Positions 1 through 64,000 of a DNA stretch of 64,000 nucleotides are shown piece by piece. Each line of letters starts with the position of its first letter. Position 1 is the first letter of the stretch. Source of the stretch: Cellulosimicrobium protaetiae (lineage in GTDB: Bacteria > Actinomycetota > Actinomycetes > Actinomycetales > Cellulomonadaceae). The notes below the pieces were generated by a model that saw only the letters and a program-made list of their open reading frames with translations, ran no database searches and had not been told where the DNA came from. Location: the NCBI RefSeq assembly GCF_009708005.2, contig NZ_CP052757.1:2294001-2358000 (forward strand). The letters are read 5' to 3'. Made by a program: the position numbers and the translations under genes.

Positions 1-1
1 C

Positions 2-433
2 ATCGCCGACGTGCAGGTCGAGATGGAGCACATGCGCCCCAACACGGCGATCGCGAAGCTCATCACGCTCAACAACCACCTCACGTCGCTCGACCGCGTG
101 CCGCGCGAGGCCGTCGAGCCGCTCGTCCTCATGACGGCGCCCGTCGCGCCGCACATCGCCGAGGAGCTGTGGCAGCGCCTGGGCCACGAGCGCTCGCTCG
201 CGCACGAGCCTTTCCCGACGGCCGACGAGCGCTACCTCGTCGAGGACACCGTGACGTGCGTGGTCCAGGTCAAGGGCAAGGTGCGCGCCCGCCTGGAGGT
301 CCCGCCGTCGATCTCGGAGGAGGACCTCACGGCTGCCGCGCTCTCGGAGCCGAACGTCGTGCGCGCGATCGACGGCGCGGAGGTCCGCAAGGTCATCGTC
401 CGCGCCCCGAAGCTGGTCAACATCGTCGTCTGA
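2..433 (+). CDS. leuS: leucyl-tRNA synthetase, C-terminal part only
   Basis: This is the last 143 residues of a class I aminoacyl-tRNA synthetase that charges tRNA-Leu; the 5' end lies outside the window. The visible part is the end of the anticodon-binding helical domain (NTAIAKLITLNNHLT near its start, then PHIAEELWQRLG) and the small C-terminal domain with VQVKGKVRARLEVP and a final KVIVRAPKLVNIVV. These motifs are typical of bacterial LeuS. The reading frame is open from base 2 and ends at TGA 431-433. It converges on the minus-strand nuclease gene, and a long palindrome lies 12 bases after its stop. Confidence 0.93.
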   Translation: MADVQVEMEHMRPNTAIAKLITLNNHLTSLDRVPREAVEPLVLMTAPVAPHIAEELWQRLGHERSLAHEPFPTADERYLVEDTVTCVVQVKGKVRARLEVPPSISEEDLTAAALSEPNVVRAIDGAEVRKVIVRAPKLVNIVV

Positions 434-445
434 CGCCCCTTTCGC

Positions 446-502
446 TGAGTGCATGAAATAGTCGCGTCCGACCTGCTCGGGCGCGACTATTTCATGCACT
501 CA
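446..502. repeat. long perfect palindrome, copy A
   Basis: A 21-base arm (446-466, starting TGAGTGCATG and ending AGTCGCG) is followed by a 15-base spacer and its exact reverse complement (482-502). The spacer can extend the stem: CCGA 468-471 pairs with TCGG 477-480. The same arms recur as copy B at 1476-1532, so this is a repeated element and not a chance hairpin. It lies between the convergent ends of leuS and the DUF559 gene and could also terminate both transcripts, though no T-tract follows. The nuclease gene's TGA (500-502, minus strand) is formed by the arm itself. Confidence 0.95.
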
Positions 503-1405
503 CGGGCGGGTGGATGTCCGACGGCGGTCCCGTGCCGCACGCACGCGGCGCACCAGGCGCTCCGGGTGGCGGAGCACGTCGTCGGCCGTCGCCGTGACGA
601 TGATCCAGCCGGCGTCCTCGAGCCGCTGCCGCCGCTCCACGTCACGCCGCCACGTCGCCGGGTCGGTCCGGTGGACGTCGCCGTCGTACTCGATCGCGAT
701 GCGCAGCTCGGGGTAGGAGAGGTCGGGCAGGGCGAGGAACCGACCGGCGTCGTCGTACGCCGGGACGTTCACCTGCGGGCACGGCAGACCGGACTGGACC
801 AGGAGAAGCCGGGTGCGCGTCTCCATGCTCGAGTCCGTCCCCGGCCTGACGAGGTCGATCGCCTCGCGGCACCGCACGATGCCGCGCATCTTGTACGTTG
901 CGTCCAGGAGACGGCGTAGCTCTCGCACGGTCGTGGCAGGGGCCTTCCGCCGGGTCGCGGAGTCGGCGAGCACGACGACGTCGTCCGGCGGGAGCGAGTG
1001 GGACAAGTGCAGCCAGGTCTGGGCTGCGGAGGTCACCGGGAGCCCGTGCGCGGTGGTCGTCGTCAGTGCACGCTGGCCGCAGAAGTGCGCGACGACGTTC
1101 GCCCGCTGCAGCCTCTGGTCGCGGCGCGGCGTCACGACGTGGATCCGGTCGTCGTCGGCGAGCCGCCAGGGCACCTCGATCCCGAGCAGCCGGAGTGCCG
1201 TGACGTGGCTGAACGCCGCGCCGTCGGGCAGTACCCTGGCCGCGGCCCTGCACACGTCGAGGACGGACACGAGGCTCCCGCGCGGGACCCGCACCCCGGC
1301 GAACGGTGCCTCGAGCGAGGGGCTGCGCAGCGACGCGGGCGTCATCCCGAAGGTCTGCGCCGTGCGCGTACGGAAGGGGCGGGTCGGGCTCTGCCGGGTC
1401 ACCAT
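500..1405 (-). CDS. DUF559-type endonuclease with AbiEi-like N-terminus
   Basis: Predicted 301-residue protein. The N-terminal half (PFRTRTAQTFGMTPASLRS, then GVRVPRGSLV and AFSHVTALRLLGIEVP) resembles the winged-helix part of AbiEi/type IV antitoxin-like proteins. The C-terminal half looks like a DUF559 nuclease of the Vsr/PD-(D/E)XK fold: a helix with SSMETRTR (Glu about 195), LPDLSYPELRIAIEYDGDVH (Asp about 228, Glu 239, Asp 241), and a final WIIVTATADDVLRHPERL. The frame stays open up to 1501, but that would translate the palindrome, so ATG 1405 is preferred; it places PFRTRTA near the N-terminus as in related proteins. The gene lies between two copies of one palindrome. Substrate and role are unknown; DNA repair, defence or mobility are all possible. 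Confidence 0.8.
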   Translation of the reverse strand: MVTRQSPTRPFRTRTAQTFGMTPASLRSPSLEAPFAGVRVPRGSLVSVLDVCRAAARVLPDGAAFSHVTALRLLGIEVPWRLADDDRIHVVTPRRDQRLQRANVVAHFCGQRALTTTTAHGLPVTSAAQTWLHLSHSLPPDDVVVLADSATRRKAPATTVRELRRLLDATYKMRGIVRCREAIDLVRPGTDSSMETRTRLLLVQSGLPCPQVNVPAYDDAGRFLALPDLSYPELRIAIEYDGDVHRTDPATWRRDVERRQRLEDAGWIIVTATADDVLRHPERLVRRVRAARDRRRTSTRP

Positions 1406-1458
1406 GCCGACCGAGGATGCCGCCCGCTCCGACCCAGCGAAACCCCGCCCCCCGCGGC

Positions 1459-1467
1459 TGTGGACAA
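1459..1467 (-). promoter_or_regulatory. DnaA-box-like 9-mer
   Basis: The minus strand reads TTGTCCACA, an exact match to the actinobacterial DnaA-box consensus, 9 bases from palindrome copy B and upstream of the nuclease gene. It is a single site, so it may be chance or belong to the nuclease promoter region; it is not evidence of an origin. Confidence 0.35.
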
Positions 1468-1475
1468 CCACACCG

Positions 1476-1532
1476 TGAGTGCATGAAATAGTCGCGCTCA
1501 CCAGGCCCGGACGCGACTATTTCATGCACTCA
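1476..1532. repeat. long perfect palindrome, copy B
   Basis: Arms 1476-1496 and 1512-1532 are base-for-base the same as those of copy A (446-502). The 15-base spacer (1497-1511) differs. The three bases outside each arm suggest the two copies face each other: cgc...cgg around A and ccg...gcg around B. Copy B separates the end of the DUF853 gene (1544) from the nuclease gene (start 1405), both on the minus strand. Confidence 0.95.
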
Positions 1533-1543
1533 GCGAGTCAAGG

Positions 1544-3538
1544 TCAGCGGCGGCGCGTGCCGAAGATGGTGCGGGTGAGCTCGCGGCCGAGCTGGGTGCC
1601 TGCCGAGCGGAGGAACGAGTCGAGCGGGTTCGCCGGGCGGGAGCGCGACGAGCCGGACGAACCCGACCCGGACTGGGGCTTCGCGGCGTCGCGCTCGAGC
1701 TTCGCGCGCATCTTCTCCAGCTCGGCCTGCTCCTTCTTGGCCGCGCGCTCGGCCTCCCTGGCGGCCTCCTTCGCCGCCTTCTCCTGGGCGGCCGCCTCGG
1801 CCTCGGCGGCCGCAGCGGCGGCACGGGCGGCGGCCTGCTCCTGCACCCTGACCTGCAGCAGCTCGAACGCCGACTCGTTGTCGACCGCCGTCCCGTAGCG
1901 CGCGAACCCGGGGGACGCCGCGACGATCCCGTCGAGCACGGCCGCGGGCGCTGGCTCCATCGACGACTGCGGCGCCCGCACGCGGGTCCAGGCCACCGGG
2001 GTCGGCGCGCCCTTCTCCGTGAGGACCGTGACGACGGCCTCGCCCGTGCCGAGCGACTGGAGCAGGCGTTCGAGGTCGTACGGCGAGGTCGGATAGGTGC
2101 GCACGGCCGCTCGCAGGGCCGCGGCGTCGTCGGGCGTGAAGGCGCGCAGCGCGTGCTGGACCCGGTTGCCGAGCTGCGCGAGCACGTCCGCGGGGACGTC
2201 CTTGGGGCTCTGCGTCACGAAGAACACGCCGACGCCCTTCGACCGCACGAGCCGCACCGTCTGCACGACCTGCTGGAGGAACTCCTTCGACGCGCCCGTG
2301 AACAGCAGGTGCGCCTCGTCGAAGAAGAACACGAGCCTCGGCTTCTCCGCGTCCCCGACCTCGGGCAGTTCCTGGAACAGGTCGGCGAGCAGCCACATGA
2401 GGAACGTCGAGAACAGCGCGGGCCGGTCCTGCACCGCGGGGAGCTCGAGCGCGGAGATCACGCCCCGCCCGTCGGGCGCCACGCGCAGCAGCTCCGACGT
2501 CGCGAACGCCGGCTCGCCGAAGAACACGTCCGCGCCCTGCGCCTGGAGCGCGACGATCTCGCGCAGGATGACGCCCGCCGTCGCGCTCGACACCCCGCCG
2601 ATGCCCTTGAGCTCCGCCTTGCCCTCGTCCGACGTGAGGTAGGCGATCGTCGACTGGAGGTCCTTGAGGTCGAGCAGCGCGAGCCCCTGGGAGTCGGCCC
2701 AGTGGACGATCAGCCCGAGGCTCGACTCCTGCGTCTCGTTGAGCCCGAGGACCTTGGAGAGCAGGAGCGGTCCGAAGTCCGTGACGGTCGTGCGGATCGG
2801 CACACCGGCCCCGAGCCCGCCGAGCGAGTAGAACTCGACGGGGAAGGTCGTCGGGCTCCAGGTCTGCCCGATCGACGCCGAGCGCTCCACGATCTTCTCG
2901 TTCGACTCGCCGGGTACGGCGAGCCCGGACAGGTCGCCCTTGACGTCCGCGAGGAACACGGGCACGCCCGCGGTCGACAGTCCCTCCGCCATGCCCTGGA
3001 GCGTCTTCGTCTTGCCGGTCCCGGTCGCGCCTGCGACGAGCCCGTGCCGGTTGAGCATGCTCAGGGCGAACCCCACCTGCACGTCGGCGCGCGGCGTCGG
3101 GTCGGCGCCCGGCTCGCCCTCGAGCAACGCGCCGAGAGCGAGCGTGCCGCCCCGGTAGGCGTAGCCCGCCGCCACCTCGGCGGCGTATCCCTCGAGCGGC
3201 CCGGTGCCCGACGACGGCGCCTCCTCGGCAGGCGCGCTCGCCTCCGCGCCCGGTCCTGCGCCCGACGGCGACGCCCCCTCGCGGGAGCCGCTCGCCTCGG
3301 CGGTGTCGGAGGGCGAGGACGTGCCGGTGGTCCCGGTGGGGTCGCCTGCAACCGTCGCGTCGGCACCCCCGGGAGCCGCGACGTCGGGAGCGGTACCCGC
3401 CTGCGCGGCTGCCTCCGCGGCCTCGAGCGCTGCCTGTGCGGCGACGGCCTTGGCCTCCGCAGCCTCGGCGGCCGCCTGCGCAGCGGCCGCGCGCAGGGCG
3501 GCGAGCTCGATCGGGGACTGTGCGGCGTCGTCGGCCAT
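1544..3538 (-). CDS. DUF853 family HerA-like ATPase
   Basis: A 664-residue P-loop ATPase of the HerA/FtsK-related DUF853 group. Walker A is GATGTGKTKT at residues 170-179; Walker B is RLVFFFDEAHLLF near residue 405. Residues 1-50 are an Ala/Glu-rich predicted coiled coil and 50-115 a low-complexity Ser/Gly/Glu linker. A second charged coiled coil (EAAREAERAAKKEQAELEK region) precedes the conserved tail FLRSAGTQLGRELTRTIFG. HerA proteins are ring-shaped DNA-translocating ATPases; the role of DUF853 members is unsettled. The start is ATG 3538, with TACGAT on the minus strand (3545-3550) 6 bases upstream, so it is probably leaderless. It is divergent from degV. Confidence 0.9.
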   Translation of the reverse strand: MADDAAQSPIELAALRAAAAQAAAEAAEAKAVAAQAALEAAEAAAQAGTAPDVAAPGGADATVAGDPTGTTGTSSPSDTAEASGSREGASPSGAGPGAEASAPAEEAPSSGTGPLEGYAAEVAAGYAYRGGTLALGALLEGEPGADPTPRADVQVGFALSMLNRHGLVAGATGTGKTKTLQGMAEGLSTAGVPVFLADVKGDLSGLAVPGESNEKIVERSASIGQTWSPTTFPVEFYSLGGLGAGVPIRTTVTDFGPLLLSKVLGLNETQESSLGLIVHWADSQGLALLDLKDLQSTIAYLTSDEGKAELKGIGGVSSATAGVILREIVALQAQGADVFFGEPAFATSELLRVAPDGRGVISALELPAVQDRPALFSTFLMWLLADLFQELPEVGDAEKPRLVFFFDEAHLLFTGASKEFLQQVVQTVRLVRSKGVGVFFVTQSPKDVPADVLAQLGNRVQHALRAFTPDDAAALRAAVRTYPTSPYDLERLLQSLGTGEAVVTVLTEKGAPTPVAWTRVRAPQSSMEPAPAAVLDGIVAASPGFARYGTAVDNESAFELLQVRVQEQAAARAAAAAAEAEAAAQEKAAKEAAREAERAAKKEQAELEKMRAKLERDAAKPQSGSGSSGSSRSRPANPLDSFLRSAGTQLGRELTRTIFGTRRR

Positions 3539-3544
3539 GCTCGG

Positions 3545-3550
3545 ATCGTA
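3545..3550 (-). promoter_or_regulatory. -10 box, leaderless start of DUF853 gene
   Basis: TACGAT on the minus strand, 6 bases before ATG 3538. No convincing -35 box is seen. Confidence 0.5.
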
Positions 3551-3607
3551 GGGGCGGCGGCGGACGGCCGCAGCCGGGCCGGGATGCGCGGCGACCCGTG
3601 CGCGCCG

Positions 3608-3613
3608 TAAGGT
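3608..3613 (+). promoter_or_regulatory. -10 box of degV
   Basis: TAAGGT lies 9 bases before ATG 3623, so transcription would start at or just before the start codon. No Shine-Dalgarno sequence is evident in between. Confidence 0.4.
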
Positions 3614-3622
3614 GGCGCGGCC

Positions 3623-4504
3623 ATGTCAGACCACCACGTGCACGTCGTCACCGACTCGACGGCGTCGCTCCCGCCCGGCACGGACGAGCGGCTGCGCTCC
3701 GTCCCGCTGCACGTGATCGTCGACGACGAGTCCTCCCTCGAGGGGGTCGACCTCACCGCCGACGACGTCGCCGCGCACCTGCTGGCGGGACGCCGCGTGA
3801 CGACGTCGCAGCCGACCCCGCGCGCGTTCGGCGAGGCGTACGCCGCGGCCGCGGCCGCGGGCGCGAGCGAGATCGTCTCCGTCCACCTGTCGGGCGAGCT
3901 GTCGGGCACCGTGCACGCGGCAGCGCTCGCCGCGGCCGACGCACCGGTGCCGGTGCGGGTCGTGGACTCCCGGACCGTCGCGATGGGGTTGGGCTTCGCG
4001 GCGCGGGCCGCGGCGCGGGCGGCGGTGGCGGGGGCGGGCACCGACGTCGTCGCCCGCCGTGCCATCGAGGTCGCCGACGCGAGCCGGGCGGTCTTCCTCG
4101 TCGACTCGCTGGACCACCTCCGGCGCGGCGGCCGGCTCAGCGCCGCCTCGGCGGCCCTCGGTACGGTGCTCGGCGTGCGACCGCTGCTGGCCGTGCGGCA
4201 CGGACGGATCGAGGTCGTGCAGAAGGTCCGCACCAAGGCGGCTGCCGTCGAGCGGCTGACGACGGTCGCCGTCGAGTCGGCGGGTCGCCGGTCGAGGCCG
4301 GCGCTCGCGGTCCACCACGTCGGCGACGACGACGGCGCGCACCGCCTGGCGGTCGAGCTCACCGACCGGACGGGTCTCGACGTCGTGGTCACCTCGGTGA
4401 GCGCCGTGCTGGGAGCGCACGTCGGGCCGGGCGTGCTGGCCGTCGTGGTCGCGGACCTTGCCGACCGCGGGTCGGGAGTCGGGGAGCTCACGGGCTCGCT
4501 CTGA
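3623..4504 (+). CDS. DegV family fatty-acid-binding protein
   Basis: A 293-residue DegV/EDD-fold protein, the usual length. Seen: the N-terminal VVTDSTASLPP (residues 8-18), the TTSQPTPRAF segment that precedes lipid-contacting residues, HLSGELSGT near residue 93, and VFLVDSLDHLRRGGRLS near residue 160. Family members bind a long-chain fatty acid; in Gram-positive bacteria the related FakB proteins present fatty acids to the kinase FakA. No kinase partner gene lies alongside. The position just before comEA-comEC is common in actinobacteria. Confidence 0.92.
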   Translation: MSDHHVHVVTDSTASLPPGTDERLRSVPLHVIVDDESSLEGVDLTADDVAAHLLAGRRVTTSQPTPRAFGEAYAAAAAAGASEIVSVHLSGELSGTVHAAALAAADAPVPVRVVDSRTVAMGLGFAARAAARAAVAGAGTDVVARRAIEVADASRAVFLVDSLDHLRRGGRLSAASAALGTVLGVRPLLAVRHGRIEVVQKVRTKAAAVERLTTVAVESAGRRSRPALAVHHVGDDDGAHRLAVELTDRTGLDVVVTSVSAVLGAHVGPGVLAVVVADLADRGSGVGELTGSL

Positions 4505-4623
4505 GGCACTCTCGACCGCTCCGAGGCGGGTCGGTGCGGGTCGTGGCCGTGCACAGGGCCGCGAGGCGGTGCTCCCGTCCACAGCGTCACTCGCCGACCC
4601 GGCACGGCACCGCCCGACGTCCG

Positions 4624-4629
4624 TACGGT
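4624..4629 (+). promoter_or_regulatory. -10 box, leaderless start of comEA
   Basis: TACGGT, then 7 bases, then GTG 4637. This favours GTG 4637 over the in-frame GTG 4628, which overlaps the hexamer. Confidence 0.5.
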
Positions 4630-4636
4630 GCGCGAC

Positions 4637-6043
4637 GTGAGCACTCCTCGGCACGAGCCGCGCCAGCACGCCCGCCCCGGTCGCGACCCCGCACGGGAGA
4701 GCGCCGTCGTCCGTCAGCGCCTCCGGGCCGTGGCCGGAACCGGGCGGCCCGCGCTCGCCTGGCACCCGGCGACGGCGGCCCTTCCGACGGTCTCCCGGGC
4801 TGACGCGGACGCGCGCCCGGTGCACTGGGACGTCCCGCACCCCGCTGCGGACGACATCCCGTGGCGGGGAGCCCTCGGCCTGCCGACGGACGCTCCCCAC
4901 GACCGTGCAGAGGCGTCGGAGCCGGGCGAGGCCGCGGTCGGGCGCGGGTCGGAGGCGCGACGCGTCGAGAGGACCGGCTGGCTCCCGGAGAGGCCGGGTG
5001 CCGTCGACGCATCGCCCGCGCACGAGCCGGTGCCGGGCCACGACCCGGCGCTTCGGCACGACCTCGCACCGGACCATGACCCTCTGCTGGACCACGACTC
5101 TTCGTCGGGGCACGACCGCGAGCCGGGCGACGGCAGCGGTCTCGTGCCGGGTCGCCGACAGCAGTCCGAGCCTTCCGGCGCCCGCCCGTCCGTCGGTGCG
5201 CGTCCGGGCAGCGCCGAGGCAGCCGTGGACCGCCTGCGGTACCGGGCGGCGGCGACCGCGGCGAGCGCGTACACCGCTGCGCACGGGCACCCGACGGCGC
5301 ACTCGGGGTTCGCCGACCTCGGTGAGGAGGGCCGCCCCCGCTGGGGGCTGCGACCCCGGGTGGCGGTCGCGGCACTCGTCGTCGTGCTGGCTCTCGCGGC
5401 CGGGGTCGTGCTGCTCCGGTCACCGGTGGGCGGTGTGGAGCCGATGGCCCGGCTCGACGTGGCGGGGGCCGGGGCGGTCGCCACCGGACCAGGCTCCGAG
5501 GCGGGAGCCGCCGGCGGCACGGGCGGGACCGACGCCGCACCCGACGGTGGCGAGACCGGGTCGCCAGACGCGGGTGACGGCACCCCGGTACCCACCGCCG
5601 GCGACCCCGGAGCCGAGGTGGTCGTGCACGTCGTCGGGCAGGTCGCGGCGCCGGGGCTCGTGAAGGTCGCGGCGAAGGCCCGCGTCGCGGACGCGCTCGA
5701 GGCCGCGGGCGGAGCGACGCCGGAGGCCGATCTCGCCGCCCTCAACCTCGCGCGGACGGTGACCGACGGAGAGCAGATCGTCGTCCCGCGACCTGGCGAG
5801 GCCGTTCCCGCCCCTGCGCCGGCGTCCGGTGCCGTGGCTGGAACGGCCGGCGCTCCGGTCGACCTCAACGCCGCCGACGCCGCGGCTCTCGACGCGCTGC
5901 CCGGCATCGGGCCCGTGCTCGCCGAGCGCATCGTCGCGTGGCGGACGGAGAACGGTCCGTTCACGACGGTCGACGAGCTCGGCGAGGTGAGCGGGATCGG
6001 GCCCGCCGTCCTCGCGGACGTGCGCGACCTGGTCCGCGTGTGA
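4637..6043 (+). CDS. comEA: ComEA-type DNA-uptake receptor
   Basis: Predicted membrane-anchored double-stranded DNA receptor, 468 residues. Residues 1-235 are a low-complexity, probably cytoplasmic, region rich in Arg, Asp and His; this makes it much longer than Bacillus ComEA (about 205 residues). One membrane helix follows (about 241-262, VAVAALVVVLALAAGVVLL). Outside the membrane come a low-complexity linker, an SLBB domain (about 327-388, VVVHVVGQVAAPGLVKV) and a C-terminal helix-hairpin-helix DNA-binding domain (408-468, VDLNAADAAALDALPGIGP). The stop overlaps the comEC start by 4 bases (GTGA), so the two are translationally coupled. Confidence 0.92.
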   Translation: MSTPRHEPRQHARPGRDPARESAVVRQRLRAVAGTGRPALAWHPATAALPTVSRADADARPVHWDVPHPAADDIPWRGALGLPTDAPHDRAEASEPGEAAVGRGSEARRVERTGWLPERPGAVDASPAHEPVPGHDPALRHDLAPDHDPLLDHDSSSGHDREPGDGSGLVPGRRQQSEPSGARPSVGARPGSAEAAVDRLRYRAAATAASAYTAAHGHPTAHSGFADLGEEGRPRWGLRPRVAVAALVVVLALAAGVVLLRSPVGGVEPMARLDVAGAGAVATGPGSEAGAAGGTGGTDAAPDGGETGSPDAGDGTPVPTAGDPGAEVVVHVVGQVAAPGLVKVAAKARVADALEAAGGATPEADLAALNLARTVTDGEQIVVPRPGEAVPAPAPASGAVAGTAGAPVDLNAADAAALDALPGIGPVLAERIVAWRTENGPFTTVDELGEVSGIGPAVLADVRDLVRV

Positions 6044-8766
6044 CCGACCTGCGGCTCGTCCCGGCGGCGCTCGCGGCGTGGGCGACGGCGTTCCTCTCCG
6101 TGGAGGCGTCTCCGGGGGCGACCCTGCGCGGGGCCGGAGTCGCCGTCGTGCTGCTGGCAGTCGTGCTCGGGGTCGTGGTGCTCGGGGCCGTGGTGCTCGG
6201 GGCCGTGGTGCTCGACGGCACGCCGCGCGGGACGCGGTGGGTCCGCCGCGGTGCGACGGCGGCCGCGTCCGGCCCGTCCGCCGGGTCGGCGCGTGCGACG
6301 ACGTCGGACCGGGCAGTCCCACGGCTCCCGGGGGGCTCCGGGACGCGCGCGCTCGTGCGAGCGGTCGCACGGGCGCCGGGACAGGTCGTCCTCGTGGTCG
6401 CGTGCGTGGCGGCGGTGCTCGTGTCCGCCGGCGCGCAGTCCGTCGACCGGGCGGCGCTGGCCGACCTGGCGGGCACGGGCGCGACCGCGACCGTCACGGC
6501 GACCGTGCGTTCCGCCGTCGTGCCGCGGACGAACCCGTGGTCCGGAGCGACCGACCGGCACGAGGTCCGGGTCGCCCTCGACGTGCTCACCGCCCGGGGC
6601 GTGACGACCGCGGCGCGCGGTCCCGTCGTCGTCACCGGGTCGGGCGAGGGCTGGATCGACCTCGCGTACGGTGCGACCGTCGTGGTCACGGGCCGTCTCG
6701 ACGTCCAGGGGGACCGGACGGTGCTGCGCGCGGACACCCCGCCGCGCGTCGTCGAACGACCGGGCGCGTTCCTGCGCGGGGTGGACGCGATGCGACAGGG
6801 GCTCCTGGAGGCGACCGACGGGCTGAGCCCGCAGGCGCGCGGACTCGTGCCCGGCGTCGCGGTCGGCGACACGTCGCGGCTCGACCCGGAGCTCGACGAG
6901 GCGATGCGGACGACGTCGCTCACGCACGTCACGGCCGTGTCCGGCGGACACTTCGCGATCGTCGTGGCGTGCGTCGCCGCGCTGTGCGTCCTCGCGCGTG
7001 CGCCACGCTGGGCGCGCGTGGTCGTGACGGGAGCGGCCATGGCCGGCTTCGTCGTGCTCGTCCACCCGGAGCCGAGCGTCCTGCGGGCGGCGGCGATGGG
7101 GGTGGTAGGGGTCGTCGGCATCGCGCTCGGGAGGCCGTCGCGCGCGGTCGCCGCGCTCGGCGCCGGCGTCGTCGTGCTGCTGGTCGTCGATCCCTGGCTC
7201 GCGCGTTCGTACGGGTTCGTCCTCTCGGTCGCGGCGACGGCCGGTCTCGCGCTCCTCACCGCGCCGATCGCCCGGCGGCTGTCGCCCTGGTGCGGGCGGA
7301 CCGCCGCGCACGTCCTCGCCGTGCCGGTCGCGGCGCAGGCGGCCTGCGCGCCGGTCCTCGTCCTGCTCGACCCGAGCGTGAGCACGTGGTCCGTCCCGGC
7401 CAACGTCGTCGCTGCCCCGGCACTGGGGCCCGCGACGGTCCTGGGCGTCCTGGCGACGCTCGTCGCGCCGTGGTGGCCGGCGGCGGCGACCGCGCTCGGG
7501 TGGACCGCGGGCCTCTTCACGGGATGGATCGCGGGGGTCGCGCGGGTGTTCGCCGACCTACCGGGCGCGCGGCTGCCCTGGCCAGGGGGACCCGGTGGGA
7601 CGGCGCTGCTCGCGGTCGCGACCGCCGTGCTGCTCGCCGTGGTGCTCCGGTCTCGCGCGCTGCGGGAGGCGGGGGAGCGGCGCGCGGTCCGGCGGGCGTC
7701 GTCGCCATCGCTGCGCGAGCGTGCCTCCCGCGCCGTGCGTGCGGTCCGGCACACCTGGTCGTGGGACCGGCGCCCTCCGTGGCGCCCCGCCGGCGCCGTC
7801 CGAGGCGGGGCGCGCCGCTCCTCGGGGCGCGTCGTCCCCGTGCTGCTCGTCGCGTCGGCGCTGGTCCTCCTCGTCGTGCTCGTGCGGCCGCTCGTCGTCC
7901 GGGGCGGGTCGGTGCCGCAGGACTGGGTGGTCGTGGCGTGCGACGTCGGGCAGGGCGACGCGCTCGTCCTGCGCTCGGGGCCCGCCGCGGCGGTCGTCGT
8001 CGACGTGGGGCCGCCCGGCGACGCCGCGGACCGGTGCCTCGACCGCTTGGGGGTCGAGACCGTCGACCTGCTCGTGCTCAGCCACTTCCATGCCGACCAC
8101 GTCGGCGGGCTCGACGGCGTGCTGCGGGGCCGGACCGTCGAGCGCGCCCTCGTGACCGGGACGGCGGACCCCGCGGCGCAGACCGAGCGGACGCTCGGGG
8201 CGTTGGAGGACGCGGATGTCCCGGTGCAGGTGGCGCAGGCGCGCGCCGTCGGTGGCGCGGGCGGACCCGAGGGCGCGGTGCCGGGGCACGGCGGCTCCTC
8301 GGGCGGCGCGAGCGCCGGCGTGCGCTGGGAGGTGCTCCAGGCCGGAGCGGGTCGCGGAACGTCGGCCGCAGCCGGTACCGACCTCGTGGAGTCCGACGGC
8401 GGGGCGAACGACGCGAGCGTGGTGCTCCTCGTGCACGTGGCGGGGCTGGACGTCGTCGCGCTGGGCGACCTGGAGGACGCGGGTCAGACGGCTCTCGCCC
8501 GGACGCTCGCGCGGCGCGGCTCCGGTCCCGTGGACGTCGTCAAGGTCGCCCACCACGGCTCGGCGACGCAGTCCGACCGCCTGGCCGAGGTGCTCTCGCC
8601 GACGGTCGCGCTCGTCAGCTCGGGGGAGAACACCTACGGGCACCCGACCGACCGCGCGCTCGACCTCTACCGCGGGGTCGGTGCGACGGTCCTGCGGACC
8701 GACACCTGCGGGACGTTCGCGCTCGTCGTCCGCGACGGCGTCCTCGCGGCCGCGGGGTGCGGCTGA
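6040..8766 (+). CDS. comEC: ComEC/Rec2 DNA-uptake channel
   Basis: Polytopic membrane protein of 908 residues predicted to form the channel for single-stranded DNA import. An N-terminal membrane region and DUF4131-like domain are followed by the Competence domain (GVAVGDTSRL, then LTHVTAVSGGHFAIV) with many helices. The C-terminal metallo-beta-lactamase domain has DVGQGDALVLRSG and the metal motif HFHADHVGGLDG (about residues 682-693), then GDLEDAGQ and AHHGSATQS, so the nuclease-like site looks intact. Start GTG 6040 overlaps the comEA stop; the frame is open further upstream but that lies inside comEA. Whether the strain is naturally competent cannot be told here. Confidence 0.95.
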   Translation: MTDLRLVPAALAAWATAFLSVEASPGATLRGAGVAVVLLAVVLGVVVLGAVVLGAVVLDGTPRGTRWVRRGATAAASGPSAGSARATTSDRAVPRLPGGSGTRALVRAVARAPGQVVLVVACVAAVLVSAGAQSVDRAALADLAGTGATATVTATVRSAVVPRTNPWSGATDRHEVRVALDVLTARGVTTAARGPVVVTGSGEGWIDLAYGATVVVTGRLDVQGDRTVLRADTPPRVVERPGAFLRGVDAMRQGLLEATDGLSPQARGLVPGVAVGDTSRLDPELDEAMRTTSLTHVTAVSGGHFAIVVACVAALCVLARAPRWARVVVTGAAMAGFVVLVHPEPSVLRAAAMGVVGVVGIALGRPSRAVAALGAGVVVLLVVDPWLARSYGFVLSVAATAGLALLTAPIARRLSPWCGRTAAHVLAVPVAAQAACAPVLVLLDPSVSTWSVPANVVAAPALGPATVLGVLATLVAPWWPAAATALGWTAGLFTGWIAGVARVFADLPGARLPWPGGPGGTALLAVATAVLLAVVLRSRALREAGERRAVRRASSPSLRERASRAVRAVRHTWSWDRRPPWRPAGAVRGGARRSSGRVVPVLLVASALVLLVVLVRPLVVRGGSVPQDWVVVACDVGQGDALVLRSGPAAAVVVDVGPPGDAADRCLDRLGVETVDLLVLSHFHADHVGGLDGVLRGRTVERALVTGTADPAAQTERTLGALEDADVPVQVAQARAVGGAGGPEGAVPGHGGSSGGASAGVRWEVLQAGAGRGTSAAAGTDLVESDGGANDASVVLLVHVAGLDVVALGDLEDAGQTALARTLARRGSGPVDVVKVAHHGSATQSDRLAEVLSPTVALVSSGENTYGHPTDRALDLYRGVGATVLRTDTCGTFALVVRDGVLAAAGCG
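6163..6207 (+). repeat. 15-base in-frame tandem repeat in comEC
   Basis: Three units of GTGCTCGGGGYCGTG (6163-6177, 6178-6192, 6193-6207), with a fourth unit beginning, encode a VLGVV/VLGAV hydrophobic run inside the first membrane segments. Units 2 and 3 are identical; unit 1 differs by one base. Confidence 0.85.
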
Positions 8767-8811
8767 GCCGGGAGCGCTGCGGTCGCGGGGTGCGGCCGAG
8801 CCGGGACCGCC
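8746..8811 (+). repeat. 33-base tandem duplication at the comEC 3' end
   Basis: Copy 1 (8746-8778) contains the comEC stop codon and copy 2 (8779-8811) follows directly; about 28 of 33 bases agree. In copy 2 the TGA has become CGA, so it adds no coding sequence. No function is apparent. Confidence 0.75.
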
Positions 8812-8863
8812 GAGGACGGGGCGCCCTGCTCCCGCCGTGGGCGACTCGTGGGAGGCTGGTGCC

Positions 8864-9874
8864 ATGCCCGCGCCGACCCGTTCCGCCCGTCCCTCCGCCG
8901 GTCCGTCGCTCGCGTGGGACGACGTGCGTCTCGCACCGGTCGTGCTGGTCCAGGGCCCGGAGTCGCTCCTCGCGGAGCGTGCGGTGGACGCGATCGTCGG
9001 GCTCGCGCGCGAGCGGGACCCCGAGGTCGAGAAGGTCACCCTGGAGGCCGCGACGTACCAGGCGGGCATGCTCACCGTCGCGGCGAGCCCGTCGCTCTTC
9101 GGTGAGGCGAAGGTCGTCGTGGTCGAGGGGGCCGAGGGCGCGACCGACGCGCTCGTCGCAGACGTCGTGGACTACGTCCCCGTCGCGGACCCCGCGACGA
9201 CGGTCGTCGTCGTCCACGGGGGCGGCGTGCGCGGCAAGCGCATGCTCGACGCGATCAAGGCGAGCGGTGCGCCCGTCGTCCCGGTCGAGGCGATCAAGAA
9301 GGACTCCGACAAGACCGCGTTCGTGACGGCCGAGTTCCGCCGCGCCCGCCGACGCATCGACGCGTCGGGGGTGCGGGCGCTCGTCGAGGCGCTCGGCAAC
9401 GACCTGCGCGAGCTCGCCGCCGCGTGCCACCAGCTGGTCACCGACACGGACGGCACCGTGAGCGAGGCCGTCGTGGACCGCTACTACGGGGGTCGGGTCG
9501 AGGCGACGGGGTTCCGCGTCGCCGACGCCGCCGTCGCGGGGAACGCGGGGGAGGCGGTCGCGCTCCTGCGCCACGCGCTCGCGACCGGCGCGGACCCGGT
9601 GCCGCTCGTCGCGGCGCTCGCGATGAAGCTCAGGGCGCTCGCCAAGGTCGGCGCGATGCGTGGGCGCGGCGGGATCACGGCCAAGGACCTCGGGCTCGCA
9701 CCCTGGCAGGTCGACCGTGCGCGTCGCGAGCTCGCGGGCTGGACCCCGGAGGGACTCGCGACGGCGATCAGCGCCGTCGCGCAGGCCGACGCCGAGGTGA
9801 AGGGTGCGGGGCGGGACCCGGTGTTCGCCGTCGAGCGCGCGGTCCTCACCATCGCGCGCGCCCAGGGTCGCTGA
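8864..9874 (+). CDS. holA: DNA polymerase III delta subunit
   Basis: A 336-residue clamp-loader subunit that opens the beta clamp during loading. Seen: the N-terminal segment APVVLVQGPESLLAERAVD, where HolA proteins carry a degenerate P-loop region; the middle domain with SGAPVVPVEAIKKDSDKTAFV and LVEALGNDLRELAAACHQL; and the C-terminal collar helices (YYGGRVEATGFRVADAAVAGN, then LAMKLRALAKVGAMRGRG). Start ATG 8864 has GGAGG (8851-8855) 8 bases upstream. The longer open frame reaching back into comEC is not used. It converges on rpsT, as is common in actinobacteria. Confidence 0.95.
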   Translation: MPAPTRSARPSAGPSLAWDDVRLAPVVLVQGPESLLAERAVDAIVGLARERDPEVEKVTLEAATYQAGMLTVAASPSLFGEAKVVVVEGAEGATDALVADVVDYVPVADPATTVVVVHGGGVRGKRMLDAIKASGAPVVPVEAIKKDSDKTAFVTAEFRRARRRIDASGVRALVEALGNDLRELAAACHQLVTDTDGTVSEAVVDRYYGGRVEATGFRVADAAVAGNAGEAVALLRHALATGADPVPLVAALAMKLRALAKVGAMRGRGGITAKDLGLAPWQVDRARRELAGWTPEGLATAISAVAQADAEVKGAGRDPVFAVERAVLTIARAQGR

Positions 9875-9953
9875 CCAAGCCCTACCTGGATCACCAGAGT
9901 TCTCCCTCGGGTGACCAGGGTTCTACGTCGGGAGACCGGAGTTCTACCTCGCG
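9872..9953 (+). repeat. 21-base tandem repeat after holA
   Basis: Four head-to-tail units: 9872-9890 (degenerate, 19 bases), 9891-9911, 9912-9932 and 9933-9953, with consensus TGACCAGAGTTCTACCTCGGG. The first unit begins with the holA stop codon TGA. Read through, the units would give a GDQSSTS-like heptapeptide, but the holA stop prevents that. Function unknown. Confidence 0.85.
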
Positions 9954-9985
9954 GTTCCACGCTCTTGCCCCGGCAGGGCCGGACG

Positions 9986-10027
9986 CACGGAGGGGCGCCG
10001 ACCCGTGCGGGTCGGCGCCCCTCCGTG
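9986..10027. terminator. bidirectional hairpin terminator, holA/rpsT
   Basis: Perfect 19-base arms (9986-10004 and 10009-10027) with a GTGC loop, placed between the convergent ends of holA and rpsT. There is no T-tract, as is usual for such hairpins in high-GC actinobacteria. Confidence 0.85.
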
Positions 10028-10088
10028 GGAAGCCTGTGCGGCCGTCGTGACGCTCAGCGTGTCACGCCGACGCGGGCGAACCGTGCGC

Positions 10089-10349
10089 TCAGAGAGCGTT
10101 GACGGCCTTCGCGATGGCCGACTTGCGGTTCGCGGCCTGGTTCGCGTGGATGACGCCCTTCGAGACGGCCTTGTCGAGCTTGCGCGACGCGGCCTGGAGC
10201 GCGGTGCTCGCCGCGTCCTTGTCGCCCGCGGCGACGGCCTCGCGCACGCGGCGCACGTACGTCTTGAGCTCGGACTTGACCGCCTTGTTGCGCAGGCGAG
10301 CCTTCTCGTTCGTACGGATGCGCTTGATCTGGGACTTGATGTTTGCCAC
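10089..10349 (-). CDS. rpsT: 30S ribosomal protein S20
   Basis: An 86-residue basic protein of normal length, starting [26 protein letters not shown] and with the S20 signature [20 protein letters not shown] near the C-terminus. It binds 16S rRNA early in 30S assembly. The 276 bases between it and the next gene upstream (10350-10625) hold the promoter and leader; no -35/-10 pair there is convincing enough to mark, and no other gene was seen in that gap. Confidence 0.98.
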
Positions 10350-10625
10350 GTGTGGACTCTCTGGTTCTGTTCGCCGGAGCGAGCGGATAGGTCGTAGAGG
10401 GCGGCTCCAGCTCCGGGACTGGGGTGGGGAACCCGTGGAGAGGTGCTGGGGCTGTGCCCGCCGACCTGGGCGGACACGCGACCACCAAGACTACCAGCGG
10501 TCGTGGTCCGAACTCCAATCCGTCGGACTCGCCGCAGGATCCGCCGACCGCGGCCCCGACGGAACCCGCCGCATACCGCGCGTCAGACCCTCCGCGACGG
10601 GACCCTGGTGCACCGCTCCGCGCTC

Positions 10626-11255
10626 TCAGCGGTGCTGCGAGACGCCCGCCACCACGCGGTCGAAGACGTCGCGGCCCACGACGGCACCCTCGCGCCGGAC
10701 GGCACCCGGGTCGACGCGGATCACGCGGTCGAGCCGGACCTCGCTGTCGCGGCCCCTCGCGTCCCACGGGCCGGACCCGATGTCGAGCCAGTAGCGTCCC
10801 CAGCGCGCCTCGTCGCGCGCGTCGCGCGAGTGGTCCTTGCTCGTCAGCATCACGCCGAGGAGCCACGCCCCGTCCGACCCGACGAGCAGCACGGGGCGGT
10901 CCTTGCCCTGCGAGAAGTCCTCCTCGAACGGCACCCAGGTCCAGACGATCTCGCCGGGGTCCGGGTCGCCGTCCAGCCGCGGAGCGTACCGGGCGCGCAC
11001 GCGGCCCTCGTAGTCGCCGGGGTAGCCGCCGCCTGCCGCCTGCCGAGCAGGAGCTCCGGGCCGGGCCGGGGGCGTGGGGCGGGGCCCCGGGCGCGGGGAC
11101 GGGGTCCGGCCCGACGTCGTCCGTTCCCTCCCCGGAGCGCGGGTCGCCCCGGTGCCCGAGCGCGAGCCGCCCCGCGAGTGCGACGAGCGCGTGAGCCCGG
11201 AGACGACGGCGCGTGCCGCGTCGGTGAGAAGTCCCAGCCATCGGTTGCGTGCCAC
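10626..11255 (-). CDS. PemK/MazF-family protein
   Basis: A 209-residue protein whose C-terminal part looks like a PemK/MazF endoribonuclease fold: EIVWTWVPFEEDFSQGKDRPVLLVG (residues about 95-120), then LLGVMLTSKDHSRD and SEVRLDRVIRVDPGAV. Residues 1-75 are a long Arg/Gly/Pro-rich extension, unlike typical MazF (about 110 residues). The start is GTG 11255, with TAGGGT on the minus strand 6 bases upstream, so it is probably leaderless. No antitoxin-like small gene adjoins it, so a classical toxin-antitoxin role is doubtful. Actinobacteria often carry such a solitary long form beside rpsT. Confidence 0.82.
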   Translation of the reverse strand: MARNRWLGLLTDAARAVVSGLTRSSHSRGGSRSGTGATRAPGRERTTSGRTPSPRPGPRPTPPARPGAPARQAAGGGYPGDYEGRVRARYAPRLDGDPDPGEIVWTWVPFEEDFSQGKDRPVLLVGSDGAWLLGVMLTSKDHSRDARDEARWGRYWLDIGSGPWDARGRDSEVRLDRVIRVDPGAVRREGAVVGRDVFDRVVAGVSQHR

Positions 11256-11261
11256 GCGCGC

Positions 11262-11267
11262 ACCCTA
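11262..11267 (-). promoter_or_regulatory. -10 box, leaderless start of PemK-like gene
   Basis: TAGGGT on the minus strand, 6 bases before GTG 11255. Confidence 0.45.
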
Positions 11268-11286
11268 CCGGGCGTCGTCGTCGTGG

Positions 11287-11991
11287 TCAGGGCGTGATGC
11301 GCCCGCCGAGCGCGGCGGACAGCGCACCGGCGTCACCGTCGACCACCACGCCCGCCTCGGCGGGTTCGAGCCGCCCCCACAGCAGGAGCGCGAGCTCGCG
11401 CGCGGGCGCGGAGGCCGTCGCGGCAGGGCTTCCGTCGCCGAGCACCCACGACCGTCCGGCGTCCGTCGCCCGGAGCGCGACGGGCAGGGAGATCGGCTCC
11501 GCGCGCCCGAGGCGGACCTGGCGGGGTGCCACGACCGTGACGAGCTCGTCCACGGTGTCGGCCCAGACCTCGGGCGCGACGTCGTCCACCGTGGATCCCG
11601 TGGCGGCGCGCAGGTCGTGCAGGTGCACGAGCGTCTCGTGGACCTGGCGCCGGTGCCAGAAGCGCACGGTCGAGGCCGGGTCGTCGGGCTCGATCAGCGT
11701 CCACGCGCGGGAGTCCGGGTCGAGCCCGCCGAGCGTCGCCCGCAGCTCCGCCGCGTGCTGCGCGTAGAAGGCAGGCAGGTCCGACGGCGCGGGGTCGACG
11801 GGGGAGTCCTCCTCGCGGCGCGCCTGCGCGGCCGCCCAGTGGTGCACGTACCCGAGGTGCTGCGCGAGGTCGCGCACGCGCCAGCCGCCGCACGCCGGCA
11901 CGGGAGCCCCGGGGTCGGCGCCGGCGAGGCCGGCGAGGAACGTGTCCTGGAACCGCGACAGGAGCGCGAGGTGGTCGAGGGCGTCGTCCAT
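11287..11991 (-). CDS. mycothiol-dependent maleylpyruvate isomerase-like protein
   Basis: A 234-residue member of the MDMPI/DinB-fold group (TIGR03083-like). An N-terminal four-helix bundle has WRVRDLAQHLGYVHHW (residues about 37-52) and HRRQVHETLVHLHDL (about 135-149); the histidines in these two segments are the expected metal ligands. A C-terminal sterol-carrier-like domain follows (PARELALLLWGRLEP). Family enzymes use mycothiol, the low-molecular-weight thiol of actinobacteria, for isomerisation or thiol transfer; the substrate here is unknown. CATACT lies 6 bases before the ATG on the minus strand, so the start is probably leaderless. Confidence 0.85.
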   Translation of the reverse strand: MDDALDHLALLSRFQDTFLAGLAGADPGAPVPACGGWRVRDLAQHLGYVHHWAAAQARREEDSPVDPAPSDLPAFYAQHAAELRATLGGLDPDSRAWTLIEPDDPASTVRFWHRRQVHETLVHLHDLRAATGSTVDDVAPEVWADTVDELVTVVAPRQVRLGRAEPISLPVALRATDAGRSWVLGDGSPAATASAPARELALLLWGRLEPAEAGVVVDGDAGALSAALGGRITP

Positions 11992-12076
11992 GGCGGGAGT
12001 ATGCCCGCGTCAGGTGCCCGCGCGGCAGTCCCCGGCGCACGGGTCGGGCGCGCTGCCTCGCCCGGCGGCCCGCTGC

Positions 12077-12634
12077 TCAGCCGGCGAGGACGGCGTCCAC
12101 CTCGCGCAGGAAGTCGTCGAGGTCGCCGGGGTTGCGCGACGTGACGAGCGTGTAGCCGTCGTCGTCGCGCACGACCGACCGGTCGACCCACGCCCCGCCG
12201 GCGTTGAGCACGTCGGTCTCGAGCGACGGGTAGCTCGTGAGCGTCTTGCCCTCCACCGCCGCGGCCTCGACGAGCGCCCACGGGCCGTGGCAGATCGCCG
12301 CGACGGGCTTGCCCGCCGTCGTGAAGGCCCGCACGAGGCTCACGGCGTCGTCCTGCAGGCGCAGCGCGTCGGCGTTGATCGTGCCCCCGGGCACGAGCAG
12401 CAGGTCGTACTCGGCGGGGTCGGCGTCGGCGTGCGTGAGCGTCGGGGTCACGGTGCGGCCGGGGTCCTTGTCGTCCACGAGCGTCTGCACGTCGTCGGCG
12501 GAGACGGCCGCGACGTCGACCTCGACCCCCTCGGCGCGCAGGTGCGCGAGCGGCACGACGAGCTCGTCCTGCTCGACGCCGTAGTTCGTCACGATCGCCA
12601 GCACGCGGCGTCCGGCCAGGTCGGTGGCGGGCAT
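12077..12634 (-). CDS. DJ-1/PfpI family protein
   Basis: A 185-residue protein with the class I glutamine-amidotransferase-like fold. The nucleophile elbow is [14 protein letters not shown], with the reactive Cys near residue 112 followed by His, as in PfpI/YhbO-type members. [14 protein letters not shown] and [13 protein letters not shown] are also typical. Related proteins act as proteases, deglycases or stress chaperones; which applies is not decided by sequence. An AGGAG sequence lies 5-6 bases before ATG 12634. It is divergent from the lepA operon. Confidence 0.9.
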
Positions 12635-12760
12635 CGGGGCTCCTCTCGTCGACCGGCCGACGACGTGTCGGCCGGTCTCTCACGCTATGCCGGGCGTCGC
12701 GGTCCCGCAGGACGGCGGGCGAGCGCGTCCGCGCACGGCAGGGAGCGGGTCGAGCGGCGG

Positions 12761-12814
12761 GCGGACGGGCCGACGCAGGACGCGGTGGTGCGCGGACGGG
12801 CCCGACGCAGGACG
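12761..12814 (+). repeat. direct repeat upstream of lepA
   Basis: GCGGACGGGCCGACGCAGG at 12761-12779 recurs with one extra C at 12792-12811, a period of about 31 bases; both copies continue for three or four matching bases. Both lie just upstream of the lepA -10 box. The rest of the 280-base gap between the DJ-1 gene and lepA shows no other structure. Confidence 0.7.
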
Positions 12815-12817
12815 TGG

Positions 12818-12823
12818 GACAAT
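12818..12823 (+). promoter_or_regulatory. -10 box of the lepA operon
   Basis: GACAAT in the context GGGACAATGG, the same motif seen before recO and dusB. Transcription would start near 12830, giving a leader of about 85 bases before TTG 12915. Confidence 0.5.
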
Positions 12824-12914
12824 GGTCGTTCCCGCCCGCCCGAGAGCGACCGTCGGCGCGCCGCCCCCGAGCGCGCGGCCCGACCCGCACGCCACTCCCA
12901 GGAGCGCACCCGCG

Positions 12915-14807
12915 TTGTCCCCGATCCCCAGCGCCCAGCTGAGCACCCGCATCCAGCCCGCGGCCACGCCGCCCGAGCTGATCCGGAACTTCTGCATCAT
13001 CGCGCACATCGACCACGGCAAGTCGACCCTGGCCGACCGCATGCTGCAGCTCACCGGTGTCGTCGAGCCGCGCGCCATGCGCGCCCAGTACCTCGACCGC
13101 ATGGACATCGAGCGCGAGCGCGGCATCACGATCAAGTCGCAGGCCGTCCGCATGCCGTGGGCGGTCGTCGAGGACGGGGTCGAGACCCCGCACGCGCTGA
13201 ACATGATCGACACCCCGGGGCACGTCGACTTCACGTACGAGGTCTCGCGCTCGCTCGCCGCGTGCGAGGGCGCGGTGCTGCTCGTCGACGCCGCGCAGGG
13301 GATCGAGGCGCAGACCCTCGCGAACCTCTACCTCGCGATGGAGAACGAGCTCGAGATCATCCCGGTGCTCAACAAGATCGACCTCCCGGCCGCGCAGCCG
13401 GAGAAGTACGCGGAGGAGCTCGCGAACCTCGTCGGCGGCGACCCGGACGACGTGCTCAAGGTGTCGGGCAAGACGGGCGCGGGCGTCGAGGTGCTGCTCG
13501 ACCGCATCGTCGAGCGCGTCCCCGCCCCGGTCGGCGACGCGGACGCCCCGGCGCGCGCGATGATCTTCGACTCGGTCTACGACACCTACCGCGGCGTCGT
13601 GACGTACGTGCGCGTCATCGACGGCAACCTCAACCCGCGCGAGCGCATCGTCATGATGTCGACGCGCGCGACGCACGAGCTGCTCGAGATCGGCGTCATC
13701 TCGCCCGAGCCGATCGTCACGAAGGGCCTCGGCGTCGGCGAGGTCGGCTACCTCATCACGGGCGTGAAGGACGTGCGCCAGTCCAAGGTCGGCGACACGG
13801 TGACGAACTCCGCGAAGCCCGCGGCGGAGGCGCTCGGCGGCTACTCGGACCCCAAGCCCATGGTGTTCTCGGGCCTGTACCCGATCGACGGCACCGACTA
13901 CCCGGTGCTGCGCGACGCTCTCGACAAGCTCAAGCTCAACGACGCCGCCCTCAACTACGAGCCGGAGACGTCGGTCGCGCTCGGCTTCGGTTTCCGCGTC
14001 GGGTTCCTCGGGCTGCTGCACCTCGAGATCGTGCGCGAGCGCCTCGAGCGCGAGTTCGACCTCGACCTCATCTCGACCGCGCCCAACGTCGTCTACGACG
14101 TGACGCTCGAGGACGGCACGCTCGTCAAGGTGACCAACCCGTCGGAGTTCCCGGGCGGCAAGATCAAGCAGGTCAGCGAGCCCGTCGTGCGCGCGACCAT
14201 CCTCGCGCCGAGCGAGTTCGTGGGCACCGTCATGGGACTGTGCAACGACCGTCGCGGGCAGATGCTCGGCATGGACTACCTGTCCGAGGACCGCGTGGAG
14301 CTGCGCTTCACGCTGCCGCTCGCCGAGATCGTGTTCGACTTCTTCGACCAGCTCAAGTCCCGCACGCGTGGGTACGCGTCGCTCGACTACGAGCCCTCGG
14401 GCGACCAGGTCGCCGACCTCGTCAAGGTCGACATCCTGCTCCAGGGCGAGCAGGTGGACGCGTTCAGCGCGATCGTGCACAAGGACAAGGCGTACGACTA
14501 CGGCGTGATGATGACCGCCAAGCTCAAGGAGATCATCCCGCGCCAGCAGTTCGAGGTGCCGATCCAGGCCGCTGTCGGCGCGCGCGTCATCGCGCGCGAG
14601 ACGGTGCGCGCCATGCGCAAGGACGTCCTCGCCAAGTGCTACGGCGGCGACATCAGCCGCAAGCGCAAGCTGCTCGAGAAGCAGAAGGAGGGCAAGAAGC
14701 GCATGAAGAACATCGGGTCCGTCGAGGTCCCGAAGGACGCCTTCATCGCCGCGCTCTCCTCCGACGCCGCGGGCGGCAAGGACGCCAAGGACAAGTCCAA
14801 GAAGTGA
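12915..14807 (+). CDS. lepA: elongation factor 4 (LepA)
   Basis: A translational GTPase of 630 residues from the proposed TTG start. G1 is AHIDHGKST (about residues 30-38), G3 DTPGHVDF and G4 NKID. The LepA-specific C-terminal domain is present ([25 protein letters not shown]) with a lysine-rich tail. EF4 acts on stalled or mistranslocated ribosomes. TTG 12915 has GGAG 10 bases upstream and puts [19 protein letters not shown] at the usual distance; the frame is open back to 12624, and an ATG at 12822 is an alternative but falls within the -10 box. hemW overlaps its stop by 4 bases. Confidence 0.95.
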
Positions 14808-16168
14808 GCCCGGCCCTGCCCGACGGCGAGCCGGTCCCGCCCGACGGCTCGCTCCCCGCGTGGGTCGCGGCGGGCGGGGCGGCCGCGGACGGCGGGGGAG
14901 CGTCGGGCCCGACGACCCCGCGCGGGTTCGGCGTCTACCTGCACGTCCCGTTCTGCTCGGTGCGGTGCGGGTACTGCGACTTCAACACGTACACGGCGTC
15001 GGAGCTCGGCGGGGGCGCGAGCCAGGCGTCGTACGCGACGACGGCGCTGCGCGAGATCGACCTCGCGGCGCGCGTCCTGCGCGACGCCGGTCTGCCCGAG
15101 CGGCCGGTGTCGACCGTCTTCGTCGGCGGCGGCACGCCCACGCTGCTCCCTGCGGGTGACCTCGCACGCCTGCTCCACGGCGTGCGCGACGCGTGGGGCC
15201 TCGCGCCGGGTGCCGAGGTGACGACCGAGGCGAACCCCGACTCGGTGACGCCGGAGTCGCTCGCGCAGCTCGCCGACGCCGGGTTCACGCGTGTCTCGTT
15301 CGGCATGCAGTCGGCCGTGCCCCACGTGCTCGCGACGCTCGAGCGCACGCACGACCCGCGGCGCATCCCCGACGTCGTGCGGTGGGCCGGTGACGCCGGG
15401 CTGAAGGTCTCGCTCGACCTCATCTACGGCACGCCGGGGGAGAGCCTCGACGACTGGCGGGCGAGCCTGGAGGCCGTGCTCGCGACCGGCGCCGACCACG
15501 TGTCGGCCTACGCGCTGGTGGTCGAGCCGGGCACCAAGATGGCCGCCCAGGTGCGCCGCCGAGAGGTCGCGCTGCCGAGCGAGGACGACCAGGCGACGAA
15601 GTACGAGCTCGCCGACGAGCTCCTCACCGCCGCAGGGCTCACCTGGTACGAGGTGAGCAACTGGGCGCGAACGAACGACGACCGCTGCCGCCACAACCTC
15701 GCGTACTGGCGGGGCGACGACTGGTGGGGGATCGGGCCCGGGGCGCACTCGTACGTGGCCGCGCCGCCGGTCCCCGCCGCGCACGCGACGACGGACCCGA
15801 GGACGGACCCGACGACCGTGATCGACGACACGGGCGCGCCGGGGCAGGACCCGCGGGTCGGCGTGCGATGGTGGAACGTGAAGCACCCGCGCCGGTACGC
15901 GGCGCTGCTCGAGGCGGGCACGAGCCCCGCGGCAGGGCGTGAGCTCCTCTCGCGGGACGAGGGACGGCTCGAGCAGGCCATGCTCGGCGTGCGGCTGCAC
16001 GAGGGTCTCGACCTCGCGGTCCTGTCCCCGGCGGGACGCCGTGCCGTCGCCGGGCTCGTCGCGAACGGGCTGCTCGACGGCCGCGCGGCGATCGCCGGAC
16101 GCGCGGTGCTCACCCTGCGGGGGCGGTTGCTGGCGGACACGGTGGTACGGGAGATCACGGACGAGTGA
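14804..16168 (+). CDS. hemW: radical SAM haem chaperone HemW
   Basis: A 454-residue radical-SAM protein of the HemW (coproporphyrinogen III oxidase-like) family. The 4Fe-4S motif CxxxCxxC is in [17 protein letters not shown] (about residues 49-64); [11 protein letters not shown] follows, and [14 protein letters not shown] is typical. The cysteine present in true HemN but absent in HemW cannot be judged firmly by eye. The C-terminal HemN domain has [19 protein letters not shown]. HemW binds haem and delivers it to apo-enzymes. GTG 14804 overlaps the lepA stop (GTGA), and its own stop overlaps the next gene. Confidence 0.93.
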
Positions 16169-18273
16169 CGACGACCCACGAGGCACCTCGACCCGGGACG
16201 ACCCCTGCGCGGGCCGATCGCCCGACGTCGGAGGAGCCTCGCGTCGTCGGGCACGTGCGCGCGCCCGAGGCGGGCCGGCGGCCGGGCCGACCGACCGTGC
16301 GCTACCGCCGCATGCCGGGTCTGGACGGGCTGCGGGCGCTCGCCGTCGTGGTCGTGGTCGCGTTCCACCTCGCCCCGGCGACGTTCCCCGGCGGGTACGT
16401 CGGGGTCGACGTGTTCTTCGTCCTCTCGGGCTTCCTCATCACCACCCTCCTCGTGCGCGAGCACCGCGACCGGCACCACGTGGGCCTGCGCTCCTTCTGG
16501 GCTCGCCGGGCCCGTCGCCTGCTCCCGGCGCTCGTGCTGGTCGTCACCGTGTGCACCGCGGTCGCCGCGGTCGTGGGCGGCGACGTGCTCGTCGGCATCG
16601 GGCCGCAGCTCTTCGGCGCCGCGACGTTCACGAGCAACTGGGTCGACGTCGCGAGCGGCGCGACCTACTCCGGCGCGCTGCTCCCGCACCTCTTCGGGAA
16701 CCTGTGGTCGCTCGCGGTGGAGGAGCAGTTCTACCTGCTGTGGCCGCTCGTCGTCGTGCTCCTGTGCGTCGTGCGGCCGCTGCGCCGCCGGGCGCCGTGG
16801 ATCGTCACCGGGCTGGGGCTGGCGTCCGCGACGCTCATGGCGCTCCTGTACGCGCCCGGCACCGACCCGACCCGCGTCTACGTCGGCACGGACACCCACC
16901 TCTTCGCGCTCATGGCCGGGGCCGCGCTCGCGTTCTGGCACGTGCGCCCGGTCCCGCGGCCAGCCGTCGACGCCCCGGTGAGCGGCGACGCGCACGCGCT
17001 CCTGCCGGGCGGTCCACGGGTCCGGACGGCACGCGGCCGCCTCGCGGTCCTCGTCGCCGGGGTGGTGGGTGCCGTCGTGCTCGTCGTCGCGGTCGCGACG
17101 ATGCGCTGGGACGACGCGCTCGCCTACCGCGGCGGGCTGCTCGTGTGCGCCGTCGCGGCGACGGGGGTGCTCAACGCCGTCGTGTGCCTGCCGGGGATCG
17201 GCACGCAGCTCGACCGTGGCGTGCTCGGCTGGGTGGGACGCCGGTCGTACGGGCTCTACCTGTGGCACTGGCCGGTGCTCGTGCTCACGGCTGCCTCGCT
17301 CGCGTCGGTGGTCGGTCCCGTCCCGCCGGGCACCGTGCACCCCGTGGTCGTCGTCGTGACGCTCGTCGTCACGGTCGCCGCGGGGGCTCTGTCCTTCCGG
17401 TACGTCGAGCGACCCGTCCTGCGGCGCGGGCTGCGCGGCGCGGCGCGCGACCTCGCCCGGCGCCTCCAGCCGACGCCCGGCGAGGGCGGGCCGCGCGTCC
17501 TCACGCGCCGGGGCTGGGCGCTCGCGGCGTCGTGCGCGCTGGTCGTCGGGCTCTCCGTCGCGGGGGTGGTCAACGCGCCGTCGACGACGAGCGTCGAGCA
17601 GCAGATCGCCGCAGGGGAGCGGGCCGCGCGGGCCACGCAGGTCGTGCCCGACGACGCGGCGCCGGTCGTGCCGGGACCCGCACCCGGGGAAAGCGGTCCC
17701 GCGGACGGCACCGCGCCGCCGGCCCCGCCCGAGCAGAGCCCGCCCCCGGAACCCGACGTGCCGCCCGTCGTCGCGCCGACCGGCGACCAGGTGACCGTCG
17801 TCGGGGACTCCGTGACGCTGGCGAGCGCGCCCGCGCTCACGACGGCGCTCCCCGGCGCGTACGTCGACGGCGCCGTCTCGCGCCAGGTCAAGGACGGGCC
17901 GGCCGCGCTCGCCGCGGCCCGTGACGCAGGCGCGCTGCGCCCGTACGTGGTGCTGTCGCTCGGCACCAACAGCACCGCCGGTGCGGCCGCGCTCGACGAG
18001 CTGCTCGCCGCCGTCGGTCCCGGCCACCGCGTCGTGCTCGTCACCGGGTACGCGGACCGTCCGTGGGTCCCCGGCACGAACGCCGAGATCGTCGCCGCGG
18101 CCGGTCGTCATCCTGGCGTCGTCGTCGCGGACTGGTCCGCCGCGGTCGCCGCGGACCCGTCGGTGCTCGGCCCCGACGGCGTGCACCCCACGGCGGGAGG
18201 GACGTCGGCCTACGCGGCCGTCGTCGTCGACGGGCTCGCCCGCGCGGCGGCGCTGGGCTCGACCACGGTCTGA
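16165..18273 (+). CDS. OafA/OatA-type membrane O-acyltransferase with SGNH domain
   Basis: A 702-residue protein with an N-terminal acyltransferase-3 domain of about ten membrane helices (GLDGLRALAVVVVVAFHLAP, then GGYVGVDVFFVLSGFLITTLL, and SLAVEEQFYLLWPL) and a C-terminal extracellular SGNH-like domain. The SGNH blocks are VVGDSVTLAS (Ser), LSLGTNST (Asn) and DGVHPT (Asp/His). A Pro-rich linker joins them. Such proteins transfer acetyl groups from cytoplasmic acetyl-CoA to cell-surface glycans or peptidoglycan; the acceptor is unknown. The GTG start overlaps the hemW stop by 4 bases, so it appears co-transcribed with lepA-hemW. Confidence 0.92.
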   Translation: MTTTHEAPRPGTTPARADRPTSEEPRVVGHVRAPEAGRRPGRPTVRYRRMPGLDGLRALAVVVVVAFHLAPATFPGGYVGVDVFFVLSGFLITTLLVREHRDRHHVGLRSFWARRARRLLPALVLVVTVCTAVAAVVGGDVLVGIGPQLFGAATFTSNWVDVASGATYSGALLPHLFGNLWSLAVEEQFYLLWPLVVVLLCVVRPLRRRAPWIVTGLGLASATLMALLYAPGTDPTRVYVGTDTHLFALMAGAALAFWHVRPVPRPAVDAPVSGDAHALLPGGPRVRTARGRLAVLVAGVVGAVVLVVAVATMRWDDALAYRGGLLVCAVAATGVLNAVVCLPGIGTQLDRGVLGWVGRRSYGLYLWHWPVLVLTAASLASVVGPVPPGTVHPVVVVVTLVVTVAAGALSFRYVERPVLRRGLRGAARDLARRLQPTPGEGGPRVLTRRGWALAASCALVVGLSVAGVVNAPSTTSVEQQIAAGERAARATQVVPDDAAPVVPGPAPGESGPADGTAPPAPPEQSPPPEPDVPPVVAPTGDQVTVVGDSVTLASAPALTTALPGAYVDGAVSRQVKDGPAALAAARDAGALRPYVVLSLGTNSTAGAAALDELLAAVGPGHRVVLVTGYADRPWVPGTNAEIVAAAGRHPGVVVADWSAAVAADPSVLGPDGVHPTAGGTSAYAAVVVDGLARAAALGSTTV

Positions 18274-18483
18274 GGGCCAGCCCTCCCGCGCTTCTCCGAC
18301 GCTCGCGAGCGGGTGACTTCTCGCGCGACACCGGCCGATCCCGGCGTTTCCTCTAGCGCGCCCGGCGGAATCCCGACAGGGTGTACCCGACCGCGAAATG
18401 TGCGACCGACACAGGACGTCCACATCCGCGTCCTGCGGCGAGCACGCGCACCACGGTCCGAGGACGACCGACCGAGGAGACCC

Positions 18484-19491
18484 ATGAGCGAGAGCACCGC
18501 CGGCGGCCCGCCGCGCGACGAGAACGAGCCGCAGCCATCCGAGGGCGCCGCACCGGTTCCCCCGACCCCACCCGCGTCCCCGCAGACGCCGCCGTCTCCC
18601 CAGCCGCCGGCGTCTCCGCAGCCGTCACCGTACGGCGCACCGCCCGCCGGTGCGTACCCGCCCCCGGCGGGGCCGCCTCCCGCGCAGCCTCCCTACGGCC
18701 AGCAGCCGCCCGGGCAGCCGCCGTACGGCGGACCGCCGCCGGGGCAGCCGCCCTCCGCGGGCCAGCCGGGCGGCTACCCGCCGCCCGCCGCGCCGTACGG
18801 GCAGCCGGGCTACCCCGGCCAGCCGATCCAGGTCCAGGACGCGTTCTCCTACGGCTGGAACAGGTTCACGCAGAACGCCGGAGTCATCATCGGCGGCGTC
18901 CTCACGTACGTGGCCGTCTTCGCGGGGCTGTCGATCGCCTTCTGGGCGATCCTCGTCGGGACGGCGACGACGACCGTGGACCCGGAGACGGGCGCCGTCA
19001 GCACGGCGGGCGGCTTCGCGTTCGGGTTCGGGCTGTTCGCCTTCATCGCGATCGTCGTGGTGCTCGGCTTCCTCGTCCAGGCTGCCGTCGTCAACGTGTC
19101 GCTCCTCGTCACGCGGGGCAAGAAGCTCGAGTACGCGGACTTCTTCCGGTACCCGAACCTCGGGAACGTGATCCTCGTGGCGCTGCTCGTCGGCCTCGCG
19201 ACCGGCGTGCTCGCGATCACGTTCGTGGGGCCGATCGTCTTCGTGTTCTTCGCCCAGTTCACGCTGTTCTACGTCATCGACAAGAAGCTCGGGGTGTTCG
19301 ACGCCTTCAAGGCGAGCTTCACGGTCGTCAGCAGGAACCTCGGCACCGTCGTGCTGCTGTTCCTCGGCGTCTACCTCGCGCAGCTCGTCGGGACGCTCCT
19401 GTGCTACGTGGGCCTCCTCGTGGCGCTGCCCGTCGCGCAGATCGCGACGGCGTACGTGTACCGCCGCCTCAACGACGAACAGCCCGTCTGA
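18484..19491 (+). CDS. proline-rich multi-pass membrane protein, paralogue 1
   Basis: A 335-residue protein of unknown function. Residues 1-115 are Pro/Gln/Gly-rich with repeats such as PYGGPPPGQPP. About five or six membrane helices follow, after the motif VQDAFSYGWNRFTQNAG. It shares topology and motifs with the next gene (FSYGWNRF versus ISYGWRKV; ADFFRYPNLGNVI versus AAFFRIGNVVNVL; YVYRRL versus FAYRRL), so the pair arose by tandem duplication. ATG 18484 has GAGGA 5-6 bases upstream; the longer open frame has no such signal. The 210-base gap before it shows no gene. Confidence 0.85.
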   Translation: MSESTAGGPPRDENEPQPSEGAAPVPPTPPASPQTPPSPQPPASPQPSPYGAPPAGAYPPPAGPPPAQPPYGQQPPGQPPYGGPPPGQPPSAGQPGGYPPPAAPYGQPGYPGQPIQVQDAFSYGWNRFTQNAGVIIGGVLTYVAVFAGLSIAFWAILVGTATTTVDPETGAVSTAGGFAFGFGLFAFIAIVVVLGFLVQAAVVNVSLLVTRGKKLEYADFFRYPNLGNVILVALLVGLATGVLAITFVGPIVFVFFAQFTLFYVIDKKLGVFDAFKASFTVVSRNLGTVVLLFLGVYLAQLVGTLLCYVGLLVALPVAQIATAYVYRRLNDEQPV

Positions 19492-19607
19492 GCCCGGGGA
19501 CGGTGCGCCTCCCCGCGCGGGCAGGCCCCTGAACAGCCAGGATAGGACCGAGCACGTCGAGGACGCGTGCTGCCCGCAGCACGTGACGACGAGGAACGAG
19601 GTGCACG

Positions 19608-20732
19608 ATGACGGACCCCACGAACCCGGGCGGTCAGCCGCCCCGCGAGGACGAGCCGACGCCGGGGGACGGTTCCGGGACCCCGCAGCAGCCCACGGAA
19701 CCGCCGACCGGCCCGGTCCCCGACCAGCCCGCCGGTCCGCCGGCGTCGACCCCTGACGCGGACGTCCCGCCGGCCTCGCCGTACGGCCCGGGCGGCGCGG
19801 CGCCGCAGGACCCGGCCGCTCCGCCGTCGGGCCCGCCTGCGTGGGGCGCACCGCAAGAGCCTGCCGCTCCGCCGTCGGGCCCGCCCGCGTACGGCGCGCC
19901 CGGTGCGTACGGCGCTCCCGCGGGTGCGCCGGGCGACCCCACGGCACCGGGCCCGACGGCGCCGCCGTCGGGCGCGTACCCGCCCCCGTCCGGCTCCTAC
20001 CCTCCGCCGCCCGGCTCGTACCCGGTCGCGGCCGGTGGCTACGGCGCCCAGCCCGGGTACACCGGTCCCGCGTTCGCGGTGGGTGAGGCGATCTCCTACG
20101 GCTGGCGCAAGGTCACCTCGAACCTCGGGCCGTGGATCCTCGTCGCGCTCATCTTCATCGCGGTGAACGTCGCGTGGAGCTGGATCACGGGCGGGTTCGA
20201 CCAGTTCCAGGACCAGTACGACTTCACGGACACGAACTTCGCCGCCGTCAGCGGCATCACGTTCACGAGCATCCTGCTCGGGATCGTCGGCACGGTCATC
20301 GGCTACCTCATCACCGCGTTCTTCACGCGCGGTGCGCTCCACGAGGTGGACGGGCGCCGGCCCGACGTCGCGGCGTTCTTCCGGATCGGCAACGTCGTCA
20401 ACGTGCTGCTCGCGGCGCTGATCGTCGGCATCCTCACGGGCGTCGGCCTCGTGCTGTGCATCCTGCCCGGCCTCGCGGTGCTGCTCTTCTCCGCGTTCGT
20501 CTACTACGTCGCGCTCGACCAGGGCGTCGACGCGATCACGGCGATCCGGACGAGCTTCTCCCTCGTGGCCAAGAACTTCGGGCAGGTGTTCCTGCTCCTG
20601 CTCGCCCTCGTCGGCATCAACATCCTCGGCGCGATCCCGTGCGGCCTCGGGCTCTTCGTCACGATCCCGCTGAGCTACGTCGCGGTGGGCTTCGCGTACC
20701 GCCGCCTCACCGGGGGCGTCCCGGCCGTCTGA
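19608..20732 (+). CDS. proline-rich multi-pass membrane protein, paralogue 2
   Basis: A 374-residue paralogue of the preceding gene. It has a Pro/Gly-rich N-terminus (residues 1-145) followed by about five membrane helices beginning at VGEAISYGWRKVTSNLG. The extracytoplasmic segment after helix 1 (FDQFQDQYDFTDTNF) has no counterpart in paralogue 1. The helix LVLCILPGLAVLLFSAFVYYVALD and the segment AIRTSFSLVAKNFGQVF resemble DUF4013/DUF975-like membrane proteins, but the match is loose. A GAGGAACGAGG stretch precedes ATG 19608. Function unknown. Confidence 0.85.
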   Translation: MTDPTNPGGQPPREDEPTPGDGSGTPQQPTEPPTGPVPDQPAGPPASTPDADVPPASPYGPGGAAPQDPAAPPSGPPAWGAPQEPAAPPSGPPAYGAPGAYGAPAGAPGDPTAPGPTAPPSGAYPPPSGSYPPPPGSYPVAAGGYGAQPGYTGPAFAVGEAISYGWRKVTSNLGPWILVALIFIAVNVAWSWITGGFDQFQDQYDFTDTNFAAVSGITFTSILLGIVGTVIGYLITAFFTRGALHEVDGRRPDVAAFFRIGNVVNVLLAALIVGILTGVGLVLCILPGLAVLLFSAFVYYVALDQGVDAITAIRTSFSLVAKNFGQVFLLLLALVGINILGAIPCGLGLFVTIPLSYVAVGFAYRRLTGGVPAV

Positions 20733-20736
20733 CCCG

Positions 20737-20773
20737 GAGGCGTCGTGCCGGCTACGCCCCGGCGCGACGCCTC
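20737..20773. terminator. bidirectional hairpin, paralogue 2/TetR gene
   Basis: GAGGCGTCG (20737-20745) pairs with 20765-20773 and GCCGG (20747-20751) with 20759-20763, with a T-G wobble between and a 7-base loop. It lies between convergent genes. Confidence 0.75.
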
Positions 20774-21400
20774 TCAGAGATCCGTGCCGAGCCCCCTCGC
20801 CCAGCCCCGCTCCACGGACCGGGCGGCGCTGCGGGCATCGTCCCCCGCAGCCCGGTAGAGGTGCACGAGCCCCGACGTCACGACGGGCTCGACCTGCTCG
20901 AACGAGAGCACCCGGGTGACGAGCAGCATGCACGCACCGTGGCCCAGCATCCACAGCTCGTGCGCGAACCCGAGGACGTCGACGTCGTCGTCGAAGCGAC
21001 CGGAGGCCACCGCACGACGCACGGCCCCGACGAGGTGACCGAGCGTGGCGTCCGCCGCCCCGGAGTCGGGCAGCGGCAGCGAGCCGTCGAACATCAGCGA
21101 GTACAGCTCGGGGATCTCCCGGGCCGAGGCGGCGTAGGCCGCCCCGGCGGCGGCAGCGTCGCCGACCGGGTCGTCGGTCGCGGAGAGCGTGCCCAGGCGT
21201 GCGGCGAGCCGGGTGAACCCTTCCTGGCGCACGGCGCCGAGAAGGCCCGGCATGCCGTCGAAGTACGTGTAGACGGCCATGGTCGAGACCCCGGTCCCGG
21301 CGACGACGCCGCGCAGGGTGACGGGCTCGCGGCGGGCCAGCATGCCGGCGGCGCGGTCGATCAGCAGACCGCGGACTTCGGGGCGAGGAGGACGGACCAC
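20774..21400 (-). CDS. TetR family regulator
   Basis: A 208-residue repressor-type protein. The N-terminal helix-turn-helix reads VTLRGVVAGTGVSTMAVYTYFDGMPGLLGAV (residues about 27-57). The C-terminal helical ligand domain resembles TetR_C/WHG types (ELYSLMFDGSLPLPD). The start is GTG 21400. It is transcribed away from the RidA gene, and a 39-base dyad lies in the short gap between them, so autoregulation and control of ridA are likely. The ligand is unknown. Confidence 0.9.
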   Translation of the reverse strand: MVRPPRPEVRGLLIDRAAGMLARREPVTLRGVVAGTGVSTMAVYTYFDGMPGLLGAVRQEGFTRLAARLGTLSATDDPVGDAAAAGAAYAASAREIPELYSLMFDGSLPLPDSGAADATLGHLVGAVRRAVASGRFDDDVDVLGFAHELWMLGHGACMLLVTRVLSFEQVEPVVTSGLVHLYRAAGDDARSAARSVERGWARGLGTDL

Positions 21401-21406
21401 TGGACC

Positions 21407-21445
21407 ATTCTATATCGGCGCTATAAAATAGCAGCGATACAGAAT
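21407..21445. promoter_or_regulatory. candidate TetR operator (39-base dyad)
   Basis: Nested inverted repeats share one centre: ATTCTATATCG (21407-21417) against CGATACAGAAT (21435-21445), 10 of 11 pairs, and GCTAT (21420-21424) against ATAGC (21428-21432), all pairs, around AAA. Together 15 of 18 positions per arm are complementary. It is strikingly AT-rich for this genome. It contains a possible -10 (TATAAA 21422-21427) for ridA, with CTGGAC 21400-21405 as a weak -35. Confidence 0.75.
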
Positions 21446-21459
21446 CGAGGAGGTCCGCC

Positions 21460-21867
21460 ATGTCCGTCCGACTGATCAACCCACCCGCCCTGCCGCAGCC
21501 CGAGGGCTACGCCCAGCTGTCGGTCGCGGAGGGCTCCCGGCTCGTGTTCGTCTCGGGGCAGGTGGCGCGCGACGCCGAGGGCAACCCCGTCGGGGACGGC
21601 GACCTGGTCGCCCAGACCGAGCAGGCCTACGTCAACGTGCACGCTGCGGTCGTCGCCGCCGGCGGGTCGTTCGCCGACGTCGCCAGGCTGACGGTCTACG
21701 TCGTGGACTGGGAACCGCCCAAGATGGCGCAGCTCGTCGAGGGCGCGGTGCGCGCGGCGCAACGCCTGGACCTCGACCTCGTCCGTCCCATCACCCTCGT
21801 GGGCGTCGCAGCCCTCGGCGAGCCCGACCTGCTGGTCGAGGTCGAGGCGGTCGCGGTGCTGCCCTGA
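21460..21867 (+). CDS. RidA family protein
   Basis: A 135-residue protein of the YjgF/YER057c/UK114 family, normal length. Seen: LVFVSGQVARDAEGNPVG (residues about 29-46), QTEQAYVNVHAAVVAAGGSFADVARLTVYVVD and the C-terminal ALGEPDLLVEVEAVAV. The usual active-site Arg near residue 105 is not obvious: the segment reads RPITLVGVAALGEPDLLVEVEA, so it may be a RidA subgroup without imine deaminase activity. GAGGAGG lies 6 bases before ATG 21460. It is probably controlled by the divergent TetR gene. Confidence 0.9.
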   Translation: MSVRLINPPALPQPEGYAQLSVAEGSRLVFVSGQVARDAEGNPVGDGDLVAQTEQAYVNVHAAVVAAGGSFADVARLTVYVVDWEPPKMAQLVEGAVRAAQRLDLDLVRPITLVGVAALGEPDLLVEVEAVAVLP

Positions 21868-21887
21868 CCCGGACGGTCCGGTCAGGG
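21862..21887. terminator. hairpin spanning both stop codons, ridA/DUF3097
   Basis: CCCTGACC (21862-21869) pairs with GGTCAGGG (21880-21887). The left arm contains the ridA TGA and the right arm the DUF3097 stop on the other strand; the genes are only 14 bases apart. Confidence 0.6.
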
Positions 21888-22745
21888 TGCCGTCACGAAG
21901 TCGATGAGCTCCTCGACGCGGCCGAGCAGCGAGGGCTCGAGGTCGGCGTAGGAGCGCACCGTGCCGAGGATGCGCTGCCACGCGCGGCCCACGTCCTCGG
22001 CGGTGTCCGCGGGCCAGCCGAGCTCGCGCAGGATGCCGCGCTTCCACTCGGTGCCCCGCTCGATCACGGGCCAGCGATCGAGGCCGACGCGCGCGGGCTT
22101 CACGGCCTGCCACACGTCGACGTACGGGTGACCGAGCACGAGCACGGTGCCCGCGGGGGAGCGGCGCAGCGCCTCGTCCGCGATGCGTCGCTCCTTGCTC
22201 CCGGGGACCAGGTGGTCCACGAGCACGCCCACGCGGCGTTGCGGCGTCGGGCCGAAGTCCGCGAGCGCCGCCGCCAGGTCGTCGACACCGTGCAGGGGCT
22301 CGACGACGACGCCCTCGACCCGCAGGTCGTCACCCCACACCTTCTCGACGAGCTCGGCGTCGTGCTTGCCCTCCACCCAGATGCGGCTGCCGCGGGCCAC
22401 CCGGGCACGCTGCCCGACGACGGCCCGCGAGCCGGACGCGGTCCGCGTCGGGGCGGCGGGGGCCCGCGAGGTGACGGGCGGCGTGAGCTCGACGGGCTCG
22501 CCGTCGACCCAGAACCCGGGCCCGAGCGGGAAGGTCCGCGTGCGGCCGGAACGGTCCTCGAGCACGACGACGTGCATGCCGCCCGACTTCTCGACCCGGA
22601 CGACGGCGCCGACCCAGCCGGTCTGCACCTCCTCGACGACGAGACCCCGTTCCGCCGCCTGCGGTCGGGACACCGGTCGCACGCGGTGGTGGGCGGGGGC
22701 GGGCGTGCCGCCGAGGACGTCGGAGCCGTAGCGGTCGAAGGACAC
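21882..22745 (-). CDS. DUF3097 family protein
   Basis: A 287-residue actinobacterial protein of unknown function. It begins MSFDRYGSDVLGG, has WVGAVVRVEKSGGMHVVVLEDRSGRTRTFPLGPGFWVDGEPV in its N-terminal half, and a Toprim-like centre (RIWVEGKHDAELVEKVWGDDLR, then VVEPLHGVDDLAA, with acidic residues where Toprim metal ligands would be). HemW, DUF3097 and HrcA genes commonly lie close together in actinobacteria. The start is GTG 22745, with TAGGGT on the minus strand (22752-22757) 6 bases upstream. Confidence 0.88.
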   Translation of the reverse strand: MSFDRYGSDVLGGTPAPAHHRVRPVSRPQAAERGLVVEEVQTGWVGAVVRVEKSGGMHVVVLEDRSGRTRTFPLGPGFWVDGEPVELTPPVTSRAPAAPTRTASGSRAVVGQRARVARGSRIWVEGKHDAELVEKVWGDDLRVEGVVVEPLHGVDDLAAALADFGPTPQRRVGVLVDHLVPGSKERRIADEALRRSPAGTVLVLGHPYVDVWQAVKPARVGLDRWPVIERGTEWKRGILRELGWPADTAEDVGRAWQRILGTVRSYADLEPSLLGRVEELIDFVTAP

Positions 22746-22751
22746 GGCGTC

Positions 22752-22757
22752 ACCCTA
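22752..22757 (-). promoter_or_regulatory. -10 box, leaderless start of DUF3097 gene
   Basis: TAGGGT on the minus strand, 6 bases before GTG 22745. Confidence 0.45.
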
Positions 22758-22827
22758 GGTCAGTACAGGGTGGCTGCGCGCGGTATCGGCTGCGGCTCCC
22801 GACGCGCGCGGAACCGGGCGCGGGTGG

Positions 22828-22833
22828 TACGAC
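22828..22833 (+). promoter_or_regulatory. -10 box, leaderless start of MFS gene
   Basis: TACGAC, then 6 bases, then GTG 22840. Confidence 0.4.
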
Positions 22834-22839
22834 GGACCG

Positions 22840-24300
22840 GTGAGCCAGCAGAGCGCGGAGCCGGACCCGAACCGCTGGCGCGTGCTGCCCGTCTGCCTCG
22901 CGGTCGGCTTCATCACGACGCTCGACGTCTCGATCGTCAACGTCGCGCTCCCGTCGATCGAGTCGTCTCTCGACGCGGGCCCGACGGAGCTCCAGCTCGT
23001 CGTCGCCGGGTACACGCTCGCGTTCGGCCTTGCGCTCGTCCCGGCAGGCCGCCTCGGCGACGCGGGCGCCCGGCGATCCCTGTTCATCGCCGGGCTGGTG
23101 GGCTTCGCCCTCATGAGCCTCGCGTGCGGGCTCGCGCCGACCGACACGTGGCTGGGCGTCGCGCGCCTGCTGCAGGGCGTGAGCGCGGGCATCCTCAACC
23201 CGCAGGTCGTCGGGCTCATCCAGCAGCTGTTCTCCGGGTTCGAGCGCGGCCGGGCGTTCGGCATGTTCGGCGCGACGATCGGCGTCTCGACGGCGCTCGG
23301 CCCGCTGCTCGGCGGCCTCATCATCGCGGCGGCCGGGTCCGCGGCCGGGTGGCGGTGGGTGTTCCTCGTGAACATCCCGGTCGTGGCCGTCCTGCTGCCG
23401 TTCGCGTGGCGGCTCGTGCCGGGCCCACCACCCCGTGCGCCCGGAGGAGGGCGGCGACGGCGCCTGGACCTCGTCGGGCTGGGGCTGCTGGGCGCCGCGA
23501 CGCTCGGCGTGATGATGCCGTTCGTCACGACGACGGGCCAGGGCGACGACGCGTCGCGGTGGTGGTGGCTCGTCGCGGCCGCCGCGGCGGGGCTCGCCGC
23601 CGTCCTCTGGGAGCGTCGGTACCAGCGGCGCACGGGAGAGGCCGTGCTCGACCCGCAGGTCGTCGGGCTCGGGTCGTTCCGCAACGGCGCGCTGCTCGGC
23701 CTCGCGTACTTCGCGGGGTTCACCGGGATCTTCCTCGTGGTGACGCTCTACCTCCAGGACGAGCTCGGCTACACGCCGCTCCAGGCCGGGCTCGTCGGCA
23801 CGCCGTTCGCCGTCGCGTCCGGGGTGTCGGCGTGGTTCTCGGGCCGTTGGGTCGCGCGCTGGGGCCGCCAGCTCGTCGTGGGCGGCGTGCTCCTCGTCCT
23901 CGTCGGGGTGGTCGCGGCCGACGCCGTGGTGCGGCTGCTCGGGGACGACCCCGGCGCCGTCGGGCCGGCGCTCGCGGGCGCGCTGCTCATCGCCGGAGCG
24001 GGCAGCGGCACGGTCATCGCGCCGAACCAGACCCTCACGCTGTCCGAGGTCCCCGTGAGCCGCGCGGGGGTCGCGGGGAGCATGCTCCAGCTCGGCCAGC
24101 GCATCGGGTCGGCGGTCGGGATCTCGGTCGTGCTGTCCGTGTACTACGGCGGACTGGCGAGCGGTGACTCGGCGGCGCACGCGACGGGGCGCGCGCTGCT
24201 CGTGACGATAACGCTCGTCGCGCTCGCGCTCGTCGTCGGGCTCGTGGACCTGCGTTCGCGACGAGCGGAGGACCGCGGGGCGGGCCGCGCGGACGCGTAG
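22840..24300 (+). CDS. MFS exporter, DHA2/EmrB-like
   Basis: A 486-residue major-facilitator transporter with about 14 hydrophobic helices, the number typical of the DHA2 drug:proton antiporters. Seen: the first helix with TTLDVSIVNVALPSIESSL, the motif-A equivalent AGRLGDAGARRSLF after helix 2, and the motif-C-like segment GVSTALGPLLGGLII in helix 5. The substrate cannot be predicted. It is divergent from DUF3097 and followed by the hrcA promoter region. Confidence 0.92.
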   Translation: MSQQSAEPDPNRWRVLPVCLAVGFITTLDVSIVNVALPSIESSLDAGPTELQLVVAGYTLAFGLALVPAGRLGDAGARRSLFIAGLVGFALMSLACGLAPTDTWLGVARLLQGVSAGILNPQVVGLIQQLFSGFERGRAFGMFGATIGVSTALGPLLGGLIIAAAGSAAGWRWVFLVNIPVVAVLLPFAWRLVPGPPPRAPGGGRRRRLDLVGLGLLGAATLGVMMPFVTTTGQGDDASRWWWLVAAAAAGLAAVLWERRYQRRTGEAVLDPQVVGLGSFRNGALLGLAYFAGFTGIFLVVTLYLQDELGYTPLQAGLVGTPFAVASGVSAWFSGRWVARWGRQLVVGGVLLVLVGVVAADAVVRLLGDDPGAVGPALAGALLIAGAGSGTVIAPNQTLTLSEVPVSRAGVAGSMLQLGQRIGSAVGISVVLSVYYGGLASGDSAAHATGRALLVTITLVALALVVGLVDLRSRRAEDRGAGRADA

Positions 24301-24302
24301 GA

Positions 24303-24329
24303 TTGGCACTCGGAGGTCGAGAGTGCCGA
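24303..24329 (+). promoter_or_regulatory. CIRCE element (HrcA operator)
   Basis: TTGGCACTC-N9-GAGTGCCGA matches the CIRCE consensus TTAGCACTC-N9-GAGTGCTAA at 15 of 18 arm positions, with the exact 9-base spacer. It lies 50 bases upstream of hrcA, which is therefore probably self-repressed and heat-inducible. Confidence 0.92.
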
Positions 24330-24378
24330 CGCCCGCCCGCCCGCCCGGGCGGCACGGTGCGGCACGCGGGAGGTGGAC

Positions 24379-25395
24379 GTGAGCGAGGAGCGCCGGCTCG
24401 AGGTGCTGCGGGCGATCGTCGAGGACTACGTCCTCACGCGCGAGCCCGTGGGGTCGCGCGTGCTCACCGAGCGGCACAGCCTCGGCGTGTCGCCCGCGAC
24501 GATCCGCAACGACATGGCCGCGCTCGAGGACGCCGGGCTCATCGCGCAGCCGCACACGTCCGCCGGGCGGATCCCGACCGACAAGGGCTACCGCCTCTTC
24601 GTCGACCGCCTCTCGGGCGTGAAGCCGTTGTCGGCGCCCGAGAAGCGCGCCATCGAGACGTTCCTGTCCGAGGGGGTCGACCTCGACGACGTCATCGCAC
24701 GCGCCGGTCGCCTGCTCGCGCAGCTCACGGGTCAGGTCGCGGTCGTGCAGTACCCGTCCCTGAGCCGGTCGGGGCTGCGCCACCTCGAGCTCGTCCCGGT
24801 CGGGGAGTCGCGCCTGCTCGTCGTGATCATCACCGACACCGGGCGCGTCGAGCAGCGCACTCTCGAGGTCGGGAGCGTGCCCGACGAGGGCACGCTCGTC
24901 GAGGTGCGTGCGCGGCTCAACGCCGCGGCCGCGGGCAAGCGGCTCACCGACCTCGCGTCGGGCCTCGCCGCCGTGACCGAGAGCTTCCACCCCGACGACG
25001 CCCCGCTCGTGCGGGCCGTCGGCGACCTCGTCGCCCAGACGCTCGCCGAGGAGAGCGAGGAGCGCCTCGTGCTCGCGGGCACCGCGAACCTCGCCCGCGC
25101 GGGCATGCGGTTCGAGCACGCGCTGCGCCCGGTGCTCGAGGCGCTCGAGGAGCAGGTCGTGCTGCTCGGCCTCCTCACCGAGATGGCCGCGGAGTCGGGC
25201 GTGAGCGTGCGGATCGGTCACGAGACCCAGCTCGAGGGCCTCGTCGACACCTCCGTCGTGACGACCGGTTACGGTAACGACGGGGACACTGTCGCGCTGG
25301 TCGGCTCGATCGGCCCGACCCGCATGGACTACCCCGGCACGATCGCGGCGGTGCGTGCCGTCGCGCGCTACCTGTCCCGGGCGCTCGGCACGTGA
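24379..25395 (+). CDS. hrcA: heat-inducible transcription repressor HrcA
   Basis: A 338-residue repressor that binds CIRCE and represses chaperone genes. The winged helix at the N-terminus ([52 protein letters not shown]) is followed by [19 protein letters not shown], the classic HrcA signature. The C-terminal GAF-like domain ends with [25 protein letters not shown] 24379 has GGAGG 5 bases upstream; an in-frame GTG at 24373 overlaps that sequence. Confidence 0.96.
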
Positions 25396-25516
25396 GCCGC
25401 GCCGCGCTCGCCCTGCCCGCGACGGTCCGCCTCCACGGGCGCCCGACGCACCCACCAGCCTCTTCCCCGACCGGCCCGGCGCCGGCCTCACCACCCGCAC
25501 CAGCAGAGAGTGACGC

Positions 25517-26638
25517 GTGAGCGACTACTACGAGATCCTCGGCGTGGCCCGTGACGCCAGCCAGGACCAGATCAAGAAGGCGTACCGCAAGCTCGCGCGC
25601 GAGCTGCACCCCGACGTCGCCGGCGAGGAGGCGGGGGACCGCTTCAAGGACGTCGCGCGCGCGTACGAGGTGCTCTCCAACCCCGAGAAGCGTCAGCAGT
25701 ACGACCTCGGCGTCGACCCGAGCGCGCCCGGCGGCGGCAGCGGCCCCATGGGCGGAGGCTTCGGCTTCCAGGACATCTTCGAGACGTTCTTCGGCGGCGG
25801 GCAGGCGCAGCAGGGTCCGATCCCGCGCGCCCGTCGCGGGCAGGACGCGCTCGTGCGGCTCGACATCGACCTGTCCGAGGCGACGTTCGGTGCGCAGCGC
25901 GAGCTCCAGGTCGACACGGCCGTCGTGTGCGGGACGTGCGGCGGGTCGTGCTGCCGCCCGGGCACCTCGCCGCGCACGTGCGACGTCTGCCACGGCCGCG
26001 GCACGGTCCAACGCGTCGCGCGCTCGTTCCTCGGCCAGGTCATGACGAGCGCCCCGTGCGCCGCGTGCCAGGGTTTCGGCACCGTCATCCCCGAGCCGTG
26101 CGCGGAGTGCTCCGGCGAGGGCCGCGTGCGCAGCCGCCGCAGCATCACCGTCAACGTCCCCGCGGGCGTCGACACCGGCACGCGGATCAAGCTCACCGCG
26201 CAGGGCGAGGTCGGCCCGGCCGGCGGCCCCGCGGGCGACCTCTACGTCGAGATCCGCGAGCGCAACCACGACACGTTCGTGCGCCGCGGCGACGACCTGC
26301 ACTGCACGCTCCAGGTGCCCATGACCGCGGCCGCGCTCGGCACGGTGCTCGAGCTCGAGACGCTCGACGGCGCGCAGGAGATCGACCTGCGCCCGGGCAC
26401 GCAGCCGGGCCAGATCGTCACCCTCAAGAACCTCGGCGTGGGGCACCTGCACGGCAGCGGTCGCGGCGACCTCAACGTGCACATCGAGGTCCAGGTGCCG
26501 CGCGAGCTCGACGAGGAGCAGGAGCAGCTCCTGCGCTCGCTTGCGACGCTGCGCGGCGAGGAGCGGCCCGAGCCGCGCCTGTCCGCCGCGCACCCGGGCG
26601 TGTTCTCGCGCCTGCGCGACAAGCTCTCCGGTCGCTGA
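25517..26638 (+). CDS. dnaJ: chaperone DnaJ
   Basis: A 373-residue Hsp40 co-chaperone that stimulates DnaK. Domains in order: J domain (1-66) with the HPD motif in LARELHPDVAG; a Gly-rich linker with a GGGFGFQDIFETFFGGG core; a zinc-binding domain (about 137-205) with CGTCGGSC, CDVCHGRG, CAACQGFG and CAECSGEG; and the C-terminal substrate domains. The first zinc motif ends in Cys where CxxCxGxG is expected. This is the DnaJ type that follows hrcA in actinobacteria. The C-terminus ends FSRLRDKLSGR. Confidence 0.95.
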   Translation: MSDYYEILGVARDASQDQIKKAYRKLARELHPDVAGEEAGDRFKDVARAYEVLSNPEKRQQYDLGVDPSAPGGGSGPMGGGFGFQDIFETFFGGGQAQQGPIPRARRGQDALVRLDIDLSEATFGAQRELQVDTAVVCGTCGGSCCRPGTSPRTCDVCHGRGTVQRVARSFLGQVMTSAPCAACQGFGTVIPEPCAECSGEGRVRSRRSITVNVPAGVDTGTRIKLTAQGEVGPAGGPAGDLYVEIRERNHDTFVRRGDDLHCTLQVPMTAAALGTVLELETLDGAQEIDLRPGTQPGQIVTLKNLGVGHLHGSGRGDLNVHIEVQVPRELDEEQEQLLRSLATLRGEERPEPRLSAAHPGVFSRLRDKLSGR

Positions 26639-26649
26639 GCGGGCCGCGC

Positions 26650-27462
26650 ATGAGTGCTCCGGTGTTCCTCGCCGAGACCGGGCTCGACGCCGTCGGGCCG
26701 GGCGACCGCTACGTCCTCGACGGGGCGGAGGGGCGCCACGCGGGCGTCGTCCAGCGTCGCGGGACGGGGGAGCGGGTCGACGTCGTGGACGGGGACGGGC
26801 TGCGCCTGCGGTGCGTCGTCGAGCAGGTCGAGGCGGGCCGCGTGATCCTGCTCGTCCAGGAGGTCGACCGCGAGCCCGCTCCCGCCGTCGTCGTGACGCT
26901 CGTGCAGGCGCTCGCCAAGGGCGACCGCGACGAGATGGCGATCGAGGCGGCGACGGAGATCGGCGTGGACGTCGTCGTGCCGTGGCAGGCGGAGCGCTCC
27001 GTCGTCGTGTGGCGCGGCGAGCGCGCCGCGAAGTCGCGGGCGCGCTGGCTCGCGACCGTCCGCACCGCGACGAAGCAGGCGCGGCGCGCGCGGCTGCCGC
27101 ACGTCGAGGTGGCGCTCGACTCCCGCGGCCTCGCGGCACGGGTGGCCGACGTCGTCGCGGCCGGCGGCCAGGCGATCGTGCTCCACGAGGAGGCCGCGTC
27201 GCCGCTCGCCGACGTCGCGCTGCCCGACGGCGTGACCACGGAAGGTGGCGCGGCACCCGAGGTGCTGGTCGTCGTCGGCCCCGAGGGCGGGATCTCCGAG
27301 CGTGAGGTCGCCGACCTCGCCGCGGCCGGGGCCGTCGCTGCCCGGCTGGGCCCGCACGTGCTGCGCACGTCGACCGCGGGACCAGTCGCCGTCGCGCTGC
27401 TCGCCGAGCGGCTCGGCCGCTGGGGCGTGGCGGGCGGGCCTGGACTACCCTCGGGCGCATGA
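26650..27462 (+). CDS. rsmE: 16S rRNA m3U1498 methyltransferase
   Basis: A 270-residue SPOUT-fold methyltransferase. The N-terminal PUA-like domain is followed by LVQALAKGDRDEMAIEAATEIGVDVVVPWQAERS. The C-terminal knot has VVVGPEGGISEREVADL and LGPHVLRTSTAGPVAVALL, which bind S-adenosylmethionine. It methylates U1498 in helix 44 of 16S rRNA. It starts 11 bases after dnaJ, and its stop overlaps the ATG of the HIT gene by 4 bases, so dnaJ-rsmE-HIT form a unit. Confidence 0.95.
   Translation: MSAPVFLAETGLDAVGPGDRYVLDGAEGRHAGVVQRRGTGERVDVVDGDGLRLRCVVEQVEAGRVILLVQEVDREPAPAVVVTLVQALAKGDRDEMAIEAATEIGVDVVVPWQAERSVVVWRGERAAKSRARWLATVRTATKQARRARLPHVEVALDSRGLAARVADVVAAGGQAIVLHEEAASPLADVALPDGVTTEGGAAPEVLVVVGPEGGISEREVADLAAAGAVAARLGPHVLRTSTAGPVAVALLAERLGRWGVAGGPGLPSGA
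27446..27451 (+). promoter_or_regulatory. possible internal -10 box before the HIT gene
   Basis: TACCCT, 7 bases before ATG 27459, inside the rsmE 3' end. It fits the leaderless pattern of the window but may be chance because the genes also overlap. Confidence 0.3.
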
Positions 27463-27821
27463 CGAGCACCGCACCGCGCACGGAACCGGACTGCCTCTTC
27501 TGCCGCATCGTCGCGGGCGGGCTGCCCGCCGACGTCGTCGCGACGAGCGAGCGCGCGATCGCGTTCCGTGACATCAACCCGCAGGCGCCCGTGCACGTGC
27601 TCGTCGTGCCGCGCGACCACCACGGCGACATCGCCCAGCTCGCCGCGGCCGACCCGGCGCTGCTCGCGGACGTCGTCGCGCTCGCCGACGAGGTCGCGGG
27701 CGAGCAGGCCGACGGGCAGTTCCGGCTCATCTTCAACTCCGGGCCGCGCGCCGGGCAGAGCGTGTTCCACGTGCACGGCCACGTCATCGCGGGTGCCGAG
27801 CTCGGCTGGACGCCCGCCTGA
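27459..27821 (+). CDS. HIT family nucleotide-binding protein
   Basis: A 120-residue histidine-triad protein, close to HINT-type purine nucleoside phosphoramidases. Seen: CLFCRIVAGGLPADVV at the N-terminus, QAPVHVLVVPRDHHGDI in the middle and the triad VFHVHGHVIAG (His-x-His-x-His, about residues 103-112). Physiological substrate not known. It overlaps the rsmE stop by 4 bases. Confidence 0.94.
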   Translation: MTSTAPRTEPDCLFCRIVAGGLPADVVATSERAIAFRDINPQAPVHVLVVPRDHHGDIAQLAAADPALLADVVALADEVAGEQADGQFRLIFNSGPRAGQSVFHVHGHVIAGAELGWTPA

Positions 27822-27861
27822 GCCCTGCGCGAAAGGACGTGTGGGGCCCGGGCGCGCTCGG

Positions 27862-27867
27862 TACGAT
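27862..27867 (+). promoter_or_regulatory. -10 box of the phoH operon
   Basis: TACGAT in the 121-base gap after the HIT gene; transcription would start near 27874, leaving a leader of about 70 bases before phoH. Confidence 0.4.
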
Positions 27868-27942
27868 GGAGGCGATCTGCGGGGCCGTGGCGGCCCCGGC
27901 CCCACCGCCCGACCGAAGGAGCGCAGCGGCGCAAGCCGGCTC

Positions 27943-29055
27943 ATGACCTCTCTCTCCCGAGACCTGCCCCGAGAACCCGACCCCCAGCCGCACCGGGTCG
28001 AGCACCGCATCGTCATCCCGACCCACGTGCCGATGGTGGCGCTCCTCGGCAGCCGTGACTCCGTGCTCCGGGCCGTCGAGTCCGGTTTCCCCTCGGTCGA
28101 CGTGCACGTGCGCGGCAACGAGATCGCGGTCTCCGGGCCTCCGGGGGACGTCGCGCTCGCCTCGCGCCTGCTCGACGAGCTCGTCGAGGTCGTGGAGGCC
28201 GGCACGCAGCTCACGGCCGACGTCGTGTCGCGCTCGATCGCGATGCTCACGGCCGCGACGGCGTCGCGACCGGCCGAGGTGCTGACGCTCAACATCCTGT
28301 CGAGCCGCGGCCGCACGATCCGGCCGAAGACGGTCGGGCAGAAGCGCTACGTCGAGGCGATCGACGCGAGCACCATCACGTTCGGCATCGGGCCCGCCGG
28401 TACCGGCAAGACGTACCTCGCGATGGCCAAGGCCGTCCAGGCGCTGCAGTCGAAGCAGGTCAACCGGATCATCCTCACGCGCCCCGCCGTCGAGGCGGGG
28501 GAGCGGCTCGGGTTCCTGCCCGGTTCGCTCACCGAGAAGATCGACCCGTACCTGCGCCCGCTGTACGACGCGCTGCACGACATGATCGACCCGGACTCGA
28601 TCCCCAAGCTCATCGAGGCGGGCACGATCGAGGTCGCTCCGCTGGCCTTCATGCGCGGCAGGAGCCTGAACGACTCGTTCATCATCCTCGACGAGGCGCA
28701 GAACACGACGACCGAGCAGATGAAGATGTTCCTCACGCGCCTCGGGTTCGGGTCGCGCATGGTCATCACGGGCGACGCGACGCAGGTCGACCTGCCCGGT
28801 GGCACCCAGTCGGGGCTGCGCGTGATCGAGGACGTCCTCACGGGCGTCGACGACGTCGAGTTCTGCCGGCTCACGTCGTCCGACGTCGTGCGCCACCGGC
28901 TCGTGAGCGAGATCATCGACGCGTACGCGCGGTGGGACCTCGCGTCCGGGTCGGGTACCGGCGCGCGACAGGGGACGGGCGGCGGTCGCCGCCGCGACGA
29001 CGAGCGCCGCGGACGCCCCGCGGGCAGGGACCGACGGACGAGGGACGACGCGTGA
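27943..29055 (+). CDS. phoH: PhoH-like ATPase
   Basis: A 370-residue P-loop ATPase of the PhoH/YbeZ family. Walker A is [11 protein letters not shown] (about residues 149-159), Walker [12 protein letters not shown], and [17 protein letters not shown] is family-specific. A KH-like N-terminal segment precedes the ATPase, and an Arg-rich disordered tail follows (about 340-370). YbeZ works with YbeY and rRNA/ribosome quality control, which fits the 4-base overlap with ybeY. The ATG at 27943 has no good Shine-Dalgarno at normal spacing (AAGGAG is 22 bases away), so the start is less certain. Confidence 0.92.
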
Positions 29056-29504
29056 GCATCGAGGTCAACAACGAGACCGAGACCGAGGTCGACGAGGCCG
29101 AGTTCGCGGCTCTCGCGCGCTACGTGCTCGACGCGATGCGCGTGCACCCGCAGAGCGAGCTGTCGATCCTCTTCGTCGACACCGACGTCATGACCGAGCT
29201 GCACGTGCGCTGGATGGACGAGCCCGGCCCGACCGACGTGCTCTCCTTCCCCATGGACGAGCTGCGGCCCGGCCGCGACGGCGAGGTGTCCGGTCCCGGC
29301 CAGCTCGGCGACGTCGTGCTGTGCCCCGAGGTGGCCGCTCAGCAGGCGGTCACCGCGGGTCACTCGACGGCGGAGGAGATGCTGCTGCTCACGACGCACG
29401 GCATCCTGCACCTGCTCGGCTACGACCACGTCGAACCGGAGGAGGAGAAGGAGATGTTCGCGCTGCAGCGCAAGCTGCTCCTGACCTTCCTCGCCGGCCG
29501 GTGA
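29052..29504 (+). CDS. ybeY: rRNA maturation endoribonuclease YbeY
   Basis: A 150-residue metal-dependent RNase of normal length. The zinc motif is [12 protein letters not shown] (about residues 116-127, three His), preceded by [16 protein letters not shown] and [13 protein letters not shown]. It acts in 16S rRNA 3'-end maturation and ribosome quality control. GTG 29052 overlaps the phoH stop, and its own stop overlaps the next gene. Confidence 0.96.
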
Positions 29505-30850
29505 GCGGCGAACCCGTCGCGCTCCTGGCGGTCCTGACCGTCCTGACGGTCGTGCTGGCCGCCGCGCTGAGCGCCGGCGAGGCGGCCGTCCTGCGCGTGA
29601 CGCGCGCCGCCGTCACCGACGCGACGACGGGCGACGACCCGGCAGCCCCGGCGATGCCGTCCGGGCGCCGTGCGCTCGCGCTGCTCGTCGACCCGGCCGC
29701 GACGGCCCGCTCCGTCGGCTTCGTGCGCGTCGTCGCCGAGGTCGCGGCGATCACGTGCCTCACGCTGCTCGTCGCGGCGTGGCTCGAGCCGTGGTGGCAG
29801 GTCCTGCTCGTCGCGCTCGCGGTGAGCGTCGTCGTGGGCCTCCTGGTCGTGCGGGTCAGCCCACGCTCTCTGGGCCGCCGGCACGCCGTGCGTGTCCTCC
29901 TCGCGCTCTCCGGCCTCCTCACGGGGATCGTCGCCACGACCCGCTGGCTCACGCGCCTCGCTCCTGCGCCCGACTCCGGGGCGCACGAGCGCGAGCTGCA
30001 GGACATGGTGGACCGCGTCAACGAGTCCGAGGTCATCGAGGAGGAGGAGCGCGAGCTCATCCGCTCGGTGTTCGGGCTCGGCAGCACGCTCACGCGCGAG
30101 GTCATGGTCCCGCGGACCGACATGGTCACGACCTCACGGGACACCCCGCTGCGCAAGACGCTGACGCTGTTCCTGCGCTCGGGCTTCTCCCGCATCCCCG
30201 TGACGGGCACGTCCGCGGACGACCTCGTGGGCGTCGCCTACTTCAAGGACGTCGTACGGGTCCTGCAGGGCGGCGCGGGGTCGGACGCCCGACCGGTCGG
30301 CGACGTCGCGCGTCCCGCGATCTTCGTTCCCGAGTCCAAGCCCGTCGACGACCTGCTGCGCGAGATGCAGGCGTCGTCCTCGCACATCGCGATGGTCGTC
30401 GACGAGTACGGCGGCATCGCCGGGCTCGTGACCATCGAGGACGCGCTCGAGGAGATCGTCGGCGAGCTCACCGACGAGCACGACCAGCCCGAGCCCGAGG
30501 TCGAGGACCTCGGCGAGGGCGTGCTGCGCGTCCCCGCACGGCTCGGCGTGGACGAGCTCGGCGAGCTCTTCGGGCTCGACCTGGACGACGACGACGTGGA
30601 CACCGTCGGCGGGCTGCTCGCCAAGGCCCTCGGCAAGGTCCCGCTGCCCGGTTCCGTGGCGGACGTCCACGGCCTGAGGATCGAGGCGGACCGGGTCGAG
30701 GGCCGGCGCAAGCAGCTCGCGACCGTCCTCGTCTCCCACGCCGCGGCACCTGCCGCACCCGCTCCACCCGCCGACCCCGGCGGGCCCGACGCGCCGGAGA
30801 CCCCGGCCGGCACCCGATCCTCCCTCCCGACCGTGAAGGACACCCCGTGA
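29501..30850 (+). CDS. CNNM/CorC-type CBS-domain membrane protein
   Basis: A 449-residue hemolysin-C-like protein. An N-terminal DUF21-like membrane region has three to four helices (residues 1-140). [14 protein letters not shown] begins the CBS pair (about 205-330), which contains [21 protein letters not shown] and [30 protein letters not shown] CorC_HlyC C-terminal domain follows, then a Pro-rich tail. Relatives transport or regulate magnesium/cobalt; despite the family name it is unlikely to be a toxin. It lies between ybeY and era and is translationally coupled to both. Confidence 0.92.
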
Positions 30851-31797
30851 GCACGACCACCCCCGAGCACCGCTCCGGATTCGCCTGCCTGGTCGGACGG
30901 CCCAACGCGGGCAAGTCGACCCTGACCAACGCGCTCGTCGGCCAGAAGGTCGCCATCACGTCCGGGCGCCCGCAGACGACGCGCCACACGATCCGCGGGA
31001 TCGTGCACCGGCCCGACGCGCAGCTCGTGCTCGTCGACACCCCGGGCCTGCACCGGCCCCGCACGCTGCTCGGCGAGCGACTCAACGACCTCGTGCGCGA
31101 GACGCTCACCGAGGTCGACGTCATCGCGTTCTGCCTGCCCGCGGACCAGAAGATCGGTCCGGGCGACCGGTTCATCGCGAACGAGCTCGCCGAGCTCATG
31201 CGGGGGCGCCGCGGGACGCCGGTGGTCGCCGTCGTGACGAAGGCCGACCTCGTGGACCGCGGCACGCTCGCCGCGCACCTGCTCGCCGTGGACCGGCTGG
31301 GGGAGATCGCGGGCGGCTGGGCGGACATCGTGCCGGTCTCGGCGCAGGACGGCTACCAGGTCGACGTCCTCACCGACGTCCTCGTGTCCCACCTGCCCGA
31401 GGGACCGGAGCTCTACCCGGGCGGTGAGCTCACGGACGAGCCCGAGGCCGTGATGGTCGCCGAGCTCGTGCGCGAGGCCGCGCTCGAGGGCGTGCGCGAC
31501 GAGCTCCCGCACTCCCTCGCCGTCCAGGTCGAGGAGATCGTGCCCCGCGAGGGCAGCGGGGACGAGGCCACGGGACGCCCGCCGCTGCTCGACGTGCGGG
31601 TGAACCTCTTCGTCGAGCGCGACTCGCAGAAGGCGATCGTCATCGGCCGCGGCGGTTCGCGGCTGCGCGACGTCGGGACGCGCGCCCGCCACGGCATCGA
31701 GGCGCTCCTCGGGACCCGCGTCTACCTCGACCTGCACGTCAAGGTCGCCAAGGACTGGCAGCGCGACCCGAAGCAGCTGCACCGCCTCGGGTTCTGA
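30847..31797 (+). CDS. era: GTPase Era
   Basis: A 316-residue GTPase needed for 30S assembly. G1 GRPNAGKST (about 14-22), G2 region [11 protein letters not shown]3 DTPGLH, G4 TKAD, and a C-terminal KH domain with [30 protein letters not shown] that contacts the 16S rRNA 3' end. The final [19 protein letters not shown] is typical. It is the last gene of the phoH-ybeY-CorC-era overlap chain, all concerned with ribosome maturation except the CBS protein. Confidence 0.97.
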
Positions 31798-31879
31798 GAC
31801 CGGTCACCCGGAACAGGCGGGGGAGAGCCCCCGTCCGCGCGTCGGGGCGCCACCAGGGACCGAGGCCGGGGCCGCGACG

Positions 31880-31885
31880 TACGAT
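31880..31885 (+). promoter_or_regulatory. -10 box, leaderless start of hydrolase gene
   Basis: TACGAT, 6 bases, then GTG 31892. Confidence 0.5.
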
Positions 31886-31891
31886 TCCTCG

Positions 31892-33490
31892 GTGATCTTC
31901 CGGACCGCCGCGACCACCGCCGCCCTCGCGATCGTCCTCGCGGTCGTCGGCGCGGTCACGGGACCGCAGTGGGACCCGGTGCCCGTGACCGAGCACCTGC
32001 GGCCCGCGACTCCCGACACGACGATCGGCGGGCAGCCCCCCGGCGGGGCCGACCCGGTCGGGACGTACGCCGTGCGCGAGACGGACGTGACGATCCGGCT
32101 CGACGGCGCGACGGTCGGCGGCATCCTGCGCGAGCCCGTCGACGCCGGGGACGACCTCCCGGGCGTCGTGTTCGTGCACGGCGCGGGTACCGGGCTGGCG
32201 ACCGAGGCGTTCGTCGACGTCGCAGCCGACCTCGCGAGCGCGGGCGTCGTCACGCTGGTCCCCGACAAGCGCCTCGACACGTACACGACACGGCACCGCG
32301 ACTACGAGGCCATGGCGCGCGACTACGCGCACTCGGTCGACCTGCTGCGCGCCCGGCCGGGCGTCGACCCCGACCAGGTCGGGCTGTACGGGGAGTCGGA
32401 GGGCACGTGGATCGTGCCCGTGATGGCGGTCGACGACCCGACGATCGCGTTCTCGGTGCTCGTGTCCGCACCGGTCGTGCCGCCACGCCAGCAGGCCGCG
32501 TTCGCGGTCGACAGCTACCTGCGCAACACCGACGTCCCGCACGGGGTGTTCCGCGCGATCCCGCGCGCCGTCGGCATGGCGATCCCCGGGGGCGGGTTCG
32601 AGTACGCCGACTTCGACGTCGAGCCGTTCCTCGAGCGGCTCACCCAGCCCGTCCTCGTCGTCTACGGCACCGCGGACCCGTCGATGCCCGTCGAGCAGGG
32701 GGCGCGGCAGGTCCTCGACGCGACGGGCCCGTCCTCCTCGTCCGGCGGTGCCGACGTGACCGTCCGGTTCTACGAGGGGGCGAACCACGGGATCAAGATC
32801 GACGACGTGCTCGTCCCCGACTTCCCGCGCGACCTCGGCGCGTGGATCACCTCCCTGCCGGCCAGCGCGTCCGCGCTGCCGCAGGTCGCGGGCGCCCAGC
32901 CGAACCAGCAGTACCTCGCCGGACCGGTCCCGACCCCGCGGTGGCTCGGCAACGGCGACCTCCTCGTCGCGATCGTGCTCGGCGCCGTGGGTCTGCTCGT
33001 GGTCGGTCCGCTCGTCGCGCTCGCCGGGGGTCTCGTGCGGCGCCTGCGCCGTGTCGCCGGGCGACCGAGCGCCCCTGCCGGGCTCGCGCCGGGCTTCCGC
33101 GTCCCCCTCGCCGGCCTCGGTGCCGGGGCGCTCGGCACGACGGTGGCCCTCGTGGTCTACCTCGTCGGCGTCGCCCGGCTCGCGCTGGACTACGAGAAGG
33201 ACGCCTGGGTCGTGCAGGGCGGATGGATCGGCGTCCGGCTCGTCGGGCTCGCGACGCTCGTCGCGGCGGCCCTCCTCATCAACCGCTCCGCCGAGGTCCG
33301 GGCGGCGCGACGCGCCGCGGCGGACGTCGCCGACGCTCCCGCGGCGGGTGCCGTCGAGGAGGGCCGGGCCGGTGTGCCGAGGGTCGCGCGCGGCGTGACG
33401 ACGCGCGTCATGCTGTGGTGCGTCGTCGCGGGCTCCGCGACCCTGCTCGTGATCCTCGCGTACTGGGGCGTCTACCAGCTCGGCATCTGA
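31892..33490 (+). CDS. alpha/beta hydrolase with C-terminal membrane helices
   Basis: A 532-residue protein of unknown substrate. An N-terminal signal-anchor-like helix (FRTAATTAALAIVLAVVGAV) precedes an extracytoplasmic alpha/beta hydrolase domain. The nucleophile elbow is GLYGESEGTW (Ser near residue 169), with an acid candidate in VYGTADPSMPV and the His in EGANHGIKI. From about residue 350 there are four membrane helices. The combination of an exported hydrolase with a multi-helix tail is unusual. A leaderless promoter supports GTG 31892. Confidence 0.85.
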   Translation: MIFRTAATTAALAIVLAVVGAVTGPQWDPVPVTEHLRPATPDTTIGGQPPGGADPVGTYAVRETDVTIRLDGATVGGILREPVDAGDDLPGVVFVHGAGTGLATEAFVDVAADLASAGVVTLVPDKRLDTYTTRHRDYEAMARDYAHSVDLLRARPGVDPDQVGLYGESEGTWIVPVMAVDDPTIAFSVLVSAPVVPPRQQAAFAVDSYLRNTDVPHGVFRAIPRAVGMAIPGGGFEYADFDVEPFLERLTQPVLVVYGTADPSMPVEQGARQVLDATGPSSSSGGADVTVRFYEGANHGIKIDDVLVPDFPRDLGAWITSLPASASALPQVAGAQPNQQYLAGPVPTPRWLGNGDLLVAIVLGAVGLLVVGPLVALAGGLVRRLRRVAGRPSAPAGLAPGFRVPLAGLGAGALGTTVALVVYLVGVARLALDYEKDAWVVQGGWIGVRLVGLATLVAAALLINRSAEVRAARRAAADVADAPAAGAVEEGRAGVPRVARGVTTRVMLWCVVAGSATLLVILAYWGVYQLGI

Positions 33491-33522
33491 CGCCTCGCGC
33501 GGCACGACGGTCGTCGCGTGCG

Positions 33523-33528
33523 TATCGT
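33523..33528 (+). promoter_or_regulatory. -10 box, leaderless start of propeller gene
   Basis: TATCGT, 6 bases, then GTG 33535. Confidence 0.5.
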
Positions 33529-33534
33529 GGACGG

Positions 33535-35094
33535 GTGAGGCGTCGTCGGCTCGCGCAGGACCGGGCGGCTCGTGCACGGCAGGTCGCCCACGAGCCGGCA
33601 CCGGGCGGTGCCAGAGGGTCGTCGCACGTCGTGAGCTTCGAGCTCCTGCCTCCCGAGCTGCGCACGGACGAGCGCTTCGACGCCGTGTTCGACGGCGATC
33701 GTGGCCCGGGCACTCCCGATCCCTCCGTGAAGACCCCCCGCTCCCCGGACGCCCACCGCGCGCAGCACGGTGCGGCCGACCGGGCCGACCGTGACGGCCG
33801 TGACGACGCCCACCCGGACGTCGCGTCGGACGGCGACGGCCCGTCGCGGCGCGCGTGGTACGCGCACCCCGTCCCCTGGGTCGCCGTGGCCGTGGCCGTG
33901 GCGTTCGCCGGGTCGGTCGCGTTCACCGCGTCGATGGAGGACGCCCGGCCGGTCGACGTCACGGCGCTCTCCGGGGGGATCCGCCCGCTGGAGGCGCCGC
34001 CCGCGCCGCGCTGGTCGGTGCCGGTCGCGCCGGGGACGGAGGTCGTGCCGGCGGTCGGCGCGGTCGTCACGGTCGCGGACGAGCTCACCGCGTACGCGGT
34101 CGAGGACGGGTCGGTCCTCTGGCGGTCGGACCCGCTCGGGGAGCGCGTCACCTGCCTGCCCGGTCCGGGGCGGCCGGCGCGCGAGGTGGTCGTGTGCGCC
34201 ACCTCGACGGGGTGGCGCGAGCAGGCCGCCCGCCTGACCGTGGTGCGCTCGACGACGGGCGAGACCCTCGGTGAGCGGACGGTCGCGACCGCCGGACGGC
34301 TGTCGGTCGCGCCGATCGGTGCCACCGACGTCGTCCGTGCGTGGTGGCGAGCGGGAGAGGTCGTTCTCGTGCGGGAGGACGCCGTGACGGGAGAGGTGCG
34401 CTGGGAGCGGACGCTCCCCCACGACGGGCTCCGGAGCGGGGGAGACGTCGTGCTCGACGTCCGGCGCGGCGTCGTCGACGTCCTGGCGCCCGGCGTCGCG
34501 GCCGCGGTCACGGAGGACGGGCACTCGTTGGTCGAGGACGACGTGTGGACCATCGTGCGGCTCCAGGACGGGCGCTACGTGGGGAACGAGTACGGGCGGG
34601 GGACCGCGACGGTCTTCACGGCGGAGGGCGACCCCGCGTTCCGGATCACGGGCCGGGTGCTCGAGGCCCCCCTCTCGGACGGGTCGGCCCCCGGGGTCCT
34701 CGTCACGAACTCGCTCGGGAGCGTCGTCGGCGTCGACGCGGCGACGGGCTCCGAGCTCTGGTCCCTGCCCGGCACGGGCCTGCGAGCGGTCGCCCGCGTG
34801 GACGGCCGGATCGTCGTCCAGACGGACTCGTCCTACCGCAGCGTCGACGTCCGCACGGGCGAGGAGGCGTGGACCCTCGACCTCGAGGACGGCGGACCGT
34901 GGCCGGTCCTCACCGACGGGGAGTCGCTCTTCGTGACGGAGCGCCGCCGGGACGGCACGGGACTCGTGTCGTTCGCCCTCGCCGACGGGACCGTGGACTG
35001 GCGCTGGACCCTGCCCGACGACACCTACGACGTCGTCGCGGTCGAGGGCCGACTCTTCCTGCTCGGCGTCGACCGGCTGACCGCCGTCTCCTGA
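33535..35094 (+). CDS. membrane-anchored PQQ-like beta-propeller protein
   Basis: A 519-residue protein. About 120 mostly charged cytoplasmic residues are followed by one membrane helix (VPWVAVAVAVAFAGSVAFTA) and an extracellular domain of PQQ-like blades: AVGAVVTVADELTAYAVEDGSVLWRSD, VVGVDAATGSELWSLPG, SVDVRTGEEAWTLDL and FALADGTVDWRW. Such propellers act as scaffolds or sensors in the envelope; no quinone enzyme residues are evident. GTG 33535 is chosen from the leaderless promoter; GTG 33631 is an alternative. Function unknown. Confidence 0.85.
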   Translation: MRRRRLAQDRAARARQVAHEPAPGGARGSSHVVSFELLPPELRTDERFDAVFDGDRGPGTPDPSVKTPRSPDAHRAQHGAADRADRDGRDDAHPDVASDGDGPSRRAWYAHPVPWVAVAVAVAFAGSVAFTASMEDARPVDVTALSGGIRPLEAPPAPRWSVPVAPGTEVVPAVGAVVTVADELTAYAVEDGSVLWRSDPLGERVTCLPGPGRPAREVVVCATSTGWREQAARLTVVRSTTGETLGERTVATAGRLSVAPIGATDVVRAWWRAGEVVLVREDAVTGEVRWERTLPHDGLRSGGDVVLDVRRGVVDVLAPGVAAAVTEDGHSLVEDDVWTIVRLQDGRYVGNEYGRGTATVFTAEGDPAFRITGRVLEAPLSDGSAPGVLVTNSLGSVVGVDAATGSELWSLPGTGLRAVARVDGRIVVQTDSSYRSVDVRTGEEAWTLDLEDGGPWPVLTDGESLFVTERRRDGTGLVSFALADGTVDWRWTLPDDTYDVVAVEGRLFLLGVDRLTAVS

Positions 35095-35225
35095 GCCCTC
35101 GTCGGATCCGGGTCCGCGCCGCGTGGGCGCTTGAAGACGGACGTGATGAACCGGTAGAAACGGTCGGGGCCCGTCGGCCCGGCGTGCGTGCGTCCGGCAC
35201 CGCGCGACAGCGTAGGGAGTGCACG

Positions 35226-37265
35226 ATGACCAACCAGACAGAGCCGGCCGAGGACCCGCAGCCCGGTGCTGCGGGCGCCGGGCCGACCACGGCGCCCGAG
35301 GGCGTCGCGGTGGGTGACGGTGAGTCCACGGCCGAGCGCGCACCCGCGGGCGAGGAGGCGGAGAAGGCGACCACGGGGGCGGACGAGGCGCCGGCCGGAC
35401 CGCGCGCCGTCTCGCCCTTCGCCGGGATCCCCGTGAGCGACTACGTGCGCGACGGCGTCGCCGCGCTCCTGCTGCTCGTGTCCCTCGCGCTGCCGTGGGA
35501 CGTCGCGAGCCGCGCGTCCGACAAGATCGAGGTCGTCCTGCTGACGATCCTCTCGCTGCTCACCCTCGCGCTGCCGTACCTCGCCCGCACCGGGGTGCTG
35601 CCCGCGACCTGGACCGTGCACACGACGCGCAGGGTCCGCCTGCTCGCCAACGCCCCGTACGTCCTGCTCGTCGGCGTGTACCTCGTCGTCGACGTCGTCG
35701 GGGGTGGGGACTTCAGCGACGGGTGGGGCGGCGTCGGGTCCGCCGCCGCGCTCGGCCTCGCCGGCGCGCTCCTCGCGGCGCAGCCGCGCGAGAGCGAGCT
35801 CGGGCCCGACGACCAGGACCGTGCGGTCACGAACCGCTGGCTCCAGGTGCTCCTCGCCGCGGCGGCCGTCCTCGCGGCGACCGTGCTGCTCACGGTCATC
35901 CTCACCGTCACGGGGACCCGCCTCGGCGGGGCGCTCTTCGTCCTGCTCGTGCTCGTCTCCGCGCTGTTCGTGCTCGCGCTCGTCGGGCTGCCGACGTACG
36001 GGACGTGGCGCAGGTCCGAGGCGTCGCGCCTCACGCTCGTCGGGCTGGGTGTGATCCTCGCGGTCGCGTTCGTGCTCGGCTCGGGCAACAACGGGCTCGT
36101 CACGATCGAGAGCACGCACGGCGGCCGCTTCGGCCTCGTGCTCGTCCCGGCGCTCGCGGCGATCGCCTCCGCGCCGGCCGTGCACCGGGCGATGACCGTG
36201 GCCGACCCGGTGACGACCTGGGTGCGCGTCGCGGTGAACGCCCTCGACCTCGCGCTCGTCGTCGCGGGGTACGTCGCCGTGAGCGCGGTGCTCACGCTGG
36301 CCGACGGCGCGCGGGGCGTGCCCGTCGTCCTCGCCGTCGTGGTGGGGGTGCTCGCGGCGGCGGTCGCGTTCGTCGCGCGCCGTTCGCTGTCGCGCGACGC
36401 CGCGACGGGTCGCCCGCTCGCGCTGGGCGGTGCCGGCGTCGTGGCCCTGCTCGGGATCGTCCTGCTCGTCGTGACGTCCAACCGGGTCGTGCTCGGTGGC
36501 GGCGTCGAGCACGTGCTCCTCGCGTTCGGGCTCCCGCTGCTCGTCGTCGGTGCGCTGACCGTCCCGCGCGAGGTGCGTGCCTACTTCGCGGAGCACCGTC
36601 CCGTCCCGGCGGCGGCCGCCGGCGACTCGGCCCGCGCGTACGTGTGGGAGCCGCCGGCGCCCAAGCCTGCGCGCCCGGCACCGGTCGCGCCCGTGGCGCA
36701 GGCCCCCGGCGGCGAGGGGCCCGCGGCCGCGTACCCGACGACCGCGCACACCGGCCCGGTCGCCGGCCAGGACCGGTGGGCACCCGCGGGCGGGGGCGCG
36801 ACCGAGGTCATGCCGGTCCAGCAGGTCGAGCCCGAGCGCAGCGGGTACGCGGCCCGGCCCGGGCTCGACCCCGACCAGGGTCCCGCGACGGCCGTCCTCC
36901 CGGCCTACCAGGAGGGGCAGCCGGGCACCGGTCCGCAGCCGACGACGTCGTACGACCCGAGGCAGCCCCAGCAGGGCTACGGTCAGCAGGGCTACGGCCA
37001 GCAGGGCTACGGCGCCGGCCACGGGCAGCAGCCCGCGGCGCAGCCGCAGCAGTCGTACGCGCCGCCGGCGCAGCCCGCGGGCTTCACCGCGGCCCAGGCG
37101 CTCGACCCGGGCACGCCGCTCGAGGTCCTCGCGCAGATCGTCCAGGACGCCCCGCACCTGCGCCCGCAGGTCGCCGCGAACCCGTCGACCTACCCCGCGC
37201 TGCTCGAGTGGCTCGGCAACCTCGGCGACCCCGCGGTCGACGCCGCGCTGCGCTCGCGCCGCTGA
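35226..37265 (+). CDS. multi-pass membrane protein with variant leucine-rich-repeat C-terminus
   Basis: A 679-residue protein. A disordered Glu/Ala-rich N-terminus (1-60) precedes about ten to eleven membrane helices (65-460) that resemble DUF7937-type membrane proteins. A long Pro/Gln/Gly-rich stretch (about 470-620) follows, and a small C-terminal helical domain (FTAAQALDPGTPLEVLAQIVQDAPHLRPQVAANPSTYPALLEWLGNLG) resembles the variant leucine-rich repeat found at the ends of several actinobacterial membrane proteins. Function unknown. Upstream GGGAG lies 8 bases from ATG 35226. Confidence 0.83.
   Translation: MTNQTEPAEDPQPGAAGAGPTTAPEGVAVGDGESTAERAPAGEEAEKATTGADEAPAGPRAVSPFAGIPVSDYVRDGVAALLLLVSLALPWDVASRASDKIEVVLLTILSLLTLALPYLARTGVLPATWTVHTTRRVRLLANAPYVLLVGVYLVVDVVGGGDFSDGWGGVGSAAALGLAGALLAAQPRESELGPDDQDRAVTNRWLQVLLAAAAVLAATVLLTVILTVTGTRLGGALFVLLVLVSALFVLALVGLPTYGTWRRSEASRLTLVGLGVILAVAFVLGSGNNGLVTIESTHGGRFGLVLVPALAAIASAPAVHRAMTVADPVTTWVRVAVNALDLALVVAGYVAVSAVLTLADGARGVPVVLAVVVGVLAAAVAFVARRSLSRDAATGRPLALGGAGVVALLGIVLLVVTSNRVVLGGGVEHVLLAFGLPLLVVGALTVPREVRAYFAEHRPVPAAAAGDSARAYVWEPPAPKPARPAPVAPVAQAPGGEGPAAAYPTTAHTGPVAGQDRWAPAGGGATEVMPVQQVEPERSGYAARPGLDPDQGPATAVLPAYQEGQPGTGPQPTTSYDPRQPQQGYGQQGYGQQGYGAGHGQQPAAQPQQSYAPPAQPAGFTAAQALDPGTPLEVLAQIVQDAPHLRPQVAANPSTYPALLEWLGNLGDPAVDAALRSRR
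36969..37013 (+). repeat. 15-base in-frame tandem repeat
   Basis: Three copies of CAGCAGGGCTACGGY (36969-36983, 36984-36998, 36999-37013) encode QQGYG units in the disordered region of the membrane protein. Confidence 0.85.
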
Positions 37266-37270
37266 CCACC

Positions 37271-37316
37271 CGACGACGCCCGGCCGCCTCCCCGCGGAGG
37301 CGGCCGGGCGTCGTCG
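37271..37316 (+). terminator. strong hairpin terminator
   Basis: Perfect 21-base arms (37271-37291 and 37296-37316) with a CCGC loop, 5 bases after the preceding stop codon. A second hairpin with 11-base arms follows (37338-37348 with 37357-37367). No T-tract. Confidence 0.9.
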
Positions 37317-37422
37317 TGCCACCAGCGAGGAGGACGTGCGCCGCGGAGCCCCGGGCCTCCGCGGCGCGCGGACGCGACGTGCCCGAGGAGCGGACGTCCG
37401 CAGGGCACGGATCGCGGAGGAG

Positions 37423-37428
37423 TACAGT
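37423..37428 (+). promoter_or_regulatory. -10 box of the leucine leader/leuA transcript
   Basis: TACAGT, 7 bases, then GTG 37436 of the leader peptide, which would make the leader itself leaderless. No good -35 box is seen. Confidence 0.5.
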
Positions 37429-37435
37429 GGGCGTC

Positions 37436-37486
37436 GTGCACCTGATGCGGCAGCTCCTCCTTCGTTGCCGCGGCGAGGCTCTCTAG
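37436..37486 (+). CDS. leuL: leucine leader peptide
   Basis: A 16-residue open frame, MHLMRQLLLRCRGEAL, with three consecutive leucine codons (CTC CTC CTT) and two more, ending at TAG 68 bases before leuA. An internal ATG at 37445 would give 13 residues. Leucine-rich leader peptides before leuA are known in actinobacteria such as Corynebacterium and Streptomyces. Its stop codon lies in the loop of one of two mutually exclusive hairpins, as expected for ribosome-mediated attenuation. Confidence 0.8.
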   Translation: MHLMRQLLLRCRGEAL

Positions 37487-37503
37487 CCGGTCCCTCGTCG
37501 CGG
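37447..37503 (+). promoter_or_regulatory. leuA attenuator: competing hairpins
   Basis: Hairpin 1: GCGGCA (37447-37452) pairs with TGCCGC (37466-37471), with the leucine codons in its loop. Hairpin 2: CCGCGGCGAGG (37468-37478) pairs with CCTCGTCGCGG (37493-37503), ten Watson-Crick pairs and one G-T. They share bases 37468-37471 and cannot both form. A ribosome stalled on the leucine codons would block hairpin 1 and favour hairpin 2. A further short hairpin (37509-37513 with 37523-37527) lies before the leuA ribosome-binding site. Whether control is transcriptional or translational is unclear because no T-tract is seen. Confidence 0.65.
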
Positions 37504-37523
37504 TGGTCGGTGTGCCCGGCTGA

Positions 37524-39332
<1,809 letters not shown>

Positions 39333-39342
39333 GTCGTGCCGG

Positions 39343-39372
39343 AGCCCCCGCCCGACCCGTCGGGCGGGGGCT
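39343..39372 (+). terminator. leuA terminator hairpin
   Basis: AGCCCCCGCCCGA (39343-39355) pairs perfectly with 39360-39372 around a CCCG loop, 10 bases after the leuA stop. Confidence 0.85.
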
Positions 39373-39417
39373 TCGCCCTGCGCGGTCCGGGTAGCACGAA
39401 GCGTGGGTGGGATGACG

Positions 39418-39423
39418 GACAAT
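39418..39423 (+). promoter_or_regulatory. -10 box, leaderless start of recO
   Basis: GACAAT in GGACAATGG, 6 bases before GTG 39430; the same motif precedes lepA and dusB. Confidence 0.5.
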
Positions 39424-39429
39424 GGGGGC

Positions 39430-40245
39430 GTGGTGCTGTACCGAGACGACGCGATCGTGCTGCGCGCCCAGAAGCTGGGCGAGGCGGACCGTATCGTCAC
39501 CCTCCTCACGCGCGAGCACGGCAAGGTGCGCGCCGTGGGCAAGGGCGTGCGGCGCACGTCGTCCCGGTTCGGGGCGCGGCTGGAGCCGTTCATGGTCGTG
39601 GACGTGCAGCTGTACGTGGGCCGGTCGCTGGACACGGTGACGCAGGCGGAGACGATCGGGCCGTACGCGCGCCGGATCTGTCAGGACTACGGCCTGTACA
39701 CCACGGGCACGGCGATGCTGGAGACGGCGGAGCGGCTCGTCGCCGACGAGCGGGAGCCGGCGGTGCAGCAGTACTGGCTGCTCGCGGGTGCGCTCCGGGC
39801 GCTGTCCGAGCAGTCGCACGCGCCCGGGCTGGTGCTCGACTCCTACCTGCTGCGCGCGCTGGCCGTCGCCGGCTGGGCGCCGTCGTTCCTCGACTGCGCC
39901 CGCTGCGGCGAGCCGGGACCGCACCACGCGTTCGCCGTCGCGCAAGGGGGTGCGGTGTGCTCGCGCTGCCGCCCGCCGGGGTCGACGTCGCCCGCGCCCG
40001 AGACCTTCACCCTCCTCGCCGCGCTGCTCGCGGGGGAGTGGGGCACCGCCGACGCGTCGGACGTGCGGCACCGCAAGGAAGCGAGCGGCCTCGTGGCCGC
40101 GTACAGCCAATACCACCTGGAGAGAACGTTGCGATCACTGCGCATGGTCGAGCGGGACGCGCCCGCACGAACCGCCGGGCCGGCCACCGGTCCAGACGAG
40201 GCCGTTCCCGACCTCGCGCGCCGGGCCACCGGGGCGGACGCCTGA
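39430..40245 (+). CDS. recO: DNA repair protein RecO
   Basis: A 271-residue recombination mediator that loads RecA with RecR. The N-terminal OB fold has [40 protein letters not shown] and [24 protein letters not shown] zinc-binding cluster is in the C-terminal part ([11 protein letters not shown], then [11 protein letters not shown]). GTG 39430 fits the leaderless promoter and the usual N-terminus; in-frame ATG 39412 and GTG 39403 are alternatives. The uppS ATG overlaps its stop by one base (TGATG). Confidence 0.94.
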
Positions 40246-41042
40246 TGGCGAGGCGCGCCTACGCGGCGCCGTTCCCGCACCCGAGCGGCGCGCGGCCGCC
40301 GGCGATCCCCGCGCAGTTCGTCCCGAAGCACGTGGCCGTGGTGATGGACGGGAACGGGCGCTGGGCGAACGCCCGGGGGCTCCCGCGGACGGCGGGCCAC
40401 CAGGCCGGAGAGGCGGCGCTGCTGGACGTCGTCGCCGGGGCCATCGAGATCGGCGTGAAGCACGTGTCGGCGTACGCGTTCTCGACCGAGAACTGGAAGC
40501 GCTCACCGGAGGAGGTGCGGTTCCTCATGGGGTTCAACCGCGACGTCATCCGGCGGCGTCGCGACGAGATGGACTCCTGGGGCGTGCGCATGCGCTGGGC
40601 CGGGCGCCGGCCGAAGCTGTGGACCTCCGTGATCAAGGAGCTCGAGGTCGCCGAGGAGCAGACGCGGGACAACGACCGCTGCACGTTGACGATGTGCGTC
40701 AACTACGGCGGCCGCGCGGAGGTCGCCGACGCCGCGGCCGCGATCGCGCGGGAGGTCAAGGCCGGTCGGCTCGACCCGGGGAAGGTCACCGAGCGCACGA
40801 TCCAGAAGTACCTCGACGAGCCCGACCTGCCGGACGTCGACCTGTTCCTGCGCAGCTCGGGTGAGCAGCGCACGTCCAACTTCATGATCTGGCAGGCGGC
40901 GTACGCGGAGCTCGTGTTCCTGCCCGAGCCGTGGCCCGACGTCGACCGGCGCCACCTCTGGCGTGCCGTGGAGGAGTACGCGCGCCGCGACCGCCGCTAC
41001 GGCGGGGCCGTGGACGCCGTGGACGCGGGCTCGCCGGCCTGA
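40245..41042 (+). CDS. uppS: isoprenyl transferase (undecaprenyl diphosphate synthase)
   Basis: A 265-residue cis-prenyltransferase that makes the polyprenyl carrier for cell-wall synthesis. Signature motifs: [27 protein letters not shown] (catalytic Asp near residue 31), [17 protein letters not shown], and the C-terminal [27 protein letters not shown] with the Arg/Ser/Arg substrate residues. The long N-terminal extension and the pairing with recO match actinobacterial Z-type or decaprenyl synthases; chain length is not predictable here. Confidence 0.95.
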
Positions 41043-41107
41043 CGACGGCCCGGGGCTCGCAAGGGCTCTCGGCTCGCACCCGGCCGCCCGTCCCCGGGCT
41101 CGGCCGG

Positions 41108-41785
41108 TCAGACGGCGAGCGCATCGAGCCGGGCGGCGAGCTCGACGGGCCTGCTCAGCGCGACGAGGTGCCCGCCGGGAAGGGTCTCGACGTCGGCGCC
41201 GAGCCGCTCACGCGCGACGGCGCGCTGGAAGGGCACGGGGAAGAGGCGGTCGTCGGAGCCCTGGAGCACGACGGTGGGCACCTGCGGCCAGGCGGTCGCC
41301 GGCCACGGCTCGGCGAAGGACCGCTCGGACGGCTCGCGGTCGCTCCGCCGCACGACGGCGGCGACGGCCTCGGGCACGTCGTGGAGGAAGTCGTCCACGG
41401 GGTCGAACGGCCCGAGCCCCGTCGCGGCGCGCCGCGCGGCGTGGTCGGTGGCACGCCACCAGTCGGCACCGCTCTCGCCCGGCGCGGGGATCATCGGGTT
41501 GAGCAGCACGAGCAGGCGCACCGTCTCGCGCTCGCACACGAGCGGGCCGACGTACGCGCCCATGGACTGGGCCACGACGACGAGGTCGCCCCGCGCGGCC
41601 GGGGCCGCCGCCCGGTGCAGCGCCGCGACCGCGACGTCGGTGAGGTCGGCCCAGCCGTAGCCCTCGTCGTGCTGGGGCAGGTCGACAGGGACGGGGAGGT
41701 GGCCGAGCCGGGCGAGCTCCGGTGCGAGCGCGTCCCAGTACGCGGGGTCGCCGCCGGCGCCGGGAAGCAAGAGGAAGGTCGTCAT
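41108..41785 (-). CDS. alpha/beta hydrolase, esterase-like
   Basis: A 225-residue cytoplasmic hydrolase of the salicylate-esterase/hydroxynitrile-lyase-like group. It starts MTTFLLLPGAGGDPAYW (oxyanion region). The nucleophile elbow is VVVAQSMGAYVG (Ser near residue 74), the acid is in LQGSDDRLFPV and the His in LPGGHLVALSRP, so the triad is complete. Substrate unknown. It begins 30 bases after the dedA stop on the same strand and may be the last gene of the zinc operon transcript. Confidence 0.88.
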   Translation of the reverse strand: MTTFLLLPGAGGDPAYWDALAPELARLGHLPVPVDLPQHDEGYGWADLTDVAVAALHRAAAPAARGDLVVVAQSMGAYVGPLVCERETVRLLVLLNPMIPAPGESGADWWRATDHAARRAATGLGPFDPVDDFLHDVPEAVAAVVRRSDREPSERSFAEPWPATAWPQVPTVVLQGSDDRLFPVPFQRAVARERLGADVETLPGGHLVALSRPVELAARLDALAV

Positions 41786-41815
41786 GCACGTTCGGACGGC
41801 CGGGCGCGCGTCATC

Positions 41816-42442
41816 TCATCGGTCGAGGCGTGGCGCGTCCTTCCCGTCCCGGACGCGTGCGTCGTCTCCGTCGGCTGCGAGGTCGTTCTCGTCGGGGGCG
41901 ACCGGCGAGCCAAGCGAGCCCGCCGATCCCGCCGAGACGGCGGGCCGTCGCGCGGCACGACGGCGCACCGCGACGACCACCGCGACGGCCACGGCGAGGA
42001 CGAGGGCGACGAGCGCCGCGACGCCCCCGGGCGACCCGGTCGCCGCGGCGAAGGCGGCGGTCCAGACGGCCCAGCCGACGGTCGCGTAGATCGTGGCGTG
42101 GATCGCGCACCCGAGCGCCATCGCGACGAGGTAGCGCCCGAACGGCATCCGCACGACGCCCGCGGCCGCGTTGACGACCGTCTTGGTCCCTGTCGCGAGG
42201 AAGGACGCGGGGACGGCGAGGACGCCCCACCGGCGGACGGTCTCGATCCCGCGCGCCGCGGAGCGCCCGGACAGCCAGGCGTGGACGCGTGCGACCCACG
42301 GCCTCACGGGCCGGGTGCGGTCGAGCGTCCACGTCGTGACGAGCCGCGCGATCCAGTACGTCGCCTGCGTGCGCACGAACGCGATCGCGAAGAAGAACGC
42401 GAAGAGTGCGGCGAACGGGGCGCCGTCGAGCGCGTCGGGCAC
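41816..42442 (-). CDS. DedA/VTT-domain membrane protein
   Basis: A 208-residue membrane protein with about four to five helices and a charged C-terminal tail. The segment VPASFLATGTKTVVNAAAGVVRMPFGRYLVAMALG (about 78-112) corresponds to the re-entrant-loop region of DedA/VTT proteins, some of which flip polyprenyl phosphate or phospholipid. The usual E/D of the first re-entrant loop is not evident. GTG 42442 begins 3 bases after the zur stop, so it is part of the same transcript. Confidence 0.75.
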   Translation of the reverse strand: MPDALDGAPFAALFAFFFAIAFVRTQATYWIARLVTTWTLDRTRPVRPWVARVHAWLSGRSAARGIETVRRWGVLAVPASFLATGTKTVVNAAAGVVRMPFGRYLVAMALGCAIHATIYATVGWAVWTAAFAAATGSPGGVAALVALVLAVAVAVVVAVRRRAARRPAVSAGSAGSLGSPVAPDENDLAADGDDARVRDGKDAPRLDR

Positions 42443-42445
42443 GGC

Positions 42446-42847
42446 TCAGTCCTGCGCGGTGGTGGTCCGTGAGCACCCCGCGCACGTGCCGAACAGCTCG
42501 ATGGTGTGCTGGATGTCGACGAACCCGTGCGACGTGCCGACCTGGTTGGCCCACGCCTCGACGGTCGGGCCGTCGATCTCGACGGTGCGTCCGCACGTGC
42601 GGCACACGAGGTGGTGGTGGTGCTCGCGGCGCTCGCACCGGCGGTAGAGGTTCTCGCCCTCCTCGGTGCGCAGCACGTCGACGTCGCCGCCGTCCGCGAG
42701 GCTCTGGAGCGTGCGGTACACGGTCGCGAGCCCCACGTTGTCCCCGCGCGTGCGCAGGATCTCGTGGAGCTGCTGGGCGCTGCGGAAGTCGTCGAGGTCC
42801 TCGAGCGCGTCCGAGACGGCGGCGCGCTGTCGGGTCATGCGCTGCAC
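42446..42847 (-). CDS. zur: Fur-family regulator, probably zinc-responsive (Zur)
   Basis: A 133-residue Fur-fold repressor. The winged helix has RQRAAVSDALEDLDDFRSAQQLHEILRTRGDNVGLATVYRTLQSLADGG. The dimerisation/metal half has YRRCERREHHHHLVCRTCGRTVEI and a C-terminal CAGC pair, giving the two CxxC structural zinc motifs. Its place at the end of znuA-znuC-znuB argues for zinc rather than iron. GTG 42847 has GGAGGTGA at ideal spacing; it overlaps znuB by 13 bases. Confidence 0.9.
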   Translation of the reverse strand: MQRMTRQRAAVSDALEDLDDFRSAQQLHEILRTRGDNVGLATVYRTLQSLADGGDVDVLRTEEGENLYRRCERREHHHHLVCRTCGRTVEIDGPTVEAWANQVGTSHGFVDIQHTIELFGTCAGCSRTTTAQD

Positions 42848-43803
42848 GTGTCACCTCCGGGTGTACGGTCCGACGCGCCCGAGGGTACGAGGTCGAGCTC
42901 GACGTCGTCGGGGATGTCCGGGTGCGGGTCGCGGACGACGCGCGGACGGCGGCGGACCCACAGGGGGCGCAGGGCGGCCACGACGAGGTAGGTCGCGATC
43001 GCGAGGACCACGATGGTCGCGCCCGGGGAGACGTTGTTCCAGTACGTGAAGGACAGCCCGACGACGCACACGAGCACGCCGACGACGCAGGCGACGAGCA
43101 TCGTGCGTCGGAACGAGCGCGTCACGAGCTGCGCGACCGCGACGGGCACGATCATGAGCGCGCTGACCAGCAGCAGCCCGACGACGCGCATCGACACGGT
43201 GACGGTGAGCGCGGCGACGACCGCGACCGCGATGTTCAGGCTCCGCACCGGCAGGCCGGACGCGCGCGCGAACTCCTCGTCGTGGCTCACGGAGAACAGG
43301 GCCGCGCGCAGCCCGACCCCGACGAGCAGGATCACGGCGCTCAGCACGACGGTGAGGACGAGGTCCGCCGAGGTCACGGTCGAGATCGAGCCGAAGAGAT
43401 ACTGCATGAGGCTCCCGGAGGAGCCCCCGGCGAGCCCGATGAGGAGCACGCCGCCGGCGATGCCGCCGTAGAAGAGGAGCGCGAGCGCGAGGTCACCGCT
43501 CGTGCGACCGCGTTCGCGCACCAGCTCGATCGCGACGGCGCCGAGCACGGCCGCGACGACCGCTCCGGGGATCGCGAGCGCGTCGTTCGGGACGACGCCC
43601 ATCGCCGCGCCGACGAGCCACCCGAGCGCCACGCCGGTGAGCGCGACGTGCCCGATGCCGTCGCCGAGGAGCGAGAGCTTGCGCTGCACGAGGTAGGTGC
43701 CGACGACGGGCGCGCTCACCCCGACCAGCAGCGCGGCGAGGAGCGCGCGCTGCATGAGCGGGTCGGTGAGCATCAGGGAGATCTCGGAGAACAACGTGGT
43801 CAT
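42835..43803 (-). CDS. znuB: zinc ABC transporter permease
   Basis: A 322-residue permease of the ABC-3 (ZnuB/MntB) family with about eight to nine helices. Typical segments are LLVGVSAPVVGTYLVQRKLSLLGDGIGHVALTGVALG and SHDEEFARASGLPVRSLN, the cytoplasmic coupling region. A hydrophilic tail of about 40 residues contains two His. It overlaps znuC by 4 bases and zur by 13. Confidence 0.93.
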   Translation of the reverse strand: MTTLFSEISLMLTDPLMQRALLAALLVGVSAPVVGTYLVQRKLSLLGDGIGHVALTGVALGWLVGAAMGVVPNDALAIPGAVVAAVLGAVAIELVRERGRTSGDLALALLFYGGIAGGVLLIGLAGGSSGSLMQYLFGSISTVTSADLVLTVVLSAVILLVGVGLRAALFSVSHDEEFARASGLPVRSLNIAVAVVAALTVTVSMRVVGLLLVSALMIVPVAVAQLVTRSFRRTMLVACVVGVLVCVVGLSFTYWNNVSPGATIVVLAIATYLVVAALRPLWVRRRPRVVRDPHPDIPDDVELDLVPSGASDRTPGGDTCSA

Positions 43804-44624
43804 GAGGCTGTCCTGGGTGCGTGGCTCGCGGCGGGGTTCAGGGCGTCGGTGAGACCGGTCTCCGGGCCGGCGGGCCGGTTGTCGCCGTCGGAGGGCTCGT
43901 GGGGGTGCAGGTGCTGGTGCGTCACGCCTGCGTGCGTCGACGACGCGCGGGGCGGGGCGCCGTCGTGCACGACGCGCCCGTGCCGCAGGACGACCGCGCG
44001 CTCGATGAGCGGGGCGAGGGCCCCGAGCTCGTGGAGCACGACCAGCACGGTGAGACCGTCCTCGACGAGCCGCGTCATGGTCGCCGCGAACGCCTCCTGG
44101 CTCGGCTTGTCGACGCCGGCGACGGGCTCGTCGAGCACGAGCAGGTCGGGCCGCCGGACGAGGGCGCGCGCGATGAGCACGCGCTGCTGCTGGCCGCCCG
44201 ACAGCTCCGCGGTGGAGTCGTCCGCACGGTCCGCGAGGCCGACGAGGTCGAGCGCCTCGACGGTGCGGTCGCGCCAGCCACGGGGGAGCCGCAGGCGACC
44301 CCCGCCGAGGAGGCCGGACGCGACGACCTCCGACGCGGTGGACGGCATGCCCGACGGCGCGGCGACGCGCTGCGGCACGTACCCGAGCCGACGCCAGGGC
44401 AGGCGCGGCCCGAGCGGCTCGCCGAACAGGTCCACGGAGCCGTGGGAGAGGGGGACGATCCCGACGAGCGCGCGGACCAGCGTCGACTTGCCCGAGCCGT
44501 TGGCGCCGAGGAGCGCGACGACCTCGCCCGACCGCACCGTCAGGTCGATGCCGCGCAGGATCTCGCTCCCGCCGAGAGTCACGTGGACGTCGCGCGCGGC
44601 GACGAGCTCCGGTGCGCCCGTCAT
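43800..44624 (-). CDS. znuC: zinc ABC transporter ATP-binding protein
   Basis: A 274-residue ABC ATPase. Walker A GANGSGKSTL (about 39-48), signature LSGGQQQRVLIARAL, Walker B LLVLDEPVAGVD, and H-loop VVLHELGAL. The C-terminal 45 residues include several His, a feature often seen in zinc transport ATPases. It overlaps both neighbours by 4 bases (ATGA). Confidence 0.94.
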   Translation of the reverse strand: MTGAPELVAARDVHVTLGGSEILRGIDLTVRSGEVVALLGANGSGKSTLVRALVGIVPLSHGSVDLFGEPLGPRLPWRRLGYVPQRVAAPSGMPSTASEVVASGLLGGGRLRLPRGWRDRTVEALDLVGLADRADDSTAELSGGQQQRVLIARALVRRPDLLVLDEPVAGVDKPSQEAFAATMTRLVEDGLTVLVVLHELGALAPLIERAVVLRHGRVVHDGAPPRASSTHAGVTHQHLHPHEPSDGDNRPAGPETGLTDALNPAASHAPRTAS

Positions 44625-45610
44625 GAGCAGGCGAGGCCGGTGGTGAGTGCCTCGAGGTTGGACTCCATCACCTCACGGTAGTCCGTCGCACCCTCCGCGA
44701 GGCTCTCGAGCGGGTCGAGCAGGGCGGTCTGGACGCCGAGGTCGTCGGCGAGCGTCTGGGTCACCTTGGGGCTGACGAGCGTCTCGAAGAAGAGCGTGGT
44801 CACGCCGTTCTCGCGGACGATCTCGCCGACCTCGCGCAGGCGCGCGGGCGACGGCTCGGCCTCGGGGTCGATGCCGGTGATGCCGACCTGGTGCAGGTCG
44901 TAGCGCTCCGCGAGGTAGCCGAACGCCTCGTGGGACGTCACGAGGGTCGCGCCCGCGCACGGCGCGAGCGCCTGGGCGTACTCGGCGTCGAGGGAGTCGA
45001 GGTCCGCGGTGAGCGCCGCGGCGCCTGCGGCGTAGTCGTCGGCGTGGTCGGGGTCGATCGCGGAGAGCTCGTCCGCCACGGCGTCGCCGACGGCGGCGAG
45101 CCGCGTGGGGTCGAGCCAGAAGTGCGGGTCCGTCGGGCCGTGGTCGTGGCCGTCGCCCTCGTCCGCGTGCTCGGCGTGCTCCTCGGCGCTCTCGTCGGCG
45201 TGCTCGTCGCCGTCCTCGCCCGGGTGCTCCTCGAGCCCGGCGGGGCCGGCGGCGTCGACGACGTGCTCCGGTGCGCGCTGCTCGATGCCCTCGTCGACCG
45301 CGGGCTGGAAGCCCGAGAGGTAGACGACGAGGTCGGCGTCGCCGATCGAGCGCACCTGGGCGGGCGCGAGCTCGAGGTCGTGCGGCTCGGCCGCGGGCGG
45401 GGTGAGGTTGGAGACGTCGACGTGCTCCCCGCCGACCTGCTCGACGACGTACTGGAGCGGGTAGAACGACGCGAGCACCTGGAGCCGCCCGTCGTCGGAG
45501 CCGCCGTCGCCGGGGGAGTCGCCGGGGGAGCACGCCGCGACGAGCGCGGCCGTGGCGAGGGCGGCGATGGTGGCGAGGGCGCGACGGCGCCGGGCGGGGG
45601 AGCGGTGCAT
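44621..45610 (-). CDS. znuA: zinc-binding lipoprotein of the ABC importer
   Basis: A 329-residue cluster A-I solute-binding lipoprotein. The signal peptide ends in the lipobox LVAAC (Cys 27). Metal-ligand segments are PAAEPHDLEL, PHFWLDPTRLAAVG, VTSHEAFGYLAERY and the C-terminal VTTLFFETLVSPKVTQTLADDLG. Residues about 128-160 form a His/Asp/Glu-rich loop (EEHAEHADEGDGHDHG), characteristic of zinc rather than manganese binders. It is the first gene of the operon, behind a Zur box. Confidence 0.95.
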   Translation of the reverse strand: MHRSPARRRRALATIAALATAALVAACSPGDSPGDGGSDDGRLQVLASFYPLQYVVEQVGGEHVDVSNLTPPAAEPHDLELAPAQVRSIGDADLVVYLSGFQPAVDEGIEQRAPEHVVDAAGPAGLEEHPGEDGDEHADESAEEHAEHADEGDGHDHGPTDPHFWLDPTRLAAVGDAVADELSAIDPDHADDYAAGAAALTADLDSLDAEYAQALAPCAGATLVTSHEAFGYLAERYDLHQVGITGIDPEAEPSPARLREVGEIVRENGVTTLFFETLVSPKVTQTLADDLGVQTALLDPLESLAEGATDYREVMESNLEALTTGLACS

Positions 45611-45630
45611 GGGTACCAGTGTCCGCCTTC

Positions 45631-45647
45631 TTGAGAATGGATGTCAA
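45631..45647 (-). promoter_or_regulatory. Zur box over the znuA -35 box
   Basis: TTGAGAATGGATGTCAA (plus-strand reading) agrees with the actinobacterial Zur consensus TGAAAATGATTTTCA at 11 of 15 positions. On the minus strand it supplies TTGACA as a -35 box, followed after 18 bases by GACACT and, 7 bases later, the znuA ATG, so znuA looks leaderless. Confidence 0.75.
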
Positions 45648-45679
45648 AACCGTTCCCGGTGAAGCCCGTCACGGCCGGG

Positions 45680-45685
45680 TACGCT
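45680..45685 (+). promoter_or_regulatory. -10 box of glyS
   Basis: TACGCT; transcription from about 45692 would give an 80-base leader before glyS. Confidence 0.4.
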
Positions 45686-45771
45686 GGTCGGTCGGCGCCC
45701 GTGCGGGCGCCGCCCACCCGTCCAGCCCCCACGAGCCACGTGCGGGGCCGTGAGCACCAGGAGTGATGTCC

Positions 45772-47169
45772 GTGGCCGCAGCGCCCTCACCCACCGCCCG
45801 TCTCGACGCCGTCGTCTCCCTCGCCAAGCGGCGCGGGTTCGTCTTCCCCTCGGGCGAGATCTACGGCGGCACCCGCTCCGCGTGGGACTACGGGCCACTC
45901 GGCACCGAGCTCAAGGAGAACATCAAGAAGCAGTGGTGGCGTGCGATGGTCACGAGCCGCGACGACGTCGTCGGCCTCGACTCGTCCGTCATCCTCCCGC
46001 GCCAGGTGTGGGTCGCCTCGGGTCACGTCGGTGTCTTCACCGACCCGCTCACGGAGTGCCTGCACTGCCACAAGCGGTTCCGCGAGGACCAGATGATCGA
46101 GGAGTTCGAGGAGAAGAAGGGCCGCGCGCCCGAGGGCGGTCTTGCCGAGATCGTGTGCCCCAACTGCGGCACGCGCGGCCAGTGGACCGAGCCGCGCGAC
46201 TTCAACATGATGCTCAAGACCCACCTCGGCCCCGTCGAGGACGAGTCCGGGCTGCACTACCTCCGGCCCGAGACGGCGCAGGGCATCTTCGTGAACTTCG
46301 CCAACGTCATGGGTGCGAGCCGCAAGAAGCCCCCCTTCGGTATCGGCCAGATCGGCAAGTCGTTCCGCAACGAGATCACGCCGGGCAACTTCATCTTCCG
46401 CACGCGCGAGTTCGAGCAGATGGAGATGGAGTTCTTCGTCGAGCCGGGCACGGACGCCGAGTGGCACCAGTACTGGATCGACACGCGCACCGACTGGTAC
46501 GTCGACCTCGGTATCGCGCGCGACAACCTCCGCCTGTACGAGCACCCGCAGGAGAAGCTGTCGCACTACTCGACCCGCACGGTCGACATCGAGTACCGCT
46601 TCGGGTTCTCCGGCTCGGAGTGGGGCGAGCTCGAGGGCATCGCGAACCGCACCGACTTCGACCTCAAGACCCACGCGGAGCACTCGGGCAAGGACCTGTC
46701 GTACTTCGACCAGACCAAGAACGAGCGCTGGGTCCCCTACGTCATCGAGCCCGCCGCGGGCCTCACGCGGTCGCTCATGGCGTTCCTCGTCGAGGCGTAC
46801 ACCGAGGACGAGGCGCCCAACGCGAAGGGTGGCGTCGACAAGCGCACCGTCCTGCGGCTCGACCACCGCCTCGCGCCGGTCAAGGCGGCGGTCCTGCCGC
46901 TGAGCCGCAACGAGCAGCTCTCGCCCAAGGCCAAGGACCTCGCGACGGAGCTCCGGAAGTACTGGAACGTCGACTTCGACGACGCCGGCGCCATCGGCCG
47001 TCGGTACCGCCGTCAGGACGAGATCGGCACGCCGTTCTGCATCACGGTCGACTTCGACACGCTCGACGACCAGGCCGTGACCATCCGGCACCGCGACTCG
47101 ATGGCCCAGGAGCGCGTCGCGCTCGACAAGGTCACCGAGTACCTCGCCGGGCACCTGCTCGGCGCCTGA
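45772..47169 (+). CDS. glyS: glycyl-tRNA synthetase (dimeric type)
   Basis: A class II synthetase of 465 residues, the single-chain alpha2 type found in actinobacteria. It begins with [35 protein letters not shown] zinc-binding insert has CLHCHKRF and CPNCGTRG. Motif 2 lies in [26 protein letters not shown], and motif 3 in [14 protein letters not shown]; the anticodon-binding domain is C-terminal. AGGAG is 8 bases before GTG 45772; ATG 45766 and GTG 45763 are in-frame alternatives. Confidence 0.95.
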
Positions 47170-47198
47170 CCGTCAGCCCGGCGCGCGCCGGGCACGCA

Positions 47199-47230
47199 GG
47201 AGGGGCGGGACCTTGCGGTCCCGCCCCTCC
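47199..47230 (+). terminator. glyS terminator hairpin
   Basis: GGAGGGGCGGGACC (47199-47212) pairs perfectly with 47217-47230 around TTGC. A second palindrome, GCCCGGCGCGCGCCGGGC, lies just before it at 47176-47193. The main hairpin can also serve the convergent small gene. Confidence 0.85.
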
Positions 47231-47268
47231 GTCGCGTCTCGGGACGCGTCGCCCCCTGCGGCCTCGCG

Positions 47269-47427
47269 CTAGCGGGCCGCGCCCTTCGCCCGGTTGAGCA
47301 GGCCGATCACCAGGCTCACGACGAGCACGATGACGCCGATCCAGATGAGGATCTTCGCGGCCTCGATGGCGACGCCGAGGATGAGCAGCACGGCGCCGAC
47401 GATGACCAGGATGAGCCAGAGAGGCAT
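47269..47427 (-). CDS. small two-helix membrane protein
   Basis: A 52-residue protein, MPLWLILVIVGAVLLILG then an AIEAAKILIWIG stretch and a second helix, ending LLNRAKGAAR. The two hydrophobic stretches are separated by a short polar turn. Similar short proteins are widespread in actinobacteria without known function. ATG 47427 has GAAAGGGA 5 bases upstream; ATG 47445 is an alternative. The longer open frame extending to 47715 is antisense to dusB and not credible. Confidence 0.75.
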   Translation of the reverse strand: MPLWLILVIVGAVLLILGVAIEAAKILIWIGVIVLVVSLVIGLLNRAKGAAR

Positions 47428-47538
47428 GTCGTCCCTTTCGTCCATGTCCGGCCTGTATTGCCGGACCTCCCCACCGTGCCACGGTTCGACGCACCTCGCT
47501 CGTCGAGGGACTCTCGCGGACCGATCTGCGGCGGATGG

Positions 47539-47544
47539 GACAAT
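47539..47544 (+). promoter_or_regulatory. -10 box, leaderless start of dusB
   Basis: GACAAT in GGGACAATGG, 7 bases before GTG 47552. Confidence 0.5.
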
Positions 47545-47551
47545 GGAGCGC

Positions 47552-48787
47552 GTGACTGCTCCCGCCCCCGTCCTCAGCACGACGACCGCCGGCCCCGGCG
47601 CGGCCTCCGCCGGCACGGGTCCGCTGCTCGCGCCGTTGCGGATCGGCCCGATCGTCGTCGAGACGCCGGTCGTCCTCGCCCCGATGGCAGGCGTCACGAA
47701 CCGTGCCTTCCGCACGCTGTGCCGTGAGGCCGGCGCGAGCGGTGGCGACGACCCCGGGCTCTACGTGGCCGAGATGGTGACGAGCCGCGCTCTCGTCGAG
47801 CGCAACACCGAGGCGTTGCGCATCGTGACGTTCGGCGCGGAGGAGACGCCGCGGTCCGCGCAGGTGTACGGCGTCGACCCGGCCACCGTCCGCGAGGCCG
47901 TGCGGATCATCGTGGCCGAGGACCGCGCCGACCACGTCGACCTCAACTTCGGCTGCCCCGTGCCCAAGGTGACGCGCAGGGGCGGGGGAGCGGCGCTGCC
48001 CTGGAAGCGGGACCTCTTCACCGCGATCGTGCGCGGCGCCGTCGAGGCGGCGCGCCCGTACGGGGTGCCGGTCACCGTGAAGATGCGCAAGGGCATCGAC
48101 GACGACCACCTCACCTACCTCGAGGCCGGCAGGATCGCGGAGGGCCTGGGCGTCGCCGCGGTCTCGCTGCACGCGCGCACCGCCGCCGAGCACTACTCGG
48201 GCACCGCGGACTGGACCGCGATCGCGCGCCTCAAGGAGACGGTCACGAGCGTCCCGGTGCTCGGCAACGGCGACATCTGGTCCGCCGAGGACGCCGTACG
48301 GATGGTCCGGGAGACCGGCTGCGACGGCGTCGTCGTCGGTCGTGGCTGCCAGGGGCGGCCGTGGCTGTTCGCCGACCTCGCCGCCGCGTTCGCGGGCCGG
48401 TCCGAGCGCGTGCGCCCCGGGCTGCGCGAGGTGGCCGACACGATCTACCGCCACGGCGAGCTGATGATCGAGTACTTCGACGGCGACGAGGGCAAGGGCA
48501 TGCGCGACCTGCGCAAGCACATGGCCTGGTACCTCAAGGGCTACGCGGTCGGCGGCGACGCGCGCCGCGCCCTCGCGATGGTCTCGACGCTCGACGAGCT
48601 GCGCGGTCACCTCGACGCGCTCGACCAGGACGCCCCGTACCCCGGAGAGGCCGCCGAGGGACAGCGCGGTCGGGCCGGCTCGCCCAAGACCCCGCACCTG
48701 CCCTACGGCTGGCTCGACTCGCGCGAGCTCGACGCCGAGCACGAGGAGCGCCTGCGCGAGGCCGAGCTGAGCGTCTCCGGCGGCTGA
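47552..48787 (+). CDS. dusB: tRNA-dihydrouridine synthase (DusB type)
   Basis: A 411-residue flavoenzyme that reduces uridines in tRNA. Seen: VVLAPMAGVTNRAFRTLCREAG (FMN site), VDLNFGCPVPKVTRRGGGAAL with the catalytic Cys, VTVKMRKGIDDDHL, LHARTAAEHYSGTADW and NGDIWSAEDAVRMVRETGCDGVVVGRGCQGRPWLF. The C-terminal region is helical. GTG 47552 is supported by the leaderless promoter; ATG 47543 is in frame but lies within the -10 box. Confidence 0.94.
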   Translation: MTAPAPVLSTTTAGPGAASAGTGPLLAPLRIGPIVVETPVVLAPMAGVTNRAFRTLCREAGASGGDDPGLYVAEMVTSRALVERNTEALRIVTFGAEETPRSAQVYGVDPATVREAVRIIVAEDRADHVDLNFGCPVPKVTRRGGGAALPWKRDLFTAIVRGAVEAARPYGVPVTVKMRKGIDDDHLTYLEAGRIAEGLGVAAVSLHARTAAEHYSGTADWTAIARLKETVTSVPVLGNGDIWSAEDAVRMVRETGCDGVVVGRGCQGRPWLFADLAAAFAGRSERVRPGLREVADTIYRHGELMIEYFDGDEGKGMRDLRKHMAWYLKGYAVGGDARRALAMVSTLDELRGHLDALDQDAPYPGEAAEGQRGRAGSPKTPHLPYGWLDSRELDAEHEERLREAELSVSGG

Positions 48788-48820
48788 CGGCGGTCCGGCG
48801 GGCGAGCGGGGGACGCGGCG

Positions 48821-49501
48821 ATGCGGCGGGCGGGCGAGCCGTCGTGGCGTCTGTCCGTGACGGAAGGTTACGACCTCGACCTCCTGCTCTGGTTCCGCGA
48901 CGCGCTCGGGCTCGTCGTCCTTGGCGACGACGTCCCTCCCCGCGCGGTCCCGCGGTCGCCGGACCGGTCGGATCAGCTGGCGGACGACGAGCGCGTGGCG
49001 GCCGCCGGCCGGTGGGCGGCGTGGTGGCGTGCCGCCCTCGCGTTCGCGGGCGAGAGCCAGCGGGCGGAGGCGCCCGCGGGAAAGGGCCAGTTCCTCGCGT
49101 GGGTGCACGAGCGCGCCGTCGTGCACGAGGCGATCGGGGTGCCACCCGACTTCGCCGCGCTGAGCGACGTGCCCTCGCTGCGCGACGCCGTCGTGCGCCT
49201 CTTTGCTGACGCGCGCCGCGACCTCTCGGGGCGAGAGGCGGCCCGCGCAGGGGCGCTGCCCCGGCGTGCGACGGCTGAGGACCATCGCGGGCTGGCCGCG
49301 CTCGCCGAGGACGTGGCGCGCGCGCACGGCGTCGGGATCGGGGCGGTGCGCGGCGCCGTGCTCGTCGTCGCCGTGGAGGGACCCTGGTGGCGGCTCGTGG
49401 GCCCGGGCGTCGTGGTGTGCTCCTCGTCCGCCTACGGCGACGACGCGGCGTTCACCTCCGAGGTCGTGCGGGCCGCGTTCGTGTCCGCGCTGCGGGCATG
49501 A
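48821..49501 (+). CDS. hypothetical protein
   Basis: A 226-residue protein that I do not recognise. It is soluble, Trp-rich in its N-terminal half (GRWAAWWRAALAFAGESQR) and ends with an alpha/beta-like segment (VLVVAVEGPWWRLVGPGVVVCSSSAYGDDAAF). No signal peptide or membrane helix is seen. It begins 33 bases after dusB on the same strand, so may be co-transcribed. Codon use fits the neighbourhood. Confidence 0.75.
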   Translation: MRRAGEPSWRLSVTEGYDLDLLLWFRDALGLVVLGDDVPPRAVPRSPDRSDQLADDERVAAAGRWAAWWRAALAFAGESQRAEAPAGKGQFLAWVHERAVVHEAIGVPPDFAALSDVPSLRDAVVRLFADARRDLSGREAARAGALPRRATAEDHRGLAALAEDVARAHGVGIGAVRGAVLVVAVEGPWWRLVGPGVVVCSSSAYGDDAAFTSEVVRAAFVSALRA

Positions 49502-49504
49502 GGT

Positions 49505-49532
49505 CGGCCGGGGCCCCTGGGGACCCCGGCCG
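49505..49532. terminator. hairpin between convergent genes
   Basis: CGGCCGGGG (49505-49513) pairs with CCCCGGCCG (49524-49532); the 10-base loop can itself pair. It lies between the hypothetical gene and the GH13 gene, which converge. Confidence 0.7.
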
Positions 49533-49579
49533 TACCCGGCGGGCGTCGCCGCCCTGTGTCGTTCCGCCGAGCGCGCAGG

Positions 49580-51433
<1,854 letters not shown>

Positions 51434-51524
51434 CGAGCTGTCGGTCCTCACGTGCGTTGGTGTCAGGGTTCTCAGGGGGATCACTCGGCGGGTGGAGCGG
51501 GGGTGACGCCGACCCTCCATCGAG

Positions 51525-51538
51525 TGTAAGCGCTTGCG
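51525..51538. promoter_or_regulatory. LacI-type operator upstream of the GH13 gene
   Basis: TGTAAGCGCTTGCG fits TGCAA-N4-TTGCA with two mismatches; its core AAGCGCTT is a perfect palindrome. It is the same pattern as the two sites upstream of the binding-protein gene. Confidence 0.75.
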
Positions 51539-51635
51539 GTGGCCGTTCGACGGTGGCCGACGAGGTCGGCACAAGGCCTCTCGGCGGTTCGTGACACGGC
51601 CGCGCGTCGCGTGCGGCGACGCGGGCCCGCAGTCG

Positions 51636-52673
51636 TCAGGCGGTGGGGGATCCCACCGCCGGTGCGGCGCCCGTGGAGTCACGGACGATGAGCTCCGGCT
51701 GGAACAGGAGCTCCGTGCGCGGCGCGCGCTCGCCCGCGATCTCGGTGAGCAGCGCGCTCACCGCCGCGTGCGCCATCGCGGTCACGGGCTGACGCACGGT
51801 GGTGAGCGGCGGGTCGGTGAAGGCGATGAGCGGCGAGTCGTCATAGCCCACGACCGAGACGTCCTGGGGCACGCGCAGGCCGCGCGACCGTGCCGCCCGG
51901 ATCGCGCCGAGCGCCATGAGGTCGGAGCCGCAGACGATCGCGGTGTGGCCGGAGTCGATGAGCTCGCCGCCGGCGGCCTGCCCGCCCTCGACCGTGTAGA
52001 GCGTGACGACGACGTGCTCCGCCGCCCCGCCCTCGTCGGCCACGAGCCCGTGCCGGACGAGCGAGTCGGCGAAGCTCGCGAGCTTGCGCCGGGCGGGGAC
52101 GAAGCGGTCGGGTCCGATCGCGAGGCCGACACGGCGATGGCCCAGCGACACGAGGTGGCGCACCGACAGCTCGACGCTCGCGACGTCGTCGGGCGACACG
52201 AACGGTGCGTCGATGCCCTCGGCGAAGCCGTTGACGAGCACGATCGGGATGCCGCGGCTGCGCAGCCGCTCGTAGCGCTCGTGGCTCGCCTGGGTGTCGG
52301 CGTGCAGGCCCGACACGAAGACGATGCCGTCGACCGCGTGGTCCATGAGCATGTCGACGTAGTCGTCCTCGGTGGTGCCACCGGGGGACTGCGTGCACAG
52401 CAGCGGGGTGTAGCCGCTCTCCGAGAGGAGGGACTCGATCGTCTGGGCGAACGCGGGGAAGACGGGGTTGGTCAGCTCGGGGACGACGAGACCGACGAGA
52501 CCGGCGGAGCGGGTGCGCAGCGTCGAGGGGCGTTCGTAGCCCAGCACATCGAGCGCGGCGAGCACCGCCTGGCGGGTCTCGCTCGCGACGCCGGGCTTCC
52601 CGTTGAGGACGCGAGAGACCGTCGCGGTGGAGACGCCGGCCTGGGCGGCGAGATCGCTGAGACGGGTGCGCAC
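51636..52673 (-). CDS. LacI family regulator of the maltodextrin locus
   Basis: A 345-residue repressor. The helix-turn-helix and hinge (RTRLSDLAAQAGVSTATVSRVLNGKPGVASETRQAVLAALDVLGYE) are followed by a periplasmic-binding-protein-like sensor domain (GLVVPELTNPVFPAFAQTIE, then VGYDDSPLIAFTDPPLTTVRQP). Its location between two sugar-gene units, and shared operators at both, indicate control by maltodextrin or a derivative. TACGCT on the minus strand (52681-52686) lies 7 bases before GTG 52673, so the start is probably leaderless. Confidence 0.94.
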   Translation of the reverse strand: MRTRLSDLAAQAGVSTATVSRVLNGKPGVASETRQAVLAALDVLGYERPSTLRTRSAGLVGLVVPELTNPVFPAFAQTIESLLSESGYTPLLCTQSPGGTTEDDYVDMLMDHAVDGIVFVSGLHADTQASHERYERLRSRGIPIVLVNGFAEGIDAPFVSPDDVASVELSVRHLVSLGHRRVGLAIGPDRFVPARRKLASFADSLVRHGLVADEGGAAEHVVVTLYTVEGGQAAGGELIDSGHTAIVCGSDLMALGAIRAARSRGLRVPQDVSVVGYDDSPLIAFTDPPLTTVRQPVTAMAHAAVSALLTEIAGERAPRTELLFQPELIVRDSTGAAPAVGSPTA

Positions 52674-52680
52674 ATGGGGA

Positions 52681-52686
52681 AGCGTA
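52681..52686 (-). promoter_or_regulatory. -10 box, leaderless start of LacI-family gene
   Basis: TACGCT on the minus strand, 7 bases before GTG 52673. Confidence 0.5.
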
Positions 52687-52797
52687 GGGGACACCGGACC
52701 TCCTCGTCCTGGTCGTCCGGTCGGTGAGTCGCGCGGCTCGTGCGGAGGCGCGCGGACCCGACGACCGGGGGAGGCGGGTGGGCGTCGGTCGACGCCC

Positions 52798-52835
52798 TGC
52801 AATGCGTTGCATGAAAGTTACCGCAACAACTTGCA
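52798..52835. promoter_or_regulatory. pair of LacI-type operators before malE
   Basis: TGCAATGCGTTGCA (52798-52811) and CGCAACAACTTGCA (52822-52835) share the form TGCAA-N4-TTGCA; the first has perfect arms. Their centres are 24 bases apart. They lie in the 263-base gap between the divergent regulator and malE, which otherwise shows only a possible -10 (TACCGT) after the sites. Confidence 0.8.
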
Positions 52836-52936
52836 TCCGTGCCACCTCGCGCTCTACCGTCGTCGCATCAGGGCCACGGTCGGTGCGAACCGACGTCGGC
52901 CGCCACCGCACTGCAACATGCTGGGAGTGACCACTG

Positions 52937-54169
52937 ATGCGACGGAGCATCCTTCTTGCCGCCGCGCTGACCACGACGTTGGCGCTGGCCGCCTGCTCGT
53001 CCGGCGGCTCGGGAGACGAGACCACAGACGAGCCGAGCGCCGAGGACACCTCCGCCGCCGGCTCGCTCACCGTCTGGGTCGACGAGACCCGCCAGGACGC
53101 CGTGACCGCGGCGGCCGAGTCCTTCGAGACCGAGACGGGCACGTCCGTCGAGGTCGTCCTCAAGAACTTCGAGGACATCCGCGCGGACTTCCTCGCGCAG
53201 GTCCCGACGGGCGAGGGCCCCGACATCACGGTCGGTGCGCACGACTGGCTGGGCGAGCTCACGACGAACGGCGTCGTGGCTCCCCTCGAGCTGGGCGACA
53301 AGGCGGCCGAGTTCGAGGACGTCTCGATCGAGGCGTTCACCCAGGACGGCCAGGTCTACGGCCTGCCCTACGCGATCGAGAACATCGCGCTGATCCGCAA
53401 CACGCTGCTCGCCGAGACCGCGCCGGCGACGTGGGACGAGGCCGTGGCCGCCGGCCAGGCCGCGGGCACCCAGTTCCCGATCCTCGTCCAGTCCGACGGC
53501 GACAAGGGCGACCCCTACACGCACTACCCGTTCCAGACGTCGTTCGGCGCCCCCGTCTTCACGCAGAACGAGGACGGCAGCTACTCGTCCGAGCTCGCGA
53601 TGGGTGGTCCCGAGGGCCAGGCGTTCGCGCAGTGGCTCGGCGCGCAGGGCGCGGCGGGCGTGCTCAGCCAGGACACGACGTACGACATCGCCGTCGAGGC
53701 GTTCAAGAACGGCCAGTCGCCGTTCATCGTCGGCGGCCCGTGGATGATCGACTCGTTCGAGGGCATGGACCTCTCGATCGACCCGATCCCGACCGCGGGC
53801 GGGCAGCCCGCGCAGCCGTTCGTCGGCGTCCAGGGCTTCTACCTCAGCGCCGAGAGCAAGAACGCGATCGTCGCGAACGACTTCCTCGTCAACTTCCTCT
53901 CGACCGAGGAGGCGCAGCTCGCGCTCTACCAGGCGGGCAACCGCCCGCCGGCGCTGACCTCCGCCGCGGACGCCGCGTCCGCCGGCGACCCGATCGTCGC
54001 GGGCTTCCGCGCCGTCGGTGCCGAGGCCGTGCCGATGCCGTCGATCCCCGAGATGGCGTCCGTGTGGAGCTTCTGGGGCGTCACGGAGGCCGCGATCGTC
54101 AGCGGTGCCGACCCCGTCCCCACCTGGGACAAGATGATCGCCGACATCCAGGGCGCGATGGGCTCCTGA
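52937..54169 (+). CDS. malE: maltodextrin-binding lipoprotein
   Basis: A 410-residue extracellular solute-binding protein of ABC family 1. The signal peptide ends in the lipobox LALAAC (Cys 20), followed by a Ser/Gly/Glu linker. LTVWVDETRQDAVTAAAESFE, GPDITVGAHDWLGEL, YGLPYAIENIALIRN, PWMIDSFEGM and VGVQGFYLSAESKN are typical of maltose/maltodextrin binders. GGGAG is 9 bases before ATG 52937. It is the first gene of malE-malF-malG-GH13. Confidence 0.93.
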   Translation: MRRSILLAAALTTTLALAACSSGGSGDETTDEPSAEDTSAAGSLTVWVDETRQDAVTAAAESFETETGTSVEVVLKNFEDIRADFLAQVPTGEGPDITVGAHDWLGELTTNGVVAPLELGDKAAEFEDVSIEAFTQDGQVYGLPYAIENIALIRNTLLAETAPATWDEAVAAGQAAGTQFPILVQSDGDKGDPYTHYPFQTSFGAPVFTQNEDGSYSSELAMGGPEGQAFAQWLGAQGAAGVLSQDTTYDIAVEAFKNGQSPFIVGGPWMIDSFEGMDLSIDPIPTAGGQPAQPFVGVQGFYLSAESKNAIVANDFLVNFLSTEEAQLALYQAGNRPPALTSAADAASAGDPIVAGFRAVGAEAVPMPSIPEMASVWSFWGVTEAAIVSGADPVPTWDKMIADIQGAMGS

Positions 54170-54318
54170 CCCGGCTCGGACCGGACCGCCGTCGCGGTGC
54201 GCAGGGTCACCTGCGCGCCGCGGCGGCGTGACCGCCGGTCCGGCACCGGCCGCGACACGGCACGACGACACACGGGACGACGCGGGACGAACCGCGTCAC
54301 GACCTCGGAGGCACCAGG

Positions 54319-55956
54319 ATGTCCGCCCCACAGACCACGACCGACGCGGAAGTCGGCGCTCTCGGAACCGACGGGCCGCCGCCGCGGCGAGGGCTGCGCG
54401 CGGCGGACGCCTCGCACGCGCGGGACTACAGCCCCGGCTTCTTCGTCAAGCTCGCGCTCATGGCCGTCGTCGACGCGCTCGGCGTGTACGTGGTCTGGTC
54501 CGCGTGGACCGCGGGCTCGTACGGGATCCTCGCGGCGACCCTGGCGATGCTCGTCGTCGCCAACTGGGTGTACTTCTCGAAGCGCGCCCTGCCCCTCAAG
54601 TACATCCTCCCGGGGCTGCTCTTCCTCCTCGTCTACCAGATCTTCGTCGTCGGGTACACGGGCTACGTGGCGTTCACCAACTACGGCACGGGCCACAACT
54701 CGACGAAGGAGCAGGCGGTCTCCGCGCTGCTCATCCAGAACGAGCGGCGCGTCGAGGGGTCCCCGTCGTCGACCCTGACCGTGGTCGAGGACGGAGACGC
54801 GCTCGGCTTCGCGGTCGTCACCGAGGACGGCGACGTCGAGGCGGGCACGGCCGACCGGCCGCTCGCCGTCGTGGACGGCGCGACCGTCACGGACGGCCGG
54901 GCCGTCGAGATCCCCGGCTTCACGGTGCTGCCCCGTGACCAGGTGCTCCAGCGCCAGGCCGAGGTCACCGAGCTCCGCGTCCCCGTCTCCGACGACCCCG
55001 AGGACGGGTCGATCCGCACGACGGACGCCCGGACCGGCTACGTCTACACGTCGGCGCTCGAGTGGGACGCCGCCGCGGACACCATGACCGACACGACGAC
55101 CGGCACCGTGTACACGCCGAACGACGAGGGCCAGTTCGAGGCGCCCGACGGGTCGACCCTCGCGGTCGGGTGGCGCGTGCCCGTCGGGTTCGACAACTTC
55201 GTCACCGCGTTCTCCGACGCCCGCTACGCGCAGCCGTTCGTCAAGATCCTCGTGTGGACGTTCGTCTTCGCGGTCGGGTCCGTCGTCACGACGTTCCTGC
55301 TCGGCCTGTTCCTCGCGATCGTCTTCAACGACACGCGGATGCGCGGGCGCAAGGTGTACCGCACGCTCATGATCCTGCCGTACGCGATCCCCGGGTTCCT
55401 CGCCGCGCTGCTGTGGTCCGGCCTGCTCAACACCCGGTTCGGGTTCGTCAACGAGGTGATCCTCGGGGGCGCGCACATCCCGTGGCTCACCGACCCGTGG
55501 CTCGCGAAGCTCTCGGTGCTCGGCGTGAACCTGTGGCTCGGCTTCCCCTACATGTTCCTCATCTGCACGGGCGCGCTGCAGTCGCTGCCCGGGGACGTCA
55601 TGGAGGCGGCCAAGATCGACGGCGCCGGGCGCTGGCGGACGTGGCGGGCGATCACGCTGCCGCTCCTGCTCATCGCGACCGCGCCGCTGCTCATCTCGTC
55701 GTTCGCCTTCAACTTCAACAACTTCACGCTCATCTACATGCTCACGGGAGGCGGTCCACGCTTCGCGGACGCGTCGGTCCCGCTGGGGCACACGGACATC
55801 CTCATCTCGATGGTGTACTCGATCTCCGGCGTCGACGGGTCGGCGCAGAAGGACTTCGGGCTCGCGAGCGCCCTGTCGATCGTCATCTTCGTCATCGTGG
55901 GGACGATCTCGGCCATCGCCTTCCGCAGCACGCGCAAGTTCGAGGAGATCAGCTGA
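54319..55956 (+). CDS. malF: maltodextrin ABC permease (MalF type)
   Basis: A 545-residue permease. Three N-terminal helices are followed by a large extracellular insert (about residues 118-308), comparable to the P2 loop of E. coli MalF that contacts the binding protein. The transport core has VKILVWTFVFAVGSVVTTFLLG and the EAA loop EAAKIDGAGRWRTWRAITLPLL. It ends in a further helix. GGAGG lies 10 bases before ATG 54319. The C-terminus is one base from the malG start region. Confidence 0.93.
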   Translation: MSAPQTTTDAEVGALGTDGPPPRRGLRAADASHARDYSPGFFVKLALMAVVDALGVYVVWSAWTAGSYGILAATLAMLVVANWVYFSKRALPLKYILPGLLFLLVYQIFVVGYTGYVAFTNYGTGHNSTKEQAVSALLIQNERRVEGSPSSTLTVVEDGDALGFAVVTEDGDVEAGTADRPLAVVDGATVTDGRAVEIPGFTVLPRDQVLQRQAEVTELRVPVSDDPEDGSIRTTDARTGYVYTSALEWDAAADTMTDTTTGTVYTPNDEGQFEAPDGSTLAVGWRVPVGFDNFVTAFSDARYAQPFVKILVWTFVFAVGSVVTTFLLGLFLAIVFNDTRMRGRKVYRTLMILPYAIPGFLAALLWSGLLNTRFGFVNEVILGGAHIPWLTDPWLAKLSVLGVNLWLGFPYMFLICTGALQSLPGDVMEAAKIDGAGRWRTWRAITLPLLLIATAPLLISSFAFNFNNFTLIYMLTGGGPRFADASVPLGHTDILISMVYSISGVDGSAQKDFGLASALSIVIFVIVGTISAIAFRSTRKFEEIS

Positions 55957-55957
55957 C

Positions 55958-56875
55958 ATGGCGACCACCCAGGCACCCCCCGTCGTCGGCGGTCGTCCCG
56001 CCCCGTCCGTGACCTCGCGGAACCGGATGAAGCCGGGCCGCTGGTTCTCCGAGCTCGGCTGGCGGCACGTCGTCGGCGTGATCGCCGTCGTCTACGCGGC
56101 CTTCCCGCTCGTGTACGTCCTCTCGGCCTCGCTGTCGGAGAACGGGACGCTCACCGGCTCCAACACGCTCTTCTCGGACGTGAGCGGCGCGAACTACGCC
56201 GAGCTCGGCACCACGATGTTCTGGACGTGGATGGGCAACACCCTCGTCATCGCGATCGCGACGTCCGTCGGCACGGTCCTCATGGGCGCGGCCGCCGCCT
56301 ACGCCTTCTCGCGCTTCCGGTTCGCCGGGCGCCGCATGGGCCTCACGTCGCTGCTCATCGTCCAGATGTTCCCGCAGATGCTCGCGTTCGTGGCGATCTT
56401 CCTGCTGCTCATCGGGCTCGGGAACGTCGTCCCGATCCTCGGCCTGAACAGCAAGATCGCCCTCATCGCCGTCTACCTGGGCGGCGCGCTCGGCGTGAAC
56501 ACGTTCCTCATGTACGGGTTCTTCAACACGGTCCCGCGCGAGCTCGACGAGGCCGCCAAGATCGACGGGGCCACGCACTCGCAGATCTACTGGACGATCA
56601 TCCTGCGCCTGGTGGCGCCGATCCTCGCGGTCGTCGCGCTGCTGTCGTTCATCAGCACGTTCGGCGAGTTCATCATCGCGCGCATCGTCCTGACGTCGGA
56701 GCGCAACTGGACGCTCGCGGTCGGTCTCTACGGCTGGGTGTCGTCGCTCAAGGAGGCGAACTGGGGCCTGTTCACGGCCGGCGCCGTGATCTCCGCGCTG
56801 CCCGTGCTCGCGCTGTTCCTCTACCTGCAGAAGTACATCGTGGGCGGCCTGACGGCCGGCTCCGTGAAGGGCTGA
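55958..56875 (+). CDS. malG: maltodextrin ABC permease (MalG type)
   Basis: A 305-residue permease with six helices. The EAA loop is DEAAKIDGATHSQIYWTIILRLVAPIL; the C-terminus VGGLTAGSVKG is a conserved MalG ending that docks in the ATPase. It starts 1 base after the malF stop. No ATP-binding gene is present nearby, so the importer probably uses a shared multi-sugar ATPase (MsiK type) encoded elsewhere, as in other actinobacteria. Confidence 0.94.
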   Translation: MATTQAPPVVGGRPAPSVTSRNRMKPGRWFSELGWRHVVGVIAVVYAAFPLVYVLSASLSENGTLTGSNTLFSDVSGANYAELGTTMFWTWMGNTLVIAIATSVGTVLMGAAAAYAFSRFRFAGRRMGLTSLLIVQMFPQMLAFVAIFLLLIGLGNVVPILGLNSKIALIAVYLGGALGVNTFLMYGFFNTVPRELDEAAKIDGATHSQIYWTIILRLVAPILAVVALLSFISTFGEFIIARIVLTSERNWTLAVGLYGWVSSLKEANWGLFTAGAVISALPVLALFLYLQKYIVGGLTAGSVKG

Positions 56876-56880
56876 GGCGC

Positions 56881-58722
56881 GTGCACGACGTCGCCGCCCC
56901 CACCCCGCACCACGACGGCTCGGCATCGTACGTCCCCGAGGGCGTGCCCGCCCTCGGGGACACGGTCCCTGTCCGTGTGCGCGTCCCCCGTGCCGCGGGC
57001 GTGCGCGACGTCTGGCTGCGCACCGTGCGCGACGGCGAGCCGCGGCTCGCGCCCGCGCGGCTCGACCGCTCGGACGAGCACGAGGACTGGTACGTCGCCG
57101 AGGTGCTCGTGCACAACCCCGAGACGGGGTACCGGTTCTTCCTCGACGAGGGCGAGCGCGGCTACCGCTGGCTCAACGGCCGCGGTGTGTGGGACCGCGA
57201 CGTGCCCGACGCCGCGGACTTCCGCCTCACCGTCCACGAGGGCGCGCCCGCGTGGATGCGCGACGGCGTCGTCTACCAGGTCTTCCCCGACCGGTTCGCC
57301 CGGTCGGCCGCGGCCGACGGGCGCCCGCTCCCGGAGTGGGCCGTCCCCGCGGCGTGGGGCGACGAGCCGCACGGCGCGGGGCCCGACGTCGGGACGCAGT
57401 TCTACGGGGGCGACCTCGCGGGCGTCGAGGAGCGGCTCGACCACCTGGTGGCGCTCGGTGTCACGACCCTCTACACGACGCCCGTCTTCCCCGGGCGCTC
57501 CAACCACCGCTACGACGCGAGCACGTTCGACCACGTCGACCCGCTGCTCGGCGGCGACGCCGCCTACGCGTCGCTGATCCGCGCCGCGCACGCGCGCGGC
57601 CTGCGCGTCATGGGCGACCTCACGACGAACCACACGGGCGCCGGGCACGAGTGGTTCGGCCGGGCGCTCGCGGACCCTGGCGCGCCGGAGCGCGACTTCT
57701 ACTACTGGACCGACGGCGAGCCCGGGTACGTCGGCTGGCTCGAGCACGCGTCGCTGCCCAAGCTGTCGTACGGCTCGGCCGAGCTCGGGGCGCGCATGAT
57801 CGACGGGCCGGGCTCCGTCGTCGGGCGCTACCTGGGCGAACCGTTCGGGCTCGACGGGTGGCGCATCGACGTCGCGAACATGACCGGCCGCTTCGGCGCC
57901 GAGGACCGCACGCTCGAGGTCGCGCGGCGCCTGCGCGCGACCATGCGGGCCGCGAAGCCGGACGCGGCGCTCGTCGCGGAGCACTTCCACGACGCCTCGG
58001 GCGACCTCGCGGGCGACGGCTGGCACGCGAACATGAACTACTCGGCGTTCACACGCCCGGCCTGGACGTGGCTGTCGCCCGCGGACTCACCGGTGCCCTA
58101 CCTCGGCCTCCCGGTGCGCACGCCGCGGCGCGGCGGCCGCGACGTCGTCGCGACGATGCGCGAGTTCGACGCCGTGCTGCCGTGGCGCGTCACGGCGTCG
58201 CAGTGGAACATGCTCGGCTCGCACGACACCCCGCGCCTGCGCTCGATCGTCGGCTCGCGCGAGATGGTCGAGGTCGCGGCGACCCTCCTGCTCACCTATC
58301 CGGGCACGCCCGTGATCTTCGCGGGCGACGAGGTGGGGCTCAGGGGCCTCAACGGCGAGCACGGGCGCGCGACCATGCCGTGGGACGACGCGTCGACGGG
58401 TTCGGGTCGCTGGGACGCCGCGACGTTCGACCTGTACCGCGACCTGATCGCCGTCCGGCGCGGCGCGGACGCGCTGCGGCACGGCGGCCTGCGTTGGGTG
58501 CACGTGGACGACGACGCCCTCGTCTACCTGCGGGAGACGCCCGAGGAGCGCGTGCTCGTCGCGCTCGCCCGCGCGCCGTGGGACGGCGTCACGCTGCACC
58601 CGGCGCTCGTGGGGTCGGGCGACGTCGAGCGGCTGCACGGCACGCTGGACCTCGCCCGGCACGACGGCGGCGCGCGGCTCGCGGGGGACGGCCCGGCGGT
58701 CGGGGTGTGGCGCCTGGGCTGA
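56881..58722 (+). CDS. GH13 neopullulanase/cyclomaltodextrinase-like enzyme
   Basis: A 613-residue cytoplasmic hydrolase. An N-terminal beta domain of about 120 residues resembles CBM34 (VPVRVRVPRAAGVRDVWLRTV, then GYRFFLDEGERGYRWLNG). The GH13 barrel has VVYQVFPDRFARS, region I DLTTNHTGAGHEWF, LDGWRIDVANMTG (nucleophile Asp), ALVAEHFHDASGD (acid Glu) and LGSHDTPRLRS (Asp). This architecture is typical of GH13_20 enzymes that open cyclodextrins and shorten maltodextrins. GAGG is 5 bases before GTG 56881, 5 bases after malG, so it belongs to the mal operon. Confidence 0.92.
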   Translation: MHDVAAPTPHHDGSASYVPEGVPALGDTVPVRVRVPRAAGVRDVWLRTVRDGEPRLAPARLDRSDEHEDWYVAEVLVHNPETGYRFFLDEGERGYRWLNGRGVWDRDVPDAADFRLTVHEGAPAWMRDGVVYQVFPDRFARSAAADGRPLPEWAVPAAWGDEPHGAGPDVGTQFYGGDLAGVEERLDHLVALGVTTLYTTPVFPGRSNHRYDASTFDHVDPLLGGDAAYASLIRAAHARGLRVMGDLTTNHTGAGHEWFGRALADPGAPERDFYYWTDGEPGYVGWLEHASLPKLSYGSAELGARMIDGPGSVVGRYLGEPFGLDGWRIDVANMTGRFGAEDRTLEVARRLRATMRAAKPDAALVAEHFHDASGDLAGDGWHANMNYSAFTRPAWTWLSPADSPVPYLGLPVRTPRRGGRDVVATMREFDAVLPWRVTASQWNMLGSHDTPRLRSIVGSREMVEVAATLLLTYPGTPVIFAGDEVGLRGLNGEHGRATMPWDDASTGSGRWDAATFDLYRDLIAVRRGADALRHGGLRWVHVDDDALVYLRETPEERVLVALARAPWDGVTLHPALVGSGDVERLHGTLDLARHDGGARLAGDGPAVGVWRLG

Positions 58723-58768
58723 CCCGCCCGTCCTGGCGGACGTCTGCGCGCGGCCCGGCCCGGCGCGG

Positions 58769-59200
58769 TCAGTCGAAGAGGTGCGCGACCTGGCGCACGG
58801 CGTCGTCGTACTGCGCGCGGTCGAACGTGAACGCGCCGAGCGCGGAGTAGTCCCACTCGGGCCGGAAGGGCTGGGTGAGGTCGCGCCAGACGACGGTCGT
58901 CGCGTCGGCGGCGACCGTCACCTCGAACGGCCAGCACCCCGCCTCGTGGCAGTCGCACGCGAGGACCCACGCGTGCCCGCCCGCCGGGGTCCGTCCGCGT
59001 CCGTACCACTGGTGCGCGGCGTCCCCGTACCGGAAGAACTCCGGGACCAGCCCGCCGTACGCCCCCGCAGGGGAGTAGCCGCATGCTTGCTCGTGCCGTC
59101 GCACGACGTCCACGAGCGAGCGGCCGTCGACGTACGGGACGACCTCGACCAGGCCGTCGACGGTGATGGCCCGGAGCTCGAGCGCGTGCGTTGCACCCAT
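58769..59200 (-). CDS. hypothetical protein
   Basis: A 143-residue protein I cannot assign. It starts [26 protein letters not shown], has [13 protein letters not shown] and a compact Cys/His patch ([15 protein letters not shown]) near residue 92, and ends with [28 protein letters not shown]. No membrane segment. The patch could bind a metal. ATG 59200 is chosen because TAGCCT on the minus strand lies 7 bases upstream (59208-59213); the frame remains open to 59404 but that crosses the inverted repeat and the next gene. Confidence 0.8.
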
Positions 59201-59235
59201 GTGCGCGAGGCTACGCCCCCGCCCGGCACCCCGCT

Positions 59236-59298
59236 GCCGAGAAGGGAGATCTCTTGCCCCGAACGCGCCGGACTCGGGGCAAGGACTCCCTTCTCGGC
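59236..59298. repeat. long inverted repeat between divergent genes
   Basis: GCCGAGAAGGGAG (59236-59248) pairs with 59286-59298 and CTTGCCCCGA (59253-59262) with 59274-59283. That is 23 paired bases per arm, broken only by an ATCT/GA internal loop, with an 11-base terminal loop. It lies between two divergently transcribed starts (59200 minus, 59326 plus), so a terminator role is unlikely. Its sequence is unrelated to the palindromes at 446 and 1476. Confidence 0.9.
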
Positions 59299-59325
59299 GC
59301 GGTGCGGCCGTGGCAGGATCGCGAC

Positions 59326-60087
59326 GTGACCGTCGAGCGCATCGCGATCCTCTCGGACGTGCACGGCAACCTGTCCGCGCTGGAGGCGGTGCTCGCCGAC
59401 GCACGGACCCGGGGCGTGACGACGATCCTCAACCTCGGGGACATGGTCGGCAAGGGTCCTCGGGGGCAGGCGGTCGTCGACCGGTGCCGCGACGCGTGCG
59501 CGGTCACCGTCCGGGGCAACTGGGAGGACTTCCTGCCCCGGACCCCCGACGACGGGGTCCCCGAGCACGTCTGGTGGCGGGACGAGCTGCGCGCGGACCA
59601 GCGCGACTGGTTCGGCACGCTCCCGCTGAGCCACGACCTGCTGCTCAGCGGCCGCCGGGTCCGCCTCCTGCACGCCTCGGCCGCGTCCGTGCACGTCAAG
59701 GTCTTCCGCGACCACTCCCCGGCGGAGCTCGACGGCATGTTCGCGGCGACGGCGCTCACCGGCGCCGGCCCCGAGCCGACCGTCGTCGTCTACGGCGACA
59801 CACACGACGCGTACGTCGAGACGTCCCGAGGGCGGACCCTCGCCAACGTCGGCAGCGTCGGGAACCCGCTCGACGAGCCGACGCCCGTCTACGCGATCCT
59901 CGAAGGCGTCCCGGGCTCGCCCGACCCGGCGCCCTTCGCGATCCAGCACGTGCGCGTGCCGTACGACGCCGAGGCGGAGATCGCCGTCGCGTACGACCTC
60001 GGCATGCCCGAAGCCGACGCGTGGGCGGGCGAGCTGCGGACCGGCGTCTACCGCGGCCTCGCGGACCCGGCTCCCGCCACGCCCTGA
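59326..60087 (+). CDS. metallophosphoesterase, YfcE/DUF2156-like group
   Basis: A 253-residue calcineurin-like phosphoesterase. Metal-binding blocks are [16 protein letters not shown] (Asp/His, about residues 8-23), [19 protein letters not shown] (Asn), RLLHASAAS and [11 protein letters not shown]. Short prokaryotic members of this fold hydrolyse phosphodiesters or phosphoproteins; the substrate here is unknown. CAGGAT lies 6 bases before GTG 59326, consistent with a leaderless start. dgt follows 23 bases after the stop. Confidence 0.9.
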
Positions 60088-60097
60088 CCGGCGTCGT

Positions 60098-60103
60098 TAC
60101 GCT
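60098..60103 (+). promoter_or_regulatory. -10 box, leaderless start of dgt
   Basis: TACGCT, 7 bases, then GTG 60111. Confidence 0.45.
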
Positions 60104-60110
60104 GGGGCCC

Positions 60111-61442
60111 GTGCAGACGTTCGAGCAGGAGGCGTTCGACCCCGCGGTCGTGGGGACGGGGCCGCGCCCGGCGCGCGGCGAGGAGGGCACGGCGTCGTAC
60201 ACCGACGCCGACACCGAGCGATGGTTCGTCGAGTCCGCCAAGTCCCGCGCGCGCACGCCGTTCGAGCGCGACCGTGCGCGCATCGTGCACTCCTCCGCGC
60301 TGCGTCGGCTCGGCGCCAAGACGCAGGTGCTCGGTCCGGGCAGCGACGACTTCGTGCGCACCCGACTCACGCACACGCTCGAGGTCGCGCAGGTGGGCCG
60401 CGAGATCGGCAAGGCGCTCGGCTGCGACCCGGACATCGTCGACACGGCGTGCCTCGCGCACGACCTCGGGCACCCGCCGTTCGGGCACAACGGGGAGCGG
60501 GCGCTCGCTGACCTCGCGGTCGACGTCGGCGGGTTCGAGGGCAACGCGCAGACCCTGCGGCTCCTCACGCGGCTCGACCCCAAGGTCGTGGACGCGGACG
60601 GGCGGTCGTACGGGCTCAACCTCACGCGCGCGAGCCTCGACGCGAGCGTCAAGTACCCGTGGGGCGCGGGCGAGGCGCCGCTGCGCGCGGACGGCCGCCC
60701 GACGCACAAGTTCGGCGTCTACGAGGACGACCGACCCGTGTTCGACTGGCTGCGCGCGGGCGCGCCGAGCCAGGTGAAGTGCCTCGAGGCGCAGGTCATG
60801 GACCTCGCGGACGACGTGTCGTACTCGGTGCACGACGTCGAGGACGCGATCGTGGGCGGGCGCATCGAGCTCGCGGTGCTGGCCGACCCCGACGAGCGCG
60901 CGCGTGTCGTGCGCGCGGTCCACTCCTGGTACGGCACCGCGTACGACGAGGCGGCGCTCGACGCCGCGATCACGCGGCTGCAGGGCACCGGGCACCTGGT
61001 CTCCGGGTTCGACGGGTCGCGCCGCGCGCTCGCCGCGCTCAAGGACGCGACGAGCCAGCTCATCGGCCGGTTCACGGGGGCGGCGCAGGACGCGACGCGC
61101 GCCCTCTACGGGGACGGGCCGCTCACCCGGTACGCCGCGCGGCTCGTCGTGCCGGACGAGACGGTGGCGGAGATCCTCGTGCTCAAGGGTGTCGCGGTCG
61201 CCTACGTCATGGCGCCGCGCGAGCAGGAGCCGCTCTACCAGCGCCAGCGCGAGGTCATCGCCGACCTCGTGCACGTCTTCTCCGACCGCGCGCCCGTCGC
61301 GCTCGAGCCGTCGTTCGCCGCGGACTGGGAGGCCGCGCCCGACGACGCGGCCCGGCTGCGCGTCGTCGTCGACCAGGTCGCGTCCCTCACGGACGTCTCC
61401 GCGATGCAGTTCCACGCGCGCCTCGTGCGCCCGCCGGCCTGA
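60111..61442 (+). CDS. dgt: deoxyguanosinetriphosphate triphosphohydrolase-like protein
   Basis: A 443-residue HD-domain enzyme that removes triphosphate from dGTP/dNTPs. The metal site is spread over [18 protein letters not shown] (His), [16 protein letters not shown] (His-Asp) and [19 protein letters not shown] (Asp). The N-terminus [29 protein letters not shown] is characteristic. It lies a short distance before dnaG, the usual dgt-dnaG arrangement of actinobacteria, separated here by a VOC/AraC gene pair. Confidence 0.95.
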
Positions 61443-61478
61443 GCGGCCGGCGGGCAACCGCCGTCGGGCCGGGCGGGG

Positions 61479-61931
61479 TCAGCCGCGCTCGGCGACCCAG
61501 GCGTCGCTCGCGCGCTGGACGTCCTCGGCCGTCACCGAGCCGGCAACCGTCGTGAAGTACCAGCGGTGCCCGAACGGGTCGCGGACGGCGGCCTGGCGGA
61601 ACCCCTCGAACCAGTCGGCGGGTTCGGCGAGGCTCGTCGCTCCGGCCGCGAGCGCCCGCGCGTGCGCGGCGTCCGTGTCCTCGACGGGGACCGTGAACGA
61701 CGCGTGCGTCGGCGCACCGGGCTCCGGCGCGACCGAGTCCGGCGGGAACGCCTCCGCGACGGTGAACGTGCTCGTCCCAGCGGGGGAGACGAGGCGCAGG
61801 TCGGAGTGGATGACGGCGTCGCCTGCCGTGATGGTGTCGACCACCTCCGCGCCGAGCGCGGCCTCGTAGAACGCGATCGCCTCGCGTGCTCCGCTCACCG
61901 TGACGTTGGGGTGCAGTGCCGACATCTCCAT
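61479..61931 (-). CDS. VOC family (glyoxalase-like) protein
   Basis: A 150-residue protein of the vicinal-oxygen-chelate/PhnB-like group with two beta-alpha-beta-beta-beta modules. It starts MEMSALHPNVTVSGAREAIAFYEAALGAEVVD and has AAVRDPFGHRWYFTT near residue 128, the usual site of a metal ligand. Function unknown; many such proteins give resistance or isomerise small molecules. GAGGAGG lies 5 bases before ATG 61931. It is divergent from an AraC-type regulator. Confidence 0.9.
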   Translation of the reverse strand: MEMSALHPNVTVSGAREAIAFYEAALGAEVVDTITAGDAVIHSDLRLVSPAGTSTFTVAEAFPPDSVAPEPGAPTHASFTVPVEDTDAAHARALAAGATSLAEPADWFEGFRQAAVRDPFGHRWYFTTVAGSVTAEDVQRASDAWVAERG

Positions 61932-62016
61932 GGTGTCCTCCTCGTCGTGGTCGGCCACGCGGGGTGCGGGCCGTCCCACCATGCTCGTGTCGGCGGGCCG
62001 TGCCAGTCTTGGAGGA

Positions 62017-62946
62017 ATGCGACAGGTGTTCGAACCCGAGGATCGTGCGGACGTGCGATCGGAGTCCCGGCGCAGCCCGACGACGTCCCTGCGGGGGATC
62101 GTCGACCCCGCCGCCGCGCGGCGCGGGTTCGAGCTCGTGCGTGTCGAGCCGACGCCGGACCTCGCGGACCTCGTCGAGCGGCACTGGGTCGTGCGCTGGG
62201 ACCTGCCGCCGGGGCAGTCGTTCACGCAGGTCCTGGTGCCCCACCCCGTCGCGAACGTGGTCGCCGAGGAGTCGGGCTACGTCGCGCACGGCATCCCGCC
62301 GGGTCTGTTCGAGCGCACCTTGACCGGCTCCGGCGCCGTCGTCGGCACCAAGCTGCGGCCCGGCGCGTTCCGGGTGCTGCTCGGGCACCCGGACGCCGTG
62401 CGCCCGGGGGCGCAGGTCCTCGCCGCCGCGTTCCTCGGCCCGACGGCGGAGCGCACCGGGGCGACCGCGCTCGGCCTCGCCCGTTCGGGCCGGGACGAGG
62501 ACGCGGCGCGCGCCGTCGAGCCGCTCCTGCGCTCTCGGGCCGAGCGCGCCCGGACCGTCCGTGCCGAGCGCGACCTCGACCGCGTCGGGCGCGTGTTCGC
62601 GGCCCTCGTGGGCGGCGAGCTCGGACCAGGTGCAGGCGTCGGCGACCTCGCGGCGGTCGTCGGGACGTCGTCGCGCTCGCTCCAGCGCCTCTTCGCCGCG
62701 TACGTCGGCGTGAGCCCCAAGTGGGCCCTGCAGCGCCACCGCGTGCACCTCGCCGCCGACCTGCTCGCGGCCGACCCCGACCAGGACCTCGCGGCGCTCG
62801 CGACCGCCGTCGGCTACTACGACCAGGCGCACCTCGGCACCGACTTCGCCCGAGCGACCGGGGCCACGCCCGGCGCCTACGCGCGACGCTGCGCCGCGTC
62901 GCGCGCCGCGCTCGTCCCGGCGGCGTCGGGGCCGGCCCGGGGGTGA
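62017..62946 (+). CDS. AraC family regulator
   Basis: A 309-residue transcription factor. The N-terminal DUF6597-like sensor domain (PTPDLADLVERHWVVRWDLPPGQSFTQVLVPHPVANVV) is followed by a C-terminal AraC DNA-binding domain (GVGDLAAVVGTSSRSLQRLFAAYVGVSPKWALQRHRVHLAADLL, then TAVGYYDQAHLGTDFARATGATPGAYARR). It probably regulates the divergent VOC gene. ATG 62017 directly follows GGAGGA, too close for a ribosome-binding site; CAGTCT (62004-62009) 7 bases upstream suggests a leaderless start. Confidence 0.92.
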   Translation: MRQVFEPEDRADVRSESRRSPTTSLRGIVDPAAARRGFELVRVEPTPDLADLVERHWVVRWDLPPGQSFTQVLVPHPVANVVAEESGYVAHGIPPGLFERTLTGSGAVVGTKLRPGAFRVLLGHPDAVRPGAQVLAAAFLGPTAERTGATALGLARSGRDEDAARAVEPLLRSRAERARTVRAERDLDRVGRVFAALVGGELGPGAGVGDLAAVVGTSSRSLQRLFAAYVGVSPKWALQRHRVHLAADLLAADPDQDLAALATAVGYYDQAHLGTDFARATGATPGAYARRCAASRAALVPAASGPARG

Positions 62947-62990
62947 CCGACGGCGCCGTCGAGCCATCCCCGGGGCACCGCCCGGGCGCA

Positions 62991-62996
62991 TAGACT
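62991..62996 (+). promoter_or_regulatory. -10 box, leaderless start of dnaG
   Basis: TAGACT, 6 bases, then GTG 63003. Confidence 0.5.
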
Positions 62997-63002
62997 CGCT
63001 CC

Positions 63003-64000
63003 GTGGCAGGCCTGATTCGACGCGAGGACGTGGAAGCCGTCCGCGACCGCGCACGGATCGACGAGATCGTCTCCGCGCACGTCACCCTCAAGACCGCGGG
63101 CGTCGGCTCGCTCAAGGGTCTGTGCCCCTTCCACGACGAGCGGTCGCCGTCGTTCCACGTGCGTCCCGGGGTGGGGCGCTGGCACTGCTTCGGGTGCGGC
63201 GAGGGCGGCGACGTCATCTCGTTCGTGCAGAAGATCGACGGCCTGACGTTCGTCGAGGCCGTCGAGTACCTCGCCGACCGCGTCGGGATCCAGCTCCGCT
63301 ACGAGGACTCGGGCGGACCCCAGCGCCCGCGCGAGGAGCCGGGGCGGCGCCAGCGGCTGCTCGAGGCGCACCGCGTCGCCGCGCAGTACTTCTCCGAGCA
63401 GCTCTTCGCGTCCGGCGCGCAGGCGGCCCGCGCGTTCCTCGCCGAGCGCAGCTTCGACCGCGCCGACGCCGAGCACTTCGGCGTCGGGTACGCGCCCACC
63501 GGCTGGGACAACCTGCAGCGGCACCTCCAGGGGCGCGGCTTCACCCAGCCCGAGCTCGTCGCGTCCGGGCTCATGAGCCAGGGCCAGCGCGGCATCTACG
63601 ACCGGTTCCGCGGACGTCTCGTGTGGCCCATCCGCGACGTCACGGGCGAGATCGTCGGGTTCGGCGCGCGCCGCCTCTACGACGAGGACCAGGGGCCCAA
63701 GTACCTCAACACCCCGGAGACCTCGCTCTACAAGAAGTCCCACGTCCTCTACGGCATCGACCTCGCCAAGCGCGAGATCGCCAAGCAGAAGCGCGTCGTC
63801 GTCGTCGAGGGGTACACCGACGTCATGGCGGCGCACCTGTCCGGCGTGACGACCGCCGTCGCGACGTGCGGCACGGCGTTCGGCTCCGACCACGCGCGCA
63901 TCGTGCGCCGCCTCCTCGGCGACACGACGGCCGGAGGCGGCATGCAGCTCGCGTCGGGCGCGTCCGTCGGGGGCGAGGTCGTGTTCACGTTCGACGGCGA
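63003..64000 (+). CDS. dnaG: DNA primase, N-terminal part
   Basis: The first 332 residues of the replicative primase; the gene runs off the window end. The CHC2 zinc ribbon is complete (LCPFHDERSPSF then WHCFGCGEGGDVISF, about residues 38-68). The catalytic core has LVWPIRDVTGEIVGFGARRL, GPKYLNTPETSLYKKSHVLYG, and the Toprim motif VVVVEGYTDVMAAH. A low-complexity insert (TTAGGGMQLASGASVGG, about residues 308-325) interrupts the core just before VVFTFDG. The start GTG 63003 is supported by the leaderless promoter. Confidence 0.96.
   Translation, partial: MAGLIRREDVEAVRDRARIDEIVSAHVTLKTAGVGSLKGLCPFHDERSPSFHVRPGVGRWHCFGCGEGGDVISFVQKIDGLTFVEAVEYLADRVGIQLRYEDSGGPQRPREEPGRRQRLLEAHRVAAQYFSEQLFASGAQAARAFLAERSFDRADAEHFGVGYAPTGWDNLQRHLQGRGFTQPELVASGLMSQGQRGIYDRFRGRLVWPIRDVTGEIVGFGARRLYDEDQGPKYLNTPETSLYKKSHVLYGIDLAKREIAKQKRVVVVEGYTDVMAAHLSGVTTAVATCGTAFGSDHARIVRRLLGDTTAGGGMQLASGASVGGEVVFTFDG

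Follow-up and report, generated by a model that had tools for sequence, protein, structure and literature searches.

Lineage-specific palindromes flank a Vsr-like nuclease gene in actinomycetes: a possible REPtron-like module with an unrelated enzyme

A gene for a Vsr-like nuclease in Cellulosimicrobium is enclosed by two copies of one long palindrome, and this locus is one case of a class-wide actinomycete pattern. Sequence comparisons showed that palindromes flank the gene, that their arms match on both sides, that arm and protein diverge together, that each nuclease has one arm family with dispersed cognate copies, and that the presence of such copies differs between species. By a modest margin, we favor the interpretation that gene and palindromes form a REPtron-like module based on an unrelated enzyme. 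The sequences establish association and specificity, whereas binding, cleavage and spreading of the palindrome are inferred.

The window analyzed here, a stretch of 64,000 nucleotides, belongs to a Cellulosimicrobium genome of 4.78 Mb (G000). Its two palindromes (446..502 and 1476..1532; no strand assigned) are 57 bp each (21+15+21), with perfect and identical arms (TGAGTGCATGAAATAGTCGCG). A preceding sequence-only reading had described them as two perfect 21+21 palindromes with identical arms, and its coordinates proved exact. Its statement that the spacers differ also held for the two 15-nt spacers, but many palindrome copies retain extra pairing within the spacer, so that the paired stem often exceeds 21 bp. 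The ORF of the nuclease (500..1501, minus strand) combines an AbiEi-like and a Vsr-like (MTES_1575/DUF559) part; its likely start is the ATG at 1405, giving a protein of 301 aa. The left palindrome marks the 3' end of the nuclease gene, its outer TGA serving as the stop codon, and begins 13 nt after the stop codon of leuS (3' end at 2..433, plus strand). The right palindrome lies upstream of the nuclease gene, 11 nt beyond the stop codon of a gene for a HerA_C-type ATPase (PF05872, previously labelled DUF853; 1544..3538, minus strand). Both neighbors are conserved. When up to three mismatches were allowed, the arm occurred four times in the window and never in 100 shuffles, and DNA folding z-scores of the two palindromes against shuffles were -12.8 and -8.4. 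Besides these, the window has just two strong hairpins (9986-10027 and 37271-37316), both GC-rich, mutually unrelated and terminator-like.

The enclosed gene had been read as a single DUF559/Vsr-fold nuclease gene. This held in the sense of an MTES_1575/DUF559 relative, the window ORF scoring just below both Pfam cut-offs (36.7 versus 38.2 and 18.8 versus 20.6). Among 15 proteins compared, 14 matched the MTES_1575 profile, with the Vsr-like domain at the C-terminus, and 14 matched AbiEi profiles in the N-terminal half, a region predicted to include a winged helix. Conserved acidic active-site residues, as expected of the Vsr or PD-(D/E)XK superfamily, are present in the homologs: D265, E276, D278 and E232 (numbered along the 338-aa frame) do not vary among the aligned sequences, and H282 is conserved in 97%. 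The domain assignment nevertheless leans on weak profile scores. Matches to PDB profiles were weak (3hrl, E 0.011; 3r3p, a mobile intron protein, E 0.18), and a single-sequence structure model, for which no alignment was supplied, was too poor to be used (pLDDT 37). Intact related gene pairs gave dN/dS values of 0.11-0.32, and the nuclease genes are therefore under purifying selection; pairwise values of the L127 pairs and of L140/L141 were ignored as artefacts of frame breaks or locus edges. Homologs were nearly absent from mobile replicons, with six plasmid records and a single phage record, and the reading of these genes as phage or plasmid cargo was rejected on account of these low numbers. 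The phage record (MT837503.1:5022-5930, from human faeces) is a distant homolog with 29% identity.

Homologs were collected from 150 genomes of the same family, and hairpins of any sequence were sought around 72 analyzed genes. Long palindromes (hairpin score ≥15) were present on both sides of 48 of the 72 genes, 44 of which had shared arms. For the other 24, no hairpin was detected on one or both sides, owing either to decay or to incomplete detection. L148 (a G/C run), L186 and L194 were not counted as true matched hairpin pairs, and L146 was just below the threshold. Hairpins occurred in 60.5% of the 150-bp bins adjoining the genes as compared to at most 1.6% of bins more than 300 bp away; enrichment in the first 150 bp was about 60-fold. 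On the 3' side the palindrome overlapped the stop codon of the nuclease gene (median distance -3 nt; 55 genes). Control sequence totalling about 780 kb from two of these genomes contained 109 palindromes, none of which formed a matched pair 600-1800 bp apart. The arms are lineage-specific, with TGAGTGCGTGATTCGGCTGCGAC in genus g44, TTGAGTGCTGGGTATTTGTGG in g7 and TTGTGGGCGCGATTTCTGG in g21. The mean arm score was 20.9 within a gene and 6.7 between genes; summed arm pairing reached 1001, compared with a mean of 336 and a maximum of 477 in 20,000 permutations. Arm similarity followed protein similarity (Mantel r 0.69; largest permuted value 0.13). Arm sequence and nuclease protein thus co-diverge, as judged by sequence comparison.

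In the source genome, arm TGAGTGCATGAAATAGTCGCG is present in 20 palindromes, two at the nuclease gene and 18 elsewhere. Hundreds of arm sites without a link to DUF559 genes would have refuted the initial proposal; with 20 sites and a link recurring across genera this was not the case. All but one of the 20 copies are located within a few dozen nucleotides of a stop codon, as determined with a simple codon-bias gene caller, and many lie between convergent genes. The sequence adjoining the remaining copy (3398508) reads, on direct inspection, as the end of a gene missed by the caller. Flanks of the copies have CGC/GCG motifs in common, with C-rich and G-rich sides. Other DUF559-like genes of this genome lack the arm, and a nuclease relative at 1,993,078 has its own palindrome pair with a different shared arm. 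The TGAGTGCATGAAATAGTCGCG type of arm is also found in other Cellulosimicrobium species. At G000:C1:3817118 (L039) a palindrome is found where other species (L281-L283) carry a stretch of about 2.8 kb with a flavin amine oxidase-like gene that is missing in G000. At the site of solo palindrome 1597756 some species instead contain an insert of about 1.4 kb (L284, G002:C19:173311-174968), whose gene encodes a protein with a start resembling WXG100 proteins, as judged by eye.

The preference for gene ends invites the explanation that the palindromes are ordinary bidirectional terminators homogenized by recombination, with the nuclease as a bystander. Their position at gene 3' ends and compensatory changes that keep both arms paired are in line with it. 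However, ordinary terminator-like hairpins of the same genome are GC-rich singletons, whereas the arms described here are fixed, matched to the neighboring nuclease and co-diverging with it, and we regard this explanation as very unlikely. A second alternative is operator or toxin-antitoxin regulation, in which the AbiEi-like N-terminus binds the palindromes and thereby controls the nuclease gene along with about 20 others. Support for such a role comes from the AbiEi profile matches, from the palindrome upstream of the nuclease start and from the ability of AbiEi antitoxins to bind inverted repeats. It is nonetheless unlikely, given that the other flanking palindrome overlaps the stop codon, that the copies in the source genome adjoin stop codons, that palindrome-bearing genes vary between species, and that the nuclease domain is left unexplained.

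Dispersed cognate copies were not restricted to the source genome. All seven g44 genomes tested carried several copies of the g44 arm, and five genomes from other genera had none. For each of the three nucleases of genome G107, one or more solo palindromes with the matching arm were found within 400 kb, and a 400-kb stretch of G000 likewise contained cognate solo palindromes for both nucleases with paired palindromes. Within one genome, different nucleases thus differ in their arms, and each arm type also has dispersed copies. The same 400 kb of G107 (L325-L344) further contained palindrome families without an identified partner nuclease, for example TGAGTGCGGAGCAGCTGTCGC and CGAGGTAGAGG... 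(three copies each), the latter similar to the arm of the relative at 1,993,078 in G000; it is possible that they point to further nuclease/palindrome pairs in G107. A class-wide search detected homologs in 231 of 395 sampled actinomycete genomes, and about 17 of 27 full-length loci from this set had matched palindromes on both sides (the raw tally of 18 of 29 included short loci, one an artefact). The flanking pattern recurs in other actinomycete families, each with its own arms; a third arm, GTTGATCATGGAG..., was multicopy in another family. Genomes in which copies were counted had roughly 5-45 each. Cognate-type palindromes persist without the cognate nuclease in G005 (C. cellulans NBRC 15516) and G010, and continuous nuclease activity is therefore not required. 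Whether arms are less perfect in nuclease-less genomes was not clear-cut in counts by eye, and no such claim is made. A RAYT as mover of these palindromes was rejected as no match to a Y1/RAYT gene (PF01797) was found in the eight genomes checked, G000 included.

Comparison of loci with homologous flanks showed that they group by protein clade, with 14 locus-label changes on the tree (minimum 12; shuffled mean 41). Exceptions were L142, L156 and cluster c4. Homologs occupy the leuS site in several genera, so the gene is mostly resident, and the suggestion that a small element had inserted between leuS and the ATPase gene is weakened: for the most part this is no recent insertion. Gene orientation at shared loci is opposite in different lineages. 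At the leuS site of G005, an inverted nuclease from another clade carries that clade's arm type; the same site of G006 contains two palindromes around an 88-nt gene remnant, and in several Cellulosimicrobium species the gene is missing there and only one hairpin or palindrome is present. Relatives that always had both palindromes without the gene at this site would have contradicted the proposal, and this was not observed; the single-palindrome sites probably reflect loss or replacement. Taken together, these comparisons show that the gene mostly stays at one locus but is sometimes inverted, replaced or lost. A given intergenic site may carry a solo palindrome in one species and lack it in another, and G008 has a palindrome of another arm type at two compared sites. 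At site D of G002 (L267) and elsewhere, arm changes are symmetric and pairing is kept (e.g. GTGCGGGAAGCAGTCGC on both sides), possibly because one arm was corrected from the other or because pairing is selected. Insertion of a palindrome into the loop of a pre-existing terminator was suggested by one site (G008 versus G011); flank-flank pairing around copies was not locus-specific (p = 0.80), and this idea is not claimed.

These locus histories bear on a third alternative, a mobile IS-like element in which the palindrome-gene-palindrome unit moves and solo palindromes are relics of recombination between palindromes, comparable to solo LTRs. In its favor are the unit size of about 1.1 kb, the single palindrome at the leuS site of gene-less relatives, the decayed gene between two palindromes in G006, and the inverted leuS nuclease of G005 with the arm type of its clade. 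Yet the small number of locus-label changes indicates that genes mostly stay put, no close second copy of the nuclease gene exists within G000, and solo palindromes far outnumber genes. Target-site duplications were not apparent at the compared sites, and the criteria for an insertion sequence or transposon (near-identical copies or target-site duplications) were not met. We consider this alternative unlikely. Even less support exists for defence or self-marking, whereby the palindrome would mark the chromosome so as either to guide a defensive Vsr-like nuclease or to shield against it. Vsr-like nucleases do occur in conflict systems (PMC3710099), and the homologs are patchily distributed. However, PADLOC returned nothing beyond AbiEi-type profiles and weak matches, the genes are chromosomal and mostly locus-stable, and the lineage-specific dispersed palindromes remain unexplained; this reading is very unlikely. 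Each of the four alternatives leaves part of the data unexplained.

In the preferred interpretation, that of a REPtron-like module, a resident single-copy chromosomal nuclease would be coupled to a lineage-specific palindrome found on both sides of its gene and dispersed at gene 3' ends. The N-terminal part of the nuclease would read the arm, and the nuclease domain would nick or cut the palindrome, probably in its extruded hairpin or cruciform form; there are no data on binding or cleavage. Repair of the break may then copy or re-insert the palindrome at other 3'-end sites, although no movement was measured, and the same repair may keep arms and dispersed copies alike. The palindromes probably double as bidirectional transcription terminators, and gene 3' ends would for this reason be tolerant landing sites. 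Points that weigh against the module are the 24 homologs with an undetected hairpin, the palindromes that persist in genomes lacking the cognate nuclease, the missing target-site duplications, the flank pairing that is not specific to a locus, and the weak profile scores behind the domain assignment. Recognition, cleavage or spreading of the palindrome by the protein, as originally proposed, thus remains an inference without biochemical support. A bolder reading, which we rate as slightly less likely than not, posits an undescribed class of palindrome-propagating enzymes. A Vsr-like nuclease with no relationship to HUH transposases would then have acquired, independently of them, the ability to maintain palindromes specific to its lineage and to spread them to gene ends throughout the Actinomycetes.

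To our knowledge, no resident bacterial nuclease other than RAYT is known to co-evolve with a population of small palindromes, as in RAYT/REP. The reason for the persistence of RAYT/REP is unsettled. An unrelated enzyme with the same arrangement, and with homologs in over half of the sampled actinomycete genomes, would make the phenomenon convergent. The lineage series provides matched natural sets of enzyme and substrate for testing, and the system offers a possible function for a common uncharacterized protein family as well as a possible origin of many actinomycete 3'-end hairpins.

No prior description of the present nuclease/palindrome system was found in the open-access literature searched (DUF559, AbiEi, MTES_1575 and one arm sequence). 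Proteins of the DUF559/REase_MTES_1575 type (PF04480, PF18741) have the same C-terminal nuclease domain, and the MTES_1575 domain was named from a giant HEPN/helicase protein (PMC3710099); here, by contrast, the protein is small and stand-alone with an AbiEi-like N-terminus. A palindrome association of such proteins was not described in the papers found. With AbiEi antitoxins of type IV toxin-antitoxin systems the actinomycete proteins share the profile matches, but the AbiEi-like part is fused to a nuclease domain, and the neighbors are leuS and a HerA-type ATPase gene rather than an AbiEii toxin gene. Vsr-like homing endonucleases such as that of PDB entry 3r3p show distant similarity in the nuclease domain and have a selfish nuclease logic in common with the present system. 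Unlike them, it involves no intron or intein, and both flanking palindromes are intact, so that the target was not destroyed by insertion.

The closest counterpart is REP/RAYT (TnpAREP). Its REPtrons are reported to have the cognate palindrome beside the gene as well as in dispersed copies, to pair each palindrome family with one enzyme that co-evolves with it, and to rest on single-copy genes that are mostly inherited vertically (PMC3116915, PMC6006769, PMC8266576). RAYT is a HUH Y1 transposase, whereas in the actinomycetes a Vsr-like nuclease of the PD-(D/E)XK type takes its place, carrying an AbiEi-like N-terminus; with no Y1 transposase in the eight genomes checked, the system does not belong to RAYT. 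A GTAG-type guide was not identified beside the actinomycete hairpins, though no systematic search was made. Their stems are perfect or near-perfect, 20-30 bp long and adjoin stop codons, and the copies per genome contrast with the hundreds found in REP/RAYT. In both systems, a single resident nuclease gene per palindrome family is flanked by this palindrome, of which further copies are scattered outside genes; enzyme and palindrome co-evolve, and one genome may have several such pairs. The gene is in both cases mostly vertical and single-copy, in a unit that does not move, with exceptions in the actinomycetes. The analogy to REP/RAYT with a PD-(D/E)XK-type protein, drawn in the sequence-only reading, thus held in every respect tested by sequence.
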